Origin: Oceanidesulfovibrio marinus
Lineage (GTDB): Bacteria > Desulfobacterota > Desulfovibrionia > Desulfovibrionales > Desulfovibrionaceae
Length of the DNA stretch: 64,000 bases
Reading direction: 5' to 3'
NCBI RefSeq assembly: GCF_013085545.1
Contig: NZ_CP039543.1
Coordinates: 3,007,322-3,071,321 of the forward strand
Under the pieces are notes generated by a model. That model was not told where the DNA came from, searched no databases, and worked only from the letters and a program-made list of their open reading frames with translations. The position numbers and the translations under genes were made by a program. Position 1 is the stretch's first letter, and the number at the start of each line of letters is the position of its first letter. This document shows positions 1-64,000 of this stretch, piece by piece.

Positions 1-36
1 GACCACGCCGTTCAGAATAAGCGACAAGATAAGCAT
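1..36 (-). CDS. Branched-chain amino acid-type ABC permease, N-terminal fragment (LivH-like)
   Basis: Only the first 12 codons are inside the window; read on the minus strand from the ATG at 36 they give MLILSLILNGVV, a hydrophobic start typical of LivH-type inner-membrane permeases. It lies directly downstream of a Leu/Ile/Val-type binding protein, where livH normally sits, so the rest of a LivHMGF transporter probably continues beyond the left edge. The identification rests on context more than on these few residues. Confidence 0.6.
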   Translation of the reverse strand, partial: MLILSLILNGVV

Positions 37-54
37 GCAGGCCTCCCTCAGAGG

Positions 55-83
55 GGCCCGGCCGCCCTTGCAGCGGCCGGGCC
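55..83 (-). other. Intercistronic GC-rich hairpin between binding protein and permease
   Basis: A perfect 11-bp inverted repeat (arms 55-65 and 73-83, 7-nt loop) lies between the stop of the binding-protein gene and the ATG of the permease. No T run follows on the minus strand. It is more likely an mRNA-stabilising or partial attenuating hairpin that keeps binding protein in excess over permease than a full terminator. Confidence 0.6.
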
Positions 84-94
84 GTCATTGCGAG

Positions 95-1309
95 TTATTT
101 CTGGGCGCCACAACTTACGTCGACAGGATTTTCCTCCTCGGTCATGTCATATTCAGATGCGTGGTAGGCCTTCTGCACATCCCAAATATTGAGACCCTTG
201 CCTTCAGGATTGGCCTTCACGATGTCCACGGTGCTGAGCACCTGATGCGTCTTGGGGGAAACGTAGCTGGGTTGAGCACGCAGGTTGTTGGTAATCTCAA
301 GACCCTCCATTGCGCAAATCAGCTTTTCCACATCATCAAGACTGCCGGCTTTATTCGCTGCCTCGTTAATCATCATGATTGCGATGTAGCCGTTGTAATT
401 CCCGTTATCCATGACAGGCGCGGCTGCGTCAGGGAACATCTTCTCGAACTTCTTGGATGCGGCTTCCATCTTGGGATTCTCGTTCCAGGACACTTCCACG
501 GCGGCATACGCCTGACGCTCATCCGGATCGAGTGGATACATGTCCACATATTCCATGAGCGTATACACCACCTTCATCTTGTCATAGATCTTATACTCGG
601 CGAGTTGCTTCAGCAGCGCCACGTTGTCGAAGCCGGCACAGGTGATCATCAATACTTCGGCGCCGGAGTTGCGGATCTGCAAAAGCTGGGAGCTGAAATC
701 ACGAGTTCCCAGAGGCACTTTGACCTCGCCCACTTCGGTGGCACCGGTTTTTTCCATCACGTCGCGAGCCCAGCGGGTTCCGGAGTGGCCCCAGGAGTAA
801 TCGTGGGTCAGGTAGAACCACTTTTTGCCCAGATTGTTCGTGGCGTAGGTTGCAGCGGCCCGGCCCAAGGCGGCCATGCTGGCGCCCACGCGGAATTGAT
901 AGTGGTTGGCTTTGGCTGAAGTCAGCTCATCGGAGTTGCCGTTGGTGCAGACGTACAGCACCTTGCGCTCTTCAGCCACGGCGCCGACGGCCATGCCGAC
1001 CGAGGAGCTCACGCCGCCCACGAGGACCTTGACCTGGTCCTTTTCGATAAGGCTGCGGGCGCGTCTTGCCGCGGCATCAGGGTTGCTTTCGGAATCAAGC
1101 ACTTCCAGCTCCACGGTCCTGCCAAGAATCTTGCCTCCCAGATCCTTGAGCGCCATTTCCATGCCTGCACGCTCCAGGGCGCCATGGTCGCCGTAGTTAC
1201 CCGAGACCGGGCTCACCACGCCGATTTTAAACGGCTCTTCAGCCATTGCCTGGGGTGCGACTAACAGTACGCCAAGCAACATCAGACCGACGATCCAAAT
1301 GCGTTTCAT
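95..1309 (-). CDS. Periplasmic substrate-binding protein, Leu/Ile/Val (type I) family
   Basis: This 404-residue protein is exported: residues 1-23 form a signal peptide (basic MKR start, hydrophobic core, cleavage after QAMA). The mature part begins with the family's KIGVVSPVSG strand and continues with the DSESNPDAA helix region of type I periplasmic binding proteins for branched-chain amino acids and related ligands. The ATG at 1309 was chosen because GAGGTAG precedes it and the signal peptide begins there; longer upstream frames have no such support. It is the last complete gene of a LacI-controlled minus-strand operon and is followed by a livH-like start, so it should deliver the operon's substrate to a LivHMGF-type ABC importer. 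The ligand cannot be read from the sequence; these proteins bind amino acids but also aromatic acids, amides and other small carboxylates. Confidence 0.88.
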   Translation of the reverse strand: MKRIWIVGLMLLGVLLVAPQAMAEEPFKIGVVSPVSGNYGDHGALERAGMEMALKDLGGKILGRTVELEVLDSESNPDAAARRARSLIEKDQVKVLVGGVSSSVGMAVGAVAEERKVLYVCTNGNSDELTSAKANHYQFRVGASMAALGRAAATYATNNLGKKWFYLTHDYSWGHSGTRWARDVMEKTGATEVGEVKVPLGTRDFSSQLLQIRNSGAEVLMITCAGFDNVALLKQLAEYKIYDKMKVVYTLMEYVDMYPLDPDERQAYAAVEVSWNENPKMEAASKKFEKMFPDAAAPVMDNGNYNGYIAIMMINEAANKAGSLDDVEKLICAMEGLEITNNLRAQPSYVSPKTHQVLSTVDIVKANPEGKGLNIWDVQKAYHASEYDMTEEENPVDVSCGAQK

Positions 1310-1380
1310 GGAGCTACCTCGTTTTTGTTGAGGGTTAGTGTTCCAAAGTCTCCGACAAACAATTCCCCTTCTTGTTCGGG

Positions 1381-2184
1381 TTAATGCGCTGTCCATCCGC
1401 CATCGACGTACAGCACGGTTCCTGTGACCATGTCCGAGGCCCGGGACGCCAGGAATACCGCGGCTCCGACAAGGTCATCGGTTGTGGCCATTCTTGAAAA
1501 CAGGATGTTCTCGTCCACGTAGGCCTTGAACTCAGGCTCTTCGAACATCGCCTGCGTCAAGGGCGTCAGCAGAAAGGTGGGGGCGAGGGAGTTGACGTTG
1601 ATGTTGTGTTTGGCCCACTCCACCGCAAGCACGCGGGTCATCTGGTCCATGGCCCCCTTGCTGGAACAGTAGGCGCTGCGACGAATGAGCCCTACGCTTC
1701 CTGCTTGCGACGAGATGTTGATGATCTTGCCGCCCTGCTGGGCAATCATGATCCGCCCCACAGCCTGGCAGCAGAAGAAGCTGCCCTTGAGGTTGATGTC
1801 GAGCACCTTGTCCCAGGCCTCTTCGGTCACTTCTTCCGCGATCTGAGGAATGTTGATCCCCGCGCTGTTGACGAGGATGTCGATGCGGCCATACGCCTCG
1901 TTCACCTCGGAGACGCATGCGTTGATGGACGCCGTGTCGGTAACGTCCAGCCTGCTGGACAAGGCCCGCCCCCCCCAGGTGGAGGCGATATCCTCGGCAG
2001 CGCGTTCCACCGCTTCGGCCTGGATGTCGCACAAGGCCACATCCGCGCCGTAGCGGGCCAGAGTTTGTGCGACTGCGAGACCAATGCCCCCTGCAGCGCC
2101 CGTGACCATGGCCACCTTGCCGTCAAGATCGAACTCATAGCCGCGCGGTTTGTCGTTCTGCGCCATGTTGCCCGTGGACCCCAT
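1381..2184 (-). CDS. SDR-family NAD(P)-dependent oxidoreductase
   Basis: A 267-residue classical short-chain dehydrogenase/reductase. It has the TGAAGGIG dinucleotide-binding loop (residues 28-35), the NSAG motif near 106-109, and the catalytic triad with Ser at about 159, Tyr172 and Lys176 (YCSSK). The C-terminal DGG motif is also present. GGAGGT sits just before the ATG at 2184. An Asp (CDIQAEAV) at the end of the second strand suggests a preference for NAD(H). It lies between the LarA-like racemase and the binding-protein gene, so it probably oxidises or reduces a hydroxyl/keto intermediate of the same pathway. The family is too broad to name the substrate. Confidence 0.9.
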   Translation of the reverse strand: MGSTGNMAQNDKPRGYEFDLDGKVAMVTGAAGGIGLAVAQTLARYGADVALCDIQAEAVERAAEDIASTWGGRALSSRLDVTDTASINACVSEVNEAYGRIDILVNSAGINIPQIAEEVTEEAWDKVLDINLKGSFFCCQAVGRIMIAQQGGKIINISSQAGSVGLIRRSAYCSSKGAMDQMTRVLAVEWAKHNINVNSLAPTFLLTPLTQAMFEEPEFKAYVDENILFSRMATTDDLVGAAVFLASRASDMVTGTVLYVDGGWTAH

Positions 2185-2234
2185 CGCTTACCTCCATTAT
2201 TGTATTTTCATATGCTCCGTCGGCGCCGCACACC

Positions 2235-3485
2235 CTACGCAGTGATCACAGGCAAGGTCGAGCCGCCCATGGGCATCACAAGAATGCGTGCATCTTCGCC
2301 ACATTGCGCCACGGCTTCCTGCAAAGCTCCTTCGATGCTGTCCATGGGTTCGAAAAACAAGCTCCTGGCAACGTCCTCGTCCATATCGCTCACGACAAAC
2401 ACCCGCGCCTTGCGCAAGGCCAGGGCTATGGCTGCTGCCTTGTGGCCGCCAAGCTCAAATTTCCTTGCGATATCTTCAATGATTTTTTCGGGAGAGACGG
2501 CGTTGCATATCCAGCGCTCGAAAGTTGCCGAGCCGTAATGCTCGGGGCAGGACGCCACCAGGATGATGCATCCGCCCTCGCGCACGGCGAAGCGCGCGTT
2601 GTCCAGGGCTTTTTGCGCCTGGTACATGTTGATGTCTTTGGGGTAGCCGCCGGCGCTGACCACCACGATGTCGGCAGGCCGCTCCAAAGGAAACTTGTAC
2701 AGAGAGTCGAGGAACGCGCAGCCGGCGCGGTGGGCCTCTACATAATGTCCCGCCACTGCCTTGAGGATTTGCTTGCCCGGGCCGAGCACTACGTTGAAGA
2801 TGAAATCGATGGGCAAAAAGCCATGCACTTCCTCAATATCCGCACGCACGGGATTGCCTTCGATCTTCCCGGTGACCGCGCCGTCCTCCACCATCATCCG
2901 GTGGTTGGCCTGAATGCTGCGGGGCGTGGAGACGCCGGGGAACAACGCTTTGGCCCCTCCGGAGTATCCAGCGAAGTAGTGGTACTCGATGTTGCCCAGG
3001 CAGACCCTGATGTCCGCTTCCACCACAGGACGGTGGATCTCCACCGGCGTGCCACGTGAGGTGACGCCCACTTCCACGCAATCGTCCGCATCTGAATCGA
3101 TGCAACGATACTCGCGCAGGATATCCGGCCCCACCAGGGATTCCATTTCTTCCCAGGTGTGTTTGCGGTGCGACCCTAGGGCGAACACGATGCAGATATC
3201 TTCCTTGCGCACTCCGCCTGCCGCCAGCTCATCCAACACCGGGGGCAGCATCTTCCGGGAGGGGCACGGCCGGGTGATATCGCTGGTCACAATGGCGACG
3301 GTCTTGCCGGGAGCGACCAGCTCGCGCAGACGCGGCGAGCCGATCGGCTGCTCCAGACTGCGGCGCATCTCCTTTTCCTCGTCGCAATCGCCTTGCGCCA
3401 CGGCAGGCATCAGCACCGCCATGATGCGCCCATCTTCCAGCGCGAGGGAAAGTTTCTCCTTGCCTTTCGCCAACACCAAGTCCAT
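2235..3485 (-). CDS. LarA-family nickel-dependent 2-hydroxyacid racemase/epimerase
   Basis: 416 residues, the usual LarA length. LarA enzymes use a nickel-pincer nucleotide cofactor to racemise or epimerise 2-hydroxyacids by hydride transfer. Conserved active-site features are visible: DITRP (Asp69, Arg72), the HxxH pair His106/His109, His169 in EYHY, Lys179 in SGGAK, His195 in NH, and Lys283/Lys292 in the GGYPKDINMYQAQK segment. The start at 3485 is preceded by GGGAGGT at good spacing; an in-frame ATG at 3500 is an alternative. LarA homologs act on lactate, malate, phenyllactate, sugar acids and others, so the substrate is open. LarB/C/E cofactor-synthesis genes are not in the window. Its place in an operon with kinase, phosphorylating dehydrogenase and SDR suggests it equilibrates the stereoisomers of a hydroxyacid growth substrate. 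Confidence 0.85.
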   Translation of the reverse strand: MDLVLAKGKEKLSLALEDGRIMAVLMPAVAQGDCDEEKEMRRSLEQPIGSPRLRELVAPGKTVAIVTSDITRPCPSRKMLPPVLDELAAGGVRKEDICIVFALGSHRKHTWEEMESLVGPDILREYRCIDSDADDCVEVGVTSRGTPVEIHRPVVEADIRVCLGNIEYHYFAGYSGGAKALFPGVSTPRSIQANHRMMVEDGAVTGKIEGNPVRADIEEVHGFLPIDFIFNVVLGPGKQILKAVAGHYVEAHRAGCAFLDSLYKFPLERPADIVVVSAGGYPKDINMYQAQKALDNARFAVREGGCIILVASCPEHYGSATFERWICNAVSPEKIIEDIARKFELGGHKAAAIALALRKARVFVVSDMDEDVARSLFFEPMDSIEGALQEAVAQCGEDARILVMPMGGSTLPVITA

Positions 3486-3544
3486 GTCCCCACCTCCCAT
3501 GAGCGTTTCCTTGTCGCGCTCCCCCATTGCAGGATCGCGCGCTG

Positions 3545-3581
3545 GCCGCGGGTTCCTGCCGAGAAGACAAGAACCCGCGGC
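3545..3581 (-). other. Intercistronic hairpin in the catabolic operon
   Basis: An 11-bp perfect inverted repeat (arms 3545-3555 and 3571-3581, 15-nt loop) lies in the 110-nt gap between the racemase-fold gene and the LarA-like gene. No T run follows on the minus strand. It is the only sizeable gap between these otherwise tight genes, so it may tune the relative expression of the two halves of the operon. Confidence 0.5.
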
Positions 3582-3595
3582 GTTGCACATGGCTG

Positions 3596-4273
3596 CTAGT
3601 CGAGCCCGAGAACGTCTCTGATCTGCTTCACGCCCGTGCGGAAGCTGCACACCACGGGCTTGCCCATGTCTTTGGTCTTCTCCAGAAGCGACATCATGCT
3701 GCCCTGCGCCAGTACGACGGCGTCGTTTTCATCAACAGCCTTCTGGATGGTTTCCATGAGGATTCTGTCGTGCTTGGGCTTGTCGCCTTCTTCCAGCAAG
3801 GCTTCGTACGCACCCTTTGCGAAACAGGAGCTCACGGTGACGTCCGCGCCCATTTCCCTGGCCGTGGTTTCCACAAGGCGCGTGGAGGGGGCGACCGTGG
3901 AAATGGCAGTGGCGACCACGCCCACCTTGCCGCCGCCCTTGAGCGCCTCCTGGATGGCGATGGCGCCCATGGGCTTGTCCACCTTCACGTAGGGGATGGA
4001 GATGAGCTTCGCGGCCACGTCTGCGGCCTCGCCCACCGAGGAGCACTGGTTCAGAATGCATTCGCAGCCTAGAGACTCCAGGAGCACGGCGTACTGGCAG
4101 ATTCGCTTGACAACTCCGGGCGTGGTGCCCGTGTTGGCCAGCACTTCCTTGAGCAGGCTGTCGTCGATGATGTTGACCATCTCGACCTCGGGCAGCATTT
4201 CAGCGAACAGCGCCTTCAGATCTTCAACCGAATACAAGAAGGTGTGGATAACTCCGACTTTACGTTTCGACAT
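3596..4273 (-). CDS. Asp/Glu/hydantoin racemase-fold protein lacking the second catalytic cysteine
   Basis: 225 residues with the two-domain alpha/beta layout of the Asp/Glu/hydantoin racemase superfamily, which also includes maleate isomerase and arylmalonate decarboxylase. The first catalytic-type cysteine is present as Cys77 in NQCSS. Where racemases carry the second cysteine (usually GC followed by T, A or S) this protein has AQGSM (residues 189-193). That argues against a simple two-base racemase and for another reaction of the fold, or a non-catalytic role. The ATG at 4273 follows AGGA and lies 4 nt after the PGK-like gene, so the two are translationally linked. Function unknown; the family call is good. 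Confidence 0.75.
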   Translation of the reverse strand: MSKRKVGVIHTFLYSVEDLKALFAEMLPEVEMVNIIDDSLLKEVLANTGTTPGVVKRICQYAVLLESLGCECILNQCSSVGEAADVAAKLISIPYVKVDKPMGAIAIQEALKGGGKVGVVATAISTVAPSTRLVETTAREMGADVTVSSCFAKGAYEALLEEGDKPKHDRILMETIQKAVDENDAVVLAQGSMMSLLEKTKDMGKPVVCSFRTGVKQIRDVLGLD

Positions 4274-4277
4274 GGTC

Positions 4278-5528
4278 CTATCCTTTACTGTTTTTCGCGT
4301 ATGCCTTTTCCATTGCGGCCAGCAGCGGCATGGTTTTGCCGGAAAGGTACTGCACCATTGCGCCCCCGGCGGTGCAGACATGTCCTATTTTCGACATGTC
4401 GATGAAGGACGCGGCGCAGCTCACGCTGTCCCCGCCACCAATGACCGTGTATCCGGGGGCATTTTGGATGGCTGTGAACAGAGCGCGCGAGCCCCGTTCA
4501 AAAAGCGGATTCTCATACACTCCGGGAGGGCCGTTCACGAAAACGGTTCCCGCTTTGACGATTTTTTCCTCGTAGGCGGCTATGGTCTGCTCGCCGATGT
4601 CGAGCAGATCGGCGTCCAGGGGCAGGTCTCCCACTGCGATTTCATGCCTGGCGCCGTCTTTCTCGTACGCCACGTCCAGCGGAAGATGGATGTAGTCCCC
4701 GTACTTTTCCAACAACTCCAGAGACTGGGGAAGGAATGAGTCGTAGCCACGATCGAGGATATACTTCTCGGCATTGGCGCCCAGGCGCACGCCTTTGGCC
4801 TGCATCATCACCAGACCGGTGACGCCGCAGGTCAGAATGGTCTGGGCCGCACTGCGCGACAGCACTTCGCCCATCATTCCATAGGCATCGGAGATGCGGT
4901 TGCCGCCCAAGAGATAGACAGCTGGTTGCGCAGGTGTTTCGAGCACATGGGAAAGCGCATCCACTTCCGAGAACAACAGCTCGCCCGCCGCTGCAGGCAG
5001 CAGCTCCTGAAAGGCGACCTGGGAAGGGGAGTTGCGGTGCGCCGCCGAGAACGCATCGTTGACATAGGCGTCCGCCAGCGGAGCAAGAGACCTGACAAGA
5101 TAGCAGTTCAGGTACTCCCCGGGCGAGACCTTGAGCGCGAACTCGAATGCGGAGATTTCCTCCGCCAGATAGCGCAGGTTGCCCAGCAGGACTGCCTGCC
5201 CAGGATTCAGGGATTTCACTGCGGCTTGCGCGGCCGGTCCGCAAACGTCGTCAATATAGTCGACCGTGCAGCCCGCGAGCTCGGAAAGGCGCTGCGCATG
5301 CTGCGCCATGGGAATCAGGCCCTTGTAGTCCTGGGAATCTCCCTGGTGGGCGATGATTGCGATCTTCGCGCCCTGGCGCAACAGCCACACAAGAGTTCCA
5401 ACACTCTTGTCGATGCGGTTTGTGTTGCGCAGCTTTCCGGTGTCTGCATCCACCGGGCAATTGATATCCAACCGCAAGATTACGGTTTTGCCCCGGTAGT
5501 CGAAATCCACAAAGGAGTGGATGCGCAT
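4278..5528 (-). CDS. Phosphoglycerate kinase-family protein, archaeal type, altered active site
   Basis: 416 residues and clearly a PGK by fold motifs: LRLDINCPVD (Asp21, Asn23), Arg38, NLRY (Arg119), VNDAF and AHR (Arg165), NGPPGVYE and the GGGDS nucleotide loop. The AHQG motif and overall spacing match archaeal PGKs. Two key positions differ. The arginine of the H(L/Q)GRP loop that helps bind the phosphate of 3-phosphoglycerate is Asp64 (HQGD), and the conserved ATP-site lysine of GGAKV is Arg211 (GGNRI). Together with its place in a LacI-controlled catabolic operon, this suggests an acyl kinase for another carboxylate. The start is taken at 5528, 8 nt after the GAPDH-like stop, with GGAAGTGAG upstream; an ATG at 5546 overlapping the upstream gene is possible. 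Confidence 0.82.
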   Translation of the reverse strand: MRIHSFVDFDYRGKTVILRLDINCPVDADTGKLRNTNRIDKSVGTLVWLLRQGAKIAIIAHQGDSQDYKGLIPMAQHAQRLSELAGCTVDYIDDVCGPAAQAAVKSLNPGQAVLLGNLRYLAEEISAFEFALKVSPGEYLNCYLVRSLAPLADAYVNDAFSAAHRNSPSQVAFQELLPAAAGELLFSEVDALSHVLETPAQPAVYLLGGNRISDAYGMMGEVLSRSAAQTILTCGVTGLVMMQAKGVRLGANAEKYILDRGYDSFLPQSLELLEKYGDYIHLPLDVAYEKDGARHEIAVGDLPLDADLLDIGEQTIAAYEEKIVKAGTVFVNGPPGVYENPLFERGSRALFTAIQNAPGYTVIGGGDSVSCAASFIDMSKIGHVCTAGGAMVQYLSGKTMPLLAAMEKAYAKNSKG

Positions 5529-5536
5529 GTCCTTGC

Positions 5537-6556
5537 TCACTTCCATTTCCCCAAACCAAGATAATCGTTGGTCTTGCCGACGCCTTCGAGCCTGTCGGTC
5601 TGCATCTCCATGGCCGCCCGGACCGCATCCATGGTTTCCGGAATGGTGATGGATTCCTGCGGGATGTTGATGGCGAACATGATGTCTTCGCCGGACTTGA
5701 CCAGCGTGTCCTTCCACAGGGCGATCTCGTACATATCGCTGCGATAGTTGCCGAGATCGCGCGCGTAGCGGAACAGGGAGGCGTTGCCGAGGAACCCTTC
5801 GGCCCTGCTCACGACCCTGATTCTGTCGTGCTTGCGGAACTCCTCTTCAACGGCTTCCAGGGAGACGGACTTCTTGGGGGTCACGCACAGCGTGATGATG
5901 TGGCCATGGGTCACGGGGGTATGGACGAGGATGCCCGTGGCATGGATGTGGGGCATGATGTGCATCAGATCCAGGCATTGATGCGACGGCGCTTCGTCCA
6001 CCATCAGGGCGTTGGTCAGGCCGCGGTGGTAATCGCCAGGGTCGGCCACGCGCCGGATGATGGTGATGGCGACCTTTTCAACGCCGACGCTGCGGTCCAT
6101 GCTGTCAACGGCGCGGATCAGGCCGGTGGTGTTGCAGGAGGTCAGCTTGAGCCATTTCGCGCCTAGCCCCTTCTCATAGTTGGCGTAGCCATGGAAAAAG
6201 ACATCTGCGACGCTGTCGGCTTCGCCGCCCTGGAACACGGCTTTCTTGCCGTGCTTTTCATAGGTCGCCTTGTTCTTGGCGCCTATGCCGCCCGGCGCTG
6301 CATCCAGAATAATATCACTGGCTTCCACCAGCTCTTCAAAGGACCCGGTAACGGGAATGTCCAGAGCCTCGAAGGCGCTGTTATCCATGCTGCCCGAGAA
6401 AAAGGGGTACGGCATGCCGCTTTCCTTCAGGGCGCGCACGGAAAGGGTTGGCCCGACATCGCACACGCCGACAAGTTCCATATCCTCTTGCCGACTGACG
6501 CCGTCAGCGAGCCTCTGTCCGATCACGCCGTATCCAACCACACCTACTTTGACCAT
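5537..6556 (-). CDS. Type II (archaeal) glyceraldehyde-3-phosphate dehydrogenase-family protein
   Basis: 339 residues, the length of archaeal type II GAPDH and unlike the bacterial GapA sequence. It has the N-terminal Rossmann motif GYGVIGQRLADG (residues 8-19), the catalytic SCNTTGL with Cys141, and RRVADP in the substrate pocket. The archaeal SHHGPD motif appears as SHQCLD, so the pocket is not standard. It is the first structural gene of the operon; GGGAGGA precedes the ATG at 6556. Paired with a divergent PGK-like kinase, the two would form an acyl-phosphate/aldehyde interconversion module analogous to 3-phosphoglycerate to GAP. With changes in both partners the real substrate may not be the glycolytic one. 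A plain gluconeogenic GAPDH remains possible. Confidence 0.82.
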   Translation of the reverse strand: MVKVGVVGYGVIGQRLADGVSRQEDMELVGVCDVGPTLSVRALKESGMPYPFFSGSMDNSAFEALDIPVTGSFEELVEASDIILDAAPGGIGAKNKATYEKHGKKAVFQGGEADSVADVFFHGYANYEKGLGAKWLKLTSCNTTGLIRAVDSMDRSVGVEKVAITIIRRVADPGDYHRGLTNALMVDEAPSHQCLDLMHIMPHIHATGILVHTPVTHGHIITLCVTPKKSVSLEAVEEEFRKHDRIRVVSRAEGFLGNASLFRYARDLGNYRSDMYEIALWKDTLVKSGEDIMFAINIPQESITIPETMDAVRAAMEMQTDRLEGVGKTNDYLGLGKWK

Positions 6557-6669
6557 GAAATCCTCCCGAATTGACAAAGGGTTCGAGAAAAGCCCCGCGT
6601 TAATCCCAGGTATGTGCGGAAACGGAGCCGGGCCTCACGCCGTCGGCCATGCGAGGCGGCAACGCCTGA

Positions 6670-6683
6670 TGTAACCGCTTACA
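6670..6683 (-). promoter_or_regulatory. LacI-type operator, copy 1
   Basis: TGTAACCGCTTACA: perfect TGTAA/TTACA arms around a central CpG, the classic LacI/GalR-family operator shape. It lies 114 bp upstream of the GAPDH-like start and is one of three related sites between that gene and the LacI-type regulator. It is the most symmetric copy. Confidence 0.75.
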
Positions 6684-6760
6684 TTGCAAGCCGCAAAAAA
6701 AGCCGGCCACAAAGTCCATCGCAAAACCTGCAAGAAAACAGAGCAGTTCACGGACAAAAT

Positions 6761-6774
6761 GAAAGCGGTTACAT
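6761..6774 (-). promoter_or_regulatory. LacI-type operator, copy 2
   Basis: GAAAGCGGTTACAT on the plus strand, which reads ATGTAACCGCTTTC on the minus strand. It shares the TGTAACCGCTT core with copies 1 and 3 but has a degenerate outer half-site. It lies about 90 bp from copy 1. Confidence 0.6.
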
Positions 6775-6930
6775 TTTCGCATAAAAAAAACCTTTATCCC
6801 CTGCTACTGACAACAATCAGCAACACACTTAAATAGCTACACAAATCGAATCCACAAAATTTCTCCCCCATTTTGGGGGCCAAAACAATTTCCGCGTTCA
6901 TTCTTCTTGCCACATTGTCCTGAGTAAAAA

Positions 6931-6944
6931 TGTATGCGGTTACA
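6931..6944 (-). promoter_or_regulatory. LacI-type operator, copy 3
   Basis: TGTATGCGGTTACA on the plus strand (TGTAACCGCATACA on the minus). It is a near-perfect palindrome matching copies 1 and 2. The wide spacing of the three sites (about 91 and 170 bp) would allow repression by DNA looping, as is common for LacI-family proteins. The rest of the 6557-7069 gap is AT-rich, holds a short CCCCCA/TGGGGG hairpin at 6865-6879, and shows no credible gene. Confidence 0.7.
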
Positions 6945-6991
6945 TTTTGCCAGAAAAAAAGCTGCCGCATGCCTCGTGAATTTTCTTTCTC

Positions 6992-7019
6992 TTTATGTCC
7001 GCTATTACGGCATTGTCAA
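6992..7019 (-). promoter_or_regulatory. Candidate sigma-70-type promoter for the LacI-controlled operon
   Basis: On the minus strand a perfect TTGACA (7019-7014) is followed after 16 nt by CATAAA (6997-6992, 4 of 6 consensus bases). It lies upstream of all three operators, so transcription from it would be blocked by the bound repressor. It would give a leader of about 430 nt, which is long; a second promoter closer to the first gene is possible. Confidence 0.35.
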
Positions 7020-7069
7020 GCTGAAAAATAAAAAAAATGTATTTTGCCGACAACGCCCTGCAACAACAG

Positions 7070-8086
7070 CTATTTTAATGGAGGTGCGCATGACGCCCGG
7101 CGGACCAGGGTCGTTTCCAGGGTGTGTTGGTACAGCTGGTGGCCGCCATTACGAACCAGATCCAGCAACGCTTTCCCGGCGATGCTGCCCATCATGTCGC
7201 TGGGAACCCTGATCGTGGTCAAAGCGGGAAAGACGTGCTCGGCAAACTCAATATCGTCAAAGCCGGCCACGGATATCTGCTCCGGCACCATCACCCCTGC
7301 TTCGCGACACGCGGTGAGCGCGCCTATGGCCAGCATGTCACTGGCGCAGAACACGGCCGTAGGTGGCTCCTGCAAGGCCAGAAAACGCCGCATGGCTTCA
7401 CAGCCTTTGTTCAAGGTCGGCTGATACTCCAGAACGTACTCCTCGCGGCAGGGGATATCGTGCTCCTGCAATGCGGCCAGGTAACCGTCCAACCGCTTCT
7501 GAACGCGCTGGACAAGGGAGTACATGGCGCCGACAAAAGCGATGCGCTTGTGCCCCAGCTGTATGAGATGCTCGGTCATCTTGTACGAGGCTTCGAAGTT
7601 GTCGAAGCCGACATAATGCAGGGAGGTACCCGGCATTGTGTCCCACAGGAACACGCACGGCATGTCGTTCCTGGCAATATTCATGATGATCTCTTCATTC
7701 TGGGCCATGTACCCGAGGAACAGCAGGCCCGAGAGGGAGCGCTCCCTGCAGTATCGAAGCTGCAGGCGCTCCCTGTGTACATCGAAAAGGGTATTGTTGA
7801 TGATCAGAGGATAGCCCTGACTGTTGATCACATCCTGCGCGGCAATGACCGTGGATGACAGCTTGGCCGATTCCGTGGTGGGTATGAACACGCCGAGCAC
7901 TGATGATTTGCGCCGGGAAAGATCCCCGGCGGTGGCGTTGTAGACGTAATCATGCTCGCTCATGACCTGCAGAACACGCTCAAGCGTTTTCTGGCGCAGT
8001 AAATGCGGCTGATGGATAGCGCGTGAAACAGTGGCGGTGGAAACTCCCGCCAGTCTGGCTACATCCTGAATGGTTAGTTTTGGCAC
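7070..8086 (-). CDS. LacI/GalR-family transcriptional regulator
   Basis: 338 residues, a full-length LacI-family repressor. The N-terminal helix-turn-helix (TIQDVARLAGVSTATVSRAI, residues 5-24) and hinge are followed by a type I periplasmic-binding-protein-like effector domain (from about residue 62, SVLGVFIPTTES, to the FDDIEFAEH and TTIRVP signatures near the C-terminus). It is encoded upstream of, and in the same direction as, the GAPDH-like operon. The 513-bp gap between them holds three copies of a LacI-type operator, so it most likely represses that operon until a pathway intermediate binds. It may also act on its own transcription. The effector is unknown; the C-terminal fold binds sugars or other small polar molecules. 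Confidence 0.92.
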   Translation of the reverse strand: MPKLTIQDVARLAGVSTATVSRAIHQPHLLRQKTLERVLQVMSEHDYVYNATAGDLSRRKSSVLGVFIPTTESAKLSSTVIAAQDVINSQGYPLIINNTLFDVHRERLQLRYCRERSLSGLLFLGYMAQNEEIIMNIARNDMPCVFLWDTMPGTSLHYVGFDNFEASYKMTEHLIQLGHKRIAFVGAMYSLVQRVQKRLDGYLAALQEHDIPCREEYVLEYQPTLNKGCEAMRRFLALQEPPTAVFCASDMLAIGALTACREAGVMVPEQISVAGFDDIEFAEHVFPALTTIRVPSDMMGSIAGKALLDLVRNGGHQLYQHTLETTLVRRASCAPPLK

Positions 8087-8556
8087 TGACGGATCTCGCT
8101 GCCTCGTTCACTCACGGTTTCATGCGGCACCGCGAATGGGTCGGCCGCCCCTGATTGATTCCCATACGCTGCTTCCCGGCCGCGGACGCCAGCTGTTCCT
8201 ACACCCGCAAAGGACGGGCAAGGCGCAGGGGCCGAACAAGCTGTTCCCACGTATGCTTCCGTCTACGGCTTTGCTAAATTTGTAAATGAATATCCGGATC
8301 TACGTTGAAAGGCAAGCAACTCCCACTCAACGCAGGAGAACCGCGAGTCCACCTTGGAAGCAGCGCGTAATGCACGCAGGACTATTTGGTCGCAGACTGC
8401 TTCCTTGCAGATCGTCTTTTGGATTGCCCTCTGACCCGCCGCCATTTCTCGTGCAGGACAACTCTTCTCCTGCGCTCGGTAGGACACGCTCAAGCTCTGG
8501 CCTCGTACGGGTCTGGCTGGACCAGGACATGTGGGGGCGGATTCAGTTTGCCCGGC
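8087..8556. other. 470-bp intergenic region, no gene recognised
   Basis: This stretch lies between the start of the LacI gene and the stop of the sigma-54 activator, both on the minus strand. The short open frames here lack ribosome sites and family motifs. It should contain the LacI gene promoter and the 3' end of the activator transcript, but I could not pick out a convincing terminator or -10/-35 pair. Confidence 0.4.
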
Positions 8557-10011
8557 TCACTTGGAACGCCGCACCCCGTACTTCTTGCACTTCTCGTAGA
8601 GCGTGGCGCGGGAGATATTCAAATACTTCGCAGTGCGGACCATGTTTCCGGAGTTAATCTCCAGAGCCTTGAGGATGCAGGCCACCTCCGTCTCGACACC
8701 TGCCTCGTACAGCGATACCGGCCTGCCGGAAGCTTGCTGAACGCCAGGCGCCTGGTCGCGATCGGCCTGGAGCCTTCCCGCGTCGCCTGCGCCGCCATCG
8801 GGCTGTGGCTTGCAAAAGGTCTGCAACGTTGGGGGCAGGTCCTGGACCCGGATGGTCTGCCCTTCGGACACGCTCGTGGCCCGCACCAGGGCGTTACGCA
8901 GCTCGCGGATGTTGCCCGGCCACTCGTAGGCCACCAGCAGGTGCATGGCGTCCTCGGAGATCTGCACGGACGCCTTGCCCATGCGCGCGAGCAAGGCATC
9001 GGCAATGATGGGTATGTCCGAAGCACGCTCGGCAAGCGAAGGAACCTGCAAGGGCAACGCGCTGATACGGTAGTAGAGGTCTTCGCGGAACGTTCCCTGC
9101 TGGACGATCTGAAGCAGGTCCCGGTTTGTCGCCGCGACAAGGCGGAAGTCCACAGGCCGCGCCTTGGATGACCCGACCCGGTACACCGTCTTTTCCTCCA
9201 GCACGCGCAGCAGCTTGGCCTGGGCCGCCAGAGGCATGTCGCCGATCTCGTCAAGGAACAGGGTGCCCTTGTCAGCCAGCTCTATGAGGCCCACCTTGCC
9301 ATCCTTGCTGGCCCCGGAGAACGCACCCCCCGCATAGCCAAAGAGCTCGGACTCAAAGAGCTCGATGGGCACCGCAGCGCAGTTGATACTCACAAAGGGA
9401 CCGTCCTCGCGGGGACTCGTGGCGTGCAAGGCGTTGGCGAAAAGCTCCTTGCCCGTGCCGGTCGGCCCCTGGATGAGGACGGGAAAGCTCGTCTGGGCGT
9501 AGTTGCGCAGCCTGTTCTTGGCAAAGAGAAGCGGTTTGCTCTCGCCCAGGATATTATCCAGCGTGTACCGGACCGACAACGCGCTCTGCATGCGGCGCCT
9601 GTAGAAACTGACCCTGCTGTCCAGCTGCTCGACCCGCTCTGTCAGGGCCTTGAGCTCGGTGGGATTGCGAAACAGGCACAGGGAGACCATGCCGACGATC
9701 ATGCCGTCATCGTCGCGCAGGGGCAGGCGGTTGACGATGGTCGTCTTTTTCCCCTCCCCTTCCCCGATAACGCACAGATCACCAATCTCCTCGTTCCCGG
9801 ACTGCATGACGCTGAGCGCGCGTGTCTTGGGCAGGACGTTGACGATGTTCCTGTTCACCAGATCATCCTTCGCGGCCCCGATGATCTCGGCGTACACATC
9901 GTTCATGTAGAGAATTTCGCCTTGTGTATCACAGAGATAGATGCCGAGGGGAAGTCCGTCGAGAATCTTCCTGAACAGATCGTCCGGCATATTATTGCCA
10001 AATCTTTTCAT
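8557..10011 (-). CDS. Sigma-54-dependent activator with PAS sensor domain
   Basis: 484 residues in three parts: a PAS domain (about 10-115, with the MNDVYAEIIGAAKDDLV stretch), an AAA+ sigma-54 interaction domain (about 150-385) and a Fis-type helix-turn-helix (about 440-484, NMVRTAKYLNISRATLYEK). Walker A is GPTGTGKE, and the sigma-54 contact loop reads GAFSGA instead of GAFTGA, a tolerated variant. The start at 10011 follows GAGGAT; upstream in-frame starts are less likely. It is divergent from xsc, whose upstream region holds a -24/-12 promoter and a set of TGTC/GACA inverted repeats, so it almost certainly activates the sulfonate cluster. The PAS domain probably senses the sulfonate or a derivative; the effector is not visible. 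Confidence 0.92.
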   Translation of the reverse strand: MKRFGNNMPDDLFRKILDGLPLGIYLCDTQGEILYMNDVYAEIIGAAKDDLVNRNIVNVLPKTRALSVMQSGNEEIGDLCVIGEGEGKKTTIVNRLPLRDDDGMIVGMVSLCLFRNPTELKALTERVEQLDSRVSFYRRRMQSALSVRYTLDNILGESKPLLFAKNRLRNYAQTSFPVLIQGPTGTGKELFANALHATSPREDGPFVSINCAAVPIELFESELFGYAGGAFSGASKDGKVGLIELADKGTLFLDEIGDMPLAAQAKLLRVLEEKTVYRVGSSKARPVDFRLVAATNRDLLQIVQQGTFREDLYYRISALPLQVPSLAERASDIPIIADALLARMGKASVQISEDAMHLLVAYEWPGNIRELRNALVRATSVSEGQTIRVQDLPPTLQTFCKPQPDGGAGDAGRLQADRDQAPGVQQASGRPVSLYEAGVETEVACILKALEINSGNMVRTAKYLNISRATLYEKCKKYGVRRSK

Positions 10012-10090
10012 CCCATCCTCACATGTTCTGTTCGTCAGGACATTGCTCCTGCACGAACCTTCCCCATTCATGCCTAGCAAAGCGAGAGCT

Positions 10091-10165
10091 GTCTAGACAA
10101 CCGTGTCCGGAACTCAAGACATTACTGTCTGGCTGGTGTCAGGCAGGCCGGACACCTGTCAGACA
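10091..10165 (+). promoter_or_regulatory. Upstream activating region for the sigma-54 activator
   Basis: Four inverted repeats built on the same TGTC/GACA half-site are packed into 75 bp: GTCTAGAC (10091-10098), AGACA-N4-TGTCT (10117-10130), GGTGTC-N10-GACACC (10135-10156) and TGTC-A-GACA (10157-10165). They lie about 110-190 bp upstream of the -24 element, the usual distance for enhancer-binding proteins, and next to the activator gene. They are the likely binding sites of the divergent PAS/AAA+/Fis regulator. The rest of the 343-bp divergent gap shows no gene. Confidence 0.65.
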
Positions 10166-10276
10166 CTTTTCTCACCCGGAGAGACACTAACACGCCGCCA
10201 CACACTTGTGAAAAAAATAACCTAGCCCGCACCCTGCCTTGTTTCCCGCATTTTCACCTTGTTAAGACGCTTCCAG

Positions 10277-10293
10277 TTGGCCCGCCCATTGCT
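10277..10293 (+). promoter_or_regulatory. Sigma-54 (-24/-12) promoter of the xsc cluster
   Basis: TTGGCCCGCCCATTGCT has the invariant GG (10279-10280) and GC (10291-10292) separated by exactly 10 nt and matches the TGGCAC-N5-TTGCT consensus at most positions. Transcription would start near 10305, about 50 nt before the xsc ATG. The divergent activator gene and its candidate sites upstream support it strongly. Confidence 0.85.
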
Positions 10294-10354
10294 GATGTAA
10301 ATCCATTCTTGTGAAAAAAAGCTCAGATATCACCCTCAAAGGAGAAATACACTC

Positions 10355-12100
10355 ATGCCCAAAATGACTCCAAGCGAAGCAATGGCGGAAGTTCTGGTTC
10401 AGGAAGGAGTAGGACATGTCAGCGGAATCCTCGGTTCCGCCTTCATGGACCTGCTCGACTTGTTCCCGGCTGCTGGAATCGACTTCATTTCAGTGCGCCA
10501 TGAGCAGACTGCCGGACACATGGAAGACGCCTACTGCCGTATGACCGGCAAGGCAGGTGTCGTGATCGGACAAAACGGCCCCGGCGTGACGAACTACGTC
10601 ACGGCGGTTGCCACGGCCAACATGGCCCACACCCCCATGGTTGTGCTGTCACCCAGCGCGGGCTCGATCTCCGTCGGCTGGGACGGCTTCCAGGAGTGCG
10701 ACACCTGGAACCTTTTCAAGCCCATTACCAAGGCGTCCCTGCGTGTGCCCCACCCCAATCGCGCTGCCGACATCCTGCGCACGGCTTTCCGTATCGCCTA
10801 TGCCGAGCGCGGGCCGGTACTGGTCGATATCCCGCGTGACTACTTCTACGGCGTGATCGACGAGGAGATCCTGGAGCCCTCGCAGTACCGCGTGGCCCCG
10901 GGCGGCATCGGCAATCCCAAGCACTTCGACGCCGCCGTGGAGGTGCTCAAGAACGCCAAGAACCCGGTCATCGTCTCAGGACGCGGCGTGGTGGACTCGG
11001 GCTGCGTCCAAACCATCCAGGCCATGGCCGAGCACCTCGGCGCGCCTGTGGCCACCACGTATCTGCACAACGACGCCTTCCCCTGCGACCACCCGCTGTG
11101 GACAGGGCCCATCGGTTACATGGGCTCCAAGGCGGCCATGCGCATCCTGCAGCAGGCCGACGTCATCCTGGCCGTGGGCACCCGCCTGTCCTACTTCGGC
11201 ACCCTGCCGCAGTACGACATCAACTACTTCCCCAAGACCGCCAAGATCGTGCAGATCGATATCAATCCGCGCCACATCGCCAAGACGCACCCGGTCACGG
11301 TGGGGCTCTGCGCCGACGCCAAGGACGCCTCGGAAGAGCTCTTCACCAGTCTGCGCGCGGCCGTACCGGCCAAGAAGAACATCGAGGCCGTGTATGCCCG
11401 AGTCAAGGCCGAGCTCGACACCTGGTACCACGAAATCGCGGCCATAGCCGACGAGCCCGTGGAGGAAGGCCGCATGCATCCGCGCAAGGCCCTGGAGGTG
11501 GTCGGCAAGTTCGTGACCGAGTCGAACGCCATCGCCACCACGGATATCGGCAACACGTCCTCCACAGCCAACAGCTACCTGCGCTTCAAGCAGACCAAGC
11601 GCCACATCGCCACCCTGACCTTTGGCAACACCGGGTTCGCCTACCAGGCCGGCCTGGGCGCGCAACTGGCCTGCCCGGACGACACCGTGCTCGCCATCGT
11701 TGGCGACGGCGCCTGGGGAATGAGCCTTTTCGAGGTGCCCACCGCCGTCCAGTTCAACCTCCCGGTCATCGCCACCGTCTACAACAACGGCGCCTGGTGC
11801 GCGGAGAAGAAGAATCAGGTCGACTTCTACAACAACCGTTTCGTGGGCGCGGACATCTGGTCCAAGTCATACGCGAAGATCGCCGAGGCCATGGGCGCCG
11901 ACGGCTACAGGGTCAACACCCAGAAAGATCTGGCCGAGGCCCTGGATGCGGCCAGGAAGAACCGGCGCCCTGCCGTCATCGAGGTCATGACCGACGGCAC
12001 CCGCCTGGCTCCGCCCTTCCGGCGCGACGCCCTGGCGCTGCCGACGCGTTTCCTGCCCAAGTATGAGCATCTGGACAAGAAGCACTTTCCGGACGCCTAG
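10355..12100 (+). CDS. xsc: Sulfoacetaldehyde acetyltransferase
   Basis: 581 residues. Xsc is a thiamine-diphosphate enzyme that converts sulfoacetaldehyde and phosphate to acetyl phosphate and sulfite in the cytosol. Visible features are the cofactor-activating Glu50 (RHEQ), the ThDP motif GDG at 450-452 ending in Asn477-Asn478, and the Xsc hallmark [16 protein letters not shown], which separates it from acetolactate synthases. AAGGAG lies 10 nt before the ATG. It is the first gene after the -24/-12 promoter and precedes a sulfoacetaldehyde dehydrogenase and acyl-CoA ligase genes, consistent with the terminal desulfonation step. Acetyl phosphate yields ATP through acetate kinase, and sulfite can serve as respiratory electron acceptor. 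Fermenting and sulfite-reducing gut relatives often use the glycyl-radical isethionate lyase instead; no such gene is visible here. Confidence 0.93.
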
Positions 12101-12124
12101 AAGCAGAACCACAGACTTGCTCCT

Positions 12125-12158
12125 GCCGGGTCCGGGCCACTGACGACCCGGCCCGGCG
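12125..12158 (+). other. Intercistronic hairpin between xsc and the dehydrogenase gene
   Basis: GC-rich inverted repeat (arms about 12125-12136 and 12147-12158, one bulged base) in the 89-nt gap after xsc. No T run follows, so it is probably a stability or processing element that could keep xsc mRNA more abundant than downstream genes. Confidence 0.45.
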
Positions 12159-12189
12159 GAGCAGTCGAACGCCAAAAGAGAGAAATACA

Positions 12190-13617
12190 ATGAGCAGAGT
12201 AGACGAACTCATTCAGGCCGGTCGCAAAGCGCAACAACAGGTAGCCGGATATACCCAGAAACAGATCGACGACGTCTGCCTCGCTGTGGGCTGGGCCCTG
12301 TACAACGACGACAACGTCCACGCGCTTGCCAAGCTGGCTGTCGAGGAGACCGGCTACGGCAACTACGAAAGCAAGGTCACCAAGCACAAGCGCAAGGTCG
12401 GCGGAGCTGTTGAAGACATCATTGGCAAGACCTCCGTCGGGCTGATCGAGCGCAACGAAGAGACCGGCATTTCCAAGTATGCCAAGCCTGTAGGCCTGGT
12501 TTGCGCGATCCTGCCAGCCACCAACCCCACTGCCACGGCAGGCACCAAGGCCGTGGCCATTCTCAAAGGCCGTAACGCGGTCATCTTCCGCCCAAGCAGC
12601 CGGGCCCGCAAAGCCAGCAGCATGGCCGTGGAGTACATGCGCGAGGCCCTGCGCCGCATCGGGGCTCCTGCGGATCTGGTGCAAATCTACAGCGACGCCG
12701 ACATCCCCACCACGGGCGAGCTCATGCAGAAATGCGACCTGGTTGTGGCCACTGGCGGCGGCCCCATGGTCCGTGCGGCCTACTCCAGCGGTACGCCCTC
12801 CTACGGCGTGGGCGTTGGCAACGCCGTTTGCATCATCGCCGATGACGCGGACGTGAAGGAAGCCGTGGCAATGATCGCGAGCAGCAAGACCTTCGACTAC
12901 GCCACGTCGTGCTCCTCGGAAAACTCCATCATCGTGCAGCGGGGCATCCTGGATGAGGTGCTGGACGAGATCAGAGCCAACAAGGGGTACATCTGCTCAC
13001 CCGAGGAGAAGGCGAAGCTGCGCAAATGGATGTGGCAGGTCAACGACAAGGGCAAGCTGAAGATCAACGGAAAGGTCGTGGCCCAGTCCGCCACCCGCAT
13101 CGCGGCCGACGCAGGCATCAAGGTTCCGGCCGACACCAGCATGCTGGTCGTCATGGGCGACGAGCCCGCGGTGGAGGACAAGTTCGCCGACGAGAAGCTG
13201 AGCCCCGTCCTGACGGTCTTCACCTATGACGGCTTCGACGAAGCCCTGGCAAAGATCGCGTCCATCACGGACCGCTACGGCCGCGGCCATTCCATGGGCA
13301 TCCACACCTACCGGACCGACTACATCGAACGCATGGGCCAGACCATGCTGACCAGCCGCATCACTGTCCGCCAGCCCATGGCCGCAGCCAACGGCGGGCA
13401 CGCCATGAACTATATGCCGCCCACTGCGACCCTGGGCTGCGGCACCTGGGGCAAAAACAGCACCACGGAGAACATCCATTACAAGCACTTCCTGAACGTC
13501 ACGTGGGTCAACGAGCCACGGCCGGCCAGGGAGTTCTCTGAGGACGCGATCTGGGGCGACTTTTTCGAACGCATCGGCCACAGCGTGCGAGAAGGAGATA
13601 GCTATGAAACTGTTTGA
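12190..13617 (+). CDS. sauS: CoA-acylating sulfoacetaldehyde dehydrogenase (SauS-like)
   Basis: 475 residues of the aldehyde dehydrogenase superfamily, acylating branch. It has the catalytic Cys241 in ATSCSSEN, the ATNPTATAG segment (110-118) of CoA-acylating enzymes and the FRPSSRA nucleotide-binding segment. In sulfoacetate degraders SauS interconverts sulfoacetyl-CoA and sulfoacetaldehyde with NAD(P)H. Here it sits between xsc and a two-subunit acyl-CoA ligase, exactly the intermediate step needed, so the substrate is inferred from context. The family also includes acetaldehyde/propionaldehyde dehydrogenases. The start is preceded by a GA-rich weak ribosome site; the gene ends 14 nt inside the next one, so translation is coupled. 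Confidence 0.82.
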   Translation: MSRVDELIQAGRKAQQQVAGYTQKQIDDVCLAVGWALYNDDNVHALAKLAVEETGYGNYESKVTKHKRKVGGAVEDIIGKTSVGLIERNEETGISKYAKPVGLVCAILPATNPTATAGTKAVAILKGRNAVIFRPSSRARKASSMAVEYMREALRRIGAPADLVQIYSDADIPTTGELMQKCDLVVATGGGPMVRAAYSSGTPSYGVGVGNAVCIIADDADVKEAVAMIASSKTFDYATSCSSENSIIVQRGILDEVLDEIRANKGYICSPEEKAKLRKWMWQVNDKGKLKINGKVVAQSATRIAADAGIKVPADTSMLVVMGDEPAVEDKFADEKLSPVLTVFTYDGFDEALAKIASITDRYGRGHSMGIHTYRTDYIERMGQTMLTSRITVRQPMAAANGGHAMNYMPPTATLGCGTWGKNSTTENIHYKHFLNVTWVNEPRPAREFSEDAIWGDFFERIGHSVREGDSYETV

Positions 13618-14728
13618 GTACCAAGCCAAGGACGCCTTCCGACAATGCGGCATCCCCGTCCCTGCGGGTGTGCTTGCCGGCAGTATCGACGAGGTTTCGA
13701 CAGCTCTCGACGAGTTCACCATGCCGTGCGTGGTCAAGTCCCAGGTGCTCCATGGCGGGCGCGGCAAAGCCGGACTGGTCCGGGTCGTTGATAACGCGGA
13801 CGCCGCCCGTGAGTACGCCCGCTCCCTCTTTGAGGAACGCGGCGTGCGCAGGGTGCTGCTTGAAGGGGCCGTGGAGTTCGAAAACGAGCTCTACCTGGCC
13901 ATTACCGTGGATGCCGCCGCAGCCAAGGCGACCATCCTGGCCTGCGCCGAGGGCGGCGTGGACATTGAAGAGCTCGCCGCCACCGCACCGGAAAAGATCG
14001 TCACCCAGATGGTGGATCTGGACCGAGGCCTCTCGGGCTTCCACATGCGCAACATCGCCTTCGGGCTCGGCTTGACCGGTGACAGGATCAAGGCCTTCAA
14101 CAAGGTCCTCTCGGCGCTGTATCAGGCATTCCGCAAGTTCGACGCCGAGCTGATCGAGATCAACCCCCTCTTCATGACCAAGGAAGGGACCTTCATAGCC
14201 GGCGACGGCAAGCTCTCCATCGATGACAACTCCATCGCGCGCCAGCCAGGCTACGAGATCACCCGCGACCACTTCGACCATGAGATCGAGTACGAAGCTG
14301 CGCTGGCCGGTATCCCCTATCTGCAGTTTGACGGCGACATCAGCCTCATGTGCGCCGGAGCGGGACTGACCACCACGGTCTTCGATCTCATCAACTACGC
14401 CGGCGGCTCCGTGGCCAACTACCTCGAATTCGGCGGCCCCAACTACACGCGGGCTGTGGACGCCATGGAGCTGTGCCTCAAGAACGAGCAGGCCAAGGTC
14501 ATCCTCATCGTAACCTTCGGCACCGTGGCCAGGGCCGACGTCATCGCCAAGGGCCTGGCCGACGCCGTGGCCAAGTTCAAGCCATCCATTCCCATCGTGA
14601 CCTGCATCCGCGGGACCAACGAGGAGGAGGCGTTCCAGATACTCCGGGACCTGGGCCTGACGCCCCTGTCCGAGACCGAGGAGGCGGTGCAGCAGGCCGT
14701 GGATATCGCCGCAGGGAGGATTTCATGA
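13604..14728 (+). CDS. ADP-forming acyl-CoA ligase, beta (ATP-grasp) subunit; probable sulfoacetate-CoA ligase
   Basis: 374 residues, homologous to the beta subunit of succinyl-CoA synthetase: N-terminal ATP-grasp domain (MKLFEYQAKDAF, then HGGRGKAG at about 50-57; Mg/ATP segment ELIEINPL near 184) and a C-terminal CoA-ligase domain containing EFGGPNY. GAAGGAG precedes the ATG, which overlaps the upstream dehydrogenase gene. With the alpha subunit it should form acyl-CoA and ADP + phosphate from an acid, ATP and CoA. The cluster context (Xsc, SauS, tripartite carboxylate transporter) points to sulfoacetate. A housekeeping succinyl-CoA synthetase is unlikely, since the genes are embedded in a sigma-54-controlled catabolic cluster and the C-terminal signature diverges from the usual GGLAMATMD form. 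Confidence 0.82.
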   Translation: MKLFEYQAKDAFRQCGIPVPAGVLAGSIDEVSTALDEFTMPCVVKSQVLHGGRGKAGLVRVVDNADAAREYARSLFEERGVRRVLLEGAVEFENELYLAITVDAAAAKATILACAEGGVDIEELAATAPEKIVTQMVDLDRGLSGFHMRNIAFGLGLTGDRIKAFNKVLSALYQAFRKFDAELIEINPLFMTKEGTFIAGDGKLSIDDNSIARQPGYEITRDHFDHEIEYEAALAGIPYLQFDGDISLMCAGAGLTTTVFDLINYAGGSVANYLEFGGPNYTRAVDAMELCLKNEQAKVILIVTFGTVARADVIAKGLADAVAKFKPSIPIVTCIRGTNEEEAFQILRDLGLTPLSETEEAVQQAVDIAAGRIS

Positions 14729-15606
14729 GCATCTTCATCGATCAAAGCAACAAGGTCGTGGTCCAGGGCATGACCGGCAAGGAAGGCAGTTACTGGACCA
14801 AGCACATGCAGGACATGGGGACCAACGTTGTCTTCGGCAGCACTCCCGGCAAGGAAGGACAGCAGGTCGAAGGCATCCCGGTCTACCACACCATCCGCAG
14901 GGGCCTGCGCGACCACGACGTGGACACGGCCATGCTTTTCGTGCCCCCGGCCTACACCAAGGACGCCATCTTCGAGGCCCTGGATGCGGGTATCCGCAAG
15001 ATCGTGACCATCGCCGACGGCATTCCGCTGCATGAGCTGCTTCAGATCCGTAGCGCGGCCAAGTCCTGCGGGGCCATGGTGGTCGGCGGCAACACCTCGG
15101 GCGTCATCTCTCCCGGCAAGGCCATGATGGGCGTGCTGCCCTACTGGATCGAACGGGTCTACAAGCCCGGCCGCATCGGCGTCATGACGCGCAGCGGCTC
15201 CCTGACCAACGAGGTCACGGCCGAAGTGGTCAAGGCCGGGTTCGGCGTCTCGACCCTCATGGGCGTGGGCGGAGACTCGGTGCCGCTGACCCGGTTCGCC
15301 GAGATCCTGCCCCTCTACCAGGCTGACCCCGACACAGACGCCGTCGTCATCATCGGCGAGCTTGGCGGAACCATGGAGGAAGAGGTGGCCCAGGCCATGG
15401 AGAGCGGCGCCTTCACCAAGCCGCTGGTGGCCTTCATCGGAGGCCGCACGGCGCCCAAGGGTAAACGCATGGGCCACGCTGGAGCCATCGTTACCGGCAG
15501 CAAAGGGACTGTCGAGGCAAAGGTTGAGGCTCTGACCTCCGCGGGTGGGCGAGTCGCCAAGAAGCCCAGCATGCTCGGCCCCGTACTCCGCGAGCTCATT
15601 ACATGA
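14725..15606 (+). CDS. ADP-forming acyl-CoA ligase, alpha subunit; probable sulfoacetate-CoA ligase
   Basis: 293 residues, homologous to the alpha subunit of succinyl-CoA synthetase. It has the N-terminal CoA-binding Rossmann domain (VVVQGMTGKEGSYWT, residues 11-25), the NTSGVISPGK motif (123-132) and the phospho-acceptor His251 in RMGHAGAIV. GGGAGGA precedes the ATG, and the start overlaps the stop of the beta subunit in an ATGA junction, typical of obligate two-subunit partners. Proposed role: activation of imported sulfoacetate (or a related C2 acid) to its CoA ester at the cost of one ATP to ADP, which is cheaper than an AMP-forming ligase. The substrate is inferred from neighbours. Confidence 0.82.
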   Translation: MSIFIDQSNKVVVQGMTGKEGSYWTKHMQDMGTNVVFGSTPGKEGQQVEGIPVYHTIRRGLRDHDVDTAMLFVPPAYTKDAIFEALDAGIRKIVTIADGIPLHELLQIRSAAKSCGAMVVGGNTSGVISPGKAMMGVLPYWIERVYKPGRIGVMTRSGSLTNEVTAEVVKAGFGVSTLMGVGGDSVPLTRFAEILPLYQADPDTDAVVIIGELGGTMEEEVAQAMESGAFTKPLVAFIGGRTAPKGKRMGHAGAIVTGSKGTVEAKVEALTSAGGRVAKKPSMLGPVLRELIT

Positions 15607-15617
15607 CATGAATAACA

Positions 15618-15640
15618 GGGCGGGGTCTCTGACCCCGCCC
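15618..15640 (+). other. Hairpin between ligase and transporter genes
   Basis: A perfect 10-bp inverted repeat with a 3-nt loop (arms 15618-15627 and 15631-15640) lies in the 76-nt gap before tctA. No T run follows. It probably separates expression of the enzyme block from the transporter block by partial attenuation or mRNA end protection. Confidence 0.55.
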
Positions 15641-15682
15641 CCAGCGGACTGCCGCCAAGGCGGCCCGCCTGGAGGCGACGCT

Positions 15683-17227
15683 ATGGACTTTATTCCCTAT
15701 TTATTTGCATGCCTGACGCCGATGAAAATCGCCCTCATGGTCGGCGGCGCCATCGGCGGCATCCTTCTGGGAGCCGCGCCGGGCCTGAGTCCGACCATGG
15801 CGGTGGCCCTCCTGGTTCCCTTCACCTTTCACATGGACCCGGCCGAAGGACTTATCCTCCTCGGCGCCGTGTACACGGCTGCTGTGGCCGGCGGGTCCAT
15901 CACCGCAATCCTCATCAACATCCCGGGTGCACCGGCCAACATCGCCACGATGTTTGACGGCCACACCATGGCGAAGAAGGGCAAGGCGGAGAAGGCTCTC
16001 TACCTGTCCTGCATGAGCTCGGGTCTGGGCGGCATCTTCGGCGTGGTTGTGCTGATCCTCTTCACCCCGCCCATCGCCCGCATGGCCATGGAGTTCGGCC
16101 CGGCCGAGCTGTTCTGGCTGGCCATCTTCGGCGTCACGGTCATCGCCGGCCTGTCCTCGGGCACGGTCGTCAAGGGGCTCTACGCCGGTGCGTTCGGGCT
16201 TCTTCTGAGCTGCATCGGCGAGAACCCGGTCTACGGCGTTGAACGCTTCGTCTTCTCCGACAAGCTGACCGGCGGCATCGCCATTATCCCGGCGCTCATC
16301 GGGCTGTTCGCCATCCCGCAGATATTCACGCTGGTGGAGACTATCGGCCAGAGCCTGCAGCGCGAATCCTTCAAGGCCCAGAAAGGCGTGCTCCGGGAGG
16401 CTATAGGCGAGCTCCTGCGCCATCCCCGCGAGTGGATCATGGGCTCTGTGGTCGGCTCCTTCATTGGCGCCATCCCGGGGGCCGGCGGCCAGGTGGCCGG
16501 GCTCATCGCCTATGACCAGTCCAAGAAGATGTCCAAGACGCCCGAACGCTACGGCACGGGCATTTCCGAAGGAGTCATCTCGGTAGAGTCCTCCAACAAC
16601 GCCACCGTCGGGCCCGCCATGATCCCCCTGCTGACCATGGGTATCCCTGGCAGCCCCACGGCCGCGGTTCTTCTGGGCGGACTGCTCATCCACGGCCTCT
16701 TCCCCGGCCCGGACCTGTTCACCAAGCACGCCGATGTTGCCTACACCTTCATCGCCAGCATGATCGTCGCCCAGGTGGCCATGGTGGTCTTCGGAATCAT
16801 GATTTCCCGTTACTCGCACATCGTCATGAACATCCCCAACATCTTCATGGTGGCGGCTGTGACAGTACTCTGCGTCTACGGTTCCTACAGCGTCCAGAAC
16901 AGCATGGACGACGTCATCATCATGTTCTGCCTGGGCCTCTTCATGTACCTGAGCAGCCGCAACTCCTTCTCACCAGCCCCGATTGTTCTCGGGCTCATCC
17001 TCGGCCCCCTGGCCGAGGACAACTTCAGCCGGGGCAAGATCATCGCGCAGACCGGCGACGGCCTGGCCAGCTACTTCCTGTCGGGCGGCGTCAACATGAT
17101 CGTCATTGGCTTGTGCGCCCTCTCCATCGGCTGGAGCATCTACAGCGAGTACAAGCTGGCGCGAAACAAGGCGACCCGTCTCCGTGAAGAAGAGCAGCAC
17201 GCCGCCGCCACCCTGTCCGAAGCATAA
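15683..17227 (+). CDS. Tripartite tricarboxylate transporter, large membrane subunit (TctA family)
   Basis: 514 residues, strongly hydrophobic, about 12 membrane segments. It carries TctA signatures: the early GGAIGGILLGAAPGLSPTMA stretch, GAIPGAGGQVAG in the middle and GIPGSPTAAVLLGG after it. It is the ion-coupled transport channel of a binding-protein-dependent secondary transporter in the inner membrane. The ATG at 15683 is preceded by GGAGG; the upstream in-frame extension lies in the hairpin region and was rejected. With the TctB and TctC genes that follow, it should import the cluster's carboxylate, probably sulfoacetate, which contrasts with the TauABC, TRAP or SauU systems described for other sulfonate degraders. 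Confidence 0.92.
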   Translation: MDFIPYLFACLTPMKIALMVGGAIGGILLGAAPGLSPTMAVALLVPFTFHMDPAEGLILLGAVYTAAVAGGSITAILINIPGAPANIATMFDGHTMAKKGKAEKALYLSCMSSGLGGIFGVVVLILFTPPIARMAMEFGPAELFWLAIFGVTVIAGLSSGTVVKGLYAGAFGLLLSCIGENPVYGVERFVFSDKLTGGIAIIPALIGLFAIPQIFTLVETIGQSLQRESFKAQKGVLREAIGELLRHPREWIMGSVVGSFIGAIPGAGGQVAGLIAYDQSKKMSKTPERYGTGISEGVISVESSNNATVGPAMIPLLTMGIPGSPTAAVLLGGLLIHGLFPGPDLFTKHADVAYTFIASMIVAQVAMVVFGIMISRYSHIVMNIPNIFMVAAVTVLCVYGSYSVQNSMDDVIIMFCLGLFMYLSSRNSFSPAPIVLGLILGPLAEDNFSRGKIIAQTGDGLASYFLSGGVNMIVIGLCALSIGWSIYSEYKLARNKATRLREEEQHAAATLSEA

Positions 17228-17239
17228 GGAGTTTTCAGC

Positions 17240-17737
17240 ATGATAAACGCACGCAAACGCATTCTCGAAACAACCGTCATGTTCGTCATACCGGTGGTTG
17301 CCCTCCATATGCTGGATGACATTTCCATAAATGATGTCAAGACCTTCCCGAAGTACATTTGCTACGGGATGCTGTTCCTGGCCGTCATCAACGTCATCCA
17401 GCTTGTGGTCTACCTGAACAAGATCAGACCCATACAATGGCCCACCTCCCTGCGCTGGTCGTCGCCTTTCAAGGGCGGTCCCATTCCCTTCCCGACACGG
17501 CGCGTTGTCATCTCCCTGGTCCTTATGACCGCCTACATATTCACCATGGAGACGATCGGATTCTACCTCGCCGGGTTCCTGTACTTCCTGCTGATCCTGC
17601 TCGCCCTTGATCCGGCGAAGCCGTCACTGGCCAGCACAGGGAAAAAAGCACTCTACGCGCTTATTTTCATGGCGGTGATCTACCTTCTCTTCAGTGAAAT
17701 GCTCGGTGTGGTCATCCCGAGTGGAATAGCACTGTAA
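17240..17737 (+). CDS. Tripartite tricarboxylate transporter, small membrane subunit (TctB family)
   Basis: 165 residues with four predicted membrane segments, the usual size and topology of the TctB partner of TctA (hydrophobic stretches near residues 11-25, 40-58, 88-108 and 133-155). AAGGAG precedes the ATG, 12 nt after tctA. TctB sequences are poorly conserved, so the call rests on size, topology and its position between tctA and tctC. Confidence 0.85.
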   Translation: MINARKRILETTVMFVIPVVALHMLDDISINDVKTFPKYICYGMLFLAVINVIQLVVYLNKIRPIQWPTSLRWSSPFKGGPIPFPTRRVVISLVLMTAYIFTMETIGFYLAGFLYFLLILLALDPAKPSLASTGKKALYALIFMAVIYLLFSEMLGVVIPSGIAL

Positions 17738-17761
17738 CTTAACTGTATTCTGGAGGATTTG

Positions 17762-18727
17762 ATGAAAAAGTTATTATTCTCGCTATGCCTTCTGGTTCTG
17801 GCACTCTGCGGCTTCTCTGGCCCTGCCTTCGGCGCATACCCGGACAAGCCCCTCTCCATGGTCGTGACCTACCCGCCCGGAGGCGCCACAGACTTCCAGG
17901 CCCGTATCGTGACAACCCTGGCCTCGGACGAGAAGTTCTTTGGTCAGCCAATCGTGGTGATCAACAAGCCCGGTGCGGGCGGCCGAGTCGGCTGGAACTG
18001 GTTCGCCGAAAAAGCGCCCACCGACGGTTACTGGCTGAGCACCTACAACGCCCCGCACTTCATCGCCCAGAGTCTTGTCTACAAGGCCTCGCGGTTTTCC
18101 ATGGAAAGCTTCGAGCCCGTGGCCACCTGGGGGGCTGATCCGGCCGTGTTGATCGTACCCAAGGACAGCCCCTTCAAGACCGTGAAGGACCTTGTCGATT
18201 TCGCCAAGGCCAACCCTGGCAAGGTCACCGTGAACGGCGCCGGTCTCTATGTCGGTCACCACATCGCCATGTTGCAGCTGGCCAAGGCCGCAGGCATCGA
18301 GCTGACCTACGTTCCTGAGCAGGGAGGCACCCCGGCTCTGCAGAGCGTCATGAGCGGCAAGGTCATGGCCGGTTTCAACAATCTCGCCGACGCCTTCCGC
18401 AACCGCGAAAACGTGAACATCCTGGCGATCGCCGACCTGCAGCGCCATCCCTATATCGAGGACGTACCCACGTTCATCGAGGAAGGAATCGAAGTAGACA
18501 ACTCGAGTGTGAACTATCGCGGCATCATTCTGCCCAAGGGTGTCGACCAGGAGACCATCGACGCTTGCGAGAAGGCGCTCGTCGCCATGTTCAACACCCC
18601 CAAGGTCAAGGATCTCATGGCCCAGAGCGGTAGCCCGTTGCTTGTTCTCAATCGCCAGCAAACGATCGAGCTGTTTGCCAAGGTGAAGAAGAACCTTCAG
18701 GAGCTTCTGAAGGACATCAAGCAATAG
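17762..18727 (+). CDS. Periplasmic binding protein of the tripartite transporter (TctC/Bug family)
   Basis: 321 residues. Residues 1-25 form a signal peptide ending in PAFGA; the mature protein begins with the Bug-family hallmark YPDKPLSMVVTYPPGGATD and includes VINKPGAGG, which lines the ligand pocket. It captures the substrate in the periplasm and hands it to TctAB. The ATG at 17762 follows GGAGG at 5 nt; a TTG one codon upstream is less likely. Bug proteins bind carboxylates mostly through main-chain amides and water, so a sulfo-carboxylate ligand is plausible but cannot be read from the sequence. Confidence 0.9.
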   Translation: MKKLLFSLCLLVLALCGFSGPAFGAYPDKPLSMVVTYPPGGATDFQARIVTTLASDEKFFGQPIVVINKPGAGGRVGWNWFAEKAPTDGYWLSTYNAPHFIAQSLVYKASRFSMESFEPVATWGADPAVLIVPKDSPFKTVKDLVDFAKANPGKVTVNGAGLYVGHHIAMLQLAKAAGIELTYVPEQGGTPALQSVMSGKVMAGFNNLADAFRNRENVNILAIADLQRHPYIEDVPTFIEEGIEVDNSSVNYRGIILPKGVDQETIDACEKALVAMFNTPKVKDLMAQSGSPLLVLNRQQTIELFAKVKKNLQELLKDIKQ

Positions 18728-18737
18728 GCACCCCTAA

Positions 18738-18775
18738 GGATGCGCCGGCGCGAACCACAGCCCGCCGGCGCATCC
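18738..18775 (+). other. Strong hairpin downstream of the transporter genes
   Basis: A perfect 13-bp GC-rich inverted repeat (arms 18738-18750 and 18763-18775, 12-nt loop) starts 10 nt after the tctC stop. The following sequence has no T run, so it is not a canonical intrinsic terminator, but it is strong enough to cut or protect the transcript. The phosphonatase gene starts 48 nt beyond it. Confidence 0.6.
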
Positions 18776-18822
18776 GCCGGTTCCGGCACACTGTTCCGAA
18801 CATATTATTTTGGGGAAATGCC

Positions 18823-19755
18823 ATGAATAACTGCAGTTGCAGCCCGTTGAAGGCCGTGGTTCTGGACTGGGCCGGCACTTCCGTGGACTACGGTTGCCTT
18901 GGGCCGGTCATGGCATTTCAAGAGGTTTTCCGTTCGCGCTTCATCGAGCCGACCGTCGAGGAAGTCCGCGTCCATATGGGTATGGACAAGCTCGAACACT
19001 TCAAGGCCATCAGCGCCATGCCCCGCATCCGGAAGCTGTGGGCTGCCATTTTCGGGAAGGAGCCGGCAGAGGCCGACTTTGACGCCATGAACAGGCATTT
19101 CGAAGAGGTCAGGACAAACACCCTCCACGAGCACTCCCAGCTGGTTCCCGGACTGATCGATACCGTCTCCGCCCTGCGCGGCATGGGCCTGCGCATCGGG
19201 TCCACCACAGGCTACAACGCCCGGGTCGCCGACCTCATACGATCCGAGGCCGCCCGACACGGCTACTGGCCCGATTGCCTGGTCAGCTCCTCCGATGTGC
19301 CCTCGGGGCGGCCCAATCCGTGGATGTGCTTCCGCAACGCCATGGAGCTCGGGACATATCCGATGTCGGCCATGGTCAAGGTCGGAGATACGGCCTTTGA
19401 TGTGCTGGAAGGGCTCAATGCGGGCATGTGGGCTGTGGCTGTGACGACCTCCGGCAACGAAATGGGCCTGTCACTGGACGAAATCCAGGCCATGGACTCT
19501 GCCGAAGTCACCCGCCGCCAGCGCTCTATACGCAGGCGCATGGAATCCATCGGAGCGCATTTCGTCATTACGGATATTCAGGAGCTGGTGCCTGTCCTGG
19601 AAAAAATCAACCAGCTCTTGAACGAGGGAATCAGCCCGGACGACTACCTCGCATGGCTGCAAGCCGTTCGTGCGGAACACAACAACACCACGGAGACCAA
19701 TGTATGTTCACCATCGTTGCGCGCGAGGAAATGGCCGCAGGCACGGTCATCCTGA
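18823..19755 (+). CDS. Phosphonoacetaldehyde hydrolase-like HAD enzyme (PhnX family)
   Basis: 310 residues. PhnX cleaves the C-P bond of phosphonoacetaldehyde through a Schiff base. All key features are present: nucleophile Asp15 in LDWAGTSVDYG, the Schiff-base lysine at Lys56 in MGMDKLEH, STTGYNARV, GRPNPWMCFRNAMELG and KVGDTAFDVLEGLNAGMW. The protein is about 40 residues longer than usual at the C-terminus, and its last 52 nt overlap nfnA in another frame. Phosphonoacetaldehyde is the phosphorus analogue of sulfoacetaldehyde, the central intermediate of this cluster. No 2-aminoethylphosphonate transaminase gene is nearby, so either phosphonates enter the same regulon or the enzyme acts on a sulfonate; the first is safer. 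The ribosome site is weak (GGGGAA). Confidence 0.85.
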   Translation: MNNCSCSPLKAVVLDWAGTSVDYGCLGPVMAFQEVFRSRFIEPTVEEVRVHMGMDKLEHFKAISAMPRIRKLWAAIFGKEPAEADFDAMNRHFEEVRTNTLHEHSQLVPGLIDTVSALRGMGLRIGSTTGYNARVADLIRSEAARHGYWPDCLVSSSDVPSGRPNPWMCFRNAMELGTYPMSAMVKVGDTAFDVLEGLNAGMWAVAVTTSGNEMGLSLDEIQAMDSAEVTRRQRSIRRRMESIGAHFVITDIQELVPVLEKINQLLNEGISPDDYLAWLQAVRAEHNNTTETNVCSPSLRARKWPQARSS

Positions 19756-20543
19756 ACGAGATTCTAGCACCGTCCATCGCGGCCAAGGCCCGGCCAGGGC
19801 AATTTCTGATTCTCAAGGCGAACGAAAAAGGGGAGCGTATCCCCCTGACCATGGCCGAGACCGATCCTGAAAAAGGTACCGTCACCGTCATTTACATGGT
19901 GGTGGGTAAAAGCACCGAACTTTTTAAACGCCTCAAGGTCGGCGAGACCTACCAGGATGTCATCGGTCCTCTGGGCCAGCCCACCCATATCGAACCCGGC
20001 AAGAACGTAATCTGCGTGGGCGGCGGCACCGGCGTGGCTGTGCTGCACCCCATCGCCCGCGGCATGAAGCAGGCCGGTTGCAACGTCACCTCCATCATCG
20101 GCGCGCGCAACAAGGACCTGATCATCCTTGAGGACAAGATGCGCCTGGCCTCCCATGAGCTGCACGTCTGCACGGACGACGGCTCCTATGGCCACGCGGG
20201 CTTCGTGACCGAGGTTCTCAAGGAGAAGCTCAAGGACGGCGGCGTGGACCAGGTCGTGGCTATCGGCCCCGTGCCCATGATGAAGTTCGTGTCCCAGATG
20301 ACCAGAGAGTTCGGCGTACCGACCATGGTCAGCCTCAACCCCATCATGATCGACGGCACGGGCATGTGCGGCGGCTGCCGCGTTACGGTTGGCGGCGAGA
20401 TCAAGTTCGGCTGCGTGGATGGCCCCGAGTTCGATGGGCATCAGGTGGACTTTGATGAGCTGATGCTGCGCCTCAAGGCCTATGCAGCCGAGGAACGATG
20501 CAGCCACGAGCGCTGCGCGTGCGAAGAGAGAGGTGCACAATGA
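19704..20543 (+). CDS. nfnA: NADH-dependent ferredoxin:NADP+ oxidoreductase, subunit A (NfnA)
   Basis: 279 residues: an FAD-binding ferredoxin-reductase-type domain followed by an NAD(P)-binding domain (CVGGGTGVAVLHPIARGM near residue 98-115) and a C-terminal [2Fe-2S] cysteine motif (GMCGGCRVTVGG, then a further Cys in FGCVDGPEFD). With NfnB it makes an electron-bifurcating transhydrogenase coupling NADH, ferredoxin and NADPH in anaerobes. The ATG at 19704 lies inside the tail of the PhnX-like gene; a longer upstream frame is not supported by homology. The stop overlaps nfnB. It may be cotranscribed with the sulfonate genes and could supply NADPH for the acylating dehydrogenase step, but Nfn is also a general redox enzyme of sulfate reducers. 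Confidence 0.9.
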   Translation: MFTIVAREEMAAGTVILNEILAPSIAAKARPGQFLILKANEKGERIPLTMAETDPEKGTVTVIYMVVGKSTELFKRLKVGETYQDVIGPLGQPTHIEPGKNVICVGGGTGVAVLHPIARGMKQAGCNVTSIIGARNKDLIILEDKMRLASHELHVCTDDGSYGHAGFVTEVLKEKLKDGGVDQVVAIGPVPMMKFVSQMTREFGVPTMVSLNPIMIDGTGMCGGCRVTVGGEIKFGCVDGPEFDGHQVDFDELMLRLKAYAAEERCSHERCACEERGAQ

Positions 20544-21937
20544 GCGCGACCCAAACGCCGCGACAGGCCATGCCCGAGCAGGAGCCCGCGGTCCGGGCCC
20601 GCAACTTCGAGGAGGTGCCGTTGGGCTACACCCCGGAGATGGCCATGGCCGAGGCCGGCCGCTGTCTGCAGTGCAAAAAACCGGCGTGCGTCCAGGGGTG
20701 TCCCGTAAACATCGACATCCCCGGTTTTATCAAACATATCGCCGAGGGCGAGCTCGACAAGGCCATCGGCAAAATCTGGGAGCGCAATCTGCTGCCTGCT
20801 ATCTGCGGCCGGGTCTGTCCTCAGGAGAGCCAGTGCGAGGGCAACTGCCTGCTCGGCCGTAAAGGCGAACCAGTGGCCATCGGCAACCTGGAGCGTTTTG
20901 CCGCCGACTGGGAACGGGAGCACCACGCCTGCGTACTCCCCTCAAGCGACGATGCCACAGGAAAAAAGGTTGCCGTGATCGGCTCTGGCCCGTCCAGCCT
21001 GACCGTGGCCAGCGACCTGGTGCTCAAAGGACACGGCGTCACCCTCTTCGAGGCTTTCCACAAGCCTGGCGGCGTGCTCGTTTACGGCATTCCGGAGTTC
21101 CGCCTGCCCAAGGATATCGTAGCGGCCGAGGTGGCTTGCCTGGAGAGCCAAGGTGTCAAACTGGAGTCCGACGTGGTTGTTGGCCGCACCGTGACCGTGG
21201 ACGAGCTCTTCGAGCAGGGCTTCGACGCCGTGTACCTCGGCGTGGGCGCCGGCCTGCCCAAGTTCATGAAGATTCCGGGCGAGAACCTCGTGGGCGTGCT
21301 CTCGGCCAATGAGTACCTGACCCGCGCCAACCTGATGAAGGCCTATCTCTTCCCCGAAGTGGACACGCCCATCCCGCGCGGTCGGCGAGTGGCCGTGCTC
21401 GGCGGCGGCAATGTGGCCATGGACTCGGCCCGTACGGCCATGCGCATGGGCGCGGAAGCTGTCAGCCTCATTTACCGCCGTTCCCGCGACGAAATGCCGG
21501 CCCGCAAGGCCGAAATCCATCACGCTGAAGAGGAGGGCCTGCACTTTGAGCTGCTGACCAACCCGGTGCGTTACGTGGGCGATGATCAGGGCCGCTTGAG
21601 GGCTATCGAATGCGTGCGCATGGAGCTGGGCGAGGTCGACGCTTCGGGACGCAGACGGCCGGTGGCGGTGCCTGGGTCAGAGTTCACGGTCGAATGCGAC
21701 CTGGCCATCGTCGCTATCGGCTCCGGAGCCAATCCGTTGCTGCCCGGCTCCACGCCGGACCTGCCGCTCAACAAATGGGGGTACGTCATCGCCGATAGCA
21801 ATACGGGCAAAACAGGCAAGAAAGGAGTCTGGAGCGGTGGCGACATCGTCACCGGGGCGGCTACGGTCATCCTGGCCATGGGCGCCGGCCGAAAGGCAGC
21901 CGACTCCATTCACGAGTACCTCACCTGGGGATGGTAG
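20540..21937 (+). CDS. nfnB: NADH-dependent ferredoxin:NADP+ oxidoreductase, subunit B (NfnB)
   Basis: 465 residues, homologous to the small subunit of glutamate synthase and to NfnB. The N-terminal part has two cysteine motifs for [4Fe-4S] clusters (CLQCKKPACVQGCP and ICGRVCPQESQCEGNC). It is followed by an FAD-binding GSGPSSLTVASDL motif and an NADP-binding GGGNVAMDSARTAMRMG motif, and ends with the SGGDIVTGAATVILAMGAGRKAA flavin signature. No large glutamate synthase subunit is adjacent, and nfnA overlaps by 4 nt, which settles the NfnB assignment. GAGAGG precedes the ATG. A strong terminator lies about 140 nt downstream, closing the cluster. Confidence 0.92.
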   Translation: MSATQTPRQAMPEQEPAVRARNFEEVPLGYTPEMAMAEAGRCLQCKKPACVQGCPVNIDIPGFIKHIAEGELDKAIGKIWERNLLPAICGRVCPQESQCEGNCLLGRKGEPVAIGNLERFAADWEREHHACVLPSSDDATGKKVAVIGSGPSSLTVASDLVLKGHGVTLFEAFHKPGGVLVYGIPEFRLPKDIVAAEVACLESQGVKLESDVVVGRTVTVDELFEQGFDAVYLGVGAGLPKFMKIPGENLVGVLSANEYLTRANLMKAYLFPEVDTPIPRGRRVAVLGGGNVAMDSARTAMRMGAEAVSLIYRRSRDEMPARKAEIHHAEEEGLHFELLTNPVRYVGDDQGRLRAIECVRMELGEVDASGRRRPVAVPGSEFTVECDLAIVAIGSGANPLLPGSTPDLPLNKWGYVIADSNTGKTGKKGVWSGGDIVTGAATVILAMGAGRKAADSIHEYLTWGW

Positions 21938-22073
21938 CCTCTTCCTGAGACAAACGCAGAGGATTCGCGAAAATCCCCAAGGCGTCGGATACGCCTGGCG
22001 CCTCATCTTCTGGGGAGGAATGGATTCAGGACGCCGGAGGTTTCAACCCTCTCATCCCGACCAGATACTTCAA

Positions 22074-22105
22074 GGGCTCGCTCTTTCGGGAGCGGGCCCC
22101 TTTTT
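22074..22105 (+). terminator. Intrinsic terminator of the sulfonate/nfnAB transcript
   Basis: A 10-bp GC-rich stem (arms 22074-22083 and 22090-22099, one G-T wobble, 6-nt loop) followed by CTTTTT. It ends the plus-strand block that begins at xsc. Confidence 0.85.
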
Positions 22106-22232
22106 CCTGGGCGGCACGGGCTCTTCCAGCGGTTGGCCGGCCGCGCCGCCTCTTTTATCTGCAGCAATATTCTTGTATATCCACCCCTGATCATTGAATA
22201 CTCTCTGCTCGCAATCAACACGGAGAAATGGT

Positions 22233-22646
22233 GTGGATCAATTCGCGCGAATAATCGAGGAACGTTTTCCGTTCCATCAGCTCCTTGGAATCAAAGCAGA
22301 TCTTGTCGAAGAGGGGCGTGTCCAACTGCACATCCCGTACAAGGAAGCGCTCCTTGGAGACAAGGACAGCAAGAGAATCCATGGCGGCGTTATATCCTCC
22401 CTGATGGATATCTGTGGCGGCTTTGCTGTCTGGACGCGATGCAAGCCCCAGGACAGGCTGGTCACCATCACGCTGAACGTCGATTACCTGCATTCAGCCA
22501 TGGCGTCTGATCTGTATGCGGAGGCCAAGGTGCGCATGCTGGGCAATCGCGTGGGCAACGCCCACGTCGTGGTCTGGACGGCGGAGAATCCGACCGTACA
22601 CGTTGCGGAAGGACGCGGCGTCTACAACATCAGGCGCACCAAGTAG
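22233..22646 (+). CDS. PaaI-family hot-dog thioesterase
   Basis: 137 residues with the hot-dog fold signature of acyl-CoA thioesterases: HGGVISSLMDICGGFAVW (the long helix with the catalytic acidic residue region, about 49-66) and the later VDYLHSA strand typical of PaaI. Translation most likely starts at the GTG at 22233, preceded by CGGAG; a TTG start at 22194 would add 13 residues without homology. The gene stands alone between two terminators, so no pathway can be assigned; release of stalled CoA from aromatic or short acyl-CoAs is the family's usual role. Confidence 0.85.
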   Translation: MDQFARIIEERFPFHQLLGIKADLVEEGRVQLHIPYKEALLGDKDSKRIHGGVISSLMDICGGFAVWTRCKPQDRLVTITLNVDYLHSAMASDLYAEAKVRMLGNRVGNAHVVVWTAENPTVHVAEGRGVYNIRRTK

Positions 22647-22700
22647 ACGCGCATCCACGTAGAACATGGAAGTGGAGCGCCGGGGATTCCTCTTCCAGAT

Positions 22701-22733
22701 AAAAACGGACCCGCGGCGTCCACCGCAGGCCCG
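22701..22733 (-). terminator. Intrinsic terminator of the metallo-hydrolase gene
   Basis: On the minus strand an 11-bp stem (arms 22733-22723 and 22716-22706, two wobble pairs, 6-nt loop) is followed by five T. It lies 28 nt downstream of the metallo-hydrolase stop. The convergent thioesterase gene ends just upstream on the other strand. Confidence 0.75.
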
Positions 22734-22761
22734 TCATCTCTATTGGCTTTTATGCTTGTCG

Positions 22762-23487
22762 CTAGCCGTAGACCTTGCCGGCCAGGCTCAGCTCGTGCAA
22801 GGGCAGGATGGTCACGCCCTCGTCGCGCAACGCCTTGAGCTTCTGAATCTCGTCGTAGGCGTTGAAGGCGTTGAAGTGGACGCCCGGGCACACGGCCGGG
22901 CCGTTGTTCGGGAAGTTGCTGAAGTTGCAGCACATGCCGGTGATGACCACCGGACCGTCGTCCGTCTCCACCTTCACGGCCTGGACACCGGGGGTGTGGC
23001 CGGGCGTGGCCATGACGCTGATTCCCGGAAAGAGCTCGGCGTCGCCGTCCACGGGATGTATGTCCAGATCCTCGATGAACGACGGCTCATAGCGGTAGTC
23101 CAGCGGGTGCGGGTGCTGGCAGCACTCCAGCTCCGTGCGCTGCACGTAGACGGGCTTGCCCTCGAACATGGGGTTGTTGCCGCAGTGGTCGTCGTGCAGG
23201 TGGGTGTTGATGACCGCGTCGATGTCGTCCACGGTCAGCCCATGCTGCGCCAGCGCATCGTCCATGTACAGGGCTTCCAGGCCGGTGTCCTCGGTGAACT
23301 CCGGCGGGTTGATGAAGTCATCCAGGCCGGTGTCCACGATGATTGTGCGGCCCTCGCCCCCTTTTTCCTGCAGAAGGAAGGCCCACATGGGCAGCCAGAT
23401 GCGCTTCCCGTAGCCCTGCTGGTAGGTCATGATGCCCTGATCCACATTGCGCACGCCCACAAGCAAGGGCGTAATTGTATATGACAT
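22762..23487 (-). CDS. Metallo-beta-lactamase-fold hydrolase, N-acyl homoserine lactonase-like
   Basis: 241 residues with the dinuclear metal motif HLHDDHCG (about residues 97-104), a later metal ligand in ATPGHTPG and a terminal His in PLHE. The overall layout resembles lactonases of the AttM/AiiA type and related metal-dependent hydrolases. GAGGAG precedes the ATG at 23487. No signal peptide, so cytosolic. The gene is monocistronic with its own terminator. Homologs hydrolyse lactones, thioesters or phosphodiesters, so the quorum-quenching label is only a resemblance. Confidence 0.82.
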   Translation of the reverse strand: MSYTITPLLVGVRNVDQGIMTYQQGYGKRIWLPMWAFLLQEKGGEGRTIIVDTGLDDFINPPEFTEDTGLEALYMDDALAQHGLTVDDIDAVINTHLHDDHCGNNPMFEGKPVYVQRTELECCQHPHPLDYRYEPSFIEDLDIHPVDGDAELFPGISVMATPGHTPGVQAVKVETDDGPVVITGMCCNFSNFPNNGPAVCPGVHFNAFNAYDEIQKLKALRDEGVTILPLHELSLAGKVYG

Positions 23488-23679
23488 TGCTGCTCCTCGT
23501 TGTTTGATGTGGACTGCAAACCGGGGGAAGATACCCCAGAGTGCGCGGCCGTGTCGATACGGCGGCCGCGGCGCTATTACCAAGTCCCATCAACAGAAAG
23601 TAAGCACGAGGCGGCGCGCGGCAAGCCGCCGGTCGGAGAGGAAGAGCGAATCCTGCCGGCTTTGCCCGGCCGCTCCCCC

Positions 23680-25521
23680 CTACTCCATGCCCATGGGCCG
23701 CGGCTGTCCGGAGTCCTTGCCGCGCATCAGGCCCAGGTACAGGGCGCAGTTGATGAGTCCGATGTGGCTGAAGGCCTGGGGGAAGTTGCCCAGCATGGCG
23801 CTGCTGGCCGGGTTCACCTCCTCGGACAGCAGGCCCAGGGGCGAGATGTAGTCCAGGGTGTGGAGGAAGAACTGCTCGGCTTCGTCGTTGCGGCCGGCCA
23901 GCACCAGCGCCTTGACCATCCAGAAGGAGCAGACCGCAAAGGCCCCCTCCTTGCCGCGCAGGCCGTCGTCTATGGTGTAGCGAAAGAGCAGCCCGTCTCC
24001 GGCCGAGAGGTGCTCCAGGGCGGCGTCGATGGTGCCCAGCACGCGGGGGTCGTCCCCGGGCAGAAAGCCCAGCACCGGGATGAGCAGATTGGCCGCGTCC
24101 AGCTCCTCGCCGTCGAACACGTCCACAAAGGAGTTGCGCTGCTTGTTGAACCCGCGCTCCAGCACGGCGTTGTGTATTGCATCACGGGTGGCGCGCCAAG
24201 CCTCCAGGGGCGCGTCAAAACCATTGGACTCGGCCATGCGCACGCCACGATCCAGGGCCACCCAGCACATCACCTTGGAGTACACGTTGTGGCGCGGCTC
24301 GCCGCGCATCTCCCAGATGCCCTGGTCCTTCTCCTGCCAGACCTCGGCGGCCATGTTCACGATGTCCCTGGTGTAGCGCCACTGCGCGCCGGAGAGGTTC
24401 CTGCCGTAGCGCGTGGTCTGGTAGATCATGTTGGTCAGCTCGCCGAAGATGTCGAGCTGAAACTGCTCGCTGGCGCCGTTGCCGATGCGCACGGGCTTTG
24501 CGTCCCTGTAGCCGCGGAGCTCGGAAAGGGTCCTCTCCTCCGCGCCGTCTTCGCCGTGCAGGCTGTAGAGCACCTGCAGCGTGCGGGCGCTGTCCTCCTT
24601 GGCGATCTTCTCATCGATCCACCGGATATAGTTCATGGCCTCCTGGTGGTGGCCCAGGTGGAAGAGAGCCTGCAGCAGGAAGGAGGAGTCCCGCACCCAG
24701 GAGAAGCGATAGTCCCAGTTGCGCTCGCCGCCCAGGGCCTCGGGCAGGGATGTCGTGGCCGCGGCCGCCACGGCGCCGGTGCGCGGGTTGGTCAAAAGCT
24801 TCAGAGCCAACTCGGAGCGCGTGACCACATGGCCCCAGACGTCATCCTCGAAAGCGCAGGCGCGCTTGCCCCCGCACTGCTCCAGCCAGTTGTTCCACCA
24901 CCGCCTGGTGCGCTCCATGGCGGCCTCGTTGGCTGCGTTGGAGGTATCGAAGTCCATATCGCCGTGCGCCAGTACAAGCCAGGCGCTCTGCCCTTCCTGG
25001 AGCACGAACCGGCTTGCCGCGCCCTCCTCGCCAATCTGGAAGTCGAGCGAGGTGACGAGTTGGAGCGCAAGATCGCCGTGGCTGGCGCGGATGCCGTGCT
25101 CTGTTTTTTCGTACTCCGGGGTCTCGGAGCCATACGCCGGGGCGGGCGCGAACAAGCCGTACATGCGGATGCTGCCCCAGGTGCAGTGCAACTTGCGATA
25201 GAGCACGGCCTGCTTGCTCTGCCCTACCACGGGCATGAAGTCCTGGATGACCATCTGGCCCTGGATGGTGCGGAAGGTGGTTTCCAGGATATTGGTGTGG
25301 CTGATGTAGCCGTGGAAGGAGTGGAACTTCTCCTCCGGCGTGACCAGGAAGCGGCCGCCGCGGCCGGGGTCCAGCAGAGCGCCGAAGACCGAGGGGGACT
25401 CGAACCATGGCAGGCACATCCAGTCCACTGAGCCGTTGCGGCCAATGAGCGCGCACGTCTCCAGGTTCCCGACTATGCCGTACTCCTCCAGGTCCAGGTA
25501 CTCCTTCTGCAACGCCCACAT
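23680..25521 (-). CDS. Glycoside hydrolase family 15 protein (glucoamylase/trehalase-like)
   Basis: 613 residues without a signal peptide. The N-terminal GH15 signature is present (YGIVGNLETCALIGRNG, then SVDWMCLPWFESPSVFGALLD), followed by the (alpha/alpha)6 barrel with RNWDYRFSWVRDSSF, a likely catalytic acid in GIWEMRGE and the C-terminal base region LLSEEVNP with GNFPQAFSHIGLINCA. Such intracellular proteins hydrolyse alpha-glucans, maltose or trehalose to glucose and often accompany trehalose or glycogen metabolism genes, which are not seen here. The ATG at 25521 is chosen because GAGG precedes it and homology begins there; the ATG at 25539 is an alternative. Confidence 0.9.
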   Translation of the reverse strand: MWALQKEYLDLEEYGIVGNLETCALIGRNGSVDWMCLPWFESPSVFGALLDPGRGGRFLVTPEEKFHSFHGYISHTNILETTFRTIQGQMVIQDFMPVVGQSKQAVLYRKLHCTWGSIRMYGLFAPAPAYGSETPEYEKTEHGIRASHGDLALQLVTSLDFQIGEEGAASRFVLQEGQSAWLVLAHGDMDFDTSNAANEAAMERTRRWWNNWLEQCGGKRACAFEDDVWGHVVTRSELALKLLTNPRTGAVAAAATTSLPEALGGERNWDYRFSWVRDSSFLLQALFHLGHHQEAMNYIRWIDEKIAKEDSARTLQVLYSLHGEDGAEERTLSELRGYRDAKPVRIGNGASEQFQLDIFGELTNMIYQTTRYGRNLSGAQWRYTRDIVNMAAEVWQEKDQGIWEMRGEPRHNVYSKVMCWVALDRGVRMAESNGFDAPLEAWRATRDAIHNAVLERGFNKQRNSFVDVFDGEELDAANLLIPVLGFLPGDDPRVLGTIDAALEHLSAGDGLLFRYTIDDGLRGKEGAFAVCSFWMVKALVLAGRNDEAEQFFLHTLDYISPLGLLSEEVNPASSAMLGNFPQAFSHIGLINCALYLGLMRGKDSGQPRPMGME

Positions 25522-25677
25522 GCCTGCCTCGCTTCCCATGAGTCCGTAGAGATCAAATGTGCTCGCCAGTCCGCAATCCTTATGCAAGATATTGCCATAA
25601 CCGGAGTTTGAAGTCTCGCGTGAGCCAAAGGAAGGTTTTCGGAAGACGCCGGCGGCAGCCTAACGCGACCGCGCCGG

Positions 25678-25818
25678 TTAGGGAGCCGGGGCGGCGCGAT
25701 CGAAAAGCAGCCTCACGGCCGATGCGTCAGCGACGTCGGCAGCGATTGCCTTGGCGCGTCCGCCGGCCTTTTCAATAGCGACGACGGCGCTCTGCACTTC
25801 GGCTTCATTGGAAAGGAA
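25678..25818 (-). pseudogene. Remnant of an SDR oxidoreductase gene
   Basis: Downstream of the AraC gene, on the same strand but another frame, about 45 codons translate to a sequence including EKAGGRAKAIAADVADASAV and LLFDRA, which matches the third-strand/alpha-helix region of classical SDR enzymes (the usual IEAAGGRA and ADVSD motifs). There is no TGxxxGIG loop before it and no NNAG or YxxxK after it, and it ends at a stop. It looks like the leftover of a deleted SDR gene. The surrounding 310-bp gap has nothing else recognisable. Confidence 0.6.
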
Positions 25819-25831
25819 GGGCCCCGCTTCC

Positions 25832-26671
25832 TCAGCGGCCGCGCTGGTACTGGCCCGGGGTGGCGGCTGTATGGGCGCGGAAGACGTTGGTGAAGTGGCT
25901 CTGGTCCGTGTGGCCGGTCTCCACGGCCACCTCGGCGATGGGCATGCCTGCCGCGAGCAGGACGCGCGCCTTGGCCATGCGCAGCTGCACCTGGTAGGCG
26001 TGCGGCGGCAAGCCTGTGGCGCGTTTGAACGCCCGCAGCACGGCGAACTCGCTACGCCCCGTGGCCGCTGCCAGATCGGCCAGGCGCACCGGCTCTGCCC
26101 AGTGCTCGTGCAACCACTCCCGCGCCAGCCGCACCGTGCGTGGCTCCGGGGCCGCCTCCGCTTCCTCGCCCCTCCGCGGGTCCGCGTGCCTTTCCAGCAG
26201 TCTGGCCACGCAGTCGAGCAGCAGCGACTCCTTGGCCAGCGCCGCATCTCCCCTCCGGATCGACTTGTGGAGCGCGCGTAACATCGCCAGCAGCCGCGCG
26301 TCGCGCACAACAGGCCTGGCAAAAACCAGCTCGCCGACCACGGACTCCAGGACCGACGCTGCAGCCTCGGCGATCAGGCCGCCGTCCAAATAGAACATGC
26401 GGTTGGACCAGGCGCCGTCGCGGGCCGGATTGCAGGCGTGCACCTCCTCCGGATGGATGAGCACGATCTCGCCCTGCTCCAGCCAGTCCGTGCGGCCGCG
26501 CAGAAACACCGTGCTCGCGCCCGATTCAACATACCCCACCGAGTACCCGGCGTGGGTGTGCTTGGGATAGGCCACGGTGTGATAGCTGGAAGCGCGGACC
26601 TCCAGACCGGGCAGATCCGGATCGCGCAGGAACTCAATCTCCCCGCTCACTGTTGGATAACGCGTGCTCAT
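25832..26671 (-). CDS. AraC-family transcriptional regulator
   Basis: 279 residues: an N-terminal cupin-like sensor domain (about 1-100, with HTHAGYSVGYVESG and HPEEVHACNP) and a C-terminal double helix-turn-helix (about 180-279, with LADLAAATGRSEFAVLRAFKRATG and the conserved ending GHTDQSHFTNVFRAHTAATPGQYQ). The ATG at 26671 is preceded by GGAG. It is divergent from the proline dehydrogenase gene across a 304-bp region filled with hairpins. The family often regulates amino-acid exporters or small catabolic genes. The SDR remnant behind it could have been its original target. Confidence 0.9.
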   Translation of the reverse strand: MSTRYPTVSGEIEFLRDPDLPGLEVRASSYHTVAYPKHTHAGYSVGYVESGASTVFLRGRTDWLEQGEIVLIHPEEVHACNPARDGAWSNRMFYLDGGLIAEAAASVLESVVGELVFARPVVRDARLLAMLRALHKSIRRGDAALAKESLLLDCVARLLERHADPRRGEEAEAAPEPRTVRLAREWLHEHWAEPVRLADLAAATGRSEFAVLRAFKRATGLPPHAYQVQLRMAKARVLLAAGMPIAEVAVETGHTDQSHFTNVFRAHTAATPGQYQRGR

Positions 26672-26743
26672 ATGTATGACTCCGGCAACTATAAACTGGT
26701 ACGCATCTGGCGGCCGTTTACGGCTTTGCCCCCGGCGGCCAGA

Positions 26744-26890
26744 GGAACACTGTTCCCCTGGACCCCAGACTTGGGTCCAGGGAGTCTTGCTCCCTGGCAG
26801 GGTGCCCGAGGGGCAGCGCCCCTCGGCAAACGCCTCCCAGTAAGGGGCCAATGGCCCCGTGCAGGGAGCTGGAGGGGCAGCGTCCCTCCA
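26744..26890. repeat. Array of six consecutive inverted repeats (intergenic hairpin element)
   Basis: Within 147 bp, six hairpin-forming palindromes follow one another: 26744-26756 (GGAACA/TGTTCC), 26758-26780 (CTGGACCC/GGGTCCAG), 26778-26796 (CAGGGAG/CTCCCTG), 26806-26826 (CCGAGGGGC/GCCCCTCGG), 26844-26858 (GGGGCCA/TGGCCCC) and 26870-26890 (TGGAGGG/CCCTCCA). They fill most of the gap between the divergent araC and proline dehydrogenase genes. The arrangement resembles dispersed intergenic repeats seen in Desulfovibrio genomes, but I cannot count copies from this window. Confidence 0.7.
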
Positions 26891-26975
26891 AGCCCGAATA
26901 GTCCAAAGCGCAAGAACGTACAAGACGCGGCCACGCCGCCGGGGTAGCTGGTCTGGAAAACCCTGGAGGAGAATC

Positions 26976-27950
26976 ATGCGGTTATGGCAACGATCGATGA
27001 TCGCCCTGGCGCGCAGCCGGGCGGTGACCGAATTCATGCACGGCTCGCGGGTCGTGCGGCCCTTTTCACGGCGGTTAGTGGGCGGCGGCAACGCCGCCGA
27101 GGCAATAGAGACAGCGCAGGAGCTGGCGCAAAGGAGCATCGCCACCTCGCTCTTTTTTCTGGGCGAGTACGTGGATTCCGAGGAGCTCGTGCGCGAGAAC
27201 GTAGAGGCGCTGCTGCAGGCTGTACCGGCCATGGCAAAGGCCGGGCTGCCTTTGCACGTGTCCGTGGACCCCACGCAGATCGGCTCCATGCTCTCCTGGT
27301 CCCTGTGCCGGGAGAACGCGTTCTGCATTGCGCGGGCCGTGGCCGACGCGGCGGCTGCGCATCCATTGGCACAGGCGCGCACGCCGGGGCCGGCGCTCAT
27401 GCTGGACATGGAGGACGCGAGTGTAAACCGCGAGACTCTGGCCCTGTACCATGATCTGCGTCAGGAAGGCCTGCCGGCGGCCGTGACCATCCAGTCCTAC
27501 CTGCACCGCTCAATGGATGACCTCAAGGAGCTTGCGGCAGGCGGCGCCTTTGTCCGGCTGGTGAAAGGCGCATTCGCCGAGTCCCCGGCCATCGCCCACA
27601 CGGTGCGCAGCGCCCGCGATGCTTCGTACAAGACGGCGGTGAACCTGCTCTTTGCTCCAGAATCGCGCGAGAACGGCGTCTACCCGGCCCTGGGCACGCA
27701 CGACCACGCCATGATCGCCTACGCGGCGGAGGTGGCTGCGAAAAACGGCTGGCGACGCGACCAGTGGGAAATCGAGATGCTCTACGGCGTGCGGCCCGCG
27801 TATCAGCGCCGGCTGGTGGACGAAGGCTTTTGCCTGCGGCTCTACCTGCCATTCGGCAGATCCTGGTGGCCGTACTCCATCCGCCGCATCGGGGAGACGC
27901 CGCGCAACCTCGCCTTTGTGCTGCGCGCGGCCGTGGGCGCGGGCCGATAG
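26976..27950 (+). CDS. Proline dehydrogenase (monofunctional)
   Basis: 324 residues, the size of the single-domain FAD proline dehydrogenases, which oxidise L-proline to delta-1-pyrroline-5-carboxylate and pass electrons to the quinone pool. Visible are the TIM-barrel motifs: SLFFLGEYV, LMLDMEDAS, RLVKGAFAES (flavin contacts) and the C-terminal YLPFGRSWWPYSIRRIGE, whose paired arginines bind the proline carboxylate. GGAGGA sits just before the ATG at 26976. No P5C dehydrogenase gene is adjacent, so the second step must be encoded elsewhere. The divergent AraC gene is a candidate regulator. Confidence 0.9.
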   Translation: MRLWQRSMIALARSRAVTEFMHGSRVVRPFSRRLVGGGNAAEAIETAQELAQRSIATSLFFLGEYVDSEELVRENVEALLQAVPAMAKAGLPLHVSVDPTQIGSMLSWSLCRENAFCIARAVADAAAAHPLAQARTPGPALMLDMEDASVNRETLALYHDLRQEGLPAAVTIQSYLHRSMDDLKELAAGGAFVRLVKGAFAESPAIAHTVRSARDASYKTAVNLLFAPESRENGVYPALGTHDHAMIAYAAEVAAKNGWRRDQWEIEMLYGVRPAYQRRLVDEGFCLRLYLPFGRSWWPYSIRRIGETPRNLAFVLRAAVGAGR

Positions 27951-28090
27951 GGAGGGTCCACTCCACGGTGAACATGGTGGCCGTTCCCCCGCGGCCCAGC
28001 GCTCTGCGTCTGCTCGATCCTGGGCGGCGGCACGCCTGCTACCGCCCAAGATTTCTTCAAGATATTTTCAAAAAAGTTTCCAGGTAGTCT

Positions 28091-28540
28091 CTAGGACCAG
28101 TTTTGCAGCTCGATGATGTTGCCTTCCGGGTCTGCGGCGTAAACCATGGTGAGCAGGCCCACGCCGGGCACCTCACGCTCCACCACCTCGCCCACGGCCG
28201 TGCCGCCGTGCTCCAGCAGACTCTGAAATGTCGCCCGCACGTCGTCCACGGCAAAGGCGATGTGGCCCAGGCCGATGCGGTTGGCGGCCGGTTCCGGCCG
28301 GTCCAGCATCTCCTTGTACGAGAAAATCTCCAGGGTCGGGCCGGTATCGCCGTGGCCGGGCAGGCGCAGATGCTCGCCTTCCAGCACGGCGTTGGTCAGG
28401 CCGGTGCCCTGGTCCAGCCAGTCGCCGGACAATGAGCGCTGCGGCGGCACGGGCACGCAGCCGAAAACGTTCTGATAGAAGGCGGACAAGGCGCGCCAAT
28501 CCTTGCTGACAATATTGGTATGGGCAAAGCGTGTGGGCAT
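28091..28540 (-). CDS. VOC-family (glyoxalase/bleomycin resistance-like) protein
   Basis: 149 residues forming two beta-alpha-beta-beta-beta modules of the vicinal oxygen chelate superfamily: FAHTNIVSKDWRALSAFYQ at the N-terminus and LGHIAFAVDDVRATFQSLLE in the middle. It ends with VYAADPEGNIIELQNWS, where the final Glu is a usual metal ligand. GGAG precedes the ATG at 28540. It stands divergent from the alpha/beta hydrolase gene. The family covers lyases, dioxygenases and drug-binding proteins; the substrate is unknown. Confidence 0.85.
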   Translation of the reverse strand: MPTRFAHTNIVSKDWRALSAFYQNVFGCVPVPPQRSLSGDWLDQGTGLTNAVLEGEHLRLPGHGDTGPTLEIFSYKEMLDRPEPAANRIGLGHIAFAVDDVRATFQSLLEHGGTAVGEVVEREVPGVGLLTMVYAADPEGNIIELQNWS

Positions 28541-28652
28541 GACAGCTCCGAAGCATTGAAAGTTCGCGGCAGGGTCGTGCAAAACAACGTTTTTTGGAGT
28601 ACGCCATGGCCACAGACTCCGGCAACCCTCTTGCACACCAAGGAGCCGCGCC

Positions 28653-29447
28653 ATGAACTCGATGACTGTGGATGGGGAAACGATTCTGTACAAGGAGGTC
28701 GGCGAAGGCCCACCCTTTGTTTTCATCTCCGGCCTGGGCGGCCTTGCCGAGGAGTGGCAGGCCGACATGCTGCACTTTGCCAGCTCCATGCGCTGCCTCT
28801 CGCTGGAGCATCCCGGCATCGGCGGAACGCCTTTACCCACAGAACCCTGCGGCGCGATGGAGATGGCCGACCGCATCGCCGCCGGCCTGCGCGCCCTGGA
28901 TGTGGAGTCCGCCACGGTGCTGGGCATGTCCCTGGGCGGAGCCGTGGCCCAAGAGCTGGCCCTGCGCCATCCGGATCTCGTGGGCAGACTGGTGCTCACC
29001 AGCGCATTCGCCCGGCTGGATACCCGCTCCAAGCGCGCCATCTCCACCCTGGTAAAGCTCATGGAGTGCGGCGACCTTCGAACCGCCATCCGCATGTTCT
29101 ACTGGGTCGGGTTCGGCGCCACGTTTTACGACAAGAACCTGCCTGCTCTGGACGCGGCCGTGGACGAGTACGTGGCCGATCCCATCGACTACGCCGTGTT
29201 CGAGTACCAGCTGGACGCCTGCCTGACCCACGATGCGATGGACCGGCTGGGCCGGATCGCCTGCCCGACCCTGGTGACGCACGGCGCGGCCGATCTGCTG
29301 GTGCGGCCGTATCTGGCTCAGGAGCTGGCGGACGGCATACCGGACGCACGGCTGGTGCTGCTGGAGGACGGCGGCCACAGCTGCAACTGGGAGCAGCCGG
29401 AGCGCTTCCACAGCGAGGTGGACGCGTTCATCGCCGCAACCAGCTAG
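28653..29447 (+). CDS. Alpha/beta-hydrolase fold protein
   Basis: 264 residues, cytosolic. The nucleophile elbow GMSLGGAV carries the catalytic Ser (about residue 93); the acid is in HGAADLLV and the base in DGGHSCNW. Overall it resembles 3-oxoadipate enol-lactonase and related small-molecule esterases. AAGGAG precedes the ATG. The gene is followed by a strong bidirectional terminator and is divergent from the VOC gene. No pathway neighbours help assign a substrate. Confidence 0.87.
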   Translation: MNSMTVDGETILYKEVGEGPPFVFISGLGGLAEEWQADMLHFASSMRCLSLEHPGIGGTPLPTEPCGAMEMADRIAAGLRALDVESATVLGMSLGGAVAQELALRHPDLVGRLVLTSAFARLDTRSKRAISTLVKLMECGDLRTAIRMFYWVGFGATFYDKNLPALDAAVDEYVADPIDYAVFEYQLDACLTHDAMDRLGRIACPTLVTHGAADLLVRPYLAQELADGIPDARLVLLEDGGHSCNWEQPERFHSEVDAFIAATS

Positions 29448-29473
29448 ACCGCCGGCCCCATCCCAAACAAAAT

Positions 29474-29510
29474 GCCGGTCCTCGCGTGGAGGACCGGCTT
29501 CCTTTCTTTT
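29474..29510. terminator. Bidirectional terminator between convergent genes
   Basis: A perfect 10-bp stem (arms 29474-29483 and 29489-29498, 5-nt loop) followed on the plus strand by a T-rich tract (29499-29510). On the minus strand the stem is followed by ATTTTG. It separates the plus-strand hydrolase from the minus-strand phytase-like gene. Confidence 0.8.
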
Positions 29511-29523
29511 CAAAGCAATTGCG

Positions 29524-30960
29524 CTACTCGGCGCTCAGGTCCACGATGTAGAGGGTATTGCCGTCGATGGTGCCGGCGTCGAGGTACTTCTGGTGCAGCT
29601 TGCCATCCGTGGCCCAGAGAGCAAAGTCGTCATCGTTGAGCACGCCCAGGGTGTGGTCGTTGATGACCCAGAGCCCTTCCATCTTGTCGTGCGGATAGCC
29701 TACGGTCTTGACCATATCCACAACCAGGGACTTCTGCACCGGCTCGATGCCTTTGGCGGCCAGAGCGTCCCAGCCGCCGTCCTTCACCGCCTGCTCCACG
29801 GTCTTGCCGTCAATGAGCAGGCCCAGCGTCTCGTCCTGGATGGTCCCCGCCGCGGTAACGGCTTCGAGGTTCGTGCCCGTGCTCAGGTCGATTCTGTAGA
29901 TGTGCTTCTGCGCATCGGGCTTCTGCAGGGCGAAACCGCCGTCGCGCTCGTCCACGATGAATACGGTGTCGGACAGGGCCACAATCTCGGAGTTGGAGTT
30001 GGCCGGCTTCTCCTGCTTGTAGAGGTACTGCGCGATAGCCCCGCTTTTCAGGTTCACGGTAACGATGCGCGTGACGTCCTGCTTCTGCAGGTCCTTGCTG
30101 GGGTTGCGCATGGTGGACTGCATGATGCCCACCAACGTCGTCTCATCCGGAGTGACTGCGAGGCCTTCCATGCCGCGGTTGGGCCGGCGGTTGGCAAACT
30201 CGGCCGGAAGGTTGATCCTGGTGCGTGTGTCGTTGGAGAACGGATTGATGCGGCCTATCTCCCTGCCCTCGGCGTCGAAGTGGACAATGTGCGGGCCATA
30301 CTCGTCGCTGACCCAGAAGGTGCCGTCGGACAAGGCCACGAGACCCTCGCCGTCCAGGCCAAAATCATCCAGCCGCAGCGGGTTGTAGTCCGTACTGGCA
30401 GCGTCGTCGTTGAAGGGCTTGGAGCTGTCCGCCAGGATCGGATTGCCTTCGGCGTCGTATGGCGTCTCGCCGGTACCGCCCAGGTCCGAGGAGTTGGGCA
30501 GGCCGCTGATGGGTGTGCCGTCCGGCCGGCGCAGCAGGATGGTCTTGATCAGCGACACGGAGCCGTCCTCGCGGAGCTCGAACCGACCGATGCGCGGGGT
30601 GTACTCGGGCGTGGGAAAGACCTTGCCGTTGCCGTACTTGCCCTTGTACGAGGCGTTGGGGCCGCGGTCCGTGAGGGCGTAGAACTGGTTGGCCACGGTG
30701 GGATGCGCCGTCATGGAGGAGCCGAACCCGCCGTTGCGGATCTCGAAGGTCTGGCCCGGCTTCTGCGTATCGGGCAGGTCGTCCCGCAGTACGGTATACG
30801 GCAGCAGAACACCTTCCTTGGGCACGTTTTTCAGCGCTTTTTCGAGAACGTCCGTGTTCTGCTTGCCGCCGGCAAAGGCCGGCATGCAGGCGATAGATAG
30901 CGCGCACAGGCACGATACGCCGGCAATTGCACAGATCGACAGCTTCCTTCCCCAGTCCAC
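29524..30960 (-). CDS. Exported esterase-like phytase family protein
   Basis: 478 residues with a signal peptide ending in PAFA (residues about 1-31), so it acts in the periplasm or outside. The mature part is a predicted beta-propeller of the 'esterase-like activity of phytase' family. It includes GGFGSSMTAHPTVANQFYALTDRGPN near the start, then DGEGLVALSDGTFWVSDEYGPHIVHFDAEG, RGMEGLAVTP and DKMEGLWVINDHTLGVLNDDDF, which contribute the acidic and aromatic residues typical of these propellers. Translation is best started at the GTG at 30960, preceded by AAGGAG; a GTG at 30999 would add 13 residues before the signal peptide. Homologs are sometimes induced by phosphate stress, but the activity on phytate is not established for most members. 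Confidence 0.82.
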   Translation of the reverse strand: MDWGRKLSICAIAGVSCLCALSIACMPAFAGGKQNTDVLEKALKNVPKEGVLLPYTVLRDDLPDTQKPGQTFEIRNGGFGSSMTAHPTVANQFYALTDRGPNASYKGKYGNGKVFPTPEYTPRIGRFELREDGSVSLIKTILLRRPDGTPISGLPNSSDLGGTGETPYDAEGNPILADSSKPFNDDAASTDYNPLRLDDFGLDGEGLVALSDGTFWVSDEYGPHIVHFDAEGREIGRINPFSNDTRTRINLPAEFANRRPNRGMEGLAVTPDETTLVGIMQSTMRNPSKDLQKQDVTRIVTVNLKSGAIAQYLYKQEKPANSNSEIVALSDTVFIVDERDGGFALQKPDAQKHIYRIDLSTGTNLEAVTAAGTIQDETLGLLIDGKTVEQAVKDGGWDALAAKGIEPVQKSLVVDMVKTVGYPHDKMEGLWVINDHTLGVLNDDDFALWATDGKLHQKYLDAGTIDGNTLYIVDLSAE

Positions 30961-31117
30961 ATTCGACTCCTTCGTTGCGTGTTTGGCGACGGTCGGCACT
31001 TCCTATTCAGAAAGTGAGAATCCTGAATACTTCCGTCACCACGAACACAATCGTGTGCCGATACTGTGAAAAAACCATCACGACACAGGCGCAGCAAAGG
31101 TATGGATTGGGGAAAGC

Positions 31118-32032
31118 TCAGCTCCGGCCGTGCTCCATGAAGAAGGTGAACAGCACCTCGGTAGCGTTGAGGGCCTTGGACGGCGTATCCCCCCGGCGCG
31201 AGCCCTTCTGCCCGCCCGGCCAGGCGTGCCCGCCTTTCTGCACGAGGTACTGGACAACGTCGCGGCCCTGCGGGCAGGCATAGGTGCGGACCAGTACCGC
31301 GCCGCCCGCCGTGGCGCTGTCCGTGGCCTGGCCGCAGCCGTTGGCCCGGGCCCAGAACTCGCCCTGGTAGGCTGCCGGCTTGAGCGGCGTCCCGTCCCAG
31401 GCGTCGGGGAAGCGGCCGCCGGTCTGACCGCCATGGAGCGGGATGGATTTGTCCCGAGCGCCGTTGACGATCATGGCACTCACCGGGTGCGGCGGTATGG
31501 GTTCATCCCCGAACAGCCCGCCCACCACCGGCCCGATGGCCGCAATCTTGCCTGAAAGCTCGATACCCAGGCGGTGGGTCATCATCGCGCCGTTGGACAT
31601 GCCGGTGACGTAGATGCGCCTGGGATCGGCATGGTTCTCGGCCACGAGCCTGTCGATGAGCGCGCTGATGAAGCCCACGTCGTCCACATCCTGCTTCATG
31701 GCGTAACCGCAGCAGTGGCGGGCGTTCCACGTCTTCAGCCCCCGCATCCGGGAAAAACGGCTGGTGCCCTCCGGGTAGACCACGATGCAGCCGTGCGGCA
31801 CGGCCAGCTCCGTAAAGCCGGTCATGCGCTCGGCGCTCTCGGCATTGCCGCCCCCACCGTGCAGCACGATGATGGCCGGGACCTTCAGATCCAGGGCGGC
31901 AATCTGCGGCTCCCGGATGATGTACCGGCGCTCGACTCCGTTGTGGATGAGGGTCCCTTCACCGGCCATGGCGCTGGTAGCGGACAGCACCGTCAGCATC
32001 AGGAAAACCAGAAGAACGCGAGGCATTGTCAT
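31118..32032 (-). CDS. Exported esterase, PHB depolymerase/feruloyl esterase family (LpqC-like)
   Basis: 304 residues with a signal peptide (about 1-23, ending in SAMA). The alpha/beta-hydrolase core has an oxyanion strand VLHGGGGNAESAE, the nucleophile motif GMSNGAMM (Ser near residue 147) and a C-terminal GGHAWPGG with the catalytic His. The substrate is probably an ester-linked polymer or oligomer outside the cell. GGAG lies 8 nt before the ATG at 32032; the ATG at 32026 is an alternative. It is separated from the phytase-like gene by about 157 nt and may be transcribed with it. Confidence 0.85.
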   Translation of the reverse strand: MTMPRVLLVFLMLTVLSATSAMAGEGTLIHNGVERRYIIREPQIAALDLKVPAIIVLHGGGGNAESAERMTGFTELAVPHGCIVVYPEGTSRFSRMRGLKTWNARHCCGYAMKQDVDDVGFISALIDRLVAENHADPRRIYVTGMSNGAMMTHRLGIELSGKIAAIGPVVGGLFGDEPIPPHPVSAMIVNGARDKSIPLHGGQTGGRFPDAWDGTPLKPAAYQGEFWARANGCGQATDSATAGGAVLVRTYACPQGRDVVQYLVQKGGHAWPGGQKGSRRGDTPSKALNATEVLFTFFMEHGRS

Positions 32033-32178
32033 GGTGCATCTCCGTGTCTCGTGTGGTGGGCGCGCAGACCCCTTTGGTCTTCCCTTGGGCCTGCGATTCT
32101 TCACATATACGCGTCTCCGTGGTTCGTGTCCGCCGATTCAAAAACTTTGCACATTCTCCAACATATCCGTGCAGACGC

Positions 32179-32210
32179 AAAAAGCCGGCCGCGTCTGGGA
32201 CACGGCCGAC
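32179..32210 (-). terminator. Intrinsic terminator of the marR-MFS-cupin operon
   Basis: On the minus strand a 10-bp stem (arms 32210-32201 and 32193-32184, two wobble pairs, 7-nt loop) is followed by five T (32183-32179). It lies about 38 nt downstream of the cupin stop codon. Confidence 0.75.
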
Positions 32211-32247
32211 TCTATGTCTAACAATTTAGACGCCAGAATCGGGATAG

Positions 32248-32547
32248 CTACACGGTCCGATCCGGATGGATGATCACCAACTTGGTGTCGTCCTCCAGGA
32301 TGTCGAGCTGGTGCACCGTGCCGGGGGGCAGCTCGATGAGCGCCGGGGCAACGTGCTTCTGCGGCGTTTCCTCGTCGCTGCGCTCCAGGATGATGGCGCC
32401 GGTCACGACCACGATGTACTCCAGGTAGTCGTGCGGTTCCTTGGGCGACATATCCTCGCTGCCGGCAAGGACCACTTCCACCTCGAACTCGTTGCCTGCG
32501 CCGATGAACAGGCGCGTGATGTCGGGCACATGGGGACTCTCAGACAT
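32248..32547 (-). CDS. Small cupin-domain protein
   Basis: 99 residues forming a single beta-barrel cupin: the first motif region is DYLEYIVVVTGAIILE, and the second LIELPPGTVHQLDILEDDTKLVIIHP with a conserved His. AAGGAGGT precedes the ATG. It is the last gene of a marR-MFS-cupin operon (29-nt gap to the transporter). It could sense or modify the compound exported by the transporter; metal ligands are incomplete, so enzymatic activity is uncertain. Confidence 0.82.
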   Translation of the reverse strand: MSESPHVPDITRLFIGAGNEFEVEVVLAGSEDMSPKEPHDYLEYIVVVTGAIILERSDEETPQKHVAPALIELPPGTVHQLDILEDDTKLVIIHPDRTV

Positions 32548-32576
32548 GGCTACCTCCTTGCGACGCCGCTCCGGCG

Positions 32577-33731
32577 TCACTCCGGGTTGGACTGTGCAGG
32601 TGTGCGAAACGATATGACAAAGGCCGCGACCATTGCCGCGGTAATTCCCAGAGCGCACAGGTGGAAGGACTGTCGGGGCGACGCCGTCCCCATGATCGCG
32701 CCCAGGCCATCCAGCACCAGGGGCGAGATGAACTGCCCAAGGAACAGGCAGCTGCTCGCCACGGCCATGGCCAGCACGGTGCGATGGCGCGGCACAGCGC
32801 CGGTGATGGACACCAGGATGAGCGGGAAGAGCGAGCCGTAGCTGAAGCCGATCAAGACCACGCCGGCCACCACGGGCGCCAGGCTCGCCGCTGCGCTGAG
32901 CAGCCAGAAGCCGCCGGCCATGCACGCGAGCATGGCCGTGACCATCCACCTGCCGACAAGGCCATGGACCCGAGAGAGCACGAGGCCCGCCACGAAGCCG
33001 GACGCCGTGATCAGGGCGATGACCATGCCGGAAAGCCTGGCCTCGCCGATGTGGTTGGCCTGGAGGAAAAGCGCCATGTTGGTGGGGATGCTGTAGAACA
33101 CGAGCATCAGCAGCAACACGGCCGCGCCGTTCAGGTACACGGCCAGGGGCAGGTTCTTGAAGCCGCCGCCGGGCCGGCCGTCGCTCTTGGGCTCCGGCAG
33201 GAGGAAGAAGACGAGCAGCCCCGTGCCCAGGGCGAAGCCGTAGACACCAAAGGAGTAGCGCCAGGAGAGCGAAGCCAGCCAGCCGGACAGGACCATGGCG
33301 ACGATGCCGCCCAGGTTGGACGAGGCCGAGAGCTGGCCCATGGTGCGGATGCGCTCCTCGCCCTCATAGAAGTCGCCCACCAGGGCCGTGGAGATGGGCA
33401 TGATCAGGCCCACGCCCATGCCGAGTACCACCCGCGTGCCGAGCAGCGTCCATATGGAGGAGGCCAGACCACCGCCCATGCCACCCACCAGGTAGACCGC
33501 CAGCCCCAGGAGCAGGGTCCGCCGCTTGCCCCAGCGGTCGCAGATGCGGCCGGAGATGAAGTTGAACGGAATGATCATGACCGAGGCCAGGGTGAGCACG
33601 AGCTTGATCAGCGTCTCGTCCGCCTGGGGAAAGGCCCGGCCGATCTCCCCCAGGGCCGGGGCCACGGCCGCGCCGGACATCACCGTGATCAGCGAGATGG
33701 ACAGAATGGTTGGTTTGAGCCCCCGCGACAT
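32577..33731 (-). CDS. MFS transporter, probable drug/metabolite exporter
   Basis: 384 residues with 12 predicted membrane segments. The MFS loop signature between segments 2 and 3 reads GRICDRWGKRR, and segment 5 has the exporter-type pattern with PISTALVGDFYEGEERIRTMG before it. The gene starts at the ATG overlapping the marR stop by one base (TAATG), with GGGAGGAG upstream, so the two are translated together. Control by the MarR protein suggests efflux of a toxic or aromatic compound; the substrate is unknown. Confidence 0.88.
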   Translation of the reverse strand: MSRGLKPTILSISLITVMSGAAVAPALGEIGRAFPQADETLIKLVLTLASVMIIPFNFISGRICDRWGKRRTLLLGLAVYLVGGMGGGLASSIWTLLGTRVVLGMGVGLIMPISTALVGDFYEGEERIRTMGQLSASSNLGGIVAMVLSGWLASLSWRYSFGVYGFALGTGLLVFFLLPEPKSDGRPGGGFKNLPLAVYLNGAAVLLLMLVFYSIPTNMALFLQANHIGEARLSGMVIALITASGFVAGLVLSRVHGLVGRWMVTAMLACMAGGFWLLSAAASLAPVVAGVVLIGFSYGSLFPLILVSITGAVPRHRTVLAMAVASSCLFLGQFISPLVLDGLGAIMGTASPRQSFHLCALGITAAMVAAFVISFRTPAQSNPE

Positions 33732-34192
33732 TACGACTCCTCCCTTGCTCCACGCACGTTGGCGTCGGCATTGCGCGCCAGCCGTTGCAACCCGTCAAGC
33801 ATCGCGACCCTCTCGTCATCGGAAAAACCTGCTGTCAGAATCTCGGTCCAGCGGTTCAGCACGGCCGAAAACTCGTCCTGCACAGTCATGGCCTTGGGCG
33901 TAAGGAAGACGCGGTTCACCCGCCTGTCGGCCTGGTCGCGTTCCCGGCGCACGTAGCCCTCGCGCTCCAGCCGTCCCAGGCCGCGGGCCGTGTTGGCCTT
34001 GTCGATGCGCGCGCGCTCGGTCAGCTCCTCCTGGCTCAGGCCATCCTCGATGTAGAGCTCGGCCAGCAGCAGGAACTGGCCCGGGCCGATGCCCAGGTGC
34101 TCGTACTCCCTGGTCACGTAGGTAATGAAGTCGCGGTGCAGCAAGGATATCCACCGGCCGAAAGATTGCTCGCGTGGTCGATGCGTGGTCAT
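33731..34192 (-). CDS. MarR-family transcriptional regulator
   Basis: 153 residues with a winged helix-turn-helix (LGIGPGQFLLLAELYIEDG, LSQEELTERARIDKANTARGLGRLEREGYVRRE and the wing DQADRRVNRVFLT). It forms dimers in the family. The ATG at 34192 follows AGGGTGAG; a TTG start further upstream is not needed. It is the first gene of an operon with an MFS exporter and a cupin. Two identical half-site palindromes flank its own promoter, so it should repress the operon until a phenolic or similar ligand binds. Confidence 0.9.
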   Translation of the reverse strand: MTTHRPREQSFGRWISLLHRDFITYVTREYEHLGIGPGQFLLLAELYIEDGLSQEELTERARIDKANTARGLGRLEREGYVRRERDQADRRVNRVFLTPKAMTVQDEFSAVLNRWTEILTAGFSDDERVAMLDGLQRLARNADANVRGAREES

Positions 34193-34208
34193 GGTTCTCA
34201 CCCTATTG

Positions 34209-34250
34209 GTTGCTGTCGCAACTATAAGACACGATCGTTGCGCACGCAAC
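34209..34250 (-). promoter_or_regulatory. Autoregulated marR promoter with two operator palindromes
   Basis: On the minus strand TTGCGT (34249-34244), a 17-nt spacer and TATAGT (34226-34221) make a good -35/-10 pair. Two copies of the same inverted repeat, GTTGC-N4-GCAAC, lie at 34237-34250 (over the -35) and 34209-34222 (at and just past the -10), 28 bp centre to centre. A MarR dimer on either site would block RNA polymerase. Confidence 0.8.
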
Positions 34251-34301
34251 CATCTGGCTCAATTTTTTGTGTACTGCGATTTTGTCAGCATTGTTGCGGG
34301 C

Positions 34302-35729
34302 CTACCCTGCCACCCAGTCTTCCAGCAGCGGGGGCTTCATAAGCTGCCCGGCCAAGGGACGCCACTCGCACACGGCGGTGAGCTCCACCCCGTGCTGCAT
34401 GATGGAGGTCGGCCGGTCCGAGGAGACCACCACGGCCACCATGTCCGGGTTCTCGGCCGTGAAGCGCAGGGAGGAGTTGAACCGCGCTCCCCGTGCACGG
34501 TTCTCGCCAGGCACGGTGTGACCATCCAGCAGGCAGCCGAAGCCGTGCAGCTTGAGGTCCGCGCCGATGTGCAACGCGCCGTCCACCCGCGCCAGGGACT
34601 TGGCAAGGTCCAGGTTGTAGTCCTTCACCAGGTCCAGGGGCACATCCATGTGCTGCCCGGCCAGGGTCAGGGGCTCCACCCCCAGATCGATGACGATGGT
34701 GCAGCCGTGCTTGGTGTCCTGCGCGTCGTGCACGATGCTCTGCACGATCTGGAACAGCATGTAGCGCGAGCTCTGGTCCAGGCGGGACTCCAGCAGAATT
34801 TCCTCCAGATGCACCAGCTTGGCCCGCCGCGTGGAGGAGGAGAACCGGCCGTCGGCAAAGCTGCAGACCAGCGTGCCGTCCATGTGCAGATAGCCGTACC
34901 CGCCGTGGTAGTCCGCCACCAGGGCAGCGCGTGGGATGCGTCCGTTGGAGACGCCCACCACGTTGACCCCGTCCGAGACCAGGTGGCAGGAGAGGTCTTC
35001 CGTCACCTGCAGCAGCTTGCGCACGTGCTTGAAGTTGGACATCCGCGGCTGCTCCATGCTGGGAAAGCGCGCCATGAAGTGCGTGGTGCGCACCAGGGAG
35101 GGCTCCACGAACACCAGCCGGCCGCGTGGCCATTGCCCTTCCTCCATTGTTTTGGAGATGCCAAGGACCGCATCGAGCGCGGGGTAGATGCGCAGCCGCG
35201 TGTCCCAGCCCATGATACGGTTGCGTTCGTCCACGATGAAATCGCGCACGGCGTGGGCCGAGTACTCGCGCACCAGGTAGCCGGAGGTGTCCGGACACAT
35301 GATGCCGCGCGTGGCAAAGTGCTGCGAGACCAGCCCTACCGCGTGCTCCAGCCAGCGGCGGGTGGGGCCGGCGCAACACAGATCCGGGTGGTGCTCCGTA
35401 AACCACATCTGAAAGGCGCAGGACTCAGACCGGCCCGCGTAGGTGATGAGTCCCACGGGATCGAAGTCCGGATCGTTGATCTCTTCCACAAAGCCGGGCT
35501 GCAGCGGCCTGCCCACGCCGCGCCATTTTTCGGAGCCCAGGAAGTACTGGCCCAGCTTGGGCTCATGCCCGTCGAGCAGAAACTGGGGATCGCACACCCG
35601 CAGCGGATCGTCCTCGCGCACACGGAAGACCACGGCGGCGCGGCTGGGGCCGGAGTAGTGGGAAAGTCCATCCGCCAGCCCGTCCAGGATGTGGTAGAGG
35701 ATGAGGTTCTCGAAGGAAGAGTGGGGCAC
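34302..35729 (-). CDS. DisA_N-type (diadenylate cyclase-like) domain protein with degenerate RHR motif
   Basis: 475 residues. The C-terminal third (about 360-460) has the diadenylate cyclase fold: a DGA motif in VDGALHIGADLKLHGFG (about residue 380) and the strand VAVVVSSD. The position of the cyclase RHR motif reads RGARFNSS (about 410), so the ATP-binding arginine/histidine set needed for c-di-AMP synthesis is not intact. The N-terminal 350 residues match no family I can name; they contain many conserved-looking aromatic and acidic positions. Translation is placed at the GTG at 35729, after GGGGGTAAGG, because no ATG precedes the homologous region and the next gene is divergent. It may be a nucleotide sensor and not an enzyme. 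Confidence 0.7.
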   Translation of the reverse strand: MPHSSFENLILYHILDGLADGLSHYSGPSRAAVVFRVREDDPLRVCDPQFLLDGHEPKLGQYFLGSEKWRGVGRPLQPGFVEEINDPDFDPVGLITYAGRSESCAFQMWFTEHHPDLCCAGPTRRWLEHAVGLVSQHFATRGIMCPDTSGYLVREYSAHAVRDFIVDERNRIMGWDTRLRIYPALDAVLGISKTMEEGQWPRGRLVFVEPSLVRTTHFMARFPSMEQPRMSNFKHVRKLLQVTEDLSCHLVSDGVNVVGVSNGRIPRAALVADYHGGYGYLHMDGTLVCSFADGRFSSSTRRAKLVHLEEILLESRLDQSSRYMLFQIVQSIVHDAQDTKHGCTIVIDLGVEPLTLAGQHMDVPLDLVKDYNLDLAKSLARVDGALHIGADLKLHGFGCLLDGHTVPGENRARGARFNSSLRFTAENPDMVAVVVSSDRPTSIMQHGVELTAVCEWRPLAGQLMKPPLLEDWVAG

Positions 35730-35938
35730 GCCCTTACCCCCAGGTCTGGATGTTATCGCCAAAGACACCGGCACGGTATGCAGCTTTGGCGGCCCTGTCC
35801 ACTTCCGCGCCGTGCCATGGCGAACGTGATCCGCAGCGCCGGGGGATGACAGCGGCCCCGCCGCCGCGTATGAATAGGACCATAGACCAACCGCGCCCGC
35901 TGCCCGGAGCGTGGCGGCAATCACTGTTCGAGGAAACC

Positions 35939-37087
35939 ATGCACCTGGACGCCCTCATCCTGCTTCCCGGTCCGGCCGAAGACGAGACCTCGCCTCCCTG
36001 GCTGACGCCCATACAGGGCCGCACCCTTCTGGAGGACACGGTCTGGAACCTTTCGAGGCACGGCATCCGCCGGCTCTTTCTGGCGGCCGGCAGCGGGGGA
36101 GCGGACCTTACCGCCCATCTTGGCAACCTCTTTCCGGATGTGAATTTCGTGGATCTGGCCGTGGACGGCCTTTCCGCCGCCCTGGACGCGACAAAGGGGC
36201 GCATCACCAAGTCCTTTGTGCTTGCGGACGGCCGCGCGCTCTTCGACTGCAACTACCTCGGCCTCGAGCTCCTGCGCAAAGAGCACTGCGCGGCCGCCGT
36301 CGTTGCCCTGCCCACGAGCACACCGTCCCACCCGGTCCTGCTGGGCGATGGCGGCATTCCTTCCATATTCGGCGAAGGCGCGCCAGGCCCGGTCGCCATG
36401 GACTCCGGCCTCTGCGTGCTGGAGCGCGACGCCGTTGTGGACGATGCACCGGAGACCGTGACGGCGCTGCTCAGAAAGCTTTCTTCCACCGGCAGGCTGC
36501 AGGGCGTCGTCCTGCAGGGCTTCCACCTGGACATGCGCCTGCCCGGCGACCTGGCCACGGCCGAAAAACAGCTGGCGCAATGGCGCGTCAAACCAGCCGT
36601 TTTCCTGGATCGCGATGGCGTGCTCAACGAGGACCACGGCTACGTGCACACTCCCGAAGATTTTGCCTGGATCACCAACGCGCCCCTGGCCGTGAAGGCG
36701 CTCAACGACAGCGGCGTCCTGGTCATCGTGCTCACCAACCAGTCCGGCGTCGCCCGCGGCTACTTCACCGAGGACGAGTTCCGCGAGTTCACCGGCTGGA
36801 TCGACGCACAGCTCGCCGAGCACGGGGCCCACGTGGACGCCACCTATCACTGCCCGCACCACCCGGAGCACGGCGAACCGCCCTATCGCGCCACGTGCGA
36901 TTGCCGCAAGCCGTTGCCCGGTCTCATCGACCAGGCCGTGGCCCAGTGGTCCATCGCCTTGAATAAAAGTACGTTGATCGGGGACTCCGACCGTGACCTG
37001 GAGGCCGCGGCGGCGCGGGATATCCCAGCGCTGCGCTTCGAAGGTGGCGACCTGCTCAACTTCGTCAGAAAGCACGACCTGGCGTAG
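35939..37087 (+). CDS. Nucleotidyltransferase-like domain fused to GmhB-type HAD phosphatase
   Basis: 382 residues in two parts. Residues 1-215 resemble a sugar-phosphate nucleotidyltransferase (LTPIQGRTLLEDTVWNL, SFVLADGRALFDC, ending with the GFHLDMRLPGDLATAEKQL segment common to such enzymes), but the N-terminal signature GGxGTRL is replaced by LILLPGPAED, so activity is doubtful. Residues 218-382 are a histidinol-phosphatase/GmhB-type HAD: nucleophile Asp224 in FLDRDGVLNED, TNQSGVARG, zinc ligands in CPHHPEHG and CDCRKPLPG, and GDSDRDLEAA. The closest pathway is D-glycero-D-manno-heptose 1,7-bisphosphate dephosphorylation for LPS core. GAGGA precedes the ATG at 35939. No other heptose genes are adjacent. 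Confidence 0.8.
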   Translation: MHLDALILLPGPAEDETSPPWLTPIQGRTLLEDTVWNLSRHGIRRLFLAAGSGGADLTAHLGNLFPDVNFVDLAVDGLSAALDATKGRITKSFVLADGRALFDCNYLGLELLRKEHCAAAVVALPTSTPSHPVLLGDGGIPSIFGEGAPGPVAMDSGLCVLERDAVVDDAPETVTALLRKLSSTGRLQGVVLQGFHLDMRLPGDLATAEKQLAQWRVKPAVFLDRDGVLNEDHGYVHTPEDFAWITNAPLAVKALNDSGVLVIVLTNQSGVARGYFTEDEFREFTGWIDAQLAEHGAHVDATYHCPHHPEHGEPPYRATCDCRKPLPGLIDQAVAQWSIALNKSTLIGDSDRDLEAAAARDIPALRFEGGDLLNFVRKHDLA

Positions 37088-37105
37088 CGGCCCCTGTCCA
37101 GCTTC

Positions 37106-38302
37106 TTAGACTGGCGGCGACGCCTGCTCCGCGACCGGCAGCGCCGTCTTTGCCGTTTTTCCGAGCCCCAGCAAACTGACGGCCAGAATCAGCGCGAACG
37201 CCAGCACGCCCGCCAGCATCAGCACGAACGTCTCCCAGCCGAAGTGCTCGTACACAAGGCCCGGCGCCGAGGTGCCCAGCGCGCCGCCCACGTAGTAGAA
37301 GGAGAGGTACAGCCCGTTCACCACCCCGCGGTGGCTGCCGGCCATGCGCTGCAGCAGGCCCGGCGCCGTGGAGTGCACCTGGAACATGCCGCCGCAGAAC
37401 ACGAACATGGCCGCAAAGGAGAGCCCGGCCCCGGCCACGGCGAACACGGGCGTGACGCACAGGAAGACCGCGAGGCCCAGCAACACCGCGCGCATCTCGT
37501 TGCCCAGGGCTCGCACCGTGCGCGGAGCCATCAGCGAGACCACGATGCCCACCAGGTAGCCCGCGTACATGGCGCCGATGCGCAGCTCGGACACGCCGCC
37601 GCCAAGCTGACTGAGCCGGAACGGCAGGAAGTTGAGCAGCGAGGCAAAGACGAAGAACACGCAGAACACGATGGCGTAGATCCGCAGGAAACCGGGCAAA
37701 CGCAACACCTGGAGCAGCGTTCCCGGCTTGATGCGCGTGTAGGCCGCGCTTGTATCGGCGCGCAGGCCCGTTACCAGCAGCGCGCCGCACAGCAGGGTAG
37801 CCCCGAGCCCCAGGAAGGCCACCCTCCAGTCCAACAATGTAGACACCGCTCCGGCCATGAACCGGCCGAAGAAGCCGCCGAAAATGGTCGCCGCAATGTA
37901 GATGGACATGGATCGCCGGAGCGTCTCGGCCGACGTGTCGCCGGCGCTGGCCACCAGAGTCATGCAGCAGGTGAGCACGGCCGGAGCGCAAAGCCCCTGC
38001 ACCAGCCGGAAGACCATGAACACTCTGTAGGACTCCGCGGCCGCAAGGCCCAGCGACGAAAACCCGAGCAGCCCCACGGCCACCACCAGCACGCGCTCCG
38101 CCGGCACGGACTCCAGCAGCAGGCCGTAGAAGAGCGGCGCCACACCCAGGGGGAGCAGCGTGGCTGTGGTAATGAGCGAGGCGTGCGCCGCGTCTACCTG
38201 GAACGCCTTGGCCAAGTGCGCCAGTAGCGGTTGCGGAGCGTAGATGGCGGAGAAGGTGGAAATCGTGACGAAAATGATGATGAGCAGTCTGCTGCGCCGC
38301 AT
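37106..38302 (-). CDS. MFS transporter, YnfM-like exporter
   Basis: 398 residues, 12 predicted membrane segments. It starts with LLIIIFVTISTFSAIYAPQPLL, the first segment pattern of the YnfM/arabinose-efflux group, and contains GLLLESVPAERVLVVAV at the segment 2-3 loop and SYRVFMVFRLVQGLCAP before segment 5. GAGGG precedes the ATG at 38302. It is convergent with the HAD fusion gene and stands alone; the substrate is unknown. The 287 bp upstream, towards glnD, holds no recognisable gene. Confidence 0.87.
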   Translation of the reverse strand: MRRSRLLIIIFVTISTFSAIYAPQPLLAHLAKAFQVDAAHASLITTATLLPLGVAPLFYGLLLESVPAERVLVVAVGLLGFSSLGLAAAESYRVFMVFRLVQGLCAPAVLTCCMTLVASAGDTSAETLRRSMSIYIAATIFGGFFGRFMAGAVSTLLDWRVAFLGLGATLLCGALLVTGLRADTSAAYTRIKPGTLLQVLRLPGFLRIYAIVFCVFFVFASLLNFLPFRLSQLGGGVSELRIGAMYAGYLVGIVVSLMAPRTVRALGNEMRAVLLGLAVFLCVTPVFAVAGAGLSFAAMFVFCGGMFQVHSTAPGLLQRMAGSHRGVVNGLYLSFYYVGGALGTSAPGLVYEHFGWETFVLMLAGVLAFALILAVSLLGLGKTAKTALPVAEQASPPV

Positions 38303-38589
38303 AGCATTCCCTCGACACCCGAGCCGGGCGGGCCGGGGCCTGTCGCGCATCCGGTTTAGATCTGGGTTTGGTAACGGGGCGGCATTTTCCGGAGTGCCGA
38401 TTGACCCTACTCCCAGTCGGCAACACCTGCAATCTCCCCTGTGCAAAAAGCCTTTTCATACCGACATCGTCACAACCGGGACGACGCCGGGCACAAAGCT
38501 TCCGGGGGAAGGTGGTCGAAGGAATGAAGCAGGGATCGAGTGCTGTGCAGCTCCCGGCATGTGCGTTGCTGCGGCAGGTTCGTGGAGGC

Positions 38590-41289
38590 TCAGGACGTTC
38601 CGCCGCTTTTCGCGGCCGACTCCTCGTCCTCCTCCCCATCGCCGGACGCCTCGCACACCGCTGCTGCCGCGGCCTCGGCCCGGTCATCGCCGAGCAGCCC
38701 GCCGGCCTGCTCCCGCACCTGGAACGTCACGGTCAGCTCCGGCCCGCGCAGGGCTATCTTGGCTTGGCATACGTCCAGCCCGGCGTCGCGCAGGGCGCAG
38801 GCCATATCGTAGACCACGCCGTACCGCGCCGGCGCCGTGGCCTCGATGACCGTGTACACTGCGGACAGATCGCGCCGCGGCCTGGCCGAGCACGCAATGT
38901 GCGACGGCTCGGCCGGAGCCAGGGGCGAGGCCCGGCGCTCCGCTATGCGGTAGGCCAGGTCAAGCCGGCCGGCCGAGGCTTCACGGATGTGCATGGACAA
39001 ACGCTTGAAGACCTCTTCGGGGTACAGCGCGTCCGGCAGGCCCCCCACGGTGAAGATGTCCACGGCCGTGCCGTCTCCCAGGGTGAAGACGTCTGCGGCG
39101 TGCAGGCTGAGCTGCTGCAGGGCCATGGCTCCGGTGAACGTGGCGAAGAGGCCGGGCGCGTCCCGCGCAAACAATGTCACCTCGTAGAGCCCGGCGCCCA
39201 TGGCTCGCGTCAGGATGCGGTTCACGCCCAGGCCGCCGCGTCCGGAGGGCTTGCGCCGGATGTCTTCCTCCTGGTCGGCTATGAGCCTGCCGATCTCCTC
39301 CATGTGCGTAACGATCTCGGACGCATCCCGCGTGAGCAGATATCGCGGCGGCAGTTTGTCCAGCCAGCGCTCCACCTCCGCCGCTTCGAAGCGGCCCCGC
39401 GCCTGCCGGCGGACCCTGTCGCGCGCGTTCATCAGTGCCTGGGCGGCATGCGGCGCTGCCAGCGGCCCTACGGCCAGCATGTGGTCCACCTTTTCCACCA
39501 GCTCGCACAAAAGGCGCGCCAGCCAGGCGTTCCAGGCGGTGGGGCCCGTGGCCCGGGCGTCGGCAATGGTCAGCAGGGTCAGAGCGGCGAGCCGTTCGCG
39601 GCTCTCCACGATGCCGGCGACCTTGGCGATGACCGACTCTTCGGAGAGGTCCTCCTTGAGCGCCGTGAGCGAGAGCAGCAGATGGTTGGCCACCAGAAAG
39701 CCCACGCGTTCGATCTCGCCGTAGGGCGCACCCTGGCGCGTCAGCACCCTGGCCACGATGTGTTCCCCGGCAGCCTCGTGGTCGGCCTGCGGCTTGCCCA
39801 CGTCGTGGAACAACGAGGCGGAGACCAGCTCCTCGGCGCTGCACATCTCCAGCGCCCTGGCCGACAGCTCCGCCAGCCACCGGCCGGAAGCGCCCTCAAC
39901 CGGAGGCTCATCATCAGCCTCGACCCGCAGCAGATCGCGCATGGTCCGCACCGTCTCCAGGGCGTGGCGTCCCTGTGTGTGCACATGAAAACCGTCGTAC
40001 TGCACGAGGTTCTGCATGCACCCGAACTCCGGATAAACCGCCGTAAGGAAGCCGGTTTCCAGACACTCCTGGGCAAAGAGCAGGCCGTGCTTTTCCAGCA
40101 GCATGCGCGGAATCCGCTCGGCCGCATCCCAGAGCTGGGCGTTTTTAGGCTGCATGGCGGCCAGCGCGCGCCGGACTGCCCGGCGGCCCGCCAGCCCCAG
40201 GGGTACGCCGCTGCGCACCACCTCGGACAGCATGTCCCAGGCCGAATCGCACGACGGCAGCGCAGGCAGTGGATCACCATCCCAGGCGCGCCAGAACTGC
40301 GCCCAGCCGGCCCGAACCACGTACGCCGCCGCATGGACCATGTGGATGAATTCTTCCCCGGCCACGGCCTGGTCTTCGGTTTCGATGCCGCAGCTTCGTG
40401 CATAGTCGGGCGCTTCCTCCAGAATGATCCGGTTGCGCTTGCCGCGGGTGCGGCGCTGCACGGCGCAGCGCGCCCGGAGCAATGCCTTTCGCGCCTCGTC
40501 CAGCTCGGCCAGGTCGGCGTCGCTGAACAGCGAGACCGCGACAGTGCCCGCGACGGCGGCTCCGACCGAGTCGCCATTGGCCCAGGCATGCAGCGAATCG
40601 AGCCAAACCATGGTCTGGAGGTCGCGCAGTCCGCCCCGGCCGTGCTTGAGCTCCGGCTCCAGCAGCGCCGCCACATCGCCGTACTCGTCCGCACGAATGG
40701 CCGCGGCTTCCCGCAAGGCGGCGGCCAGACCGCCGCGGCGGCGCGCCATGTCCGCGCCGAGCTCCTTCTTCAATCTGTCGAAAAGCGCCCTGCCGCCGGC
40801 GATAAACCGCGCATCCATGTGGGCCATGGCCGCGGGCAGGTCCTCCTGTGCGAGATCCACGCACTGCCGCACGGTGCGCACGCCGTGGCCGACATCGAAC
40901 CCGGCGTCCCACAGCGGCAGCAGAATGTAGCCGGCGATGCGCTCCACCTCTTCGGCCTCGCGGTAGAGCTCGTCATCCACAAGCAGCAGGATGTCCACGT
41001 CCGAGTGCGGGCAGAGCTCTTTGCGACCGTAGCCGCCCAGGGCGACCACCGCCACGTGCGCCGGAGGCCCTTCAACGTCCAGAAAATTGGACTTCTCTGT
41101 GGAATCGTCCCCGCCGGAAACAGAACGCTGCGCCTTGGCGGACGGTTCTGAGACCGCCTCGCCAAGACGCAGCGCAAGATAGAGATCCATGGCGCGAGCC
41201 GCCGCCAGCCAGGGGGTTCCCGCTTGCCCCGGTTCGTCTGCGGCTTCCCGGCGCACCGCCTCCAGGGCGTGGCTCGCATCCATGGTCAT
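38590..41289 (-). CDS. glnD: PII uridylyltransferase/uridylyl-removing enzyme
   Basis: 899 residues, the usual GlnD length. GlnD adds UMP to the T-loop tyrosine of PII when nitrogen is scarce and removes it when glutamine is high. Domains: nucleotidyltransferase (GGYGRKELCPHSDVDIL, 85-101, catalytic Asp97 and Asp99), GlnE-like helical region with WLDSLHAW and HAAAYV motifs, HD hydrolase domain (LFHDVGKPQADHEAAGEH, about 490-510) and two C-terminal ACT domains (about 700-899) that sense glutamine. It starts 9 nt after the PII gene, with a weak ribosome site, so translation is coupled. Only one of the two PII paralogs in this window has the target tyrosine. Confidence 0.95.
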   Translation of the reverse strand: MTMDASHALEAVRREAADEPGQAGTPWLAAARAMDLYLALRLGEAVSEPSAKAQRSVSGGDDSTEKSNFLDVEGPPAHVAVVALGGYGRKELCPHSDVDILLLVDDELYREAEEVERIAGYILLPLWDAGFDVGHGVRTVRQCVDLAQEDLPAAMAHMDARFIAGGRALFDRLKKELGADMARRRGGLAAALREAAAIRADEYGDVAALLEPELKHGRGGLRDLQTMVWLDSLHAWANGDSVGAAVAGTVAVSLFSDADLAELDEARKALLRARCAVQRRTRGKRNRIILEEAPDYARSCGIETEDQAVAGEEFIHMVHAAAYVVRAGWAQFWRAWDGDPLPALPSCDSAWDMLSEVVRSGVPLGLAGRRAVRRALAAMQPKNAQLWDAAERIPRMLLEKHGLLFAQECLETGFLTAVYPEFGCMQNLVQYDGFHVHTQGRHALETVRTMRDLLRVEADDEPPVEGASGRWLAELSARALEMCSAEELVSASLFHDVGKPQADHEAAGEHIVARVLTRQGAPYGEIERVGFLVANHLLLSLTALKEDLSEESVIAKVAGIVESRERLAALTLLTIADARATGPTAWNAWLARLLCELVEKVDHMLAVGPLAAPHAAQALMNARDRVRRQARGRFEAAEVERWLDKLPPRYLLTRDASEIVTHMEEIGRLIADQEEDIRRKPSGRGGLGVNRILTRAMGAGLYEVTLFARDAPGLFATFTGAMALQQLSLHAADVFTLGDGTAVDIFTVGGLPDALYPEEVFKRLSMHIREASAGRLDLAYRIAERRASPLAPAEPSHIACSARPRRDLSAVYTVIEATAPARYGVVYDMACALRDAGLDVCQAKIALRGPELTVTFQVREQAGGLLGDDRAEAAAAAVCEASGDGEEDEESAAKSGGTS

Positions 41290-41298
41290 GGATGGTTG

Positions 41299-42859
<1,561 letters not shown>

Positions 42860-43129
42860 CGCGTGCTCCCTCCCTTGGGTTTAAGTTTCCGGTGGTGGTA
42901 CAATTTTGTATGTCAGTTGTCTACATTTTTGAAATGTTATTCATAATATGGTTAAATAGTTAATGTATCACCGTGCTGATTGTTACATTTTCTTATGGGA
43001 GCGTAACGGTTTCACCCATGTTCCTTTTTCCCGGACACGCCCAGCCTTGAACATTGCATTTTTGACATGTTTGTCTAACGCCCTCTCCTCATGGCCTTTA
43101 CCGGCGGCCTGGGATAGTTATTAGATACC

Positions 43130-43798
43130 ATGAACAAAGACATTGCAGGAATCACACGCGCTACCATCGAGGCCCTTGTCCCCATCCGCGGCGTCCGCGT
43201 GCTGGAGATCGGTTGCGGCGACGGCCGCATTACCGGACAGCTTGCGCCGGAGCCATCCCTGCTGGCTGGCGTGGAGCCCTGCGCGGACCAGGCGGCCATC
43301 GCCGGGCGCATCGAGGGCGCATGCGTCGCGGCGGCCGCGGCCGAGCACCTGCCTTTTGCCGACAATGCCTTCGATACCGTGCTCTTCACCCTGTCGCTGC
43401 ACCACGCGGAATCTGCGAAAGCTTTAGCAGAGGCGGCGCGGGTGACCCGGCATGGCGGCGCGATCATCGCCGTGGAGCCCCATCCGCACGGCACGGTGCA
43501 GCTGCTCTCCCATATTTTCGAAGACGAAGGCTGGCGACTGGAGCGAGGCCGCCGCGCCCTGGACGACAGCGAGGCTCTGGCCGCCGCCGGGATGCGAGTC
43601 GTTCTGGAGCGGGCCTTTACCGCGCATTGGGAGTTCGCGGACTTCCAGGAGCTCTGCGACTACCAGTTTGAGTACTTCGACATGCCGCAATCCGAAGAGC
43701 TGGTGCAAGCGATGCTGGACTTTCTCGGCCCGGACTGCGCCGGGCAACGGCCCCTCATTCTGGAGGATCTGCTCGTGGCCGCCGTGCTTGAGGTGTAA
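43130..43798 (+). CDS. SAM-dependent methyltransferase (class I)
   Basis: 222 residues with motif I VLEIGCGDGRITG (24-36), an acidic end of strand two (GVEPCADQ) and motif post-I/IV in AFDTVLFTLSLHH. This UbiE/BioC-like pattern suggests a small-molecule substrate. No good ribosome site precedes the ATG at 43130, so the start may be off by a few codons. It is divergent from amt. The substrate is unknown. Confidence 0.85.
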   Translation: MNKDIAGITRATIEALVPIRGVRVLEIGCGDGRITGQLAPEPSLLAGVEPCADQAAIAGRIEGACVAAAAAEHLPFADNAFDTVLFTLSLHHAESAKALAEAARVTRHGGAIIAVEPHPHGTVQLLSHIFEDEGWRLERGRRALDDSEALAAAGMRVVLERAFTAHWEFADFQELCDYQFEYFDMPQSEELVQAMLDFLGPDCAGQRPLILEDLLVAAVLEV

Positions 43799-43885
43799 CA
43801 ATATTGTCGCGATTCTGTTGCCCAATCCTGCGCGCTTTTGTACAAGTGATGGGAAACTTGGAACCTATTCCCCAAGGAGACAGCG

Positions 43886-44104
43886 ATGTCTGCTGACGAG
43901 AAGAACACTGTCGATCCCGCGACCGACGAGTTGAGAAAGATTCGGCACCAGCTCAAGGAGCTGACCGAGGCCGTCTACGCCATGGCCGGCGTGATGCTGA
44001 TGAGCGGCATGCCCCAGTCCGGGCCGGAAAACGCCGTGAGCCAGCTGCGCACCGTGCGCACGGCCATGTCGACCGAGTTCAGGAAGCAGGAGGACGCCGA
44101 GTAG
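43886..44104 (+). CDS. Small hypothetical protein
   Basis: 72 residues, acidic and helical, with one hydrophobic stretch in the middle (VYAMAGVMLMSGM, 30-42). AAGGAG lies at ideal distance before the ATG, and a bidirectional terminator follows, so it is very likely expressed. I do not recognise a family. It sits between the methyltransferase and the second PII gene, on the plus strand. Confidence 0.7.
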   Translation: MSADEKNTVDPATDELRKIRHQLKELTEAVYAMAGVMLMSGMPQSGPENAVSQLRTVRTAMSTEFRKQEDAE

Positions 44105-44149
44105 CGGCTCTGCTTCAGGACACGAACCGGTCCATGAACCAAAGAAAAA

Positions 44150-44178
44150 GGCCGCCTGCGCAATACAGACGGCCTTTT
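44150..44178. terminator. Bidirectional terminator between convergent genes
   Basis: A 9-bp stem with one mismatch (arms 44150-44158 and 44166-44174) followed by TTTT on the plus strand and by TTTTTC on the minus strand. It separates the small plus-strand gene from the second PII gene. Confidence 0.75.
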
Positions 44179-44200
44179 GTTGTTGTGGAATGAGGCTGGG

Positions 44201-44533
44201 TTAGCTCAGGTTTTCCTCGCCGGTGCGGACGCGGTAGGACTGCTCCACATCCTGGACCAGGATAACGCCGTCGCCTTCACGGCCGGTCTTGGCGGCGCCC
44301 ATGATGGCCTGAACCGCATCGTCGACCTTGGCCTCGGAGACAGCGAGCTCCAGGCGTACCTTCTTGAGCAGGTTCACTTCCATGACAACGCCGCGATAGG
44401 TCTCGGTGAAGCCTTTCTGGCGGCCGGAACCGAGGATATTGGTAACGGACATGCCGTAGAACTGCTTGGCGTACAGCGCCTGCTTGACGTCTGTCAGGCT
44501 CTCGGGCCTGATATATGCGATGACGAGCTTCAT
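44201..44533 (-). CDS. PII-family protein with Met at the uridylylation position
   Basis: 110 residues with PII core motifs (TNILGSGRQKGFTETYRG, GREGDGVILVQDVEQSYRVRTGE). The T-loop reads RGVVMEVNLLKK, so the residue equal to Tyr51 is methionine and GlnD cannot uridylylate it. It follows the second amt gene by 27 nt and should bind that channel. Control must be by direct binding of ATP/ADP and 2-oxoglutarate, as in NifI-type or other non-uridylylated PII proteins. No nif genes are in the window. Confidence 0.9.
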   Translation of the reverse strand: MKLVIAYIRPESLTDVKQALYAKQFYGMSVTNILGSGRQKGFTETYRGVVMEVNLLKKVRLELAVSEAKVDDAVQAIMGAAKTGREGDGVILVQDVEQSYRVRTGEENLS

Positions 44534-44560
44534 ATATTCCTCCTGTGCATGACGTTCGGG

Positions 44561-45937
44561 TTACTCGACGGTGAAGATCTGGAAGCCGTTGTAGCCCTCC
44601 GTGCCGTGCTCGGAGAGGTCCAGACCCTTGATCTCATCTTCCTTGCTGGCGCGCAGGCCCATGACCGCCTTGACGACGGAGAAGGCGATGAAGCCCACAC
44701 CGAAGGCCCAGACAAAGACCACCGCAACGCCCAGCGCCTGGACGAAGAACACGTCGATGGAACCGCCATAGAACAGGCCGACAGCGTCGCCGTAGCCAGG
44801 GGCGGCCAGCAGGCCGGCGCCCAGCGTACCCAGAGCGCCGCACACGCCGTGCACGGAAACCGCACCGACCGGGTCGTCGATCTTGAGGACCTTGTCGATG
44901 AACTCGACGGAGAACACGCAGACCATACCGGCGACAGCGCCGATGACGATGGAGCCGACAGGCGAGAGCTCGTAACAGCCGGCTGTGATGGCGACCAGGC
45001 CAGCGAGCACGCCGTTCATCGTCATGGACGGATCAGGCTTGCCGTGCTTCAGCCAGACCGTGATCATGGCGCCGAGCATACCGGCGGCGGCGGCCAGGGA
45101 GGTGTTCACGGCGATGTAGCCGATGGTGCCGTCAGCAGTGGTGGTGGAGCCGGGGTTGAACCCGAACCAGCCGAACCAGAGGATGAAGACGCCGAGGGAA
45201 GCCAGCGGAATGTTGTGCCCCGGAATGGCGCGGGCCGTGCCGTCAGAGGCATACTTGCCGATACGCGGTCCAAGGACCAGCGCGCCGGCCAGACCGACCC
45301 AGCCGCCAACGGAGTGAACGACGGTGGAGCCGGCAAAGTCGATGAAGCCGAAGCCTTCCAGCCAGCCGGCGCCGGCATCGCCCAGCCACAGGCTGCCCCA
45401 GCACCAGTGTCCCGAGACGGGGTAGATGAGAGCCGTGGTGATGATGGATATGACGATGTACGAACCGAACTTGGTGCGCTCGGCCACGGCGCCGGAAACG
45501 ATGGTTGCGGAAGTCGCGGCGAACACGGACTGGAAGAACCAGAAGGTCAGCGTCCACTGGCCGTCCGGAGTTGCGCCGTTGGCGCCGCCCAGGGCGAAGC
45601 CGGAGCTGCCGAAGACGCCGCTGACGTCGGTGCCGAACATGATGCCGAAGCCCAGCAGGAAGAAGGCGATGGCGCCGGCGCCGAAGTCCAGATAGTTCTT
45701 CATCAGAATGTTGCCGGCGTTTTTCGCGCGGGTGAAGCCGCACTCGACACAGGCGAAACCGGCCTGCATGAACATGACCAGCACGCCAGCGATGAGCGTC
45801 CAAAGGATGTTCGCGTTGCTCTGGAGCAACATTTCCGGAGCATCCTGCGCCAAAGCGAGCCCGGGCGCCATAAGGACACCCAAGACAGCCATCCCCAGTA
45901 CGAGACGGCTTTTGTGAACCGTAATCCGAGAAACCAT
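44561..45937 (-). CDS. amt: Ammonium transporter (Amt family), second copy
   Basis: 458 residues: a probable signal peptide (about 1-30, ending in GLALA) followed by the Amt core with VMFMQAGFACVECGFTRAKNAGN, DFAGSTVVHSVGGWVGLAGA (pore His), FGWFGFNPGSTTTADG and SVHGVCGALGTLGAG (pore His). It belongs to the long, signal-peptide-bearing type and is clearly different from the first amt. AAGGAGGT precedes the ATG. A -24/-12 promoter lies about 120 bp upstream, so expression probably depends on sigma-54 and an NtrC-like activator under nitrogen limitation. Confidence 0.93.
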   Translation of the reverse strand: MVSRITVHKSRLVLGMAVLGVLMAPGLALAQDAPEMLLQSNANILWTLIAGVLVMFMQAGFACVECGFTRAKNAGNILMKNYLDFGAGAIAFFLLGFGIMFGTDVSGVFGSSGFALGGANGATPDGQWTLTFWFFQSVFAATSATIVSGAVAERTKFGSYIVISIITTALIYPVSGHWCWGSLWLGDAGAGWLEGFGFIDFAGSTVVHSVGGWVGLAGALVLGPRIGKYASDGTARAIPGHNIPLASLGVFILWFGWFGFNPGSTTTADGTIGYIAVNTSLAAAAGMLGAMITVWLKHGKPDPSMTMNGVLAGLVAITAGCYELSPVGSIVIGAVAGMVCVFSVEFIDKVLKIDDPVGAVSVHGVCGALGTLGAGLLAAPGYGDAVGLFYGGSIDVFFVQALGVAVVFVWAFGVGFIAFSVVKAVMGLRASKEDEIKGLDLSEHGTEGYNGFQIFTVE

Positions 45938-46053
45938 ACAAGACCTCCTTGATTTTGATTGGCCGGCAGCAGCATTAAAATAGTAAGTTGAACCCCGGCG
46001 CTTGGGACACCGGGTTGACTACCGGAATCCCCATCTCGTGACCGGACCACTAC

Positions 46054-46070
46054 AGCAAATACCAGTCCAA
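46054..46070 (-). promoter_or_regulatory. Sigma-54 promoter of the second amt-PII operon
   Basis: On the minus strand TTGGACTGGTATTTGCT keeps GG and GC separated by exactly 10 nt. Transcription would start about 105 nt before the amt ATG. Sigma-54 control is normal for amt-glnK operons. Confidence 0.65.
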
Positions 46071-46163
46071 AACATACAACCATCTGAAACTACAAACTAT
46101 TACTGACAGCCATCGAGGCGCTCCACAAAAAGCGGTCCGCTTCCTGCCTTATTTTGTACAAAT

Positions 46164-46192
46164 TTGAAACATCGTTTCCGGGGTATTTTACA
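46164..46192 (+). promoter_or_regulatory. Candidate promoter of the aromatic supercluster leader
   Basis: TTGAAA (46164-46169) and TTTACA (46187-46192) separated by 17 nt. The match is modest (4 of 6 and 3 of 6). It would start a leader RNA near 46199, upstream of the leader peptide. Another weak pair, TTGACT (46270) with TAGTAC (46293), would start transcription at the leader ATG itself. Neither is certain. Confidence 0.35.
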
Positions 46193-46305
46193 CAAAGTTG
46201 TAAAAAATGGCTACTGACACTTTCAGTATCTTCTGGCGCAACCCCCGCACATCTTTTCTGCCTTTTTTGTTGACTTCCAGTCTTGCCGCGGGTAGTACGT
46301 CGCCT

Positions 46306-46392
46306 ATGAATACCCACAAACCGCTGGCTTCCTACTTTTTCTTTTTTTATTTTTGGCGCTGGACTGTCCGCGGTCGGAAGGGTACGAGCTAA
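46306..46392 (+). CDS. Aromatic-rich leader peptide of the aro/trp attenuator
   Basis: A 28-residue peptide whose codons 10-19 (46333-46362) read Tyr-Phe-Phe-Phe-Phe-Tyr-Phe-Trp-Arg-Trp: nine aromatic residues in ten. A strong intrinsic terminator follows the stop by 27 nt, and the first enzyme gene of the aromatic pathway starts 108 nt after the stop. This matches leader peptides such as PheL, which sense charged tRNA. The same frame stays open back to an ATG at 46207 (61 residues), so the start is not certain; neither ATG has a strong ribosome site. Confidence 0.8.
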   Translation: MNTHKPLASYFFFFYFWRWTVRGRKGTS

Positions 46393-46454
46393 GAGTCTTC
46401 TCAAGGTGAATCGAACCAGGGCCGCGGGCAGTAAAGCCGGCGGCCCTTTTTTTT
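46366..46454 (+). promoter_or_regulatory. Transcription attenuator: antiterminator and terminator
   Basis: Terminator: stem arms 46419-46425 and 46440-46446 (7 bp, plus an inner 3 bp) followed by eight T (46447-46454). Antiterminator: GTCCGCGGTC (46366-46375, inside the leader peptide codons) can pair over 10 bp, two of them wobble, with GGCCGCGGGC (46420-46429), which includes the terminator's left arm. The two structures exclude each other. A ribosome stalled on the Phe/Tyr codons leaves 46366-46375 free and favours read-through; one that reaches the stop at 46390 covers it and lets the terminator form. Confidence 0.8.
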
Positions 46455-46499
46455 CACCGCCGGCCCTCCCCGGGGCACGCAAAGGCAAGGAGTAAGACC

Positions 46500-47306
46500 A
46501 TGCTTCTCGGAAAAGGGGTGCGCCAGGAACGCATCTTCAACCGGAACACCGGCAGGACCATCATCGTCCCCATGGATCACGGCGTATCTGTCGGACCTGT
46601 CCACGGCCTCGTCGACTTCAAAGGCACCGTCAACAAGGTCGCCGACGGCGGCGCAAACGCCGTACTCATGCACAAGGGGTTGCCGCGATGCACCCACCGC
46701 GGCTACGGCCGCGACATCGGGCTCATCGTCCACCTCTCCGCTTCCACCAACATTTCTCCTTTCCCCAACGCCAAGACCCTGGTCGGCACTGTTGAAGACG
46801 CCATCCGGCTGGGCGCCGACGCCGTTTCCCTGCATGTGAACCTGGGTGATGAGACCGAGCCCAAAATGCTCGAAGACCTGGGCCGCATCTGCTCCACCGC
46901 CGCAGGATGGGGCATGCCTGTGCTCGCCATGATGTACGCCCGCGGCAAGAAGGTGGAGAACGAGTACGATCCCAAGCTTGTGCGCCACTGCGCCCGCGTG
47001 GCCGTGGAGCTCGGCGCGGACATCGTCAAGGTCGCCTACACCGGCGACATCGAGTCCTTCCATACTGTGGTGGAGGCATGCTGCGTGCCCGTGGTCATCG
47101 CCGGCGGCGAAAAGCTGGAGTCCACCCGCGACCTCATCCAGATGGTCCACGACTCCATCCAGGCTGGCGGTGCCGGTCTCTCCGTGGGCCGCAACGTGTT
47201 CCAGCACGAGAACCCGACCCTCCTGTGCCAGGCCCTCAACGGCGTGGTCCACGAGGATTGGGATGTGGAGCAGGCCATGGAACTTCTCGAACCGGAAGGA
47301 AGCTAG
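46500..47306 (+). CDS. 2-amino-3,7-dideoxy-D-threo-hept-6-ulosonate synthase-type class I aldolase, paralog 1
   Basis: 268 residues, TIM-barrel class I aldolase of the DhnA/ADH-synthase family. It begins with [20 protein letters not shown]; the Schiff-base lysine is Lys177 in [10 protein letters not shown]. In methanogens and Desulfovibrio relatives such enzymes make the six-carbon amino-sugar precursor of 3-dehydroquinate, replacing DAHP synthase. AAGGAG precedes the ATG at 46500. It is the first enzyme gene behind the attenuator and is followed by a close paralog; one of the pair may act as ADH synthase and the other as fructose-1,6-bisphosphate aldolase or donor-sugar transaldolase. I cannot tell which. 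Confidence 0.85.
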
Positions 47307-47316
47307 GGAGCCCGCC

Positions 47317-48123
47317 ATGCGTATCGGTAAAGCAATCCGCCGCGAGCGCATCTTCAATCGCGACACCAAGCGGACCATCATCGTTCCTCTGGACCACGGC
47401 ATTTCCATCGGACCAGTCCACGGTCTCGTGGACCTTCGGGAAACCGTGAACAGCGTAGCCGAGGGCGGCGCCAACGCCGTGCTCATGCACAAGGGCCTGG
47501 TCCGTTGCGGCCACCGCACCAGCGGCAAGGACATCGGCCTGATCCTGCACCTCTCCGCCTCCACGGACGTCTCCCCCTACCCCAACGCCAAGACCCTGGT
47601 CTCCAGCGTGCGCGAAGCCCTGAAGCAGGGCGCCGACGCCATCAGCGTGCACATCAACCTGGGCGACGAGACCGAGCGGCACATGCTCAAGGAAGTGGGC
47701 GAGGCGGCCGAGGAAGCCGCGGACTGGGGCATGCCCCTCCTGGCCATGGTCTACGGCCGCGGCCCCAAGATCAAAGACGGCTTCGCCCCGGACGTGGTGG
47801 CGCACTGCGCCCGCGTGGGCCAGGAGCTCGGCGCGGACATCATCAAGGTCGTCTACACCGGCGACCCCGACTCCTTCGCCAAGGTGGTGGAATCCTGCTG
47901 CGTGCCCGTGGTCATCGCCGGCGGCCCCAAGCTCGACTCCGACCGCGACCTCTTGACCATCGTGCACGACTCCATAGCCGCCGGCGGCTCCGGCCTTTCC
48001 GTGGGCCGCAACATCTTCCAACACGAGAACCCCGCCGCCCTGTGCCGCGCCCTGGCCGGCATTGTGCACGACGGACGCACCGTGGACGAGGGGATGGAAA
48101 TCCTCAGAGGAGCCGACCGATGA
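47317..48123 (+). CDS. 2-amino-3,7-dideoxy-D-threo-hept-6-ulosonate synthase-type class I aldolase, paralog 2
   Basis: 268 residues, same length as the gene before it and alignable end to end with it without gaps. Lys177 in [10 protein letters not shown] is the Schiff-base residue. GGGAG precedes the ATG at 47317, 10 nt after the first paralog. Its stop overlaps the start of the DHQ synthase II gene in an ATGA junction, so this copy is the one physically coupled to the next pathway step. It differs from paralog 1 mainly on surface helices and in the 61-71 loop ([11 protein letters not shown] versus [11 protein letters not shown]), which could bear on substrate choice. Confidence 0.85.
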
Positions 48124-49094
48124 AAGAGATATGGTTCAAGGCCGTGCCCTTTGACAAAGAGCTGGTGACCCTGGCGCTGGAGTCCGGCGTGGACGGCATC
48201 ATCGTCGACAAGACCAAGAAAAAGGACGTGGCAGCATTGGGACGCACCAATGTGATCTCGCCCGAGGAGCTGACCGACGTGTGCCTGAACGCCAAGGACG
48301 ACGAGGAACGCGCCGTTGGGTGCCTGCGCGACGGCCAGAAGGTCGTTCTTTCCACCGGCTGGGAGATCATCCCGGTGGAGAACATTCTGGCGCAGTCCAA
48401 AGGCCTGGGCGTGGAGGTTGCCTCCCTGGACCAGGCCCTGCTCGCGGCCGGCATTCTGGAGCACGGGGTGGACTTCCTCGTGGTGCTGCCGGAAGCCGCG
48501 GCCGAGCTCAAGGACATCGTCTCGCAGGTCAAGCTGGCTCAGGGCATGGCCCAACTGCAATCCGCCACTATTACCGCCGTGGAGTCCGCCGGACTGGGCC
48601 ATCGCGTCTGCGTGGACACCCTCTCCGTGCTCAAGCGCGGCCAGGGCATGCTCGTGGGCAACTCCTCGGCTTTCACCTTCCTGGTGCACGCGGAAACCGA
48701 GTCCAACCCCTATGTGGCGGCGCGGCCTTTCCGCATCAACGCCGGCGCCGTGCACGCCTACGCGCTCATGCCCGGCGACAAGACTGCCTATCTGGAGGAG
48801 GTCACGGCCGGTCGCGAGGTGCTTATCGTCTCGGCCGACGGCTCGACCTCCCTTGCCACCGTTGGCAGGGCCAAGGTGGAAGTGCGCCCCATGCTGCTCA
48901 TTCGCGCGCGTCTGGAGGACGGCACCGAGGGAGCCATTTTTCTGCAGAACGCGGAGACCATCCGCCTCGTCACTGCGGCGGGAGAACCCGTGAGCGTGGT
49001 CACCCTGAAGGAGGGGGATCAGGTGCTCGTCAAGGCGGACGCGGCCGGCCGGCATTTCGGCATGCGCATCCGCGAGGATATCAAGGAAGCGTGA
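48120..49094 (+). CDS. 3-dehydroquinate synthase II
   Basis: 324 residues, the archaeal-type DHQ synthase (AroB' / MJ1249 family) that oxidatively deaminates and cyclises the ADH-synthase product with NAD+ to give 3-dehydroquinate. Family stretches are visible: [17 protein letters not shown] at the start, [32 protein letters not shown] in the middle, then [31 protein letters not shown]. It overlaps the second aldolase gene by 4 nt. Finding it next to the aldolases confirms that the cell uses the DAHP-independent entry into the shikimate pathway. Confidence 0.92.
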
Positions 49095-49096
49095 CC

Positions 49097-50281
49097 ATGG
49101 CCGCCCAGTACAATTTCGAACCCGAAACCCCCTCGGCGGACGATGCGTCCACGGAACGGATGACCGGTCTGCGCGAGTCCATAGACGCGCTGGACAAGGA
49201 TCTCCTGGATATTCTCAACAGGCGTGCCGCCCTTTCCCTGGAGGTGGGACGCATCAAGGCCGGATCGCACGACCTCGTGTTCAAGCCGTTCCGCGAAAAA
49301 GAGGTTCTGGCCAATCTGGCAGCTGCCAACCCCGGCCCTCTGCCGGAGACGCACCTGCGCTCCATCTACCGCGAGATCTTCTCCAGCTCGCGGGCGTTGC
49401 AGCGGCCCCAGCGTGTCTCGTATCTTGGACCGGAAGGCACCTTCTCCTACTTTGCCGGCGTCCAGTTTCTTGGACGCGCCGTGGACTTCCTGCCCGAGTC
49501 GGACATCCCCAATGTGTTCAGGGCCGTGGCCTCCGGCCGCGCCGAGCTGGGCATCATCCCGCTGGAGAACTCCCTGCAGGGCACCGTGGGCCAGAGCCTG
49601 GACCACTTCCTCCAGCAGAAGGTCTACATCCAGTCCGAGATCTTCTGCCGCATCAGCCACAGCCTGCTGGGCCATTCCGGCCCGCTCTCCTCGGTGCGCA
49701 CGGTCTACTCGCATCCCCAGCCCCTGGCCCAGTGCTCCGGCTGGCTGCGCTCCATGCTGCCGCAAGCCCACGTGGTGCCCATGGAGTCCACGGCCGCCGC
49801 GGCCACCCGCGTAGCCGAGACCAACGAGGAAGGCGCCGCGGCCATCGGCCATGGCGGACTGGCCTCCATGCTGGGTCTGGACGTCCTGGCCTCCGGCATC
49901 GAGGACCTGGGCGACAACTGGACGCGCTTCGTGCTCATCGCCGGAACGCCGTCCGACGCCTCCCTGTCCAAGGCCGCGCGGGACAAAACCTCCATGCTCT
50001 TTACCGTGCCGGACAAGCCAGGCTCCCTGGTCAGTGTCCTCGGGACCATCGCCCGCAACGGCATCAATATGAAAAAGCTCGAATCGCGGCCCATGCGCGG
50101 CGAAACGTGGAAGTACGTCTTCTTCGTGGATGTGGAGTGCGACCTGGAGCAGGACGAGTACGCCGAAACCCTGCGCGACCTGGAGAACGCCTGTCACTCC
50201 CTGCGCATTCTCGGCAGCTACCCCAGCGGCCCGTACCTCGACGTTTCCGGCCAGACCGCCGATAAGGAGAGCGCAGCATGA
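49097..50281 (+). CDS. pheA: Bifunctional chorismate mutase/prephenate dehydratase
   Basis: 394 residues in three domains: chorismate mutase (about 15-100, LRESIDALDKDLLDILNRRAALSLEVGRIK), prephenate dehydratase (about 110-295, YLGPEGTFSY, IIPLENSLQGTV) and a C-terminal ACT domain (about 305-385) with the ESRPMRGETWKYVFFVD segment that binds phenylalanine for feedback inhibition. It makes phenylpyruvate. The start is 2 nt after the DHQ synthase II stop; the stop overlaps aroA by 4 nt. Confidence 0.95.
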   Translation: MAAQYNFEPETPSADDASTERMTGLRESIDALDKDLLDILNRRAALSLEVGRIKAGSHDLVFKPFREKEVLANLAAANPGPLPETHLRSIYREIFSSSRALQRPQRVSYLGPEGTFSYFAGVQFLGRAVDFLPESDIPNVFRAVASGRAELGIIPLENSLQGTVGQSLDHFLQQKVYIQSEIFCRISHSLLGHSGPLSSVRTVYSHPQPLAQCSGWLRSMLPQAHVVPMESTAAAATRVAETNEEGAAAIGHGGLASMLGLDVLASGIEDLGDNWTRFVLIAGTPSDASLSKAARDKTSMLFTVPDKPGSLVSVLGTIARNGINMKKLESRPMRGETWKYVFFVDVECDLEQDEYAETLRDLENACHSLRILGSYPSGPYLDVSGQTADKESAA

Positions 50282-51645
50282 GCCAGCATACCCACCCGGC
50301 CACGGTCACCGCGCCGGCCTCCAAGTCCATGTCCCACCGCGCCATGATGGCCGCGGCACTGGCGGACGGCGAGTCGCACCTCTTCAACGTGCTCGACTCC
50401 GATGACCTCATCCGCACCGCCGACGCTTTGCGCGAGTCCGGCTCCTCCATTGCGCCGCTCACGGCCCTGGAGCCCGGCGCCTTTGCCGTGCTGGGCCAGC
50501 CCGAGGGCCCGGACGGCTCGCCGGACGAGGACACCCCCACCGAGATCGACGTGGCCGAGTCCGGCACCACCTGCCGGCTGATCACCGCCATCCTCGCCGC
50601 CGGACAGGGCTCCTTCCGCGTGCACGGCAAGGGCCGCATGCACGAGCGCCCCATCGGCGCGCTGGCGCAGTCCCTGGAGACCCTCGGCGTGCGCTTCAAG
50701 TATGAGGGCACGCACGGCTGCCCGCCCTTTGTGCTCACCACCGAGGGCCTCCGCGGCCGCGAGGTGTCCGTGGATATCTCGGAGTCCAGCCAGTACCTCT
50801 CCGGCCTGCTCCTGGCCGCGCCCCTGGCCGACGGTCCGCTGACCATCTCCCTGGCCGGCGAGAAGACCGTATCCTGGCCCTATGTCTCCCTCACCCTGCA
50901 GATGCTCGAAGAGTTCGGCATCCCCTTTGTGGTGGAGGTCAACCCCGGCAGCGGCTGGCAGGCTGTGGACGACTGGAGGCTGGTGCGCGCCGCCGTGCCC
51001 GGCAAGGTCCGCTTCCGCATGGAGCCGGCCACCTACCGCGCGCGCAAGTACGTGGTGGAGGGCGACTGGTCCAACGCCTCGTACTTCCTGGCCGCCGGCG
51101 CCGTGGGCCCGGCCCTGGTGCGCGTCCGCGGCCTGGTCATGGAGTCCCTGCAGGGCGACTCCGCAATCATCGACATCCTGCAGGATATGGGCGCGGAGAT
51201 CACCTGGGAGCGCGACGCCGTAACCGTGGAACCCAGGCACCTGAACGGCATCGAGCGGAATATGTCCGAGTCGCCGGACATCGTGCCCACCGTGGCCGTG
51301 CTCGCCGCCATGGCCGACGGCCCCACCAGGATCACCGGCGTGCCCCACCTGCGCATCAAGGAAAGCGACCGTCTGGCAGCCTGCGCCAAGGAGATCAGCA
51401 AGGTCGGCGCATCGGTCATGCTGCTGGACGACGGCATCATGATCACGCCCAAGCCCATCTCCCAGCAGCTCAAGCAGGAAGGAGTGGACTTCTCCTCCCA
51501 CGGCGACCACCGCATCGCCATGAGCCTGTCGCTGTTCGAGCGCGTGGGCCTGCCCGTGCGCTTCGACGACCCCACCGTGGTGAACAAGTCCTTCCCCGGT
51601 TTCTGGGACGAGTGGGACAAGCTCCGAAACGGGGGTGGCGTCTAG
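50278..51645 (+). CDS. aroA: 5-enolpyruvylshikimate-3-phosphate synthase
   Basis: 455 residues. AroA joins shikimate-3-phosphate and PEP. Motifs: PASKSMSHRAMMAAALADG (13-31), ESGTTCRL (PEP/S3P loop), ESSQYLSGLLLAAPLA, HLRIKESDRLAACAKEI and SSHGDHRIAMSLSL near the C-terminus with the catalytic Asp/Glu/Lys/Arg set. The first loop reads ESGTTCR where common enzymes have GNAGTAMRP or GNSGTTMR, so it belongs to a divergent class. It overlaps pheA (4 nt) and tyrA (1 nt). Confidence 0.93.
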   Translation: MSQHTHPATVTAPASKSMSHRAMMAAALADGESHLFNVLDSDDLIRTADALRESGSSIAPLTALEPGAFAVLGQPEGPDGSPDEDTPTEIDVAESGTTCRLITAILAAGQGSFRVHGKGRMHERPIGALAQSLETLGVRFKYEGTHGCPPFVLTTEGLRGREVSVDISESSQYLSGLLLAAPLADGPLTISLAGEKTVSWPYVSLTLQMLEEFGIPFVVEVNPGSGWQAVDDWRLVRAAVPGKVRFRMEPATYRARKYVVEGDWSNASYFLAAGAVGPALVRVRGLVMESLQGDSAIIDILQDMGAEITWERDAVTVEPRHLNGIERNMSESPDIVPTVAVLAAMADGPTRITGVPHLRIKESDRLAACAKEISKVGASVMLLDDGIMITPKPISQQLKQEGVDFSSHGDHRIAMSLSLFERVGLPVRFDDPTVVNKSFPGFWDEWDKLRNGGGV

Positions 51646-52424
51646 TGGAACCCTCATTTACCAGCGCGGACCCCGCCTTTCGCAGCATTGTGGTGGTGGG
51701 AGCCGCAGGACAGATGGGTGCGCTTTTCGCCAAGCGCGCCCGCGCCCTGGGCGCAACTGTGCACGAGCTCGACAAGCCCCTGGCCGGCCCCGCTCTGGAG
51801 GCCGTGCCCGGGGCCGACCTCGTGCTGCTCTGCGTGCCCCTAGGCGCCATAGAGACCGTGCTCGAAGAGATCGCGCCGCTGCTCGATCCCGGAACCGTGC
51901 TCGCGGACATCGTGTCCGTGAAGGTCAAACCGCTCAAGGCCATGCTCCGCGCCCACGCCGGACCGGTGGTGGCCACGCACCCCCTGTTCGGCTCCAAGCC
52001 GCCCAAGGACGCCCGCGTGGCCATGATCCCGTCTGGCCGTGTGGATGACGAGGCGGCCTGCGCCCGCGTGGAAGCGTGGATGCGCGCCCTGGGCTTCGAC
52101 ACCTTCCGCACCACGGCGGAGAAGCACGACCAGGCCATGGCCATGGTCCAGGGTCTCAACTTCGTCACAACCATTGCGTACCTTGCAGCCATGGCCGATC
52201 CGGAGCTCACCCCCTACATCACGCCCTCCCTGGGCCGCCGGCTCGACGCCGCGCACAAGATGGTGACCCACGACGCATCGCTGTTCGAGACTATTTTTGA
52301 GGCGAACCCGTTCAGCCAGGACGCGGTGCGTCGTTACCGCAACTTCCTCCACGTGGCCGCCGGCGGCGATCTGGACCTGCTCGTCGAACGCGCCCAGTGG
52401 TGGTGGCGGGAAAACGTGATCTGA
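51645..52424 (+). CDS. tyrA: Prephenate dehydrogenase
   Basis: 259 residues, a monofunctional TyrA with N-terminal Rossmann domain (IVVVGAAGQMGALFAKRA) and the HPLFGSKPP substrate motif, followed by an all-helical dimerisation domain. It converts prephenate to 4-hydroxyphenylpyruvate. The GTG start at 51645 overlaps the aroA stop by one base, with GGGGGTGG upstream. No ACT domain, so tyrosine control is likely at the attenuator or elsewhere. A 97-nt gap follows before trpE, which may hold an internal promoter. Confidence 0.9.
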   Translation: MEPSFTSADPAFRSIVVVGAAGQMGALFAKRARALGATVHELDKPLAGPALEAVPGADLVLLCVPLGAIETVLEEIAPLLDPGTVLADIVSVKVKPLKAMLRAHAGPVVATHPLFGSKPPKDARVAMIPSGRVDDEAACARVEAWMRALGFDTFRTTAEKHDQAMAMVQGLNFVTTIAYLAAMADPELTPYITPSLGRRLDAAHKMVTHDASLFETIFEANPFSQDAVRRYRNFLHVAAGGDLDLLVERAQWWWRENVI

Positions 52425-52521
52425 TCTGTTTTTCCGTCCCACCGGTTCCGGCCGCCCGTGGCGGCGGACCGATACTGTAACCTGTGGCCGGCACCAACCA
52501 TGCATGCATGAGGACTCTTGT

Positions 52522-53920
<1,399 letters not shown>

Positions 53921-53940
<20 letters not shown>

Positions 53941-54493
53941 TTTTGACTCCTTCACCTACAACCTGGTGCAGGCGTTCCAGAAGATAGGGCTGAACCCCGA
54001 GGTGATCCGCAACGACCGCCCCGAGATCCTGGAGCTCGCGAACTCCGGGAAGCTGGAGATGGTCTGCATCTCCCCCGGCCCTTCCCACCCGCGCAATGCC
54101 GGGCTGTGCCTGCAGTTTCTGGAAAAGCTGCCCCACGAGATTCCGGTGCTCGGCGTCTGCCTGGGCCACCAGGTGCTCGGCCACTTTGCCGGCGCCACCG
54201 TGGACGTGGGACCGCGCATCATGCACGGCAAGACCTCGGACATCCGCCACAATGGCGAGGGCCTGTTCTACGGCATGCCCAACCCCATGACCGTGGGCCG
54301 CTACCACTCCCTGCTTGTAGCGGCGGAAGAAGCGCCGGACCTCCTGGAGGTTACGGCCGAGACGTCCGAGGGCGAGGTCATGGGCATCCGTTACAAGGAC
54401 CGGCCCTGGGCCGGCGTCCAGTTCCACCCGGAATCGGTGCTCACCCCGGACGGTCCCGAGCTCTTGAGCAACTTCCCGAGCAAGCTCTTGTAG
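53921..54493 (+). CDS. trpG: Anthranilate synthase component II (glutamine amidotransferase)
   Basis: 190 residues, a class I amidotransferase with the catalytic triad Cys80 (GVCLGHQ), His169 and Glu171 (FHPES). It starts with FLLIDNFDSFTYNLVQ. It provides ammonia to TrpE. The start lies inside the 3' end of trpE (20-nt overlap) with GGAGG upstream. It is a separate protein, not fused to TrpD. Confidence 0.95.
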
Positions 54494-54526
54494 AGCGCTG
54501 CTCATATCCATTTTGCGAGGAATCTC

Positions 54527-55546
54527 ATGGCAATACTCTATCCATTCAGCGAAATTCTGGAGCAGCTCGCCCAGGGGCAGGACCTGGACGACGACCAGGC
54601 CGCCTCGGCCTTCACCATGCTGCTGTCCGGCGAGCTGACCCCGGCCCAGGCCGGAGCCATGCTCATGGGCCTGCGCGCCAAAGGCGAGACCGCCCGGGAG
54701 GTGGCCGCCGCGGTGCACGCCGCCCTGGCCGAGGCGCGCATGGTGCAGGGTCTCGAAGGCAAGCGCATCGACACCTGCGGCACTGGCGGCGACCACTCCA
54801 ACTCCTTCAACTGCTCCACAACGGTGGCCTTCTACCTGGCCGCCATGGGCTACGCCGTGGTCAAGCACGGCAACCGCTCGCTCACCAGCTACTCCGGCAG
54901 CGCGGACATCGTGGAGGCCCTGGGTCTGCCCATGCACGACAGCCCGGAGGCCGTGGCCGAGTCCCTGGCCAAGGAGAAGTTCGCCTTCCTCTTCGCGCCG
55001 CACTTCCACCCGGCGTTCAAGTACATCATGCCCGTGCGCAAGGATCTCGCCATCCGCACCCTGTTCAACCTGCTGGGGCCGCTGCTCAACCCCGGCCGGC
55101 CCACGCACCAATTGCTCGGTGTGCCCCGGCCGCAGGTGCTGGACCTCATGGCCGAGGTGCTGCTGCTCACCGGCGTCACCCGCGCCGCCGTGGTCTGCGG
55201 CTCTGGCGGATCGTCCGAGGGCCGCTTCGACGAGTTCACTACTTTCGGCCCGGCCGAGGTAGTCTGGGTGGGCGGAGGCAACCTCGTGCACACGGTGCTC
55301 GACCCGGCCGAGTTCGGCTTCCCCAAGCACGCGCCGGAGGACGTGGCCGTGCACAGCAAGGAGGAGGCCGTGGATACCGTGAAGGGCCTGCTCGCGGGTA
55401 AAGGTCCCCAGGCCATGCAGGACATGGTCGCGCTCAACCTGGGCGTGGCCCTGCACATCCTGGACGACGACCTCGGCCTGGCCGAGAGCTTTGACAAGGC
55501 CCGCGCCGCCGTCAGCCAGGGCGTTGCAAGCCGGTACGCGGACTAG
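54527..55546 (+). CDS. trpD: Anthranilate phosphoribosyltransferase
   Basis: 339 residues. The PRPP-binding DTCGTGGDHSNSFNCST (82-98) and the KHGNRSLTSYSGSAD segment (119-133) identify it; NLLGPLLNPGRP follows. The second motif departs from the usual KHGNRAVSSKSGSAD at three positions, while the key glycines and Asp are kept. GAGGA precedes the ATG, 33 nt after trpG. Confidence 0.95.
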   Translation: MAILYPFSEILEQLAQGQDLDDDQAASAFTMLLSGELTPAQAGAMLMGLRAKGETAREVAAAVHAALAEARMVQGLEGKRIDTCGTGGDHSNSFNCSTTVAFYLAAMGYAVVKHGNRSLTSYSGSADIVEALGLPMHDSPEAVAESLAKEKFAFLFAPHFHPAFKYIMPVRKDLAIRTLFNLLGPLLNPGRPTHQLLGVPRPQVLDLMAEVLLLTGVTRAAVVCGSGGSSEGRFDEFTTFGPAEVVWVGGGNLVHTVLDPAEFGFPKHAPEDVAVHSKEEAVDTVKGLLAGKGPQAMQDMVALNLGVALHILDDDLGLAESFDKARAAVSQGVASRYAD

Positions 55547-55555
55547 GGGGCTCCA

Positions 55556-56323
55556 GTGCTCGACAAGTTCCGCATCGCCAAGCAGCCCGAGGTCGATCTG
55601 CTGACCCGCATGGCCGACGCTGGCACGCTGCCGCCGCCGCTGGAAGGCCCCCGGCCGTCCTTTCTGGACGCGCTCACCGCGCCCGGACTCACGGTCATCG
55701 CCGAGTACAAGCGCGCCTCGCCTTCCAAAGGCGACATCGCGCTGAACCTGGAGCCCGAGGATGTGGCCCGCGCCTATGCCGAAGCCGGCGCCGGGGCCAT
55801 CTCCGTGCTCACGGAGACCGAGTACTTCAAGGGCGACATCGCCTTTCTGGAGCGCATGACCGCGGCCGGCCTGCCGCTCTTGCGCAAGGACTTCCTCGTT
55901 CACCCGCTCCAGGTGCGCCAGACCGCGGCCACCCCGGCCTCCGCGCTGTTGCTCATCGCGCGGATGTTTCCGGACGCCGCAGCCCTGGCCGCCATGAAAG
56001 AGCAGGCCGACGCATACGGCCTGGACAGCGTGGTGGAAGTTTTTGACGAAAACGACCTGGACATGGCCAAGGAAATTAATTCTACCATCATTCAGGTCAA
56101 CAACCGCGATCTCGACCGCCTGACCACGGACCTCGCCATTTCCGAGCGGCTTGCATCCCGCAAGGATTCGGGCGAAACGTGGATCAGCGCAAGCGGCATG
56201 GAGGCTCCTGAACACCTCGCCCGGATGCGCTCCCTGGGCTTCGACGCCGTGCTCGTGGGCACCTCGCTCATGCGCGGCGGCGACCCCGGACGCGCCCTGG
56301 CCACGCTCACCTCGGAGGTCTGA
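55556..56323 (+). CDS. trpC: Indole-3-glycerol phosphate synthase
   Basis: 255 residues, TIM barrel, monofunctional. Motifs: IAEYKRASPSKGDI (catalytic Lys), VLTETEYFKGD, LLRKDFLVHPLQV (Lys/Asp pair), then VNNRDL and the phosphate-binding GTSLMRGGDP. It starts at a GTG (55556) preceded by GGGGG, 9 nt after trpD. Confidence 0.94.
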   Translation: MLDKFRIAKQPEVDLLTRMADAGTLPPPLEGPRPSFLDALTAPGLTVIAEYKRASPSKGDIALNLEPEDVARAYAEAGAGAISVLTETEYFKGDIAFLERMTAAGLPLLRKDFLVHPLQVRQTAATPASALLLIARMFPDAAALAAMKEQADAYGLDSVVEVFDENDLDMAKEINSTIIQVNNRDLDRLTTDLAISERLASRKDSGETWISASGMEAPEHLARMRSLGFDAVLVGTSLMRGGDPGRALATLTSEV

Positions 56324-56325
56324 AT

Positions 56326-56994
56326 ATGAGTACGTGCGGCGATGTCATGCTCAAGGTCTGCGGAGTAACGAGACAGGAAGATGCGGACGCGGTCCGCGCC
56401 ATCGGCGCGTCGCTCATCGGCTTCATCTTCCACCCGGCAAGCCGGCGCAATGTGACGCCGGAGCAGGTGCGCGCCATCGAGACCCACCGTCTCATGCGCG
56501 TCGGGGTCTTCGTGGACCAGTCGCCGGACGAGATATTACGGATCATGGACAAGGCCGGCCTGCACCTGGCGCAGCTGCACGGCGACCAGGACGCCGCCTT
56601 TTGCAAAAAGGTGGGCAGAAACCGCGTCATGCGTGCTTTCTGGCCGGAACGATATCCCACGCGCGAGGCGTTGGAGACCGATCTCCATCGGTACGAGGAC
56701 TGCAGCCGGTTCTTTCTGTTCGATGCCGGCGCATCCGGCGGCGGCCACGGCCGCTCCTTCGACGCCAGCCTGCTCAAGGGCCTGTGCTCGCTGAAGACGT
56801 GGTTCCTTGCCGGCGGCCTGGGGCCGCACAACATCTGCGAGGCTGTGTGTAACTGCGACCCCTGCGGAGTGGACCTCTCCTCCGGGGTGGAGGCCTCGCC
56901 CGGCATCAAGGACCACGCCAAGCTCACGGCGCTGCGCAGCGCCCTGGATGGCCTGATGCGCAACCCAAATCAATCCTGTTGTGGAGAATTATAA
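56326..56994 (+). CDS. trpF: Phosphoribosylanthranilate isomerase
   Basis: 222 residues. Key motifs are LKVCGVTRQEDADA (general base Cys11), GFIFHPASRRNVTPEQ, VGVFVDQ, LAQLHGD, the catalytic Asp in [16 protein letters not shown] and LAGGLGPHNI. GGAGGT precedes the ATG, 2 nt after trpC; its stop overlaps the ATG of trpB by one base. A short cysteine-bearing tail (NQSCCGEL) is unusual. Confidence 0.93.
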   Translation: MSTCGDVMLKVCGVTRQEDADAVRAIGASLIGFIFHPASRRNVTPEQVRAIETHRLMRVGVFVDQSPDEILRIMDKAGLHLAQLHGDQDAAFCKKVGRNRVMRAFWPERYPTREALETDLHRYEDCSRFFLFDAGASGGGHGRSFDASLLKGLCSLKTWFLAGGLGPHNICEAVCNCDPCGVDLSSGVEASPGIKDHAKLTALRSALDGLMRNPNQSCCGEL

Positions 56995-58202
56995 TGGATA
57001 TTCAGAAGACGGCCTTTGAAAAGGCCAGCTACTTCGGGCGCTTCGGGGGCACGTTTGTTCCCGAGCTGCTCATACCACCGCTCACCGAGCTGGAAGAGGC
57101 CATGCGCACCATCATGGTCAGCAAGGAGTTCCAAAGCGAGCTGGCTCTGCTGCTGCGCGACTACGTGGGCCGGCCCTCGCCCCTGTACCGCTGCCCCAAC
57201 CTCTCCCAGGAGCTCGGCTTCGACCTCTTCCTGAAGCGCGAGGACCTGAACCACACCGGCGCGCACAAGGTGAACAACACCATGGGCCAGGCCCTGCTGA
57301 CCAAGTACATGGGCAAGCCCGTGCTGCTGGCCGAGACCGGCGCCGGGCAGCACGGCGTGGCCACGGCCACGGCCGCGGCCATGATGGGCCTGCAGTGCCT
57401 CGTGTTCATGGGTGCAACGGACGTAAAGCGCCAGGCCCACAACGTGATGCGCATGGAGCTCTTGGGCGCCAAGGTGATTCCCGTACAAAGCGGCACCCAG
57501 ACCCTGAAGGACGCCACCAACGCGGCCCTGCGCTACTGGATTGCCGAGCAGGAGACCACGCACTACTGCCTGGGCTCCGTGGTCGGGCCGCACCCCTTCC
57601 CCACCCTGGTGCGCGACCTGCAGGCCGTCATCGGCAAGGAGATCAAAGCGCAGTCTCTGGAGCAGACCGGCGTGCTGCCGGACTACGTGGTCGCCTGCGT
57701 GGGCGGCGGCTCCAACGCCATCGGCGCGTTCTACGATTTCATCGAGGATGAGTCCGTGAAGCTCGTGGGCGTAGAGGCGGCCGGCACCGGCGAGCCCGAC
57801 TGCTACAACTCGGCCAGCATCAACAAGGGCACGCCCGGCGTGCTGCACGGCGCGCTGACCCTGCTGCTGCAGACCAAAGACGGACAGATCCTGCCCTCCC
57901 ACTCCGTGGCCCCCGGCCTGGACTACCCCGGCGTGGGACCGGAGCACGCCCATCTGCACGACTCCGGCCGGGCCACCTACACCTCGGTCAACGACGAGCA
58001 GGCCATCGAGGCCTTCAACACCCTGTGCCTCAAGGAAGGCATCATCCCGGCGCTGGAATCCTCCCACGCCCTGGCCTGGGTGCTTGAAAACAGGGACTCC
58101 ATCCCGGCGGGCAGCCGCGTGGTGGTCAACCTGTCCGGCCGTGGCGACAAGGATCTCGGAATCGTCGAGGAAATCATCGCAGCACGCGGGGAGGTCGCCT
58201 AG
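56994..58202 (+). CDS. trpB: Tryptophan synthase beta subunit
   Basis: 402 residues, TrpB1 type. The PLP lysine is Lys92 in NHTGAHKVNN; the phosphate-binding GGGSNA motif and the GRGDKD ending are present, as is GRFGGTFVPELL at the N-terminus. It condenses indole and serine in complex with TrpA. The start overlaps the trpF stop (TAATG). Confidence 0.96.
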   Translation: MDIQKTAFEKASYFGRFGGTFVPELLIPPLTELEEAMRTIMVSKEFQSELALLLRDYVGRPSPLYRCPNLSQELGFDLFLKREDLNHTGAHKVNNTMGQALLTKYMGKPVLLAETGAGQHGVATATAAAMMGLQCLVFMGATDVKRQAHNVMRMELLGAKVIPVQSGTQTLKDATNAALRYWIAEQETTHYCLGSVVGPHPFPTLVRDLQAVIGKEIKAQSLEQTGVLPDYVVACVGGGSNAIGAFYDFIEDESVKLVGVEAAGTGEPDCYNSASINKGTPGVLHGALTLLLQTKDGQILPSHSVAPGLDYPGVGPEHAHLHDSGRATYTSVNDEQAIEAFNTLCLKEGIIPALESSHALAWVLENRDSIPAGSRVVVNLSGRGDKDLGIVEEIIAARGEVA

Positions 58203-58204
58203 CC

Positions 58205-58972
58205 ATGGCTCAGTCACGACTGCAACAACGCATCAAGGCGGCCAACGACGCGGGCCGCAAGGCCCTCATTCCCTTCCTGCCCGGCGGCTACCCCGACCAG
58301 GAGCGGTTCTGGGAAGAGATCACCGAGCTGGACAAAGGCGGCGCAGACGTCATCGAGATTGGCGTGCCCTTCTCCGACCCTGTGGCCGACGGCCCGGTGG
58401 TGGAGCAGGCGTCCCTTGCCTGCATCGAGTCCGGCGTCTGCCTCGAATGGATCATCCAGGAGCTCACCAGGCACCGCGACGCCATCGGCGCAGAGATTGT
58501 GCTCATGGGCTACATGAACCCCTTCTACCAGTATGGGCTGAAGCGCTTTGCCCAGGACGCGGCCAGGGCCGGCGTGGCCGGCATCATCATCCCGGACGTG
58601 CCCCTGGAGGAAGCGGCGGCGTTCCGCGCCGAGCTGGACGCGGTAGGCATCGACCTCATCGCGCTCATCGGCTTGAACACCCCGCGCGAGCGCATGGAGC
58701 AGTACGCGGCCGTGTCCTCCGGCTTTGTCTACCTGGTCAGCGTGCTGGGCATCACCGGCGCACGCGACACCTTGCCGGACAAGGTTCGCGGCAAGCTGGC
58801 CGAGGCGCGGGAAGTTTTCGACCTGCCCCTGGCCCTCGGTTTCGGCATCAAGTCCCCGGAGCAGCTCGACGCCTTCGGCGACCACCTGGACGCCGTGGTC
58901 TTCGGCTCGGCGCTCATCCAGCACATCCGCGGCGGCGAAAGCGCCGCCTCCTTCATGGAGCGCTGGCGCTGA
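58205..58972 (+). CDS. trpA: Tryptophan synthase alpha subunit
   Basis: 255 residues. Catalytic Glu51 and Asp62 lie in EIGVPFSDPVADGP; phosphate is bound by the GFGIKSPEQ and FGSALI segments. It cleaves indole-3-glycerol phosphate and channels indole to TrpB. It is the last gene of the supercluster; its last 20 nt overlap the 3' end of the convergent adenylate cyclase gene, so no terminator fits between them. Confidence 0.95.
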   Translation: MAQSRLQQRIKAANDAGRKALIPFLPGGYPDQERFWEEITELDKGGADVIEIGVPFSDPVADGPVVEQASLACIESGVCLEWIIQELTRHRDAIGAEIVLMGYMNPFYQYGLKRFAQDAARAGVAGIIIPDVPLEEAAAFRAELDAVGIDLIALIGLNTPRERMEQYAAVSSGFVYLVSVLGITGARDTLPDKVRGKLAEAREVFDLPLALGFGIKSPEQLDAFGDHLDAVVFGSALIQHIRGGESAASFMERWR

Positions 58973-61900
58973 CACCCGGCAGCAGCCGCACGGCCGGGCA
59001 GTGTGACTTGTGCGGCGCATGGAACAGAATGGCTGGCCTGGAGGTCATGGGCATGCCCATGGCCCGGGCCAGCTCTGTGTATGGATCGCTGCGCAGCTTT
59101 TCCGTGGCCGGCAGCCGCGCCTTGCAGAGCATCTGCCCCCAGGAGGTGGACCAGACCACGGCGATGCGTGAGACCTGCTTCACCTCCCGCGGTATGGTCA
59201 GGTTCACGGTGACAAAGATTCTCGTGGCCCGTTCTTCCTGCAGCGCCTCGCCCACGGGCGGGTCGAAGATATCCGGCACCGGGAAGAACTCGCGCATGGC
59301 CTTGAGCAGGGCCTGCATGTCCGGGATGGACAAGGGCGGCTCCAGGGCCTGGGCCGTGAGCGGCACCGAAGGGTCATAGATCTCGTTGGCCACCAGCCAG
59401 GCGGCCAGTTCCTCCGGGCTGCCCTCGCGGCGCAAGACCTCCGGCGCGGGCTTGGCGCCTTCCCGCATGGGGAACTCTGCGCGCACGCTCCACACGGACC
59501 CGCTCGCGCCCGATCGCTGCCACCCAAACTCCAGCCCGGTCAGCATGCCCGGCCGCATCTGCGTGAACGGCAGCGGCAGAATCTTGTTCCGGCCAGGGGT
59601 CAACCGCGCGGCAATGCGCCGGCCCATCTTGGTCAGATCCTCCGGGCTCACGCGCACACCGGAGCCAGCTTCGGCCAATCGCTCCTGCACCGCGGCGTAG
59701 GTGCTCAGCATGAAGCGCAGGATGCGGTCGCCCACGGCCACCAGCGCGGCAAAGCTCTCCTCATCCTCTGCCTCCGCCTCCTTGGCGCGGCGCTCCAGCT
59801 GCCCGACGATCTGCGCCTCGCTGTACGGGAAAAAGTACTCCATAAAGCTGTAACCGCGCATGGCAAAGGCTCCGTCCGACGCGGCCGAGGCCAGGGTCAG
59901 GCCGGTCTTCTTGTTGAAGGCGAGACGCAGCAGGTCGCACGCCTCCTCGTTGCCCAGGCCGTGGAAGTGCTCGAACACCTCGCGGAACATCACGGCGTAG
60001 GGGTCCACGTCCCAGAGGTCGCGGCGGCCTTCGAACAGCGCCTCCTTGATGGACTCGCAGAGCAGCGTCTGCCCGGCGTCACCCGTGGAGTACTTGTCCA
60101 GCAGCGCGATCTTGAGGATGGACTTGAACGGGCTTTTCAGCGCCTTGACGATCTGCCAGAGCGCCGCGCCAAAGTATTCGTCCCGCGGGATGGCCTCCAT
60201 CACACCGAGGTCCAGGAAGTCCACCCCGCGCAGGGATACGGCCTCCCGCAACGTGGCGAGGAACCCGGCGTACTGCTGCCGGCTCAGCCTGGGCGGCGCA
60301 GCCCACCACGCCGGCGGCCGTCCGGCCAGGAGTATGGCCGTGCGGTAGAACTCTTCCTTGAGCAGCAACGCCTGGGTGGAGCCCGCGCTCTCCTCGTCCG
60401 AGAAGCCGAAGTCGTTGGCGTGGATGGCTTCCAGATCCATGAGGAAGAAGTGGACCTCCTTGCCGAATGTCTGCCGCGCCCACTTCTCGATGGCCGTCAG
60501 CTTGGCCTTGAGCGCCCGCGCGTGCAGCGGCGAGAATGCCTGCGTGTCGTAACAGACCCAGAGATCGAGGTCCGAGGAGCGGCCCTGGGCAATGGTGCCG
60601 GTGGAGCCGATGGCGTAAAGCGCCTCCAGCCGCAGGGTCGATTCCGCGCCGCGGTCCGGCCGGCTCAGGCCGTACCGCTCCACCAGCGTAAGATCGTTCC
60701 GGCACGGCGTATGACTGGTAATGGCGCACGCCAACGGCGGCAGCGCTGCGCCCGGCACCTGGGGCGACTCCACCGCCGCCGTGATCAGCGACAAAAGATC
60801 CGGCGCGTCGCCGTGCTGCATGGCCGTAGCCCACAACCGTCGCCTGCGGTTCATGGACCGGCAGGCAAGGAGGCGCCTGCGCGCGTCTTTCTCGTAAAAC
60901 CAGCGCCACAGCAGCCCGGTCAGGAACTGCTGCCCTTCCGTGCTGGAAAGGGCCGGGGCCGGCTGCTCCATGGTGATGATCCCCAGCGTCCACTCCACGG
61001 CGGCGCGGCGAGTGCGTTCCTCTTCCTCACGGAAGGAGGGCTCCCCGCCCCGGATGTTGTGGAAGCGGTTGTCGGCAAAGGAGCAGCCCGCCACGCGCAC
61101 GTCCCGCATCCCCAGGCCCAGCACCAGCGCGGCCTCGAACACGCACTCCGTCATCTCCACGCCGGAAAGCTCCGATGCCAGGAGCGACGCCGCGCCGAAG
61201 TGGCAGCCGGCAAGCTCCGTGCTCTCCGCCTCCAGACCATCCAGGATGGCGCCGCCGAAATCGCAGCCCGCCACGCTGCACTGCACGAGCCGTATCCGCT
61301 TGGCTCTGGCCTCGCAGAAACGGGTCCGCGCCAGCCGGCAGTTGCGGAACGAGACGGCCTCCAGCGCCGCAGCGTCGAACACGCAGCCCGTGAATGTGCA
61401 GTCCATGAAGCTCACGGTGGTCAGTCTGGCTCCGGTGAAGTCCACATCCTTGAAGGCGCAGCCGATGAAACGGGTGGTTTCCAGCCGCGCACGGGCAAAG
61501 ACACTCGCCTCGATGGTCGCGTTCTTGTACGCAGCGGCCGCGATGTTGGCCCCGAACTGATCCACGCCGCTTATCCTGGCATCCTTGATCTTGCGGTCCG
61601 AGACCAGACCAGGAGACCCGGCCGCCGATGTGGCCGCGCCCTGCTGTCCGGGCTGGCCCGGGCTCTCCAAGACCACGGCAGGCTCGGCTCCGGCCAAAAC
61701 CGCGGGCTTGCCCAGGTTGGCCGGCTGCGGCCGGAAAGGAGGCTGCGCCGCCGTGAAGTCGCGAAATGCCCGCAGCACCAGTTCCATGGCGGTGTCGTCC
61801 TCGCCCTTTGCATCGGCCAGCTGTTCCACCGTGGCATCCAGCCACGCCGAATCCAGCCGGCGGACCAGCGCCGTGAGCCGGAGCAGCGCCTCCTGCCTGT

Positions 61901-62855
61901 CGCCGGGGTCGAGCCGGGAGAGCGCGGCCATGAACTCGTCGGCGGAAAGATGGGTCAGCGCAAGGCACCGCGCCCCCTGGTCCTGCCCGCTCAGGGGGCC
62001 ATCCTCCCCGGCCAGGACCTCGCCGGCGCGCAGATTCCGCAGCGCCTCCATAGCCGCGCTGCGCACAGGCGCCTTGATGTGGGTGAGGAAGGGACGGATG
62101 GCCTGCACAAGCTCTTCGGAGCGGGGCGCGCCAGCCCTGCCTATGCCGGTCAGCACGGCCTCCATGGTTGCGAACGCCTGCGCCGTATCGAGCTTCCGGG
62201 CCAGTTCCCGCGCCAGACTGGGAACGCCGAGCAGGCCCACAATGCGCGCCATGTACGCCAACTGCTCGTCGTCCAGCTCCATGCGCAACAGCTCGTGGAC
62301 CCAGATGCCGAAGCGGCTGCGCATCAGCTCCCGCTGGGTGGGATCTGCAAGCACGCCGCCGCGGGCTTCCAGCCGATCAAGGAAAACAAGGGCCTCCTCC
62401 GGGTCATCGGCCTGGATGCGCCGCGCCGTGGACACGGCCCACTCCAGCCGCTTGCGATCCATATCCCTGGGATTGCAGAAGAAGCGGTTGGCCAGGGCAA
62501 GCTTCTGGTGCTCCTCGCACTCGGCCAGCACGGCGGCGAGCTTGTCCATGGTCATGGAGGACTCGCGCAGCACCCGCAGGCAGAGGATCTCGCCCAGAGG
62601 CCCCAAAGTCAGAAGCCGCGCCATGACCTGGCCCATGAAGCGCGTGGTCTGCGCGCGCAGAGCGATGTCCGCCAGGGCGTTGGCCAGCCCGCCGGAAAGG
62701 ATGACGCGGTCCGGCCCGACCGGCGTCTCGTCGAGCAGGGAGAACGCCTGCTCCACCAGGGGCTGGACCTGCTCGGCCAGGCGCTTGCCCGTGGCGGCGC
62801 TTTCGCGCACTGCCAGACGCAGAGTGGCTATGATCGCGGCGAGAGATTCGGGCAT
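58953..62855 (-). CDS. Class I adenylate cyclase with N-terminal helical region and pentapeptide repeats
   Basis: 1300 residues. The C-terminal half (about 620-1300) is a class I (CyaA-type) adenylate cyclase: the catalytic GSTGTIAQGRSSDLDLWVCYD (about 748-768) has the Gly-Ser and DxD nucleotidyl-transfer residues, and KEVHFFLMDLE and GSTQALLLKEEFYRTA follow. Residues about 428-600 form pentapeptide repeats (runs like CAFKDVDFTGARLTTVSF and CDFGGAIL), a right-handed beta-helix. Residues 1-425 are helical and may be HEAT-like. Enterobacterial CyaA is about 850 residues, has a glucose-sensing C-terminus and lacks the repeats. Start at 62855 is weakly supported (no clear ribosome site). It is convergent with, and overlaps, trpA. 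Confidence 0.85.
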   Translation of the reverse strand: MPESLAAIIATLRLAVRESAATGKRLAEQVQPLVEQAFSLLDETPVGPDRVILSGGLANALADIALRAQTTRFMGQVMARLLTLGPLGEILCLRVLRESSMTMDKLAAVLAECEEHQKLALANRFFCNPRDMDRKRLEWAVSTARRIQADDPEEALVFLDRLEARGGVLADPTQRELMRSRFGIWVHELLRMELDDEQLAYMARIVGLLGVPSLARELARKLDTAQAFATMEAVLTGIGRAGAPRSEELVQAIRPFLTHIKAPVRSAAMEALRNLRAGEVLAGEDGPLSGQDQGARCLALTHLSADEFMAALSRLDPGDRQEALLRLTALVRRLDSAWLDATVEQLADAKGEDDTAMELVLRAFRDFTAAQPPFRPQPANLGKPAVLAGAEPAVVLESPGQPGQQGAATSAAGSPGLVSDRKIKDARISGVDQFGANIAAAAYKNATIEASVFARARLETTRFIGCAFKDVDFTGARLTTVSFMDCTFTGCVFDAAALEAVSFRNCRLARTRFCEARAKRIRLVQCSVAGCDFGGAILDGLEAESTELAGCHFGAASLLASELSGVEMTECVFEAALVLGLGMRDVRVAGCSFADNRFHNIRGGEPSFREEEERTRRAAVEWTLGIITMEQPAPALSSTEGQQFLTGLLWRWFYEKDARRRLLACRSMNRRRRLWATAMQHGDAPDLLSLITAAVESPQVPGAALPPLACAITSHTPCRNDLTLVERYGLSRPDRGAESTLRLEALYAIGSTGTIAQGRSSDLDLWVCYDTQAFSPLHARALKAKLTAIEKWARQTFGKEVHFFLMDLEAIHANDFGFSDEESAGSTQALLLKEEFYRTAILLAGRPPAWWAAPPRLSRQQYAGFLATLREAVSLRGVDFLDLGVMEAIPRDEYFGAALWQIVKALKSPFKSILKIALLDKYSTGDAGQTLLCESIKEALFEGRRDLWDVDPYAVMFREVFEHFHGLGNEEACDLLRLAFNKKTGLTLASAASDGAFAMRGYSFMEYFFPYSEAQIVGQLERRAKEAEAEDEESFAALVAVGDRILRFMLSTYAAVQERLAEAGSGVRVSPEDLTKMGRRIAARLTPGRNKILPLPFTQMRPGMLTGLEFGWQRSGASGSVWSVRAEFPMREGAKPAPEVLRREGSPEELAAWLVANEIYDPSVPLTAQALEPPLSIPDMQALLKAMREFFPVPDIFDPPVGEALQEERATRIFVTVNLTIPREVKQVSRIAVVWSTSWGQMLCKARLPATEKLRSDPYTELARAMGMPMTSRPAILFHAPHKSHCPAVRLLPGVSASAP

Positions 62856-63009
62856 GATGTACCGAAGATAGGATGAGGGCCGTGGATATGTCCACAGCCG
62901 GGCGCAAAACCTTGGCGTATGGACGCGCGGACCGGAGACGACCGACAGCTTATAGGGAGGAAGCGGCGGCAGCCGCCACCGCATGGATCATCGCATTGGA
63001 GCCCGTGGC

Positions 63010-63843
63010 TTACCGTGTGGAGCGCGCTGCCTTACGCAGCCTATCCACCAGCTCCGCATCGGGGATGATGCCCCGCGGCGCGGCCAGGGCCCAGGGTACG
63101 CCATTGTTCACCCCGCGCGCCCAGGTTCGCGTCGCCATAGGAAAGAACTGCGGATGGGCCAGCACGATGGCCGCCTTGGCCGCGTTGTCGTCCAGCACGG
63201 CCCGGTTCGAGTAGTTCTGCCCGTGCACGCGGTGGATAAGCAATGGTTCGGCCACGCGCACGGGCCGGAACCCGGCCTCGGCGCACTGCACCCACAGCTC
63301 CCAGTCCTCATACGCCGTGTCCGCGCGGTACCCGGACAGCCGCTCCCACAGGCTGCGCCGCATCAGCGCCGCCGGCGGCAGGATGTTCTGCATGCGCAGC
63401 AGGTTCTCGTCATACTCGGGAAAGCGCACCGTGCAACGCTCGTCCTGCTCCTCGTGGATGTAGTCGCAGTAGGCCAGGTCGGCCTCCGGATTGCCCTCCA
63501 GGGCATTTCGCAGCGCGGACAGAAATGTGGGCTCCAGCCGGTCGTCGGCGTCCACGCACAGGAGCAGATCACCCCGAGCGCGCGCCAGGCCGGCGTTGCG
63601 CACCAGGCCGGGCCTGCCTTTTCTGGGCAGACAGACGACCTCGGCCACGGCCGCGTCCATGGACTTCAGCAAGGTGGCGGCAAGCTGGGCCGAGCAATCG
63701 CTGCTCGCATCGTCGGCCACGATGATCTCCACTTCGCTCAGGCCGCCGTGCTGGCGCGAGAGATCGCCCAGGATATCGGGCAGAAAGGCGGCATAGTTGT
63801 GGTTGGGGATGACGACGCTGAGGGCGACGCGCTGCCGGGACAT
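63010..63843 (-). CDS. Family 2 glycosyltransferase
   Basis: 277 residues, GT-A fold. It begins with LSVVIPNHNYAAFLPDILGDL, has the nucleotide-binding IIVADDASSD, the DxD motif in LLCVDADD and a later EDWELWVQCAEAGF acceptor-side segment. A substrate for surface polysaccharide or glycan assembly is likely. It starts 2 nt after the stop of an upstream gene, so the two form an operon that continues past the right edge. Confidence 0.92.
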   Translation of the reverse strand: MSRQRVALSVVIPNHNYAAFLPDILGDLSRQHGGLSEVEIIVADDASSDCSAQLAATLLKSMDAAVAEVVCLPRKGRPGLVRNAGLARARGDLLLCVDADDRLEPTFLSALRNALEGNPEADLAYCDYIHEEQDERCTVRFPEYDENLLRMQNILPPAALMRRSLWERLSGYRADTAYEDWELWVQCAEAGFRPVRVAEPLLIHRVHGQNYSNRAVLDDNAAKAAIVLAHPQFFPMATRTWARGVNNGVPWALAAPRGIIPDAELVDRLRKAARSTR

Positions 63844-63845
63844 GG

Positions 63846-64000
63846 TCAGCTCGCGGCCACGGAGTCGGCGTAGTAGCCGATCTTCCGGCTCGGGCTCAGA
63901 TACTTGAAGATCTCGCGCGGCAGCTCTTCCGGCCGGATGGTCTTGTCGATGAGCAGCTCTTCCTCGATGCGCAGATCCACGATGAGCGCTTCCTTCTTGG
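63846..64000 (-). CDS. C-terminal fragment of an unrecognised protein
   Basis: The last 50 or so codons of a minus-strand gene that enters from the right edge; it ends with SRKIGYYADSVAAS and a TGA at 63846. I do not recognise a family from this part. It lies 2 nt before the glycosyltransferase start, so it probably belongs to the same glycan-related operon. Confidence 0.7.
   Translation of the reverse strand, partial: KKEALIVDLRIEEELLIDKTIRPEELPREIFKYLSPSRKIGYYADSVAAS

Follow-up and report, generated by a model that had tools for sequence, protein, structure and literature searches.

A very likely aromatic-codon attenuator before the aro-trp supraoperon of Oceanidesulfovibrio marinus and its counterparts in relatives

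The aro-trp supraoperon of Oceanidesulfovibrio marinus raises the question of whether a single leader could adjust the transcription of genes for phenylalanine, tyrosine and tryptophan biosynthesis, and which of these amino acids such a leader would sense. In Escherichia coli and Salmonella, the trp and pheA attenuators combine a leader peptide bearing control codons with a terminator and a competing antiterminator, ahead of an operon for the matching amino acid. We analysed a window of 64,000 nucleotides from the 4.76-Mb O. marinus genome, for which an original prediction made from the letters alone had proposed a ribosome-mediated attenuator in front of the aro-trp genes. Comparison with relatives supports that proposal: the leader is kept and the antiterminator covaries, and because of these two results it is very likely that positions 46270-46454 are a ribosome-mediated transcription attenuator, predicted to sense charged tRNA-Phe, tRNA-Tyr and, more weakly, tRNA-Trp on behalf of a 13-gene supraoperon.

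The leader region and the operon behind it

The supraoperon comprises two ADH synthases, a 3-dehydroquinate (DHQ) synthase II, pheA, aroA, a tyrA-like gene and trpE to trpA (Table 1), of which trpG, trpC and trpF were named by eye; the same gene order was matched in relatives. Tandem ADH synthases, which head the operon in the window, were also seen, among 110 loci, at L002-L004, L008, L031, L032 and L035. The upstream neighbours, on the opposite strand, are genes for an ammonium transporter and a PII protein (named by eye). Further features noted there by eye include two glnB-amtB (PII-protein/ammonium-transporter) pairs with an adjoining glnD-like gene on the minus strand (41299-45937), a methyltransferase-like ORF that lies between the two pairs on the opposite strand, and a palindrome, TTTACA-N6-TGTAAA (46188-46205), in the intergenic region common with the divergent ammonium transporter gene, which may be an operator for either flanking side.

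Table 1. Positions in the window of the leader elements and of the genes of the supraoperon.
Feature	Position	Strand	Basis
Predicted promoter: -35 TTGACT 46270-46275, 17-nt spacer, weak -10 TAGTAC 46293-46298	46270-46298	+	Sequence and family geometry
Leader peptide ORF, 28 codons and TAA	46306-46392	+	Sequence; peptide MNTHKPLASYFFFFYFWRWTVRGRKGTS, then stop
5' side of a possible 1:2 protector hairpin	46310-46332	+	Minimum-energy folds; pairs with about 46361-46384
Antiterminator left arm, inside the leader ORF	46366-46375	+	Pairs with 46420-46429
Intrinsic terminator: stem 46419-46429/46436-46446, loop 46430-46435, T8 46447-46454	46419-46454	+	Sequence, folding, alignment
Shine-Dalgarno-like AAGGAG ahead of the first structural gene	46487-46492	+	Sequence
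ADH synthase 1 (2-amino-3,7-dideoxy-D-threo-hept-6-ulosonate synthase)	46500-47306	+	TIGR01949, 402 bits
ADH synthase 2, tandem copy	47317-48123	+	TIGR01949, 371 bits
3-Dehydroquinate synthase II	48120-49094	+	NF002628, 549 bits
Chorismate mutase/prephenate dehydratase (pheA)	49097-50281	+	NF008865, 257 bits; CM_P2, 60 bits, below cut-off
aroA (EPSP synthase)	50278-51645	+	TIGR01356, 368 bits
tyrA-like prephenate dehydrogenase, start uncertain	51612-52424	+	NF008400, 119 bits, below curated cut-off
trpE, start uncertain	52522-53940	+	TIGR00564, 457 bits, below curated cut-off
trpG, trpD, trpC, trpF, trpB, trpA	53921-58972	+	ORFs; trpD, trpB and trpA by NCBIfam

Both structural elements of the original prediction, namely a leader of 28 codons in which nine of ten consecutive codons are aromatic and a terminator with eight T opposed by a 10-bp antiterminator, were borne out by the sequence and by folding. 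The leader begins at the ATG at 46306, and its control codons (Y10 F11 F12 F13 F14 Y15 F16 W17 R18 W19) occupy 46333-46362; start, run and length are identical in a genome of the same genus. The terminator stem reads GGGCCGCGGGC-agtaaa-GCCGGCGGCCC at 46419-46446, followed by T8 (-25.5 kcal/mol), and its 5' arm doubles as the right arm of the antiterminator, the 10 pairs of which form a duplex of -25.1 kcal/mol, such that the two helices are mutually exclusive. The leader folds with z = -2.29, and 4 of 200 shuffles fold as well. The minimum-energy folds contain a possible 1:2 protector hairpin, which would sequester the antiterminator arm in RNA that carries no ribosome. A promoter downstream of the terminator had been named beforehand as evidence that would speak against attenuation; in the 45 bases between the terminator and the first gene, no promoter-like sequence was found by eye.

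A simple promoter/terminator scanner reported neither the window terminator, because the stem has an internal mismatch, nor the leader promoter, because TAGTAC fails its -10 rule; its sole promoter call at the locus lies on the minus strand (46213-46185).

Conservation and covariation among relatives

The relatives comprised 80 named loci that are, by their titles, mostly from Desulfovibrionales and Desulfobacterales, and ADH synthase was present in 54 of the 59 genomes searched, own genome included. A leader was defined as an ATG-initiated ORF with at least five aromatic residues in eight, or at least four where TTGAC lay 33-40 nt before it; since the set was found through a search for aromatic ORFs, its aromatic richness is by construction. 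The original prediction had proposed searching for the same leader upstream of orthologous clusters. Such a leader was identified in 143 of the 163 ADH-synthase loci with at least 250 nt of upstream sequence (a redundant set), compared to 5 of 163 when the same upstream regions were reverse-complemented and 1 of 282 when 450-nt tiles of the window were screened on both strands. The window leader is therefore not a product of chance.

Among the named loci with enough upstream sequence, a leader was identified in 72 of 78, two further loci being too short. The 20 loci of the 163 that lacked a leader by this definition were the named loci L077, L084, L088, L091, L097 and L098 and the ADH synthases L112, L113, L117, L118, L121-L123, L125, L128, L132, L133, L136, L145 and L162, and the latter group is mostly stand-alone in the stretch examined. 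Removal of identical ORFs left 120 distinct leaders, 118 of them with a terminator located by script (that of L114 mislocated). Screening of the O. marinus genome with model R1 revealed no second copy of the leader: only the leader in the window matched strongly (E 1.8e-15), and the remaining, weak matches started at 0.015.

Pairing was evaluated in alignment A1, which holds 79 of the 118 rows (near-duplicates, 18 divergent rows and L114 were left out), and in a wider alignment of 117 rows, comprising all but L114. In A1, 91.3% of terminator cells are paired, with 33 double-change cells compared to 6.2 in shuffles, and the antiterminator (11 columns) is paired in 92.6% of cells, compared to 36-46% when slid, with 25 double-change cells compared to 7.1 in shuffles. 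The wider alignment gives 94.0% pairing for the 10 antiterminator pairs of the window (35-42% when slid) and 92.0% for the terminator, and the 18 divergent rows absent from A1 are paired in 85.0% of antiterminator and 90.9% of terminator cells; in L124 and L130, just 4 and 5 of the 10 antiterminator pairs form. RNAalifold, run on its own, recovered the terminator, along with a hairpin of 3 bp in the arm, and did not recover the antiterminator, as expected because the folds are mutually exclusive.

One base illustrates the balance between the two helices. Base 46426 (column 145), in the 5' arm of the terminator, pairs with leader base 46369 (column 62) in 114 of 116 rows and with its own terminator partner, 46439, in only 24 of 117, so that it has been retained for antiterminator pairing to the detriment of the terminator. 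In the 79-row set, the 46426/46369 pair is UA in 49 rows, CG in 17, UG in nine and AU in two, with one mismatch. Base 46369 opens the codon for the Cys, Arg or Ser residue of a peptide tail, R-A-C/R/S-G, that appears conserved among leaders. Because this base pairs with the terminator 5' arm, the conserved appearance of the tail probably reflects RNA pairing rather than a function of the peptide.

Leaders favour TTT over TTC (439 versus 130) and TAT over TAC (212 versus 97), and the 13 operon genes of the window show the opposite usage (TTT 28 versus TTC 111; TAT 10 versus TAC 65). The bias in leaders could reflect slower decoding or a lack of structure, and either explanation fits.

Control codons, their spacing and operon content

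Aromatic codons in the 79 aligned leaders lie mostly from -33 to -9 nt relative to the antiterminator arm, which is in frame with the leader in 75 of them and follows the codons at an almost constant spacing. Trp is most common at -12 (31 of 79 leaders) and never occurs at -9, where 50 leaders have Phe and seven have Tyr. The edge of a stalled ribosome lies about 12 nt past the first A-site base, and -12 would therefore be the last codon position at which a stall leaves nearly the whole arm free. W17 of the window is located 12 nt before the arm and W19 is located 6 nt before it.

We modelled stalls by folding the transcript to 46440 under a ribosome mask. Stalls at codons 10-16 gave all 10 antiterminator pairs, a stall at W17 left seven, a stall at W19 left three and a ribosome at the stop codon left none. 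When the full-length transcript was folded, the terminator was favoured for stalls from F14 on, and the antiterminator must therefore form first if such stalls are to be effective.

These data are consistent with a mechanism in which the predicted promoter would place the transcription start at the leader AUG, giving a leaderless RNA, and a ribosome would trail RNA polymerase through the leader. Scarcity of charged tRNA-Phe or tRNA-Tyr would stall that ribosome on codons 10-16 and leave 46366-46375 free to pair with 46420-46429, pre-empting the terminator and allowing the genes to be transcribed; a stall at W17 would yield a partial antiterminator. With all three aminoacyl-tRNAs ample, the ribosome would reach the stop codon and cover the arm, and the terminator would form.

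The original prediction held that a stall at the last Trp codon could mask the arm and that Phe and Tyr may be the main signals. The first point stands for W19 (3 of 10 pairs remain) and does not extend to W17, which leaves seven; the second agrees with the 10 pairs obtained for codons 10-16, but Trp probably signals as well. Specifically, the model suggests that Trp is probably sensed in this copy too, more weakly than Phe and Tyr, because W17 occupies the commonest Trp position of the family. A reading in which only Phe and Tyr are sensed here and the Trp codons are passengers, which is compatible with attenuation as such, draws on the masking of the arm at W19 and on the 7 of 10 pairs at W17 versus 10 of 10 at codons 10-16; given the placement of W17 and the presence of Trp in all leaders of trp-containing operons (see below), we consider it possible but doubtful.

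To relate control codons to gene content, 89 of the 120 leaders were classified by operon, in part by hand (for the other 31, the contig or stretch did not show the operon). Trp was present in the 10-residue run of 47 of 47 leaders of trp-containing operons, compared to 8 of 20 leaders of aro operons in which trp was not found and 6 of 22 leaders of stand-alone ADH synthases, where the 'no trp' and 'stand-alone' classes rest on stretches of unequal length (about 0.5 kb beyond the ADH synthase for L076). The association is strong when kinship is ignored (Fisher 5e-13, 89 leaders). In L046, L059, L067 and L070, among the eight leaders with Trp and no trp genes found behind them, the Trp follows the last Phe of the run, and L013, which shares a contig with L045, was counted among operons without trp because no trp gene is present there. 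Some leaders of stand-alone ADH synthases are Phe-only or Tyr-rich.

Twelve genomes that encode both a stand-alone ADH synthase and a larger operon with DHQ synthase II allow the comparison to be made within a genome. In 12 of 12, Trp occurs solely in the run of the larger operon, and the stand-alone runs are Phe-rich in six, mixed Phe/Tyr in two and Tyr-rich in four. Among the nine larger operons checked for trp genes (all but those of G005, G025 and G031), eight contain them, and none were seen in that of G006 (L045). G012, outside the 12, has one leader without Trp (L159) and one with Trp (L149), the operon of which runs off the contig.

Leaders of the supraoperons of G004, G007, G009 and G019, and L159 of G012, lack Trp, and the stretches read behind them contain no trp genes. 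No trpE match was identified in G004, G009 or G012 (G004 is 89% and G012 83% complete), and the organisms with L146 (G004), L141 (G009) and L159 (G012) are possible tryptophan auxotrophs. Separate trp operons are preceded by WW candidate leaders in G007 and G019 and by WWW leaders in G017, G026 and G037; upstream of trpE in G002, no Trp leader was found. The trpE of G022 is probably inside a larger operon, since the ORF just upstream resembles the end of tyrA. Exceptions to the rule are the leaders of G002, G006, G026 and G037, which carry Trp although no trp genes were found in the operon, and the Trp codons before five Desulfoluna-type stand-alone genes, in L144 and in L149.

Leader types change 18 times on the ADH synthase tree. 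A test corrected for kinship could draw on five pairs on well-supported branches, of which a mean of 3.4 were concordant and none opposed (sign test, p about 0.25). Control codons thus mostly follow gene content: the correspondence is descriptively clear, and its independence, with few independent events behind it, is demonstrated only in part.

Transcript start, alternative explanations and related systems

The predicted transcription start of the window lies at about 46304-46306, that is, at the leader ATG, with TTGAC 36 nt before the ATG. TTGAC is located 35-40 nt ahead of the ATG in 105 of the 120 distinct leaders (mode 37), a count that owes something to start choice, as TTGAC at 33-40 nt was preferred among in-frame ATGs; with starts chosen without TTGAC, exact TTGACA was found at 33-40 nt in 75 of the 89 leaders of the first set. 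Among the 105, TA is present at the -10 position in 102 and a pyrimidine precedes the ATG in 103. Because of this placement of TTGAC, the leader transcript probably starts at the AUG, a likely property that the original prediction had overlooked.

An alternative is that the attenuator is preceded by an ordinary 5' untranslated region, with transcription starting further upstream and TTGAC not serving as its promoter. The -10 of the window is weak, and AT-rich stretches are present between 46150 and 46260. Moreover, TTGAC is absent from the interval 33-40 nt ahead of the ATG in 15 of the 120 leaders, and Shine-Dalgarno-like motifs are more common in these (in a 16-nt window, 8 of 15 versus 12 of the 105 near-TTGAC leaders; in a 20-nt window, 11 of 15 versus 19 of 105). 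In the first set of 89, the eight leaders that lack the near element carry TTGACA at a distance of 73-97 nt upstream, a form that includes the leader of Nitratidesulfovibrio, which we take to be the D. vulgaris group. Against this stand the regular geometry of TTGAC, TA and pyrimidine described above and the fact that the near element fills the space where a Shine-Dalgarno sequence would sit, such that we regard an ordinary 5' untranslated region in the window as unlikely. In a FastTree phylogeny of 117 ADH synthases, three changes are needed to explain the near- and far-promoter forms, and the pair L008/L035 is nested within a clade of the predicted leaderless form.

A second alternative retains the peptide as the sensor: as in TnaC, a free aromatic amino acid would cause the nascent chain to arrest the ribosome, and slow decoding would not be the trigger. 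The peptide is indeed short and hydrophobic, with the conserved-looking tail noted above. Arrest peptides have fixed residues, however, and the run varies freely among Phe, Tyr and Trp, including Phe-only and Tyr-rich forms; the C/R/S residue of the tail varies in step with the pairing of the RNA to the terminator; and if an abundant amino acid caused the arrest, the biosynthetic genes would be turned on just when they are not needed. We therefore consider peptide arrest highly improbable.

Equally hard to credit is a constitutive terminator, or control by an RNA-binding protein, T-box or riboswitch with an incidental aromatic ORF: a strong terminator by itself would lower expression, but an Rfam search, covering leader, T-box and riboswitch families, gave only five weak matches here, none near its gathering score, codon content mostly tracks operon content, and the spacing from codons to arm is almost constant, with the arm in frame in 75 of 79 leaders.

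Ribosome-mediated attenuation may also extend to loci other than those of ADH synthase. Of 297 genomes of the phylum, 90 gave matches to a covariance model built from A1 at E values up to 0.001; many weaker matches are probably plain terminators. Among 29 loci from this search (L209-L237), a script identified an aromatic leader (at least five of eight) in 25; it identified none in L219 and L230, and in L232 and L234, which begin near a contig end, it screened the wrong stretch. Genes with a similar leader in front include DAHP synthases of the aroFGH type (L222, L223) and of the B. subtilis type (L227, L228) and an aminotransferase (L221), and the match before an iron alcohol dehydrogenase (L226) may be due to chance. 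In another lineage of the phylum, the leader before a metallo-beta-lactamase-fold protein (L225) has six consecutive Tyr codons. L236 and L237 have a short leader ending in FFFFFG, with TTGAC 33-40 nt upstream; that of L236 (FFFFF) precedes a periplasmic binding protein, and leaders of this type perhaps belong to a Phe-controlled transporter.

Like the trp and pheA attenuators of E. coli and Salmonella, the window combines a leader with control codons, a terminator, a competing antiterminator and a matching operon. It differs from them in that a single run carries codons for all three aromatic amino acids, the start is probably leaderless, and ADH synthase and DHQ synthase II head the supraoperon. 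The original prediction knew of no attenuator described before such a pathway. One is in print as a prediction: Table 7 of PMC1173090 lists, from Merino's database, a putative attenuator before the D. vulgaris aroA'-aroB'-aroQ-pheA-aroF-tyrA-trp supraoperon, the same operon type in the same bacterial group. As far as the accessible part of that source goes, the entry is a database prediction of terminator and antiterminator folds and mentions neither a leader peptide with control codons nor a leaderless start, and it does not extend to relatives. A search of the literature on attenuation in Desulfovibrio and Deltaproteobacteria, with subscription papers mostly outside its reach, returned no other description, although Vitreschak 2004 may contain one; the accessible portions of PMC4833913, PMC2965389, PMC1262725, PMC11109978 and PMC2864571 hold no description of this attenuator.

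A search for leaderless transcripts in Desulfovibrio returned nothing on point. Leaderless leader peptides are known elsewhere, however, and the probable leaderless start is therefore new, as far as the literature searched shows, for this setting only. The 5' end of the Sinorhizobium meliloti trpL RNA (rnTrpL), which attenuates biosynthetic genes, is the ATG (PMC7298713), a state that promoter geometry makes probable for the window leader too. According to the portion of that article available, trpL differs in sensing Trp only, in its 14-aa peptide, in serving trpE(G) only and in the trans-acting roles reported for it. In Streptomyces lividans, attenuator leader peptides are also transcribed leaderless; in the available text, the four seen as leaderless comprise two for Leu, one for Met and one for Thr, and three of the four have no clear intrinsic terminator (PMC8079986). 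What appears to be new in O. marinus and its relatives, given that the element is very likely an attenuator, is the probable leaderless start, the control run for three amino acids and the apparent re-aiming of the scaffold among relatives.

We regard as evenly balanced the broader proposal that aromatic biosynthesis in the Desulfobacterota is largely governed by a codon-programmable leaderless attenuator. One design of nearly fixed distance would have been reused before the supraoperon (Phe, Tyr and Trp), before stand-alone ADH synthase isozymes (Phe-only or Tyr-rich) and before DAHP synthases elsewhere, its specificity rewritten several times by codon swaps, and a promoter at the AUG would let a 70S ribosome load as the RNA emerges.

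E. coli has three DAHP synthases, AroF, AroG and AroH, which are isozymes of the first step assigned to individual aromatic amino acids through repressors and allostery. Isozymes here appear to be likewise split by amino acid, through leader codons, and if the proposal is true, codon-programmed leaders would be the counterpart of the enteric Phe, Tyr and Trp isozymes. The leaders would then form a natural series in which codon swaps have redirected one attenuator scaffold among three amino acids, and paralogous enzymes within a single genome would serve as internal controls. The existence of leaders that apparently start at the first base of the RNA, together with relatives that have a farther promoter, would make the role of the initiation mode in transcription-translation coupling testable. 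For sulfate reducers, the attenuator would offer a prediction of how aromatic amino acid synthesis by the ADH-synthase route is controlled.
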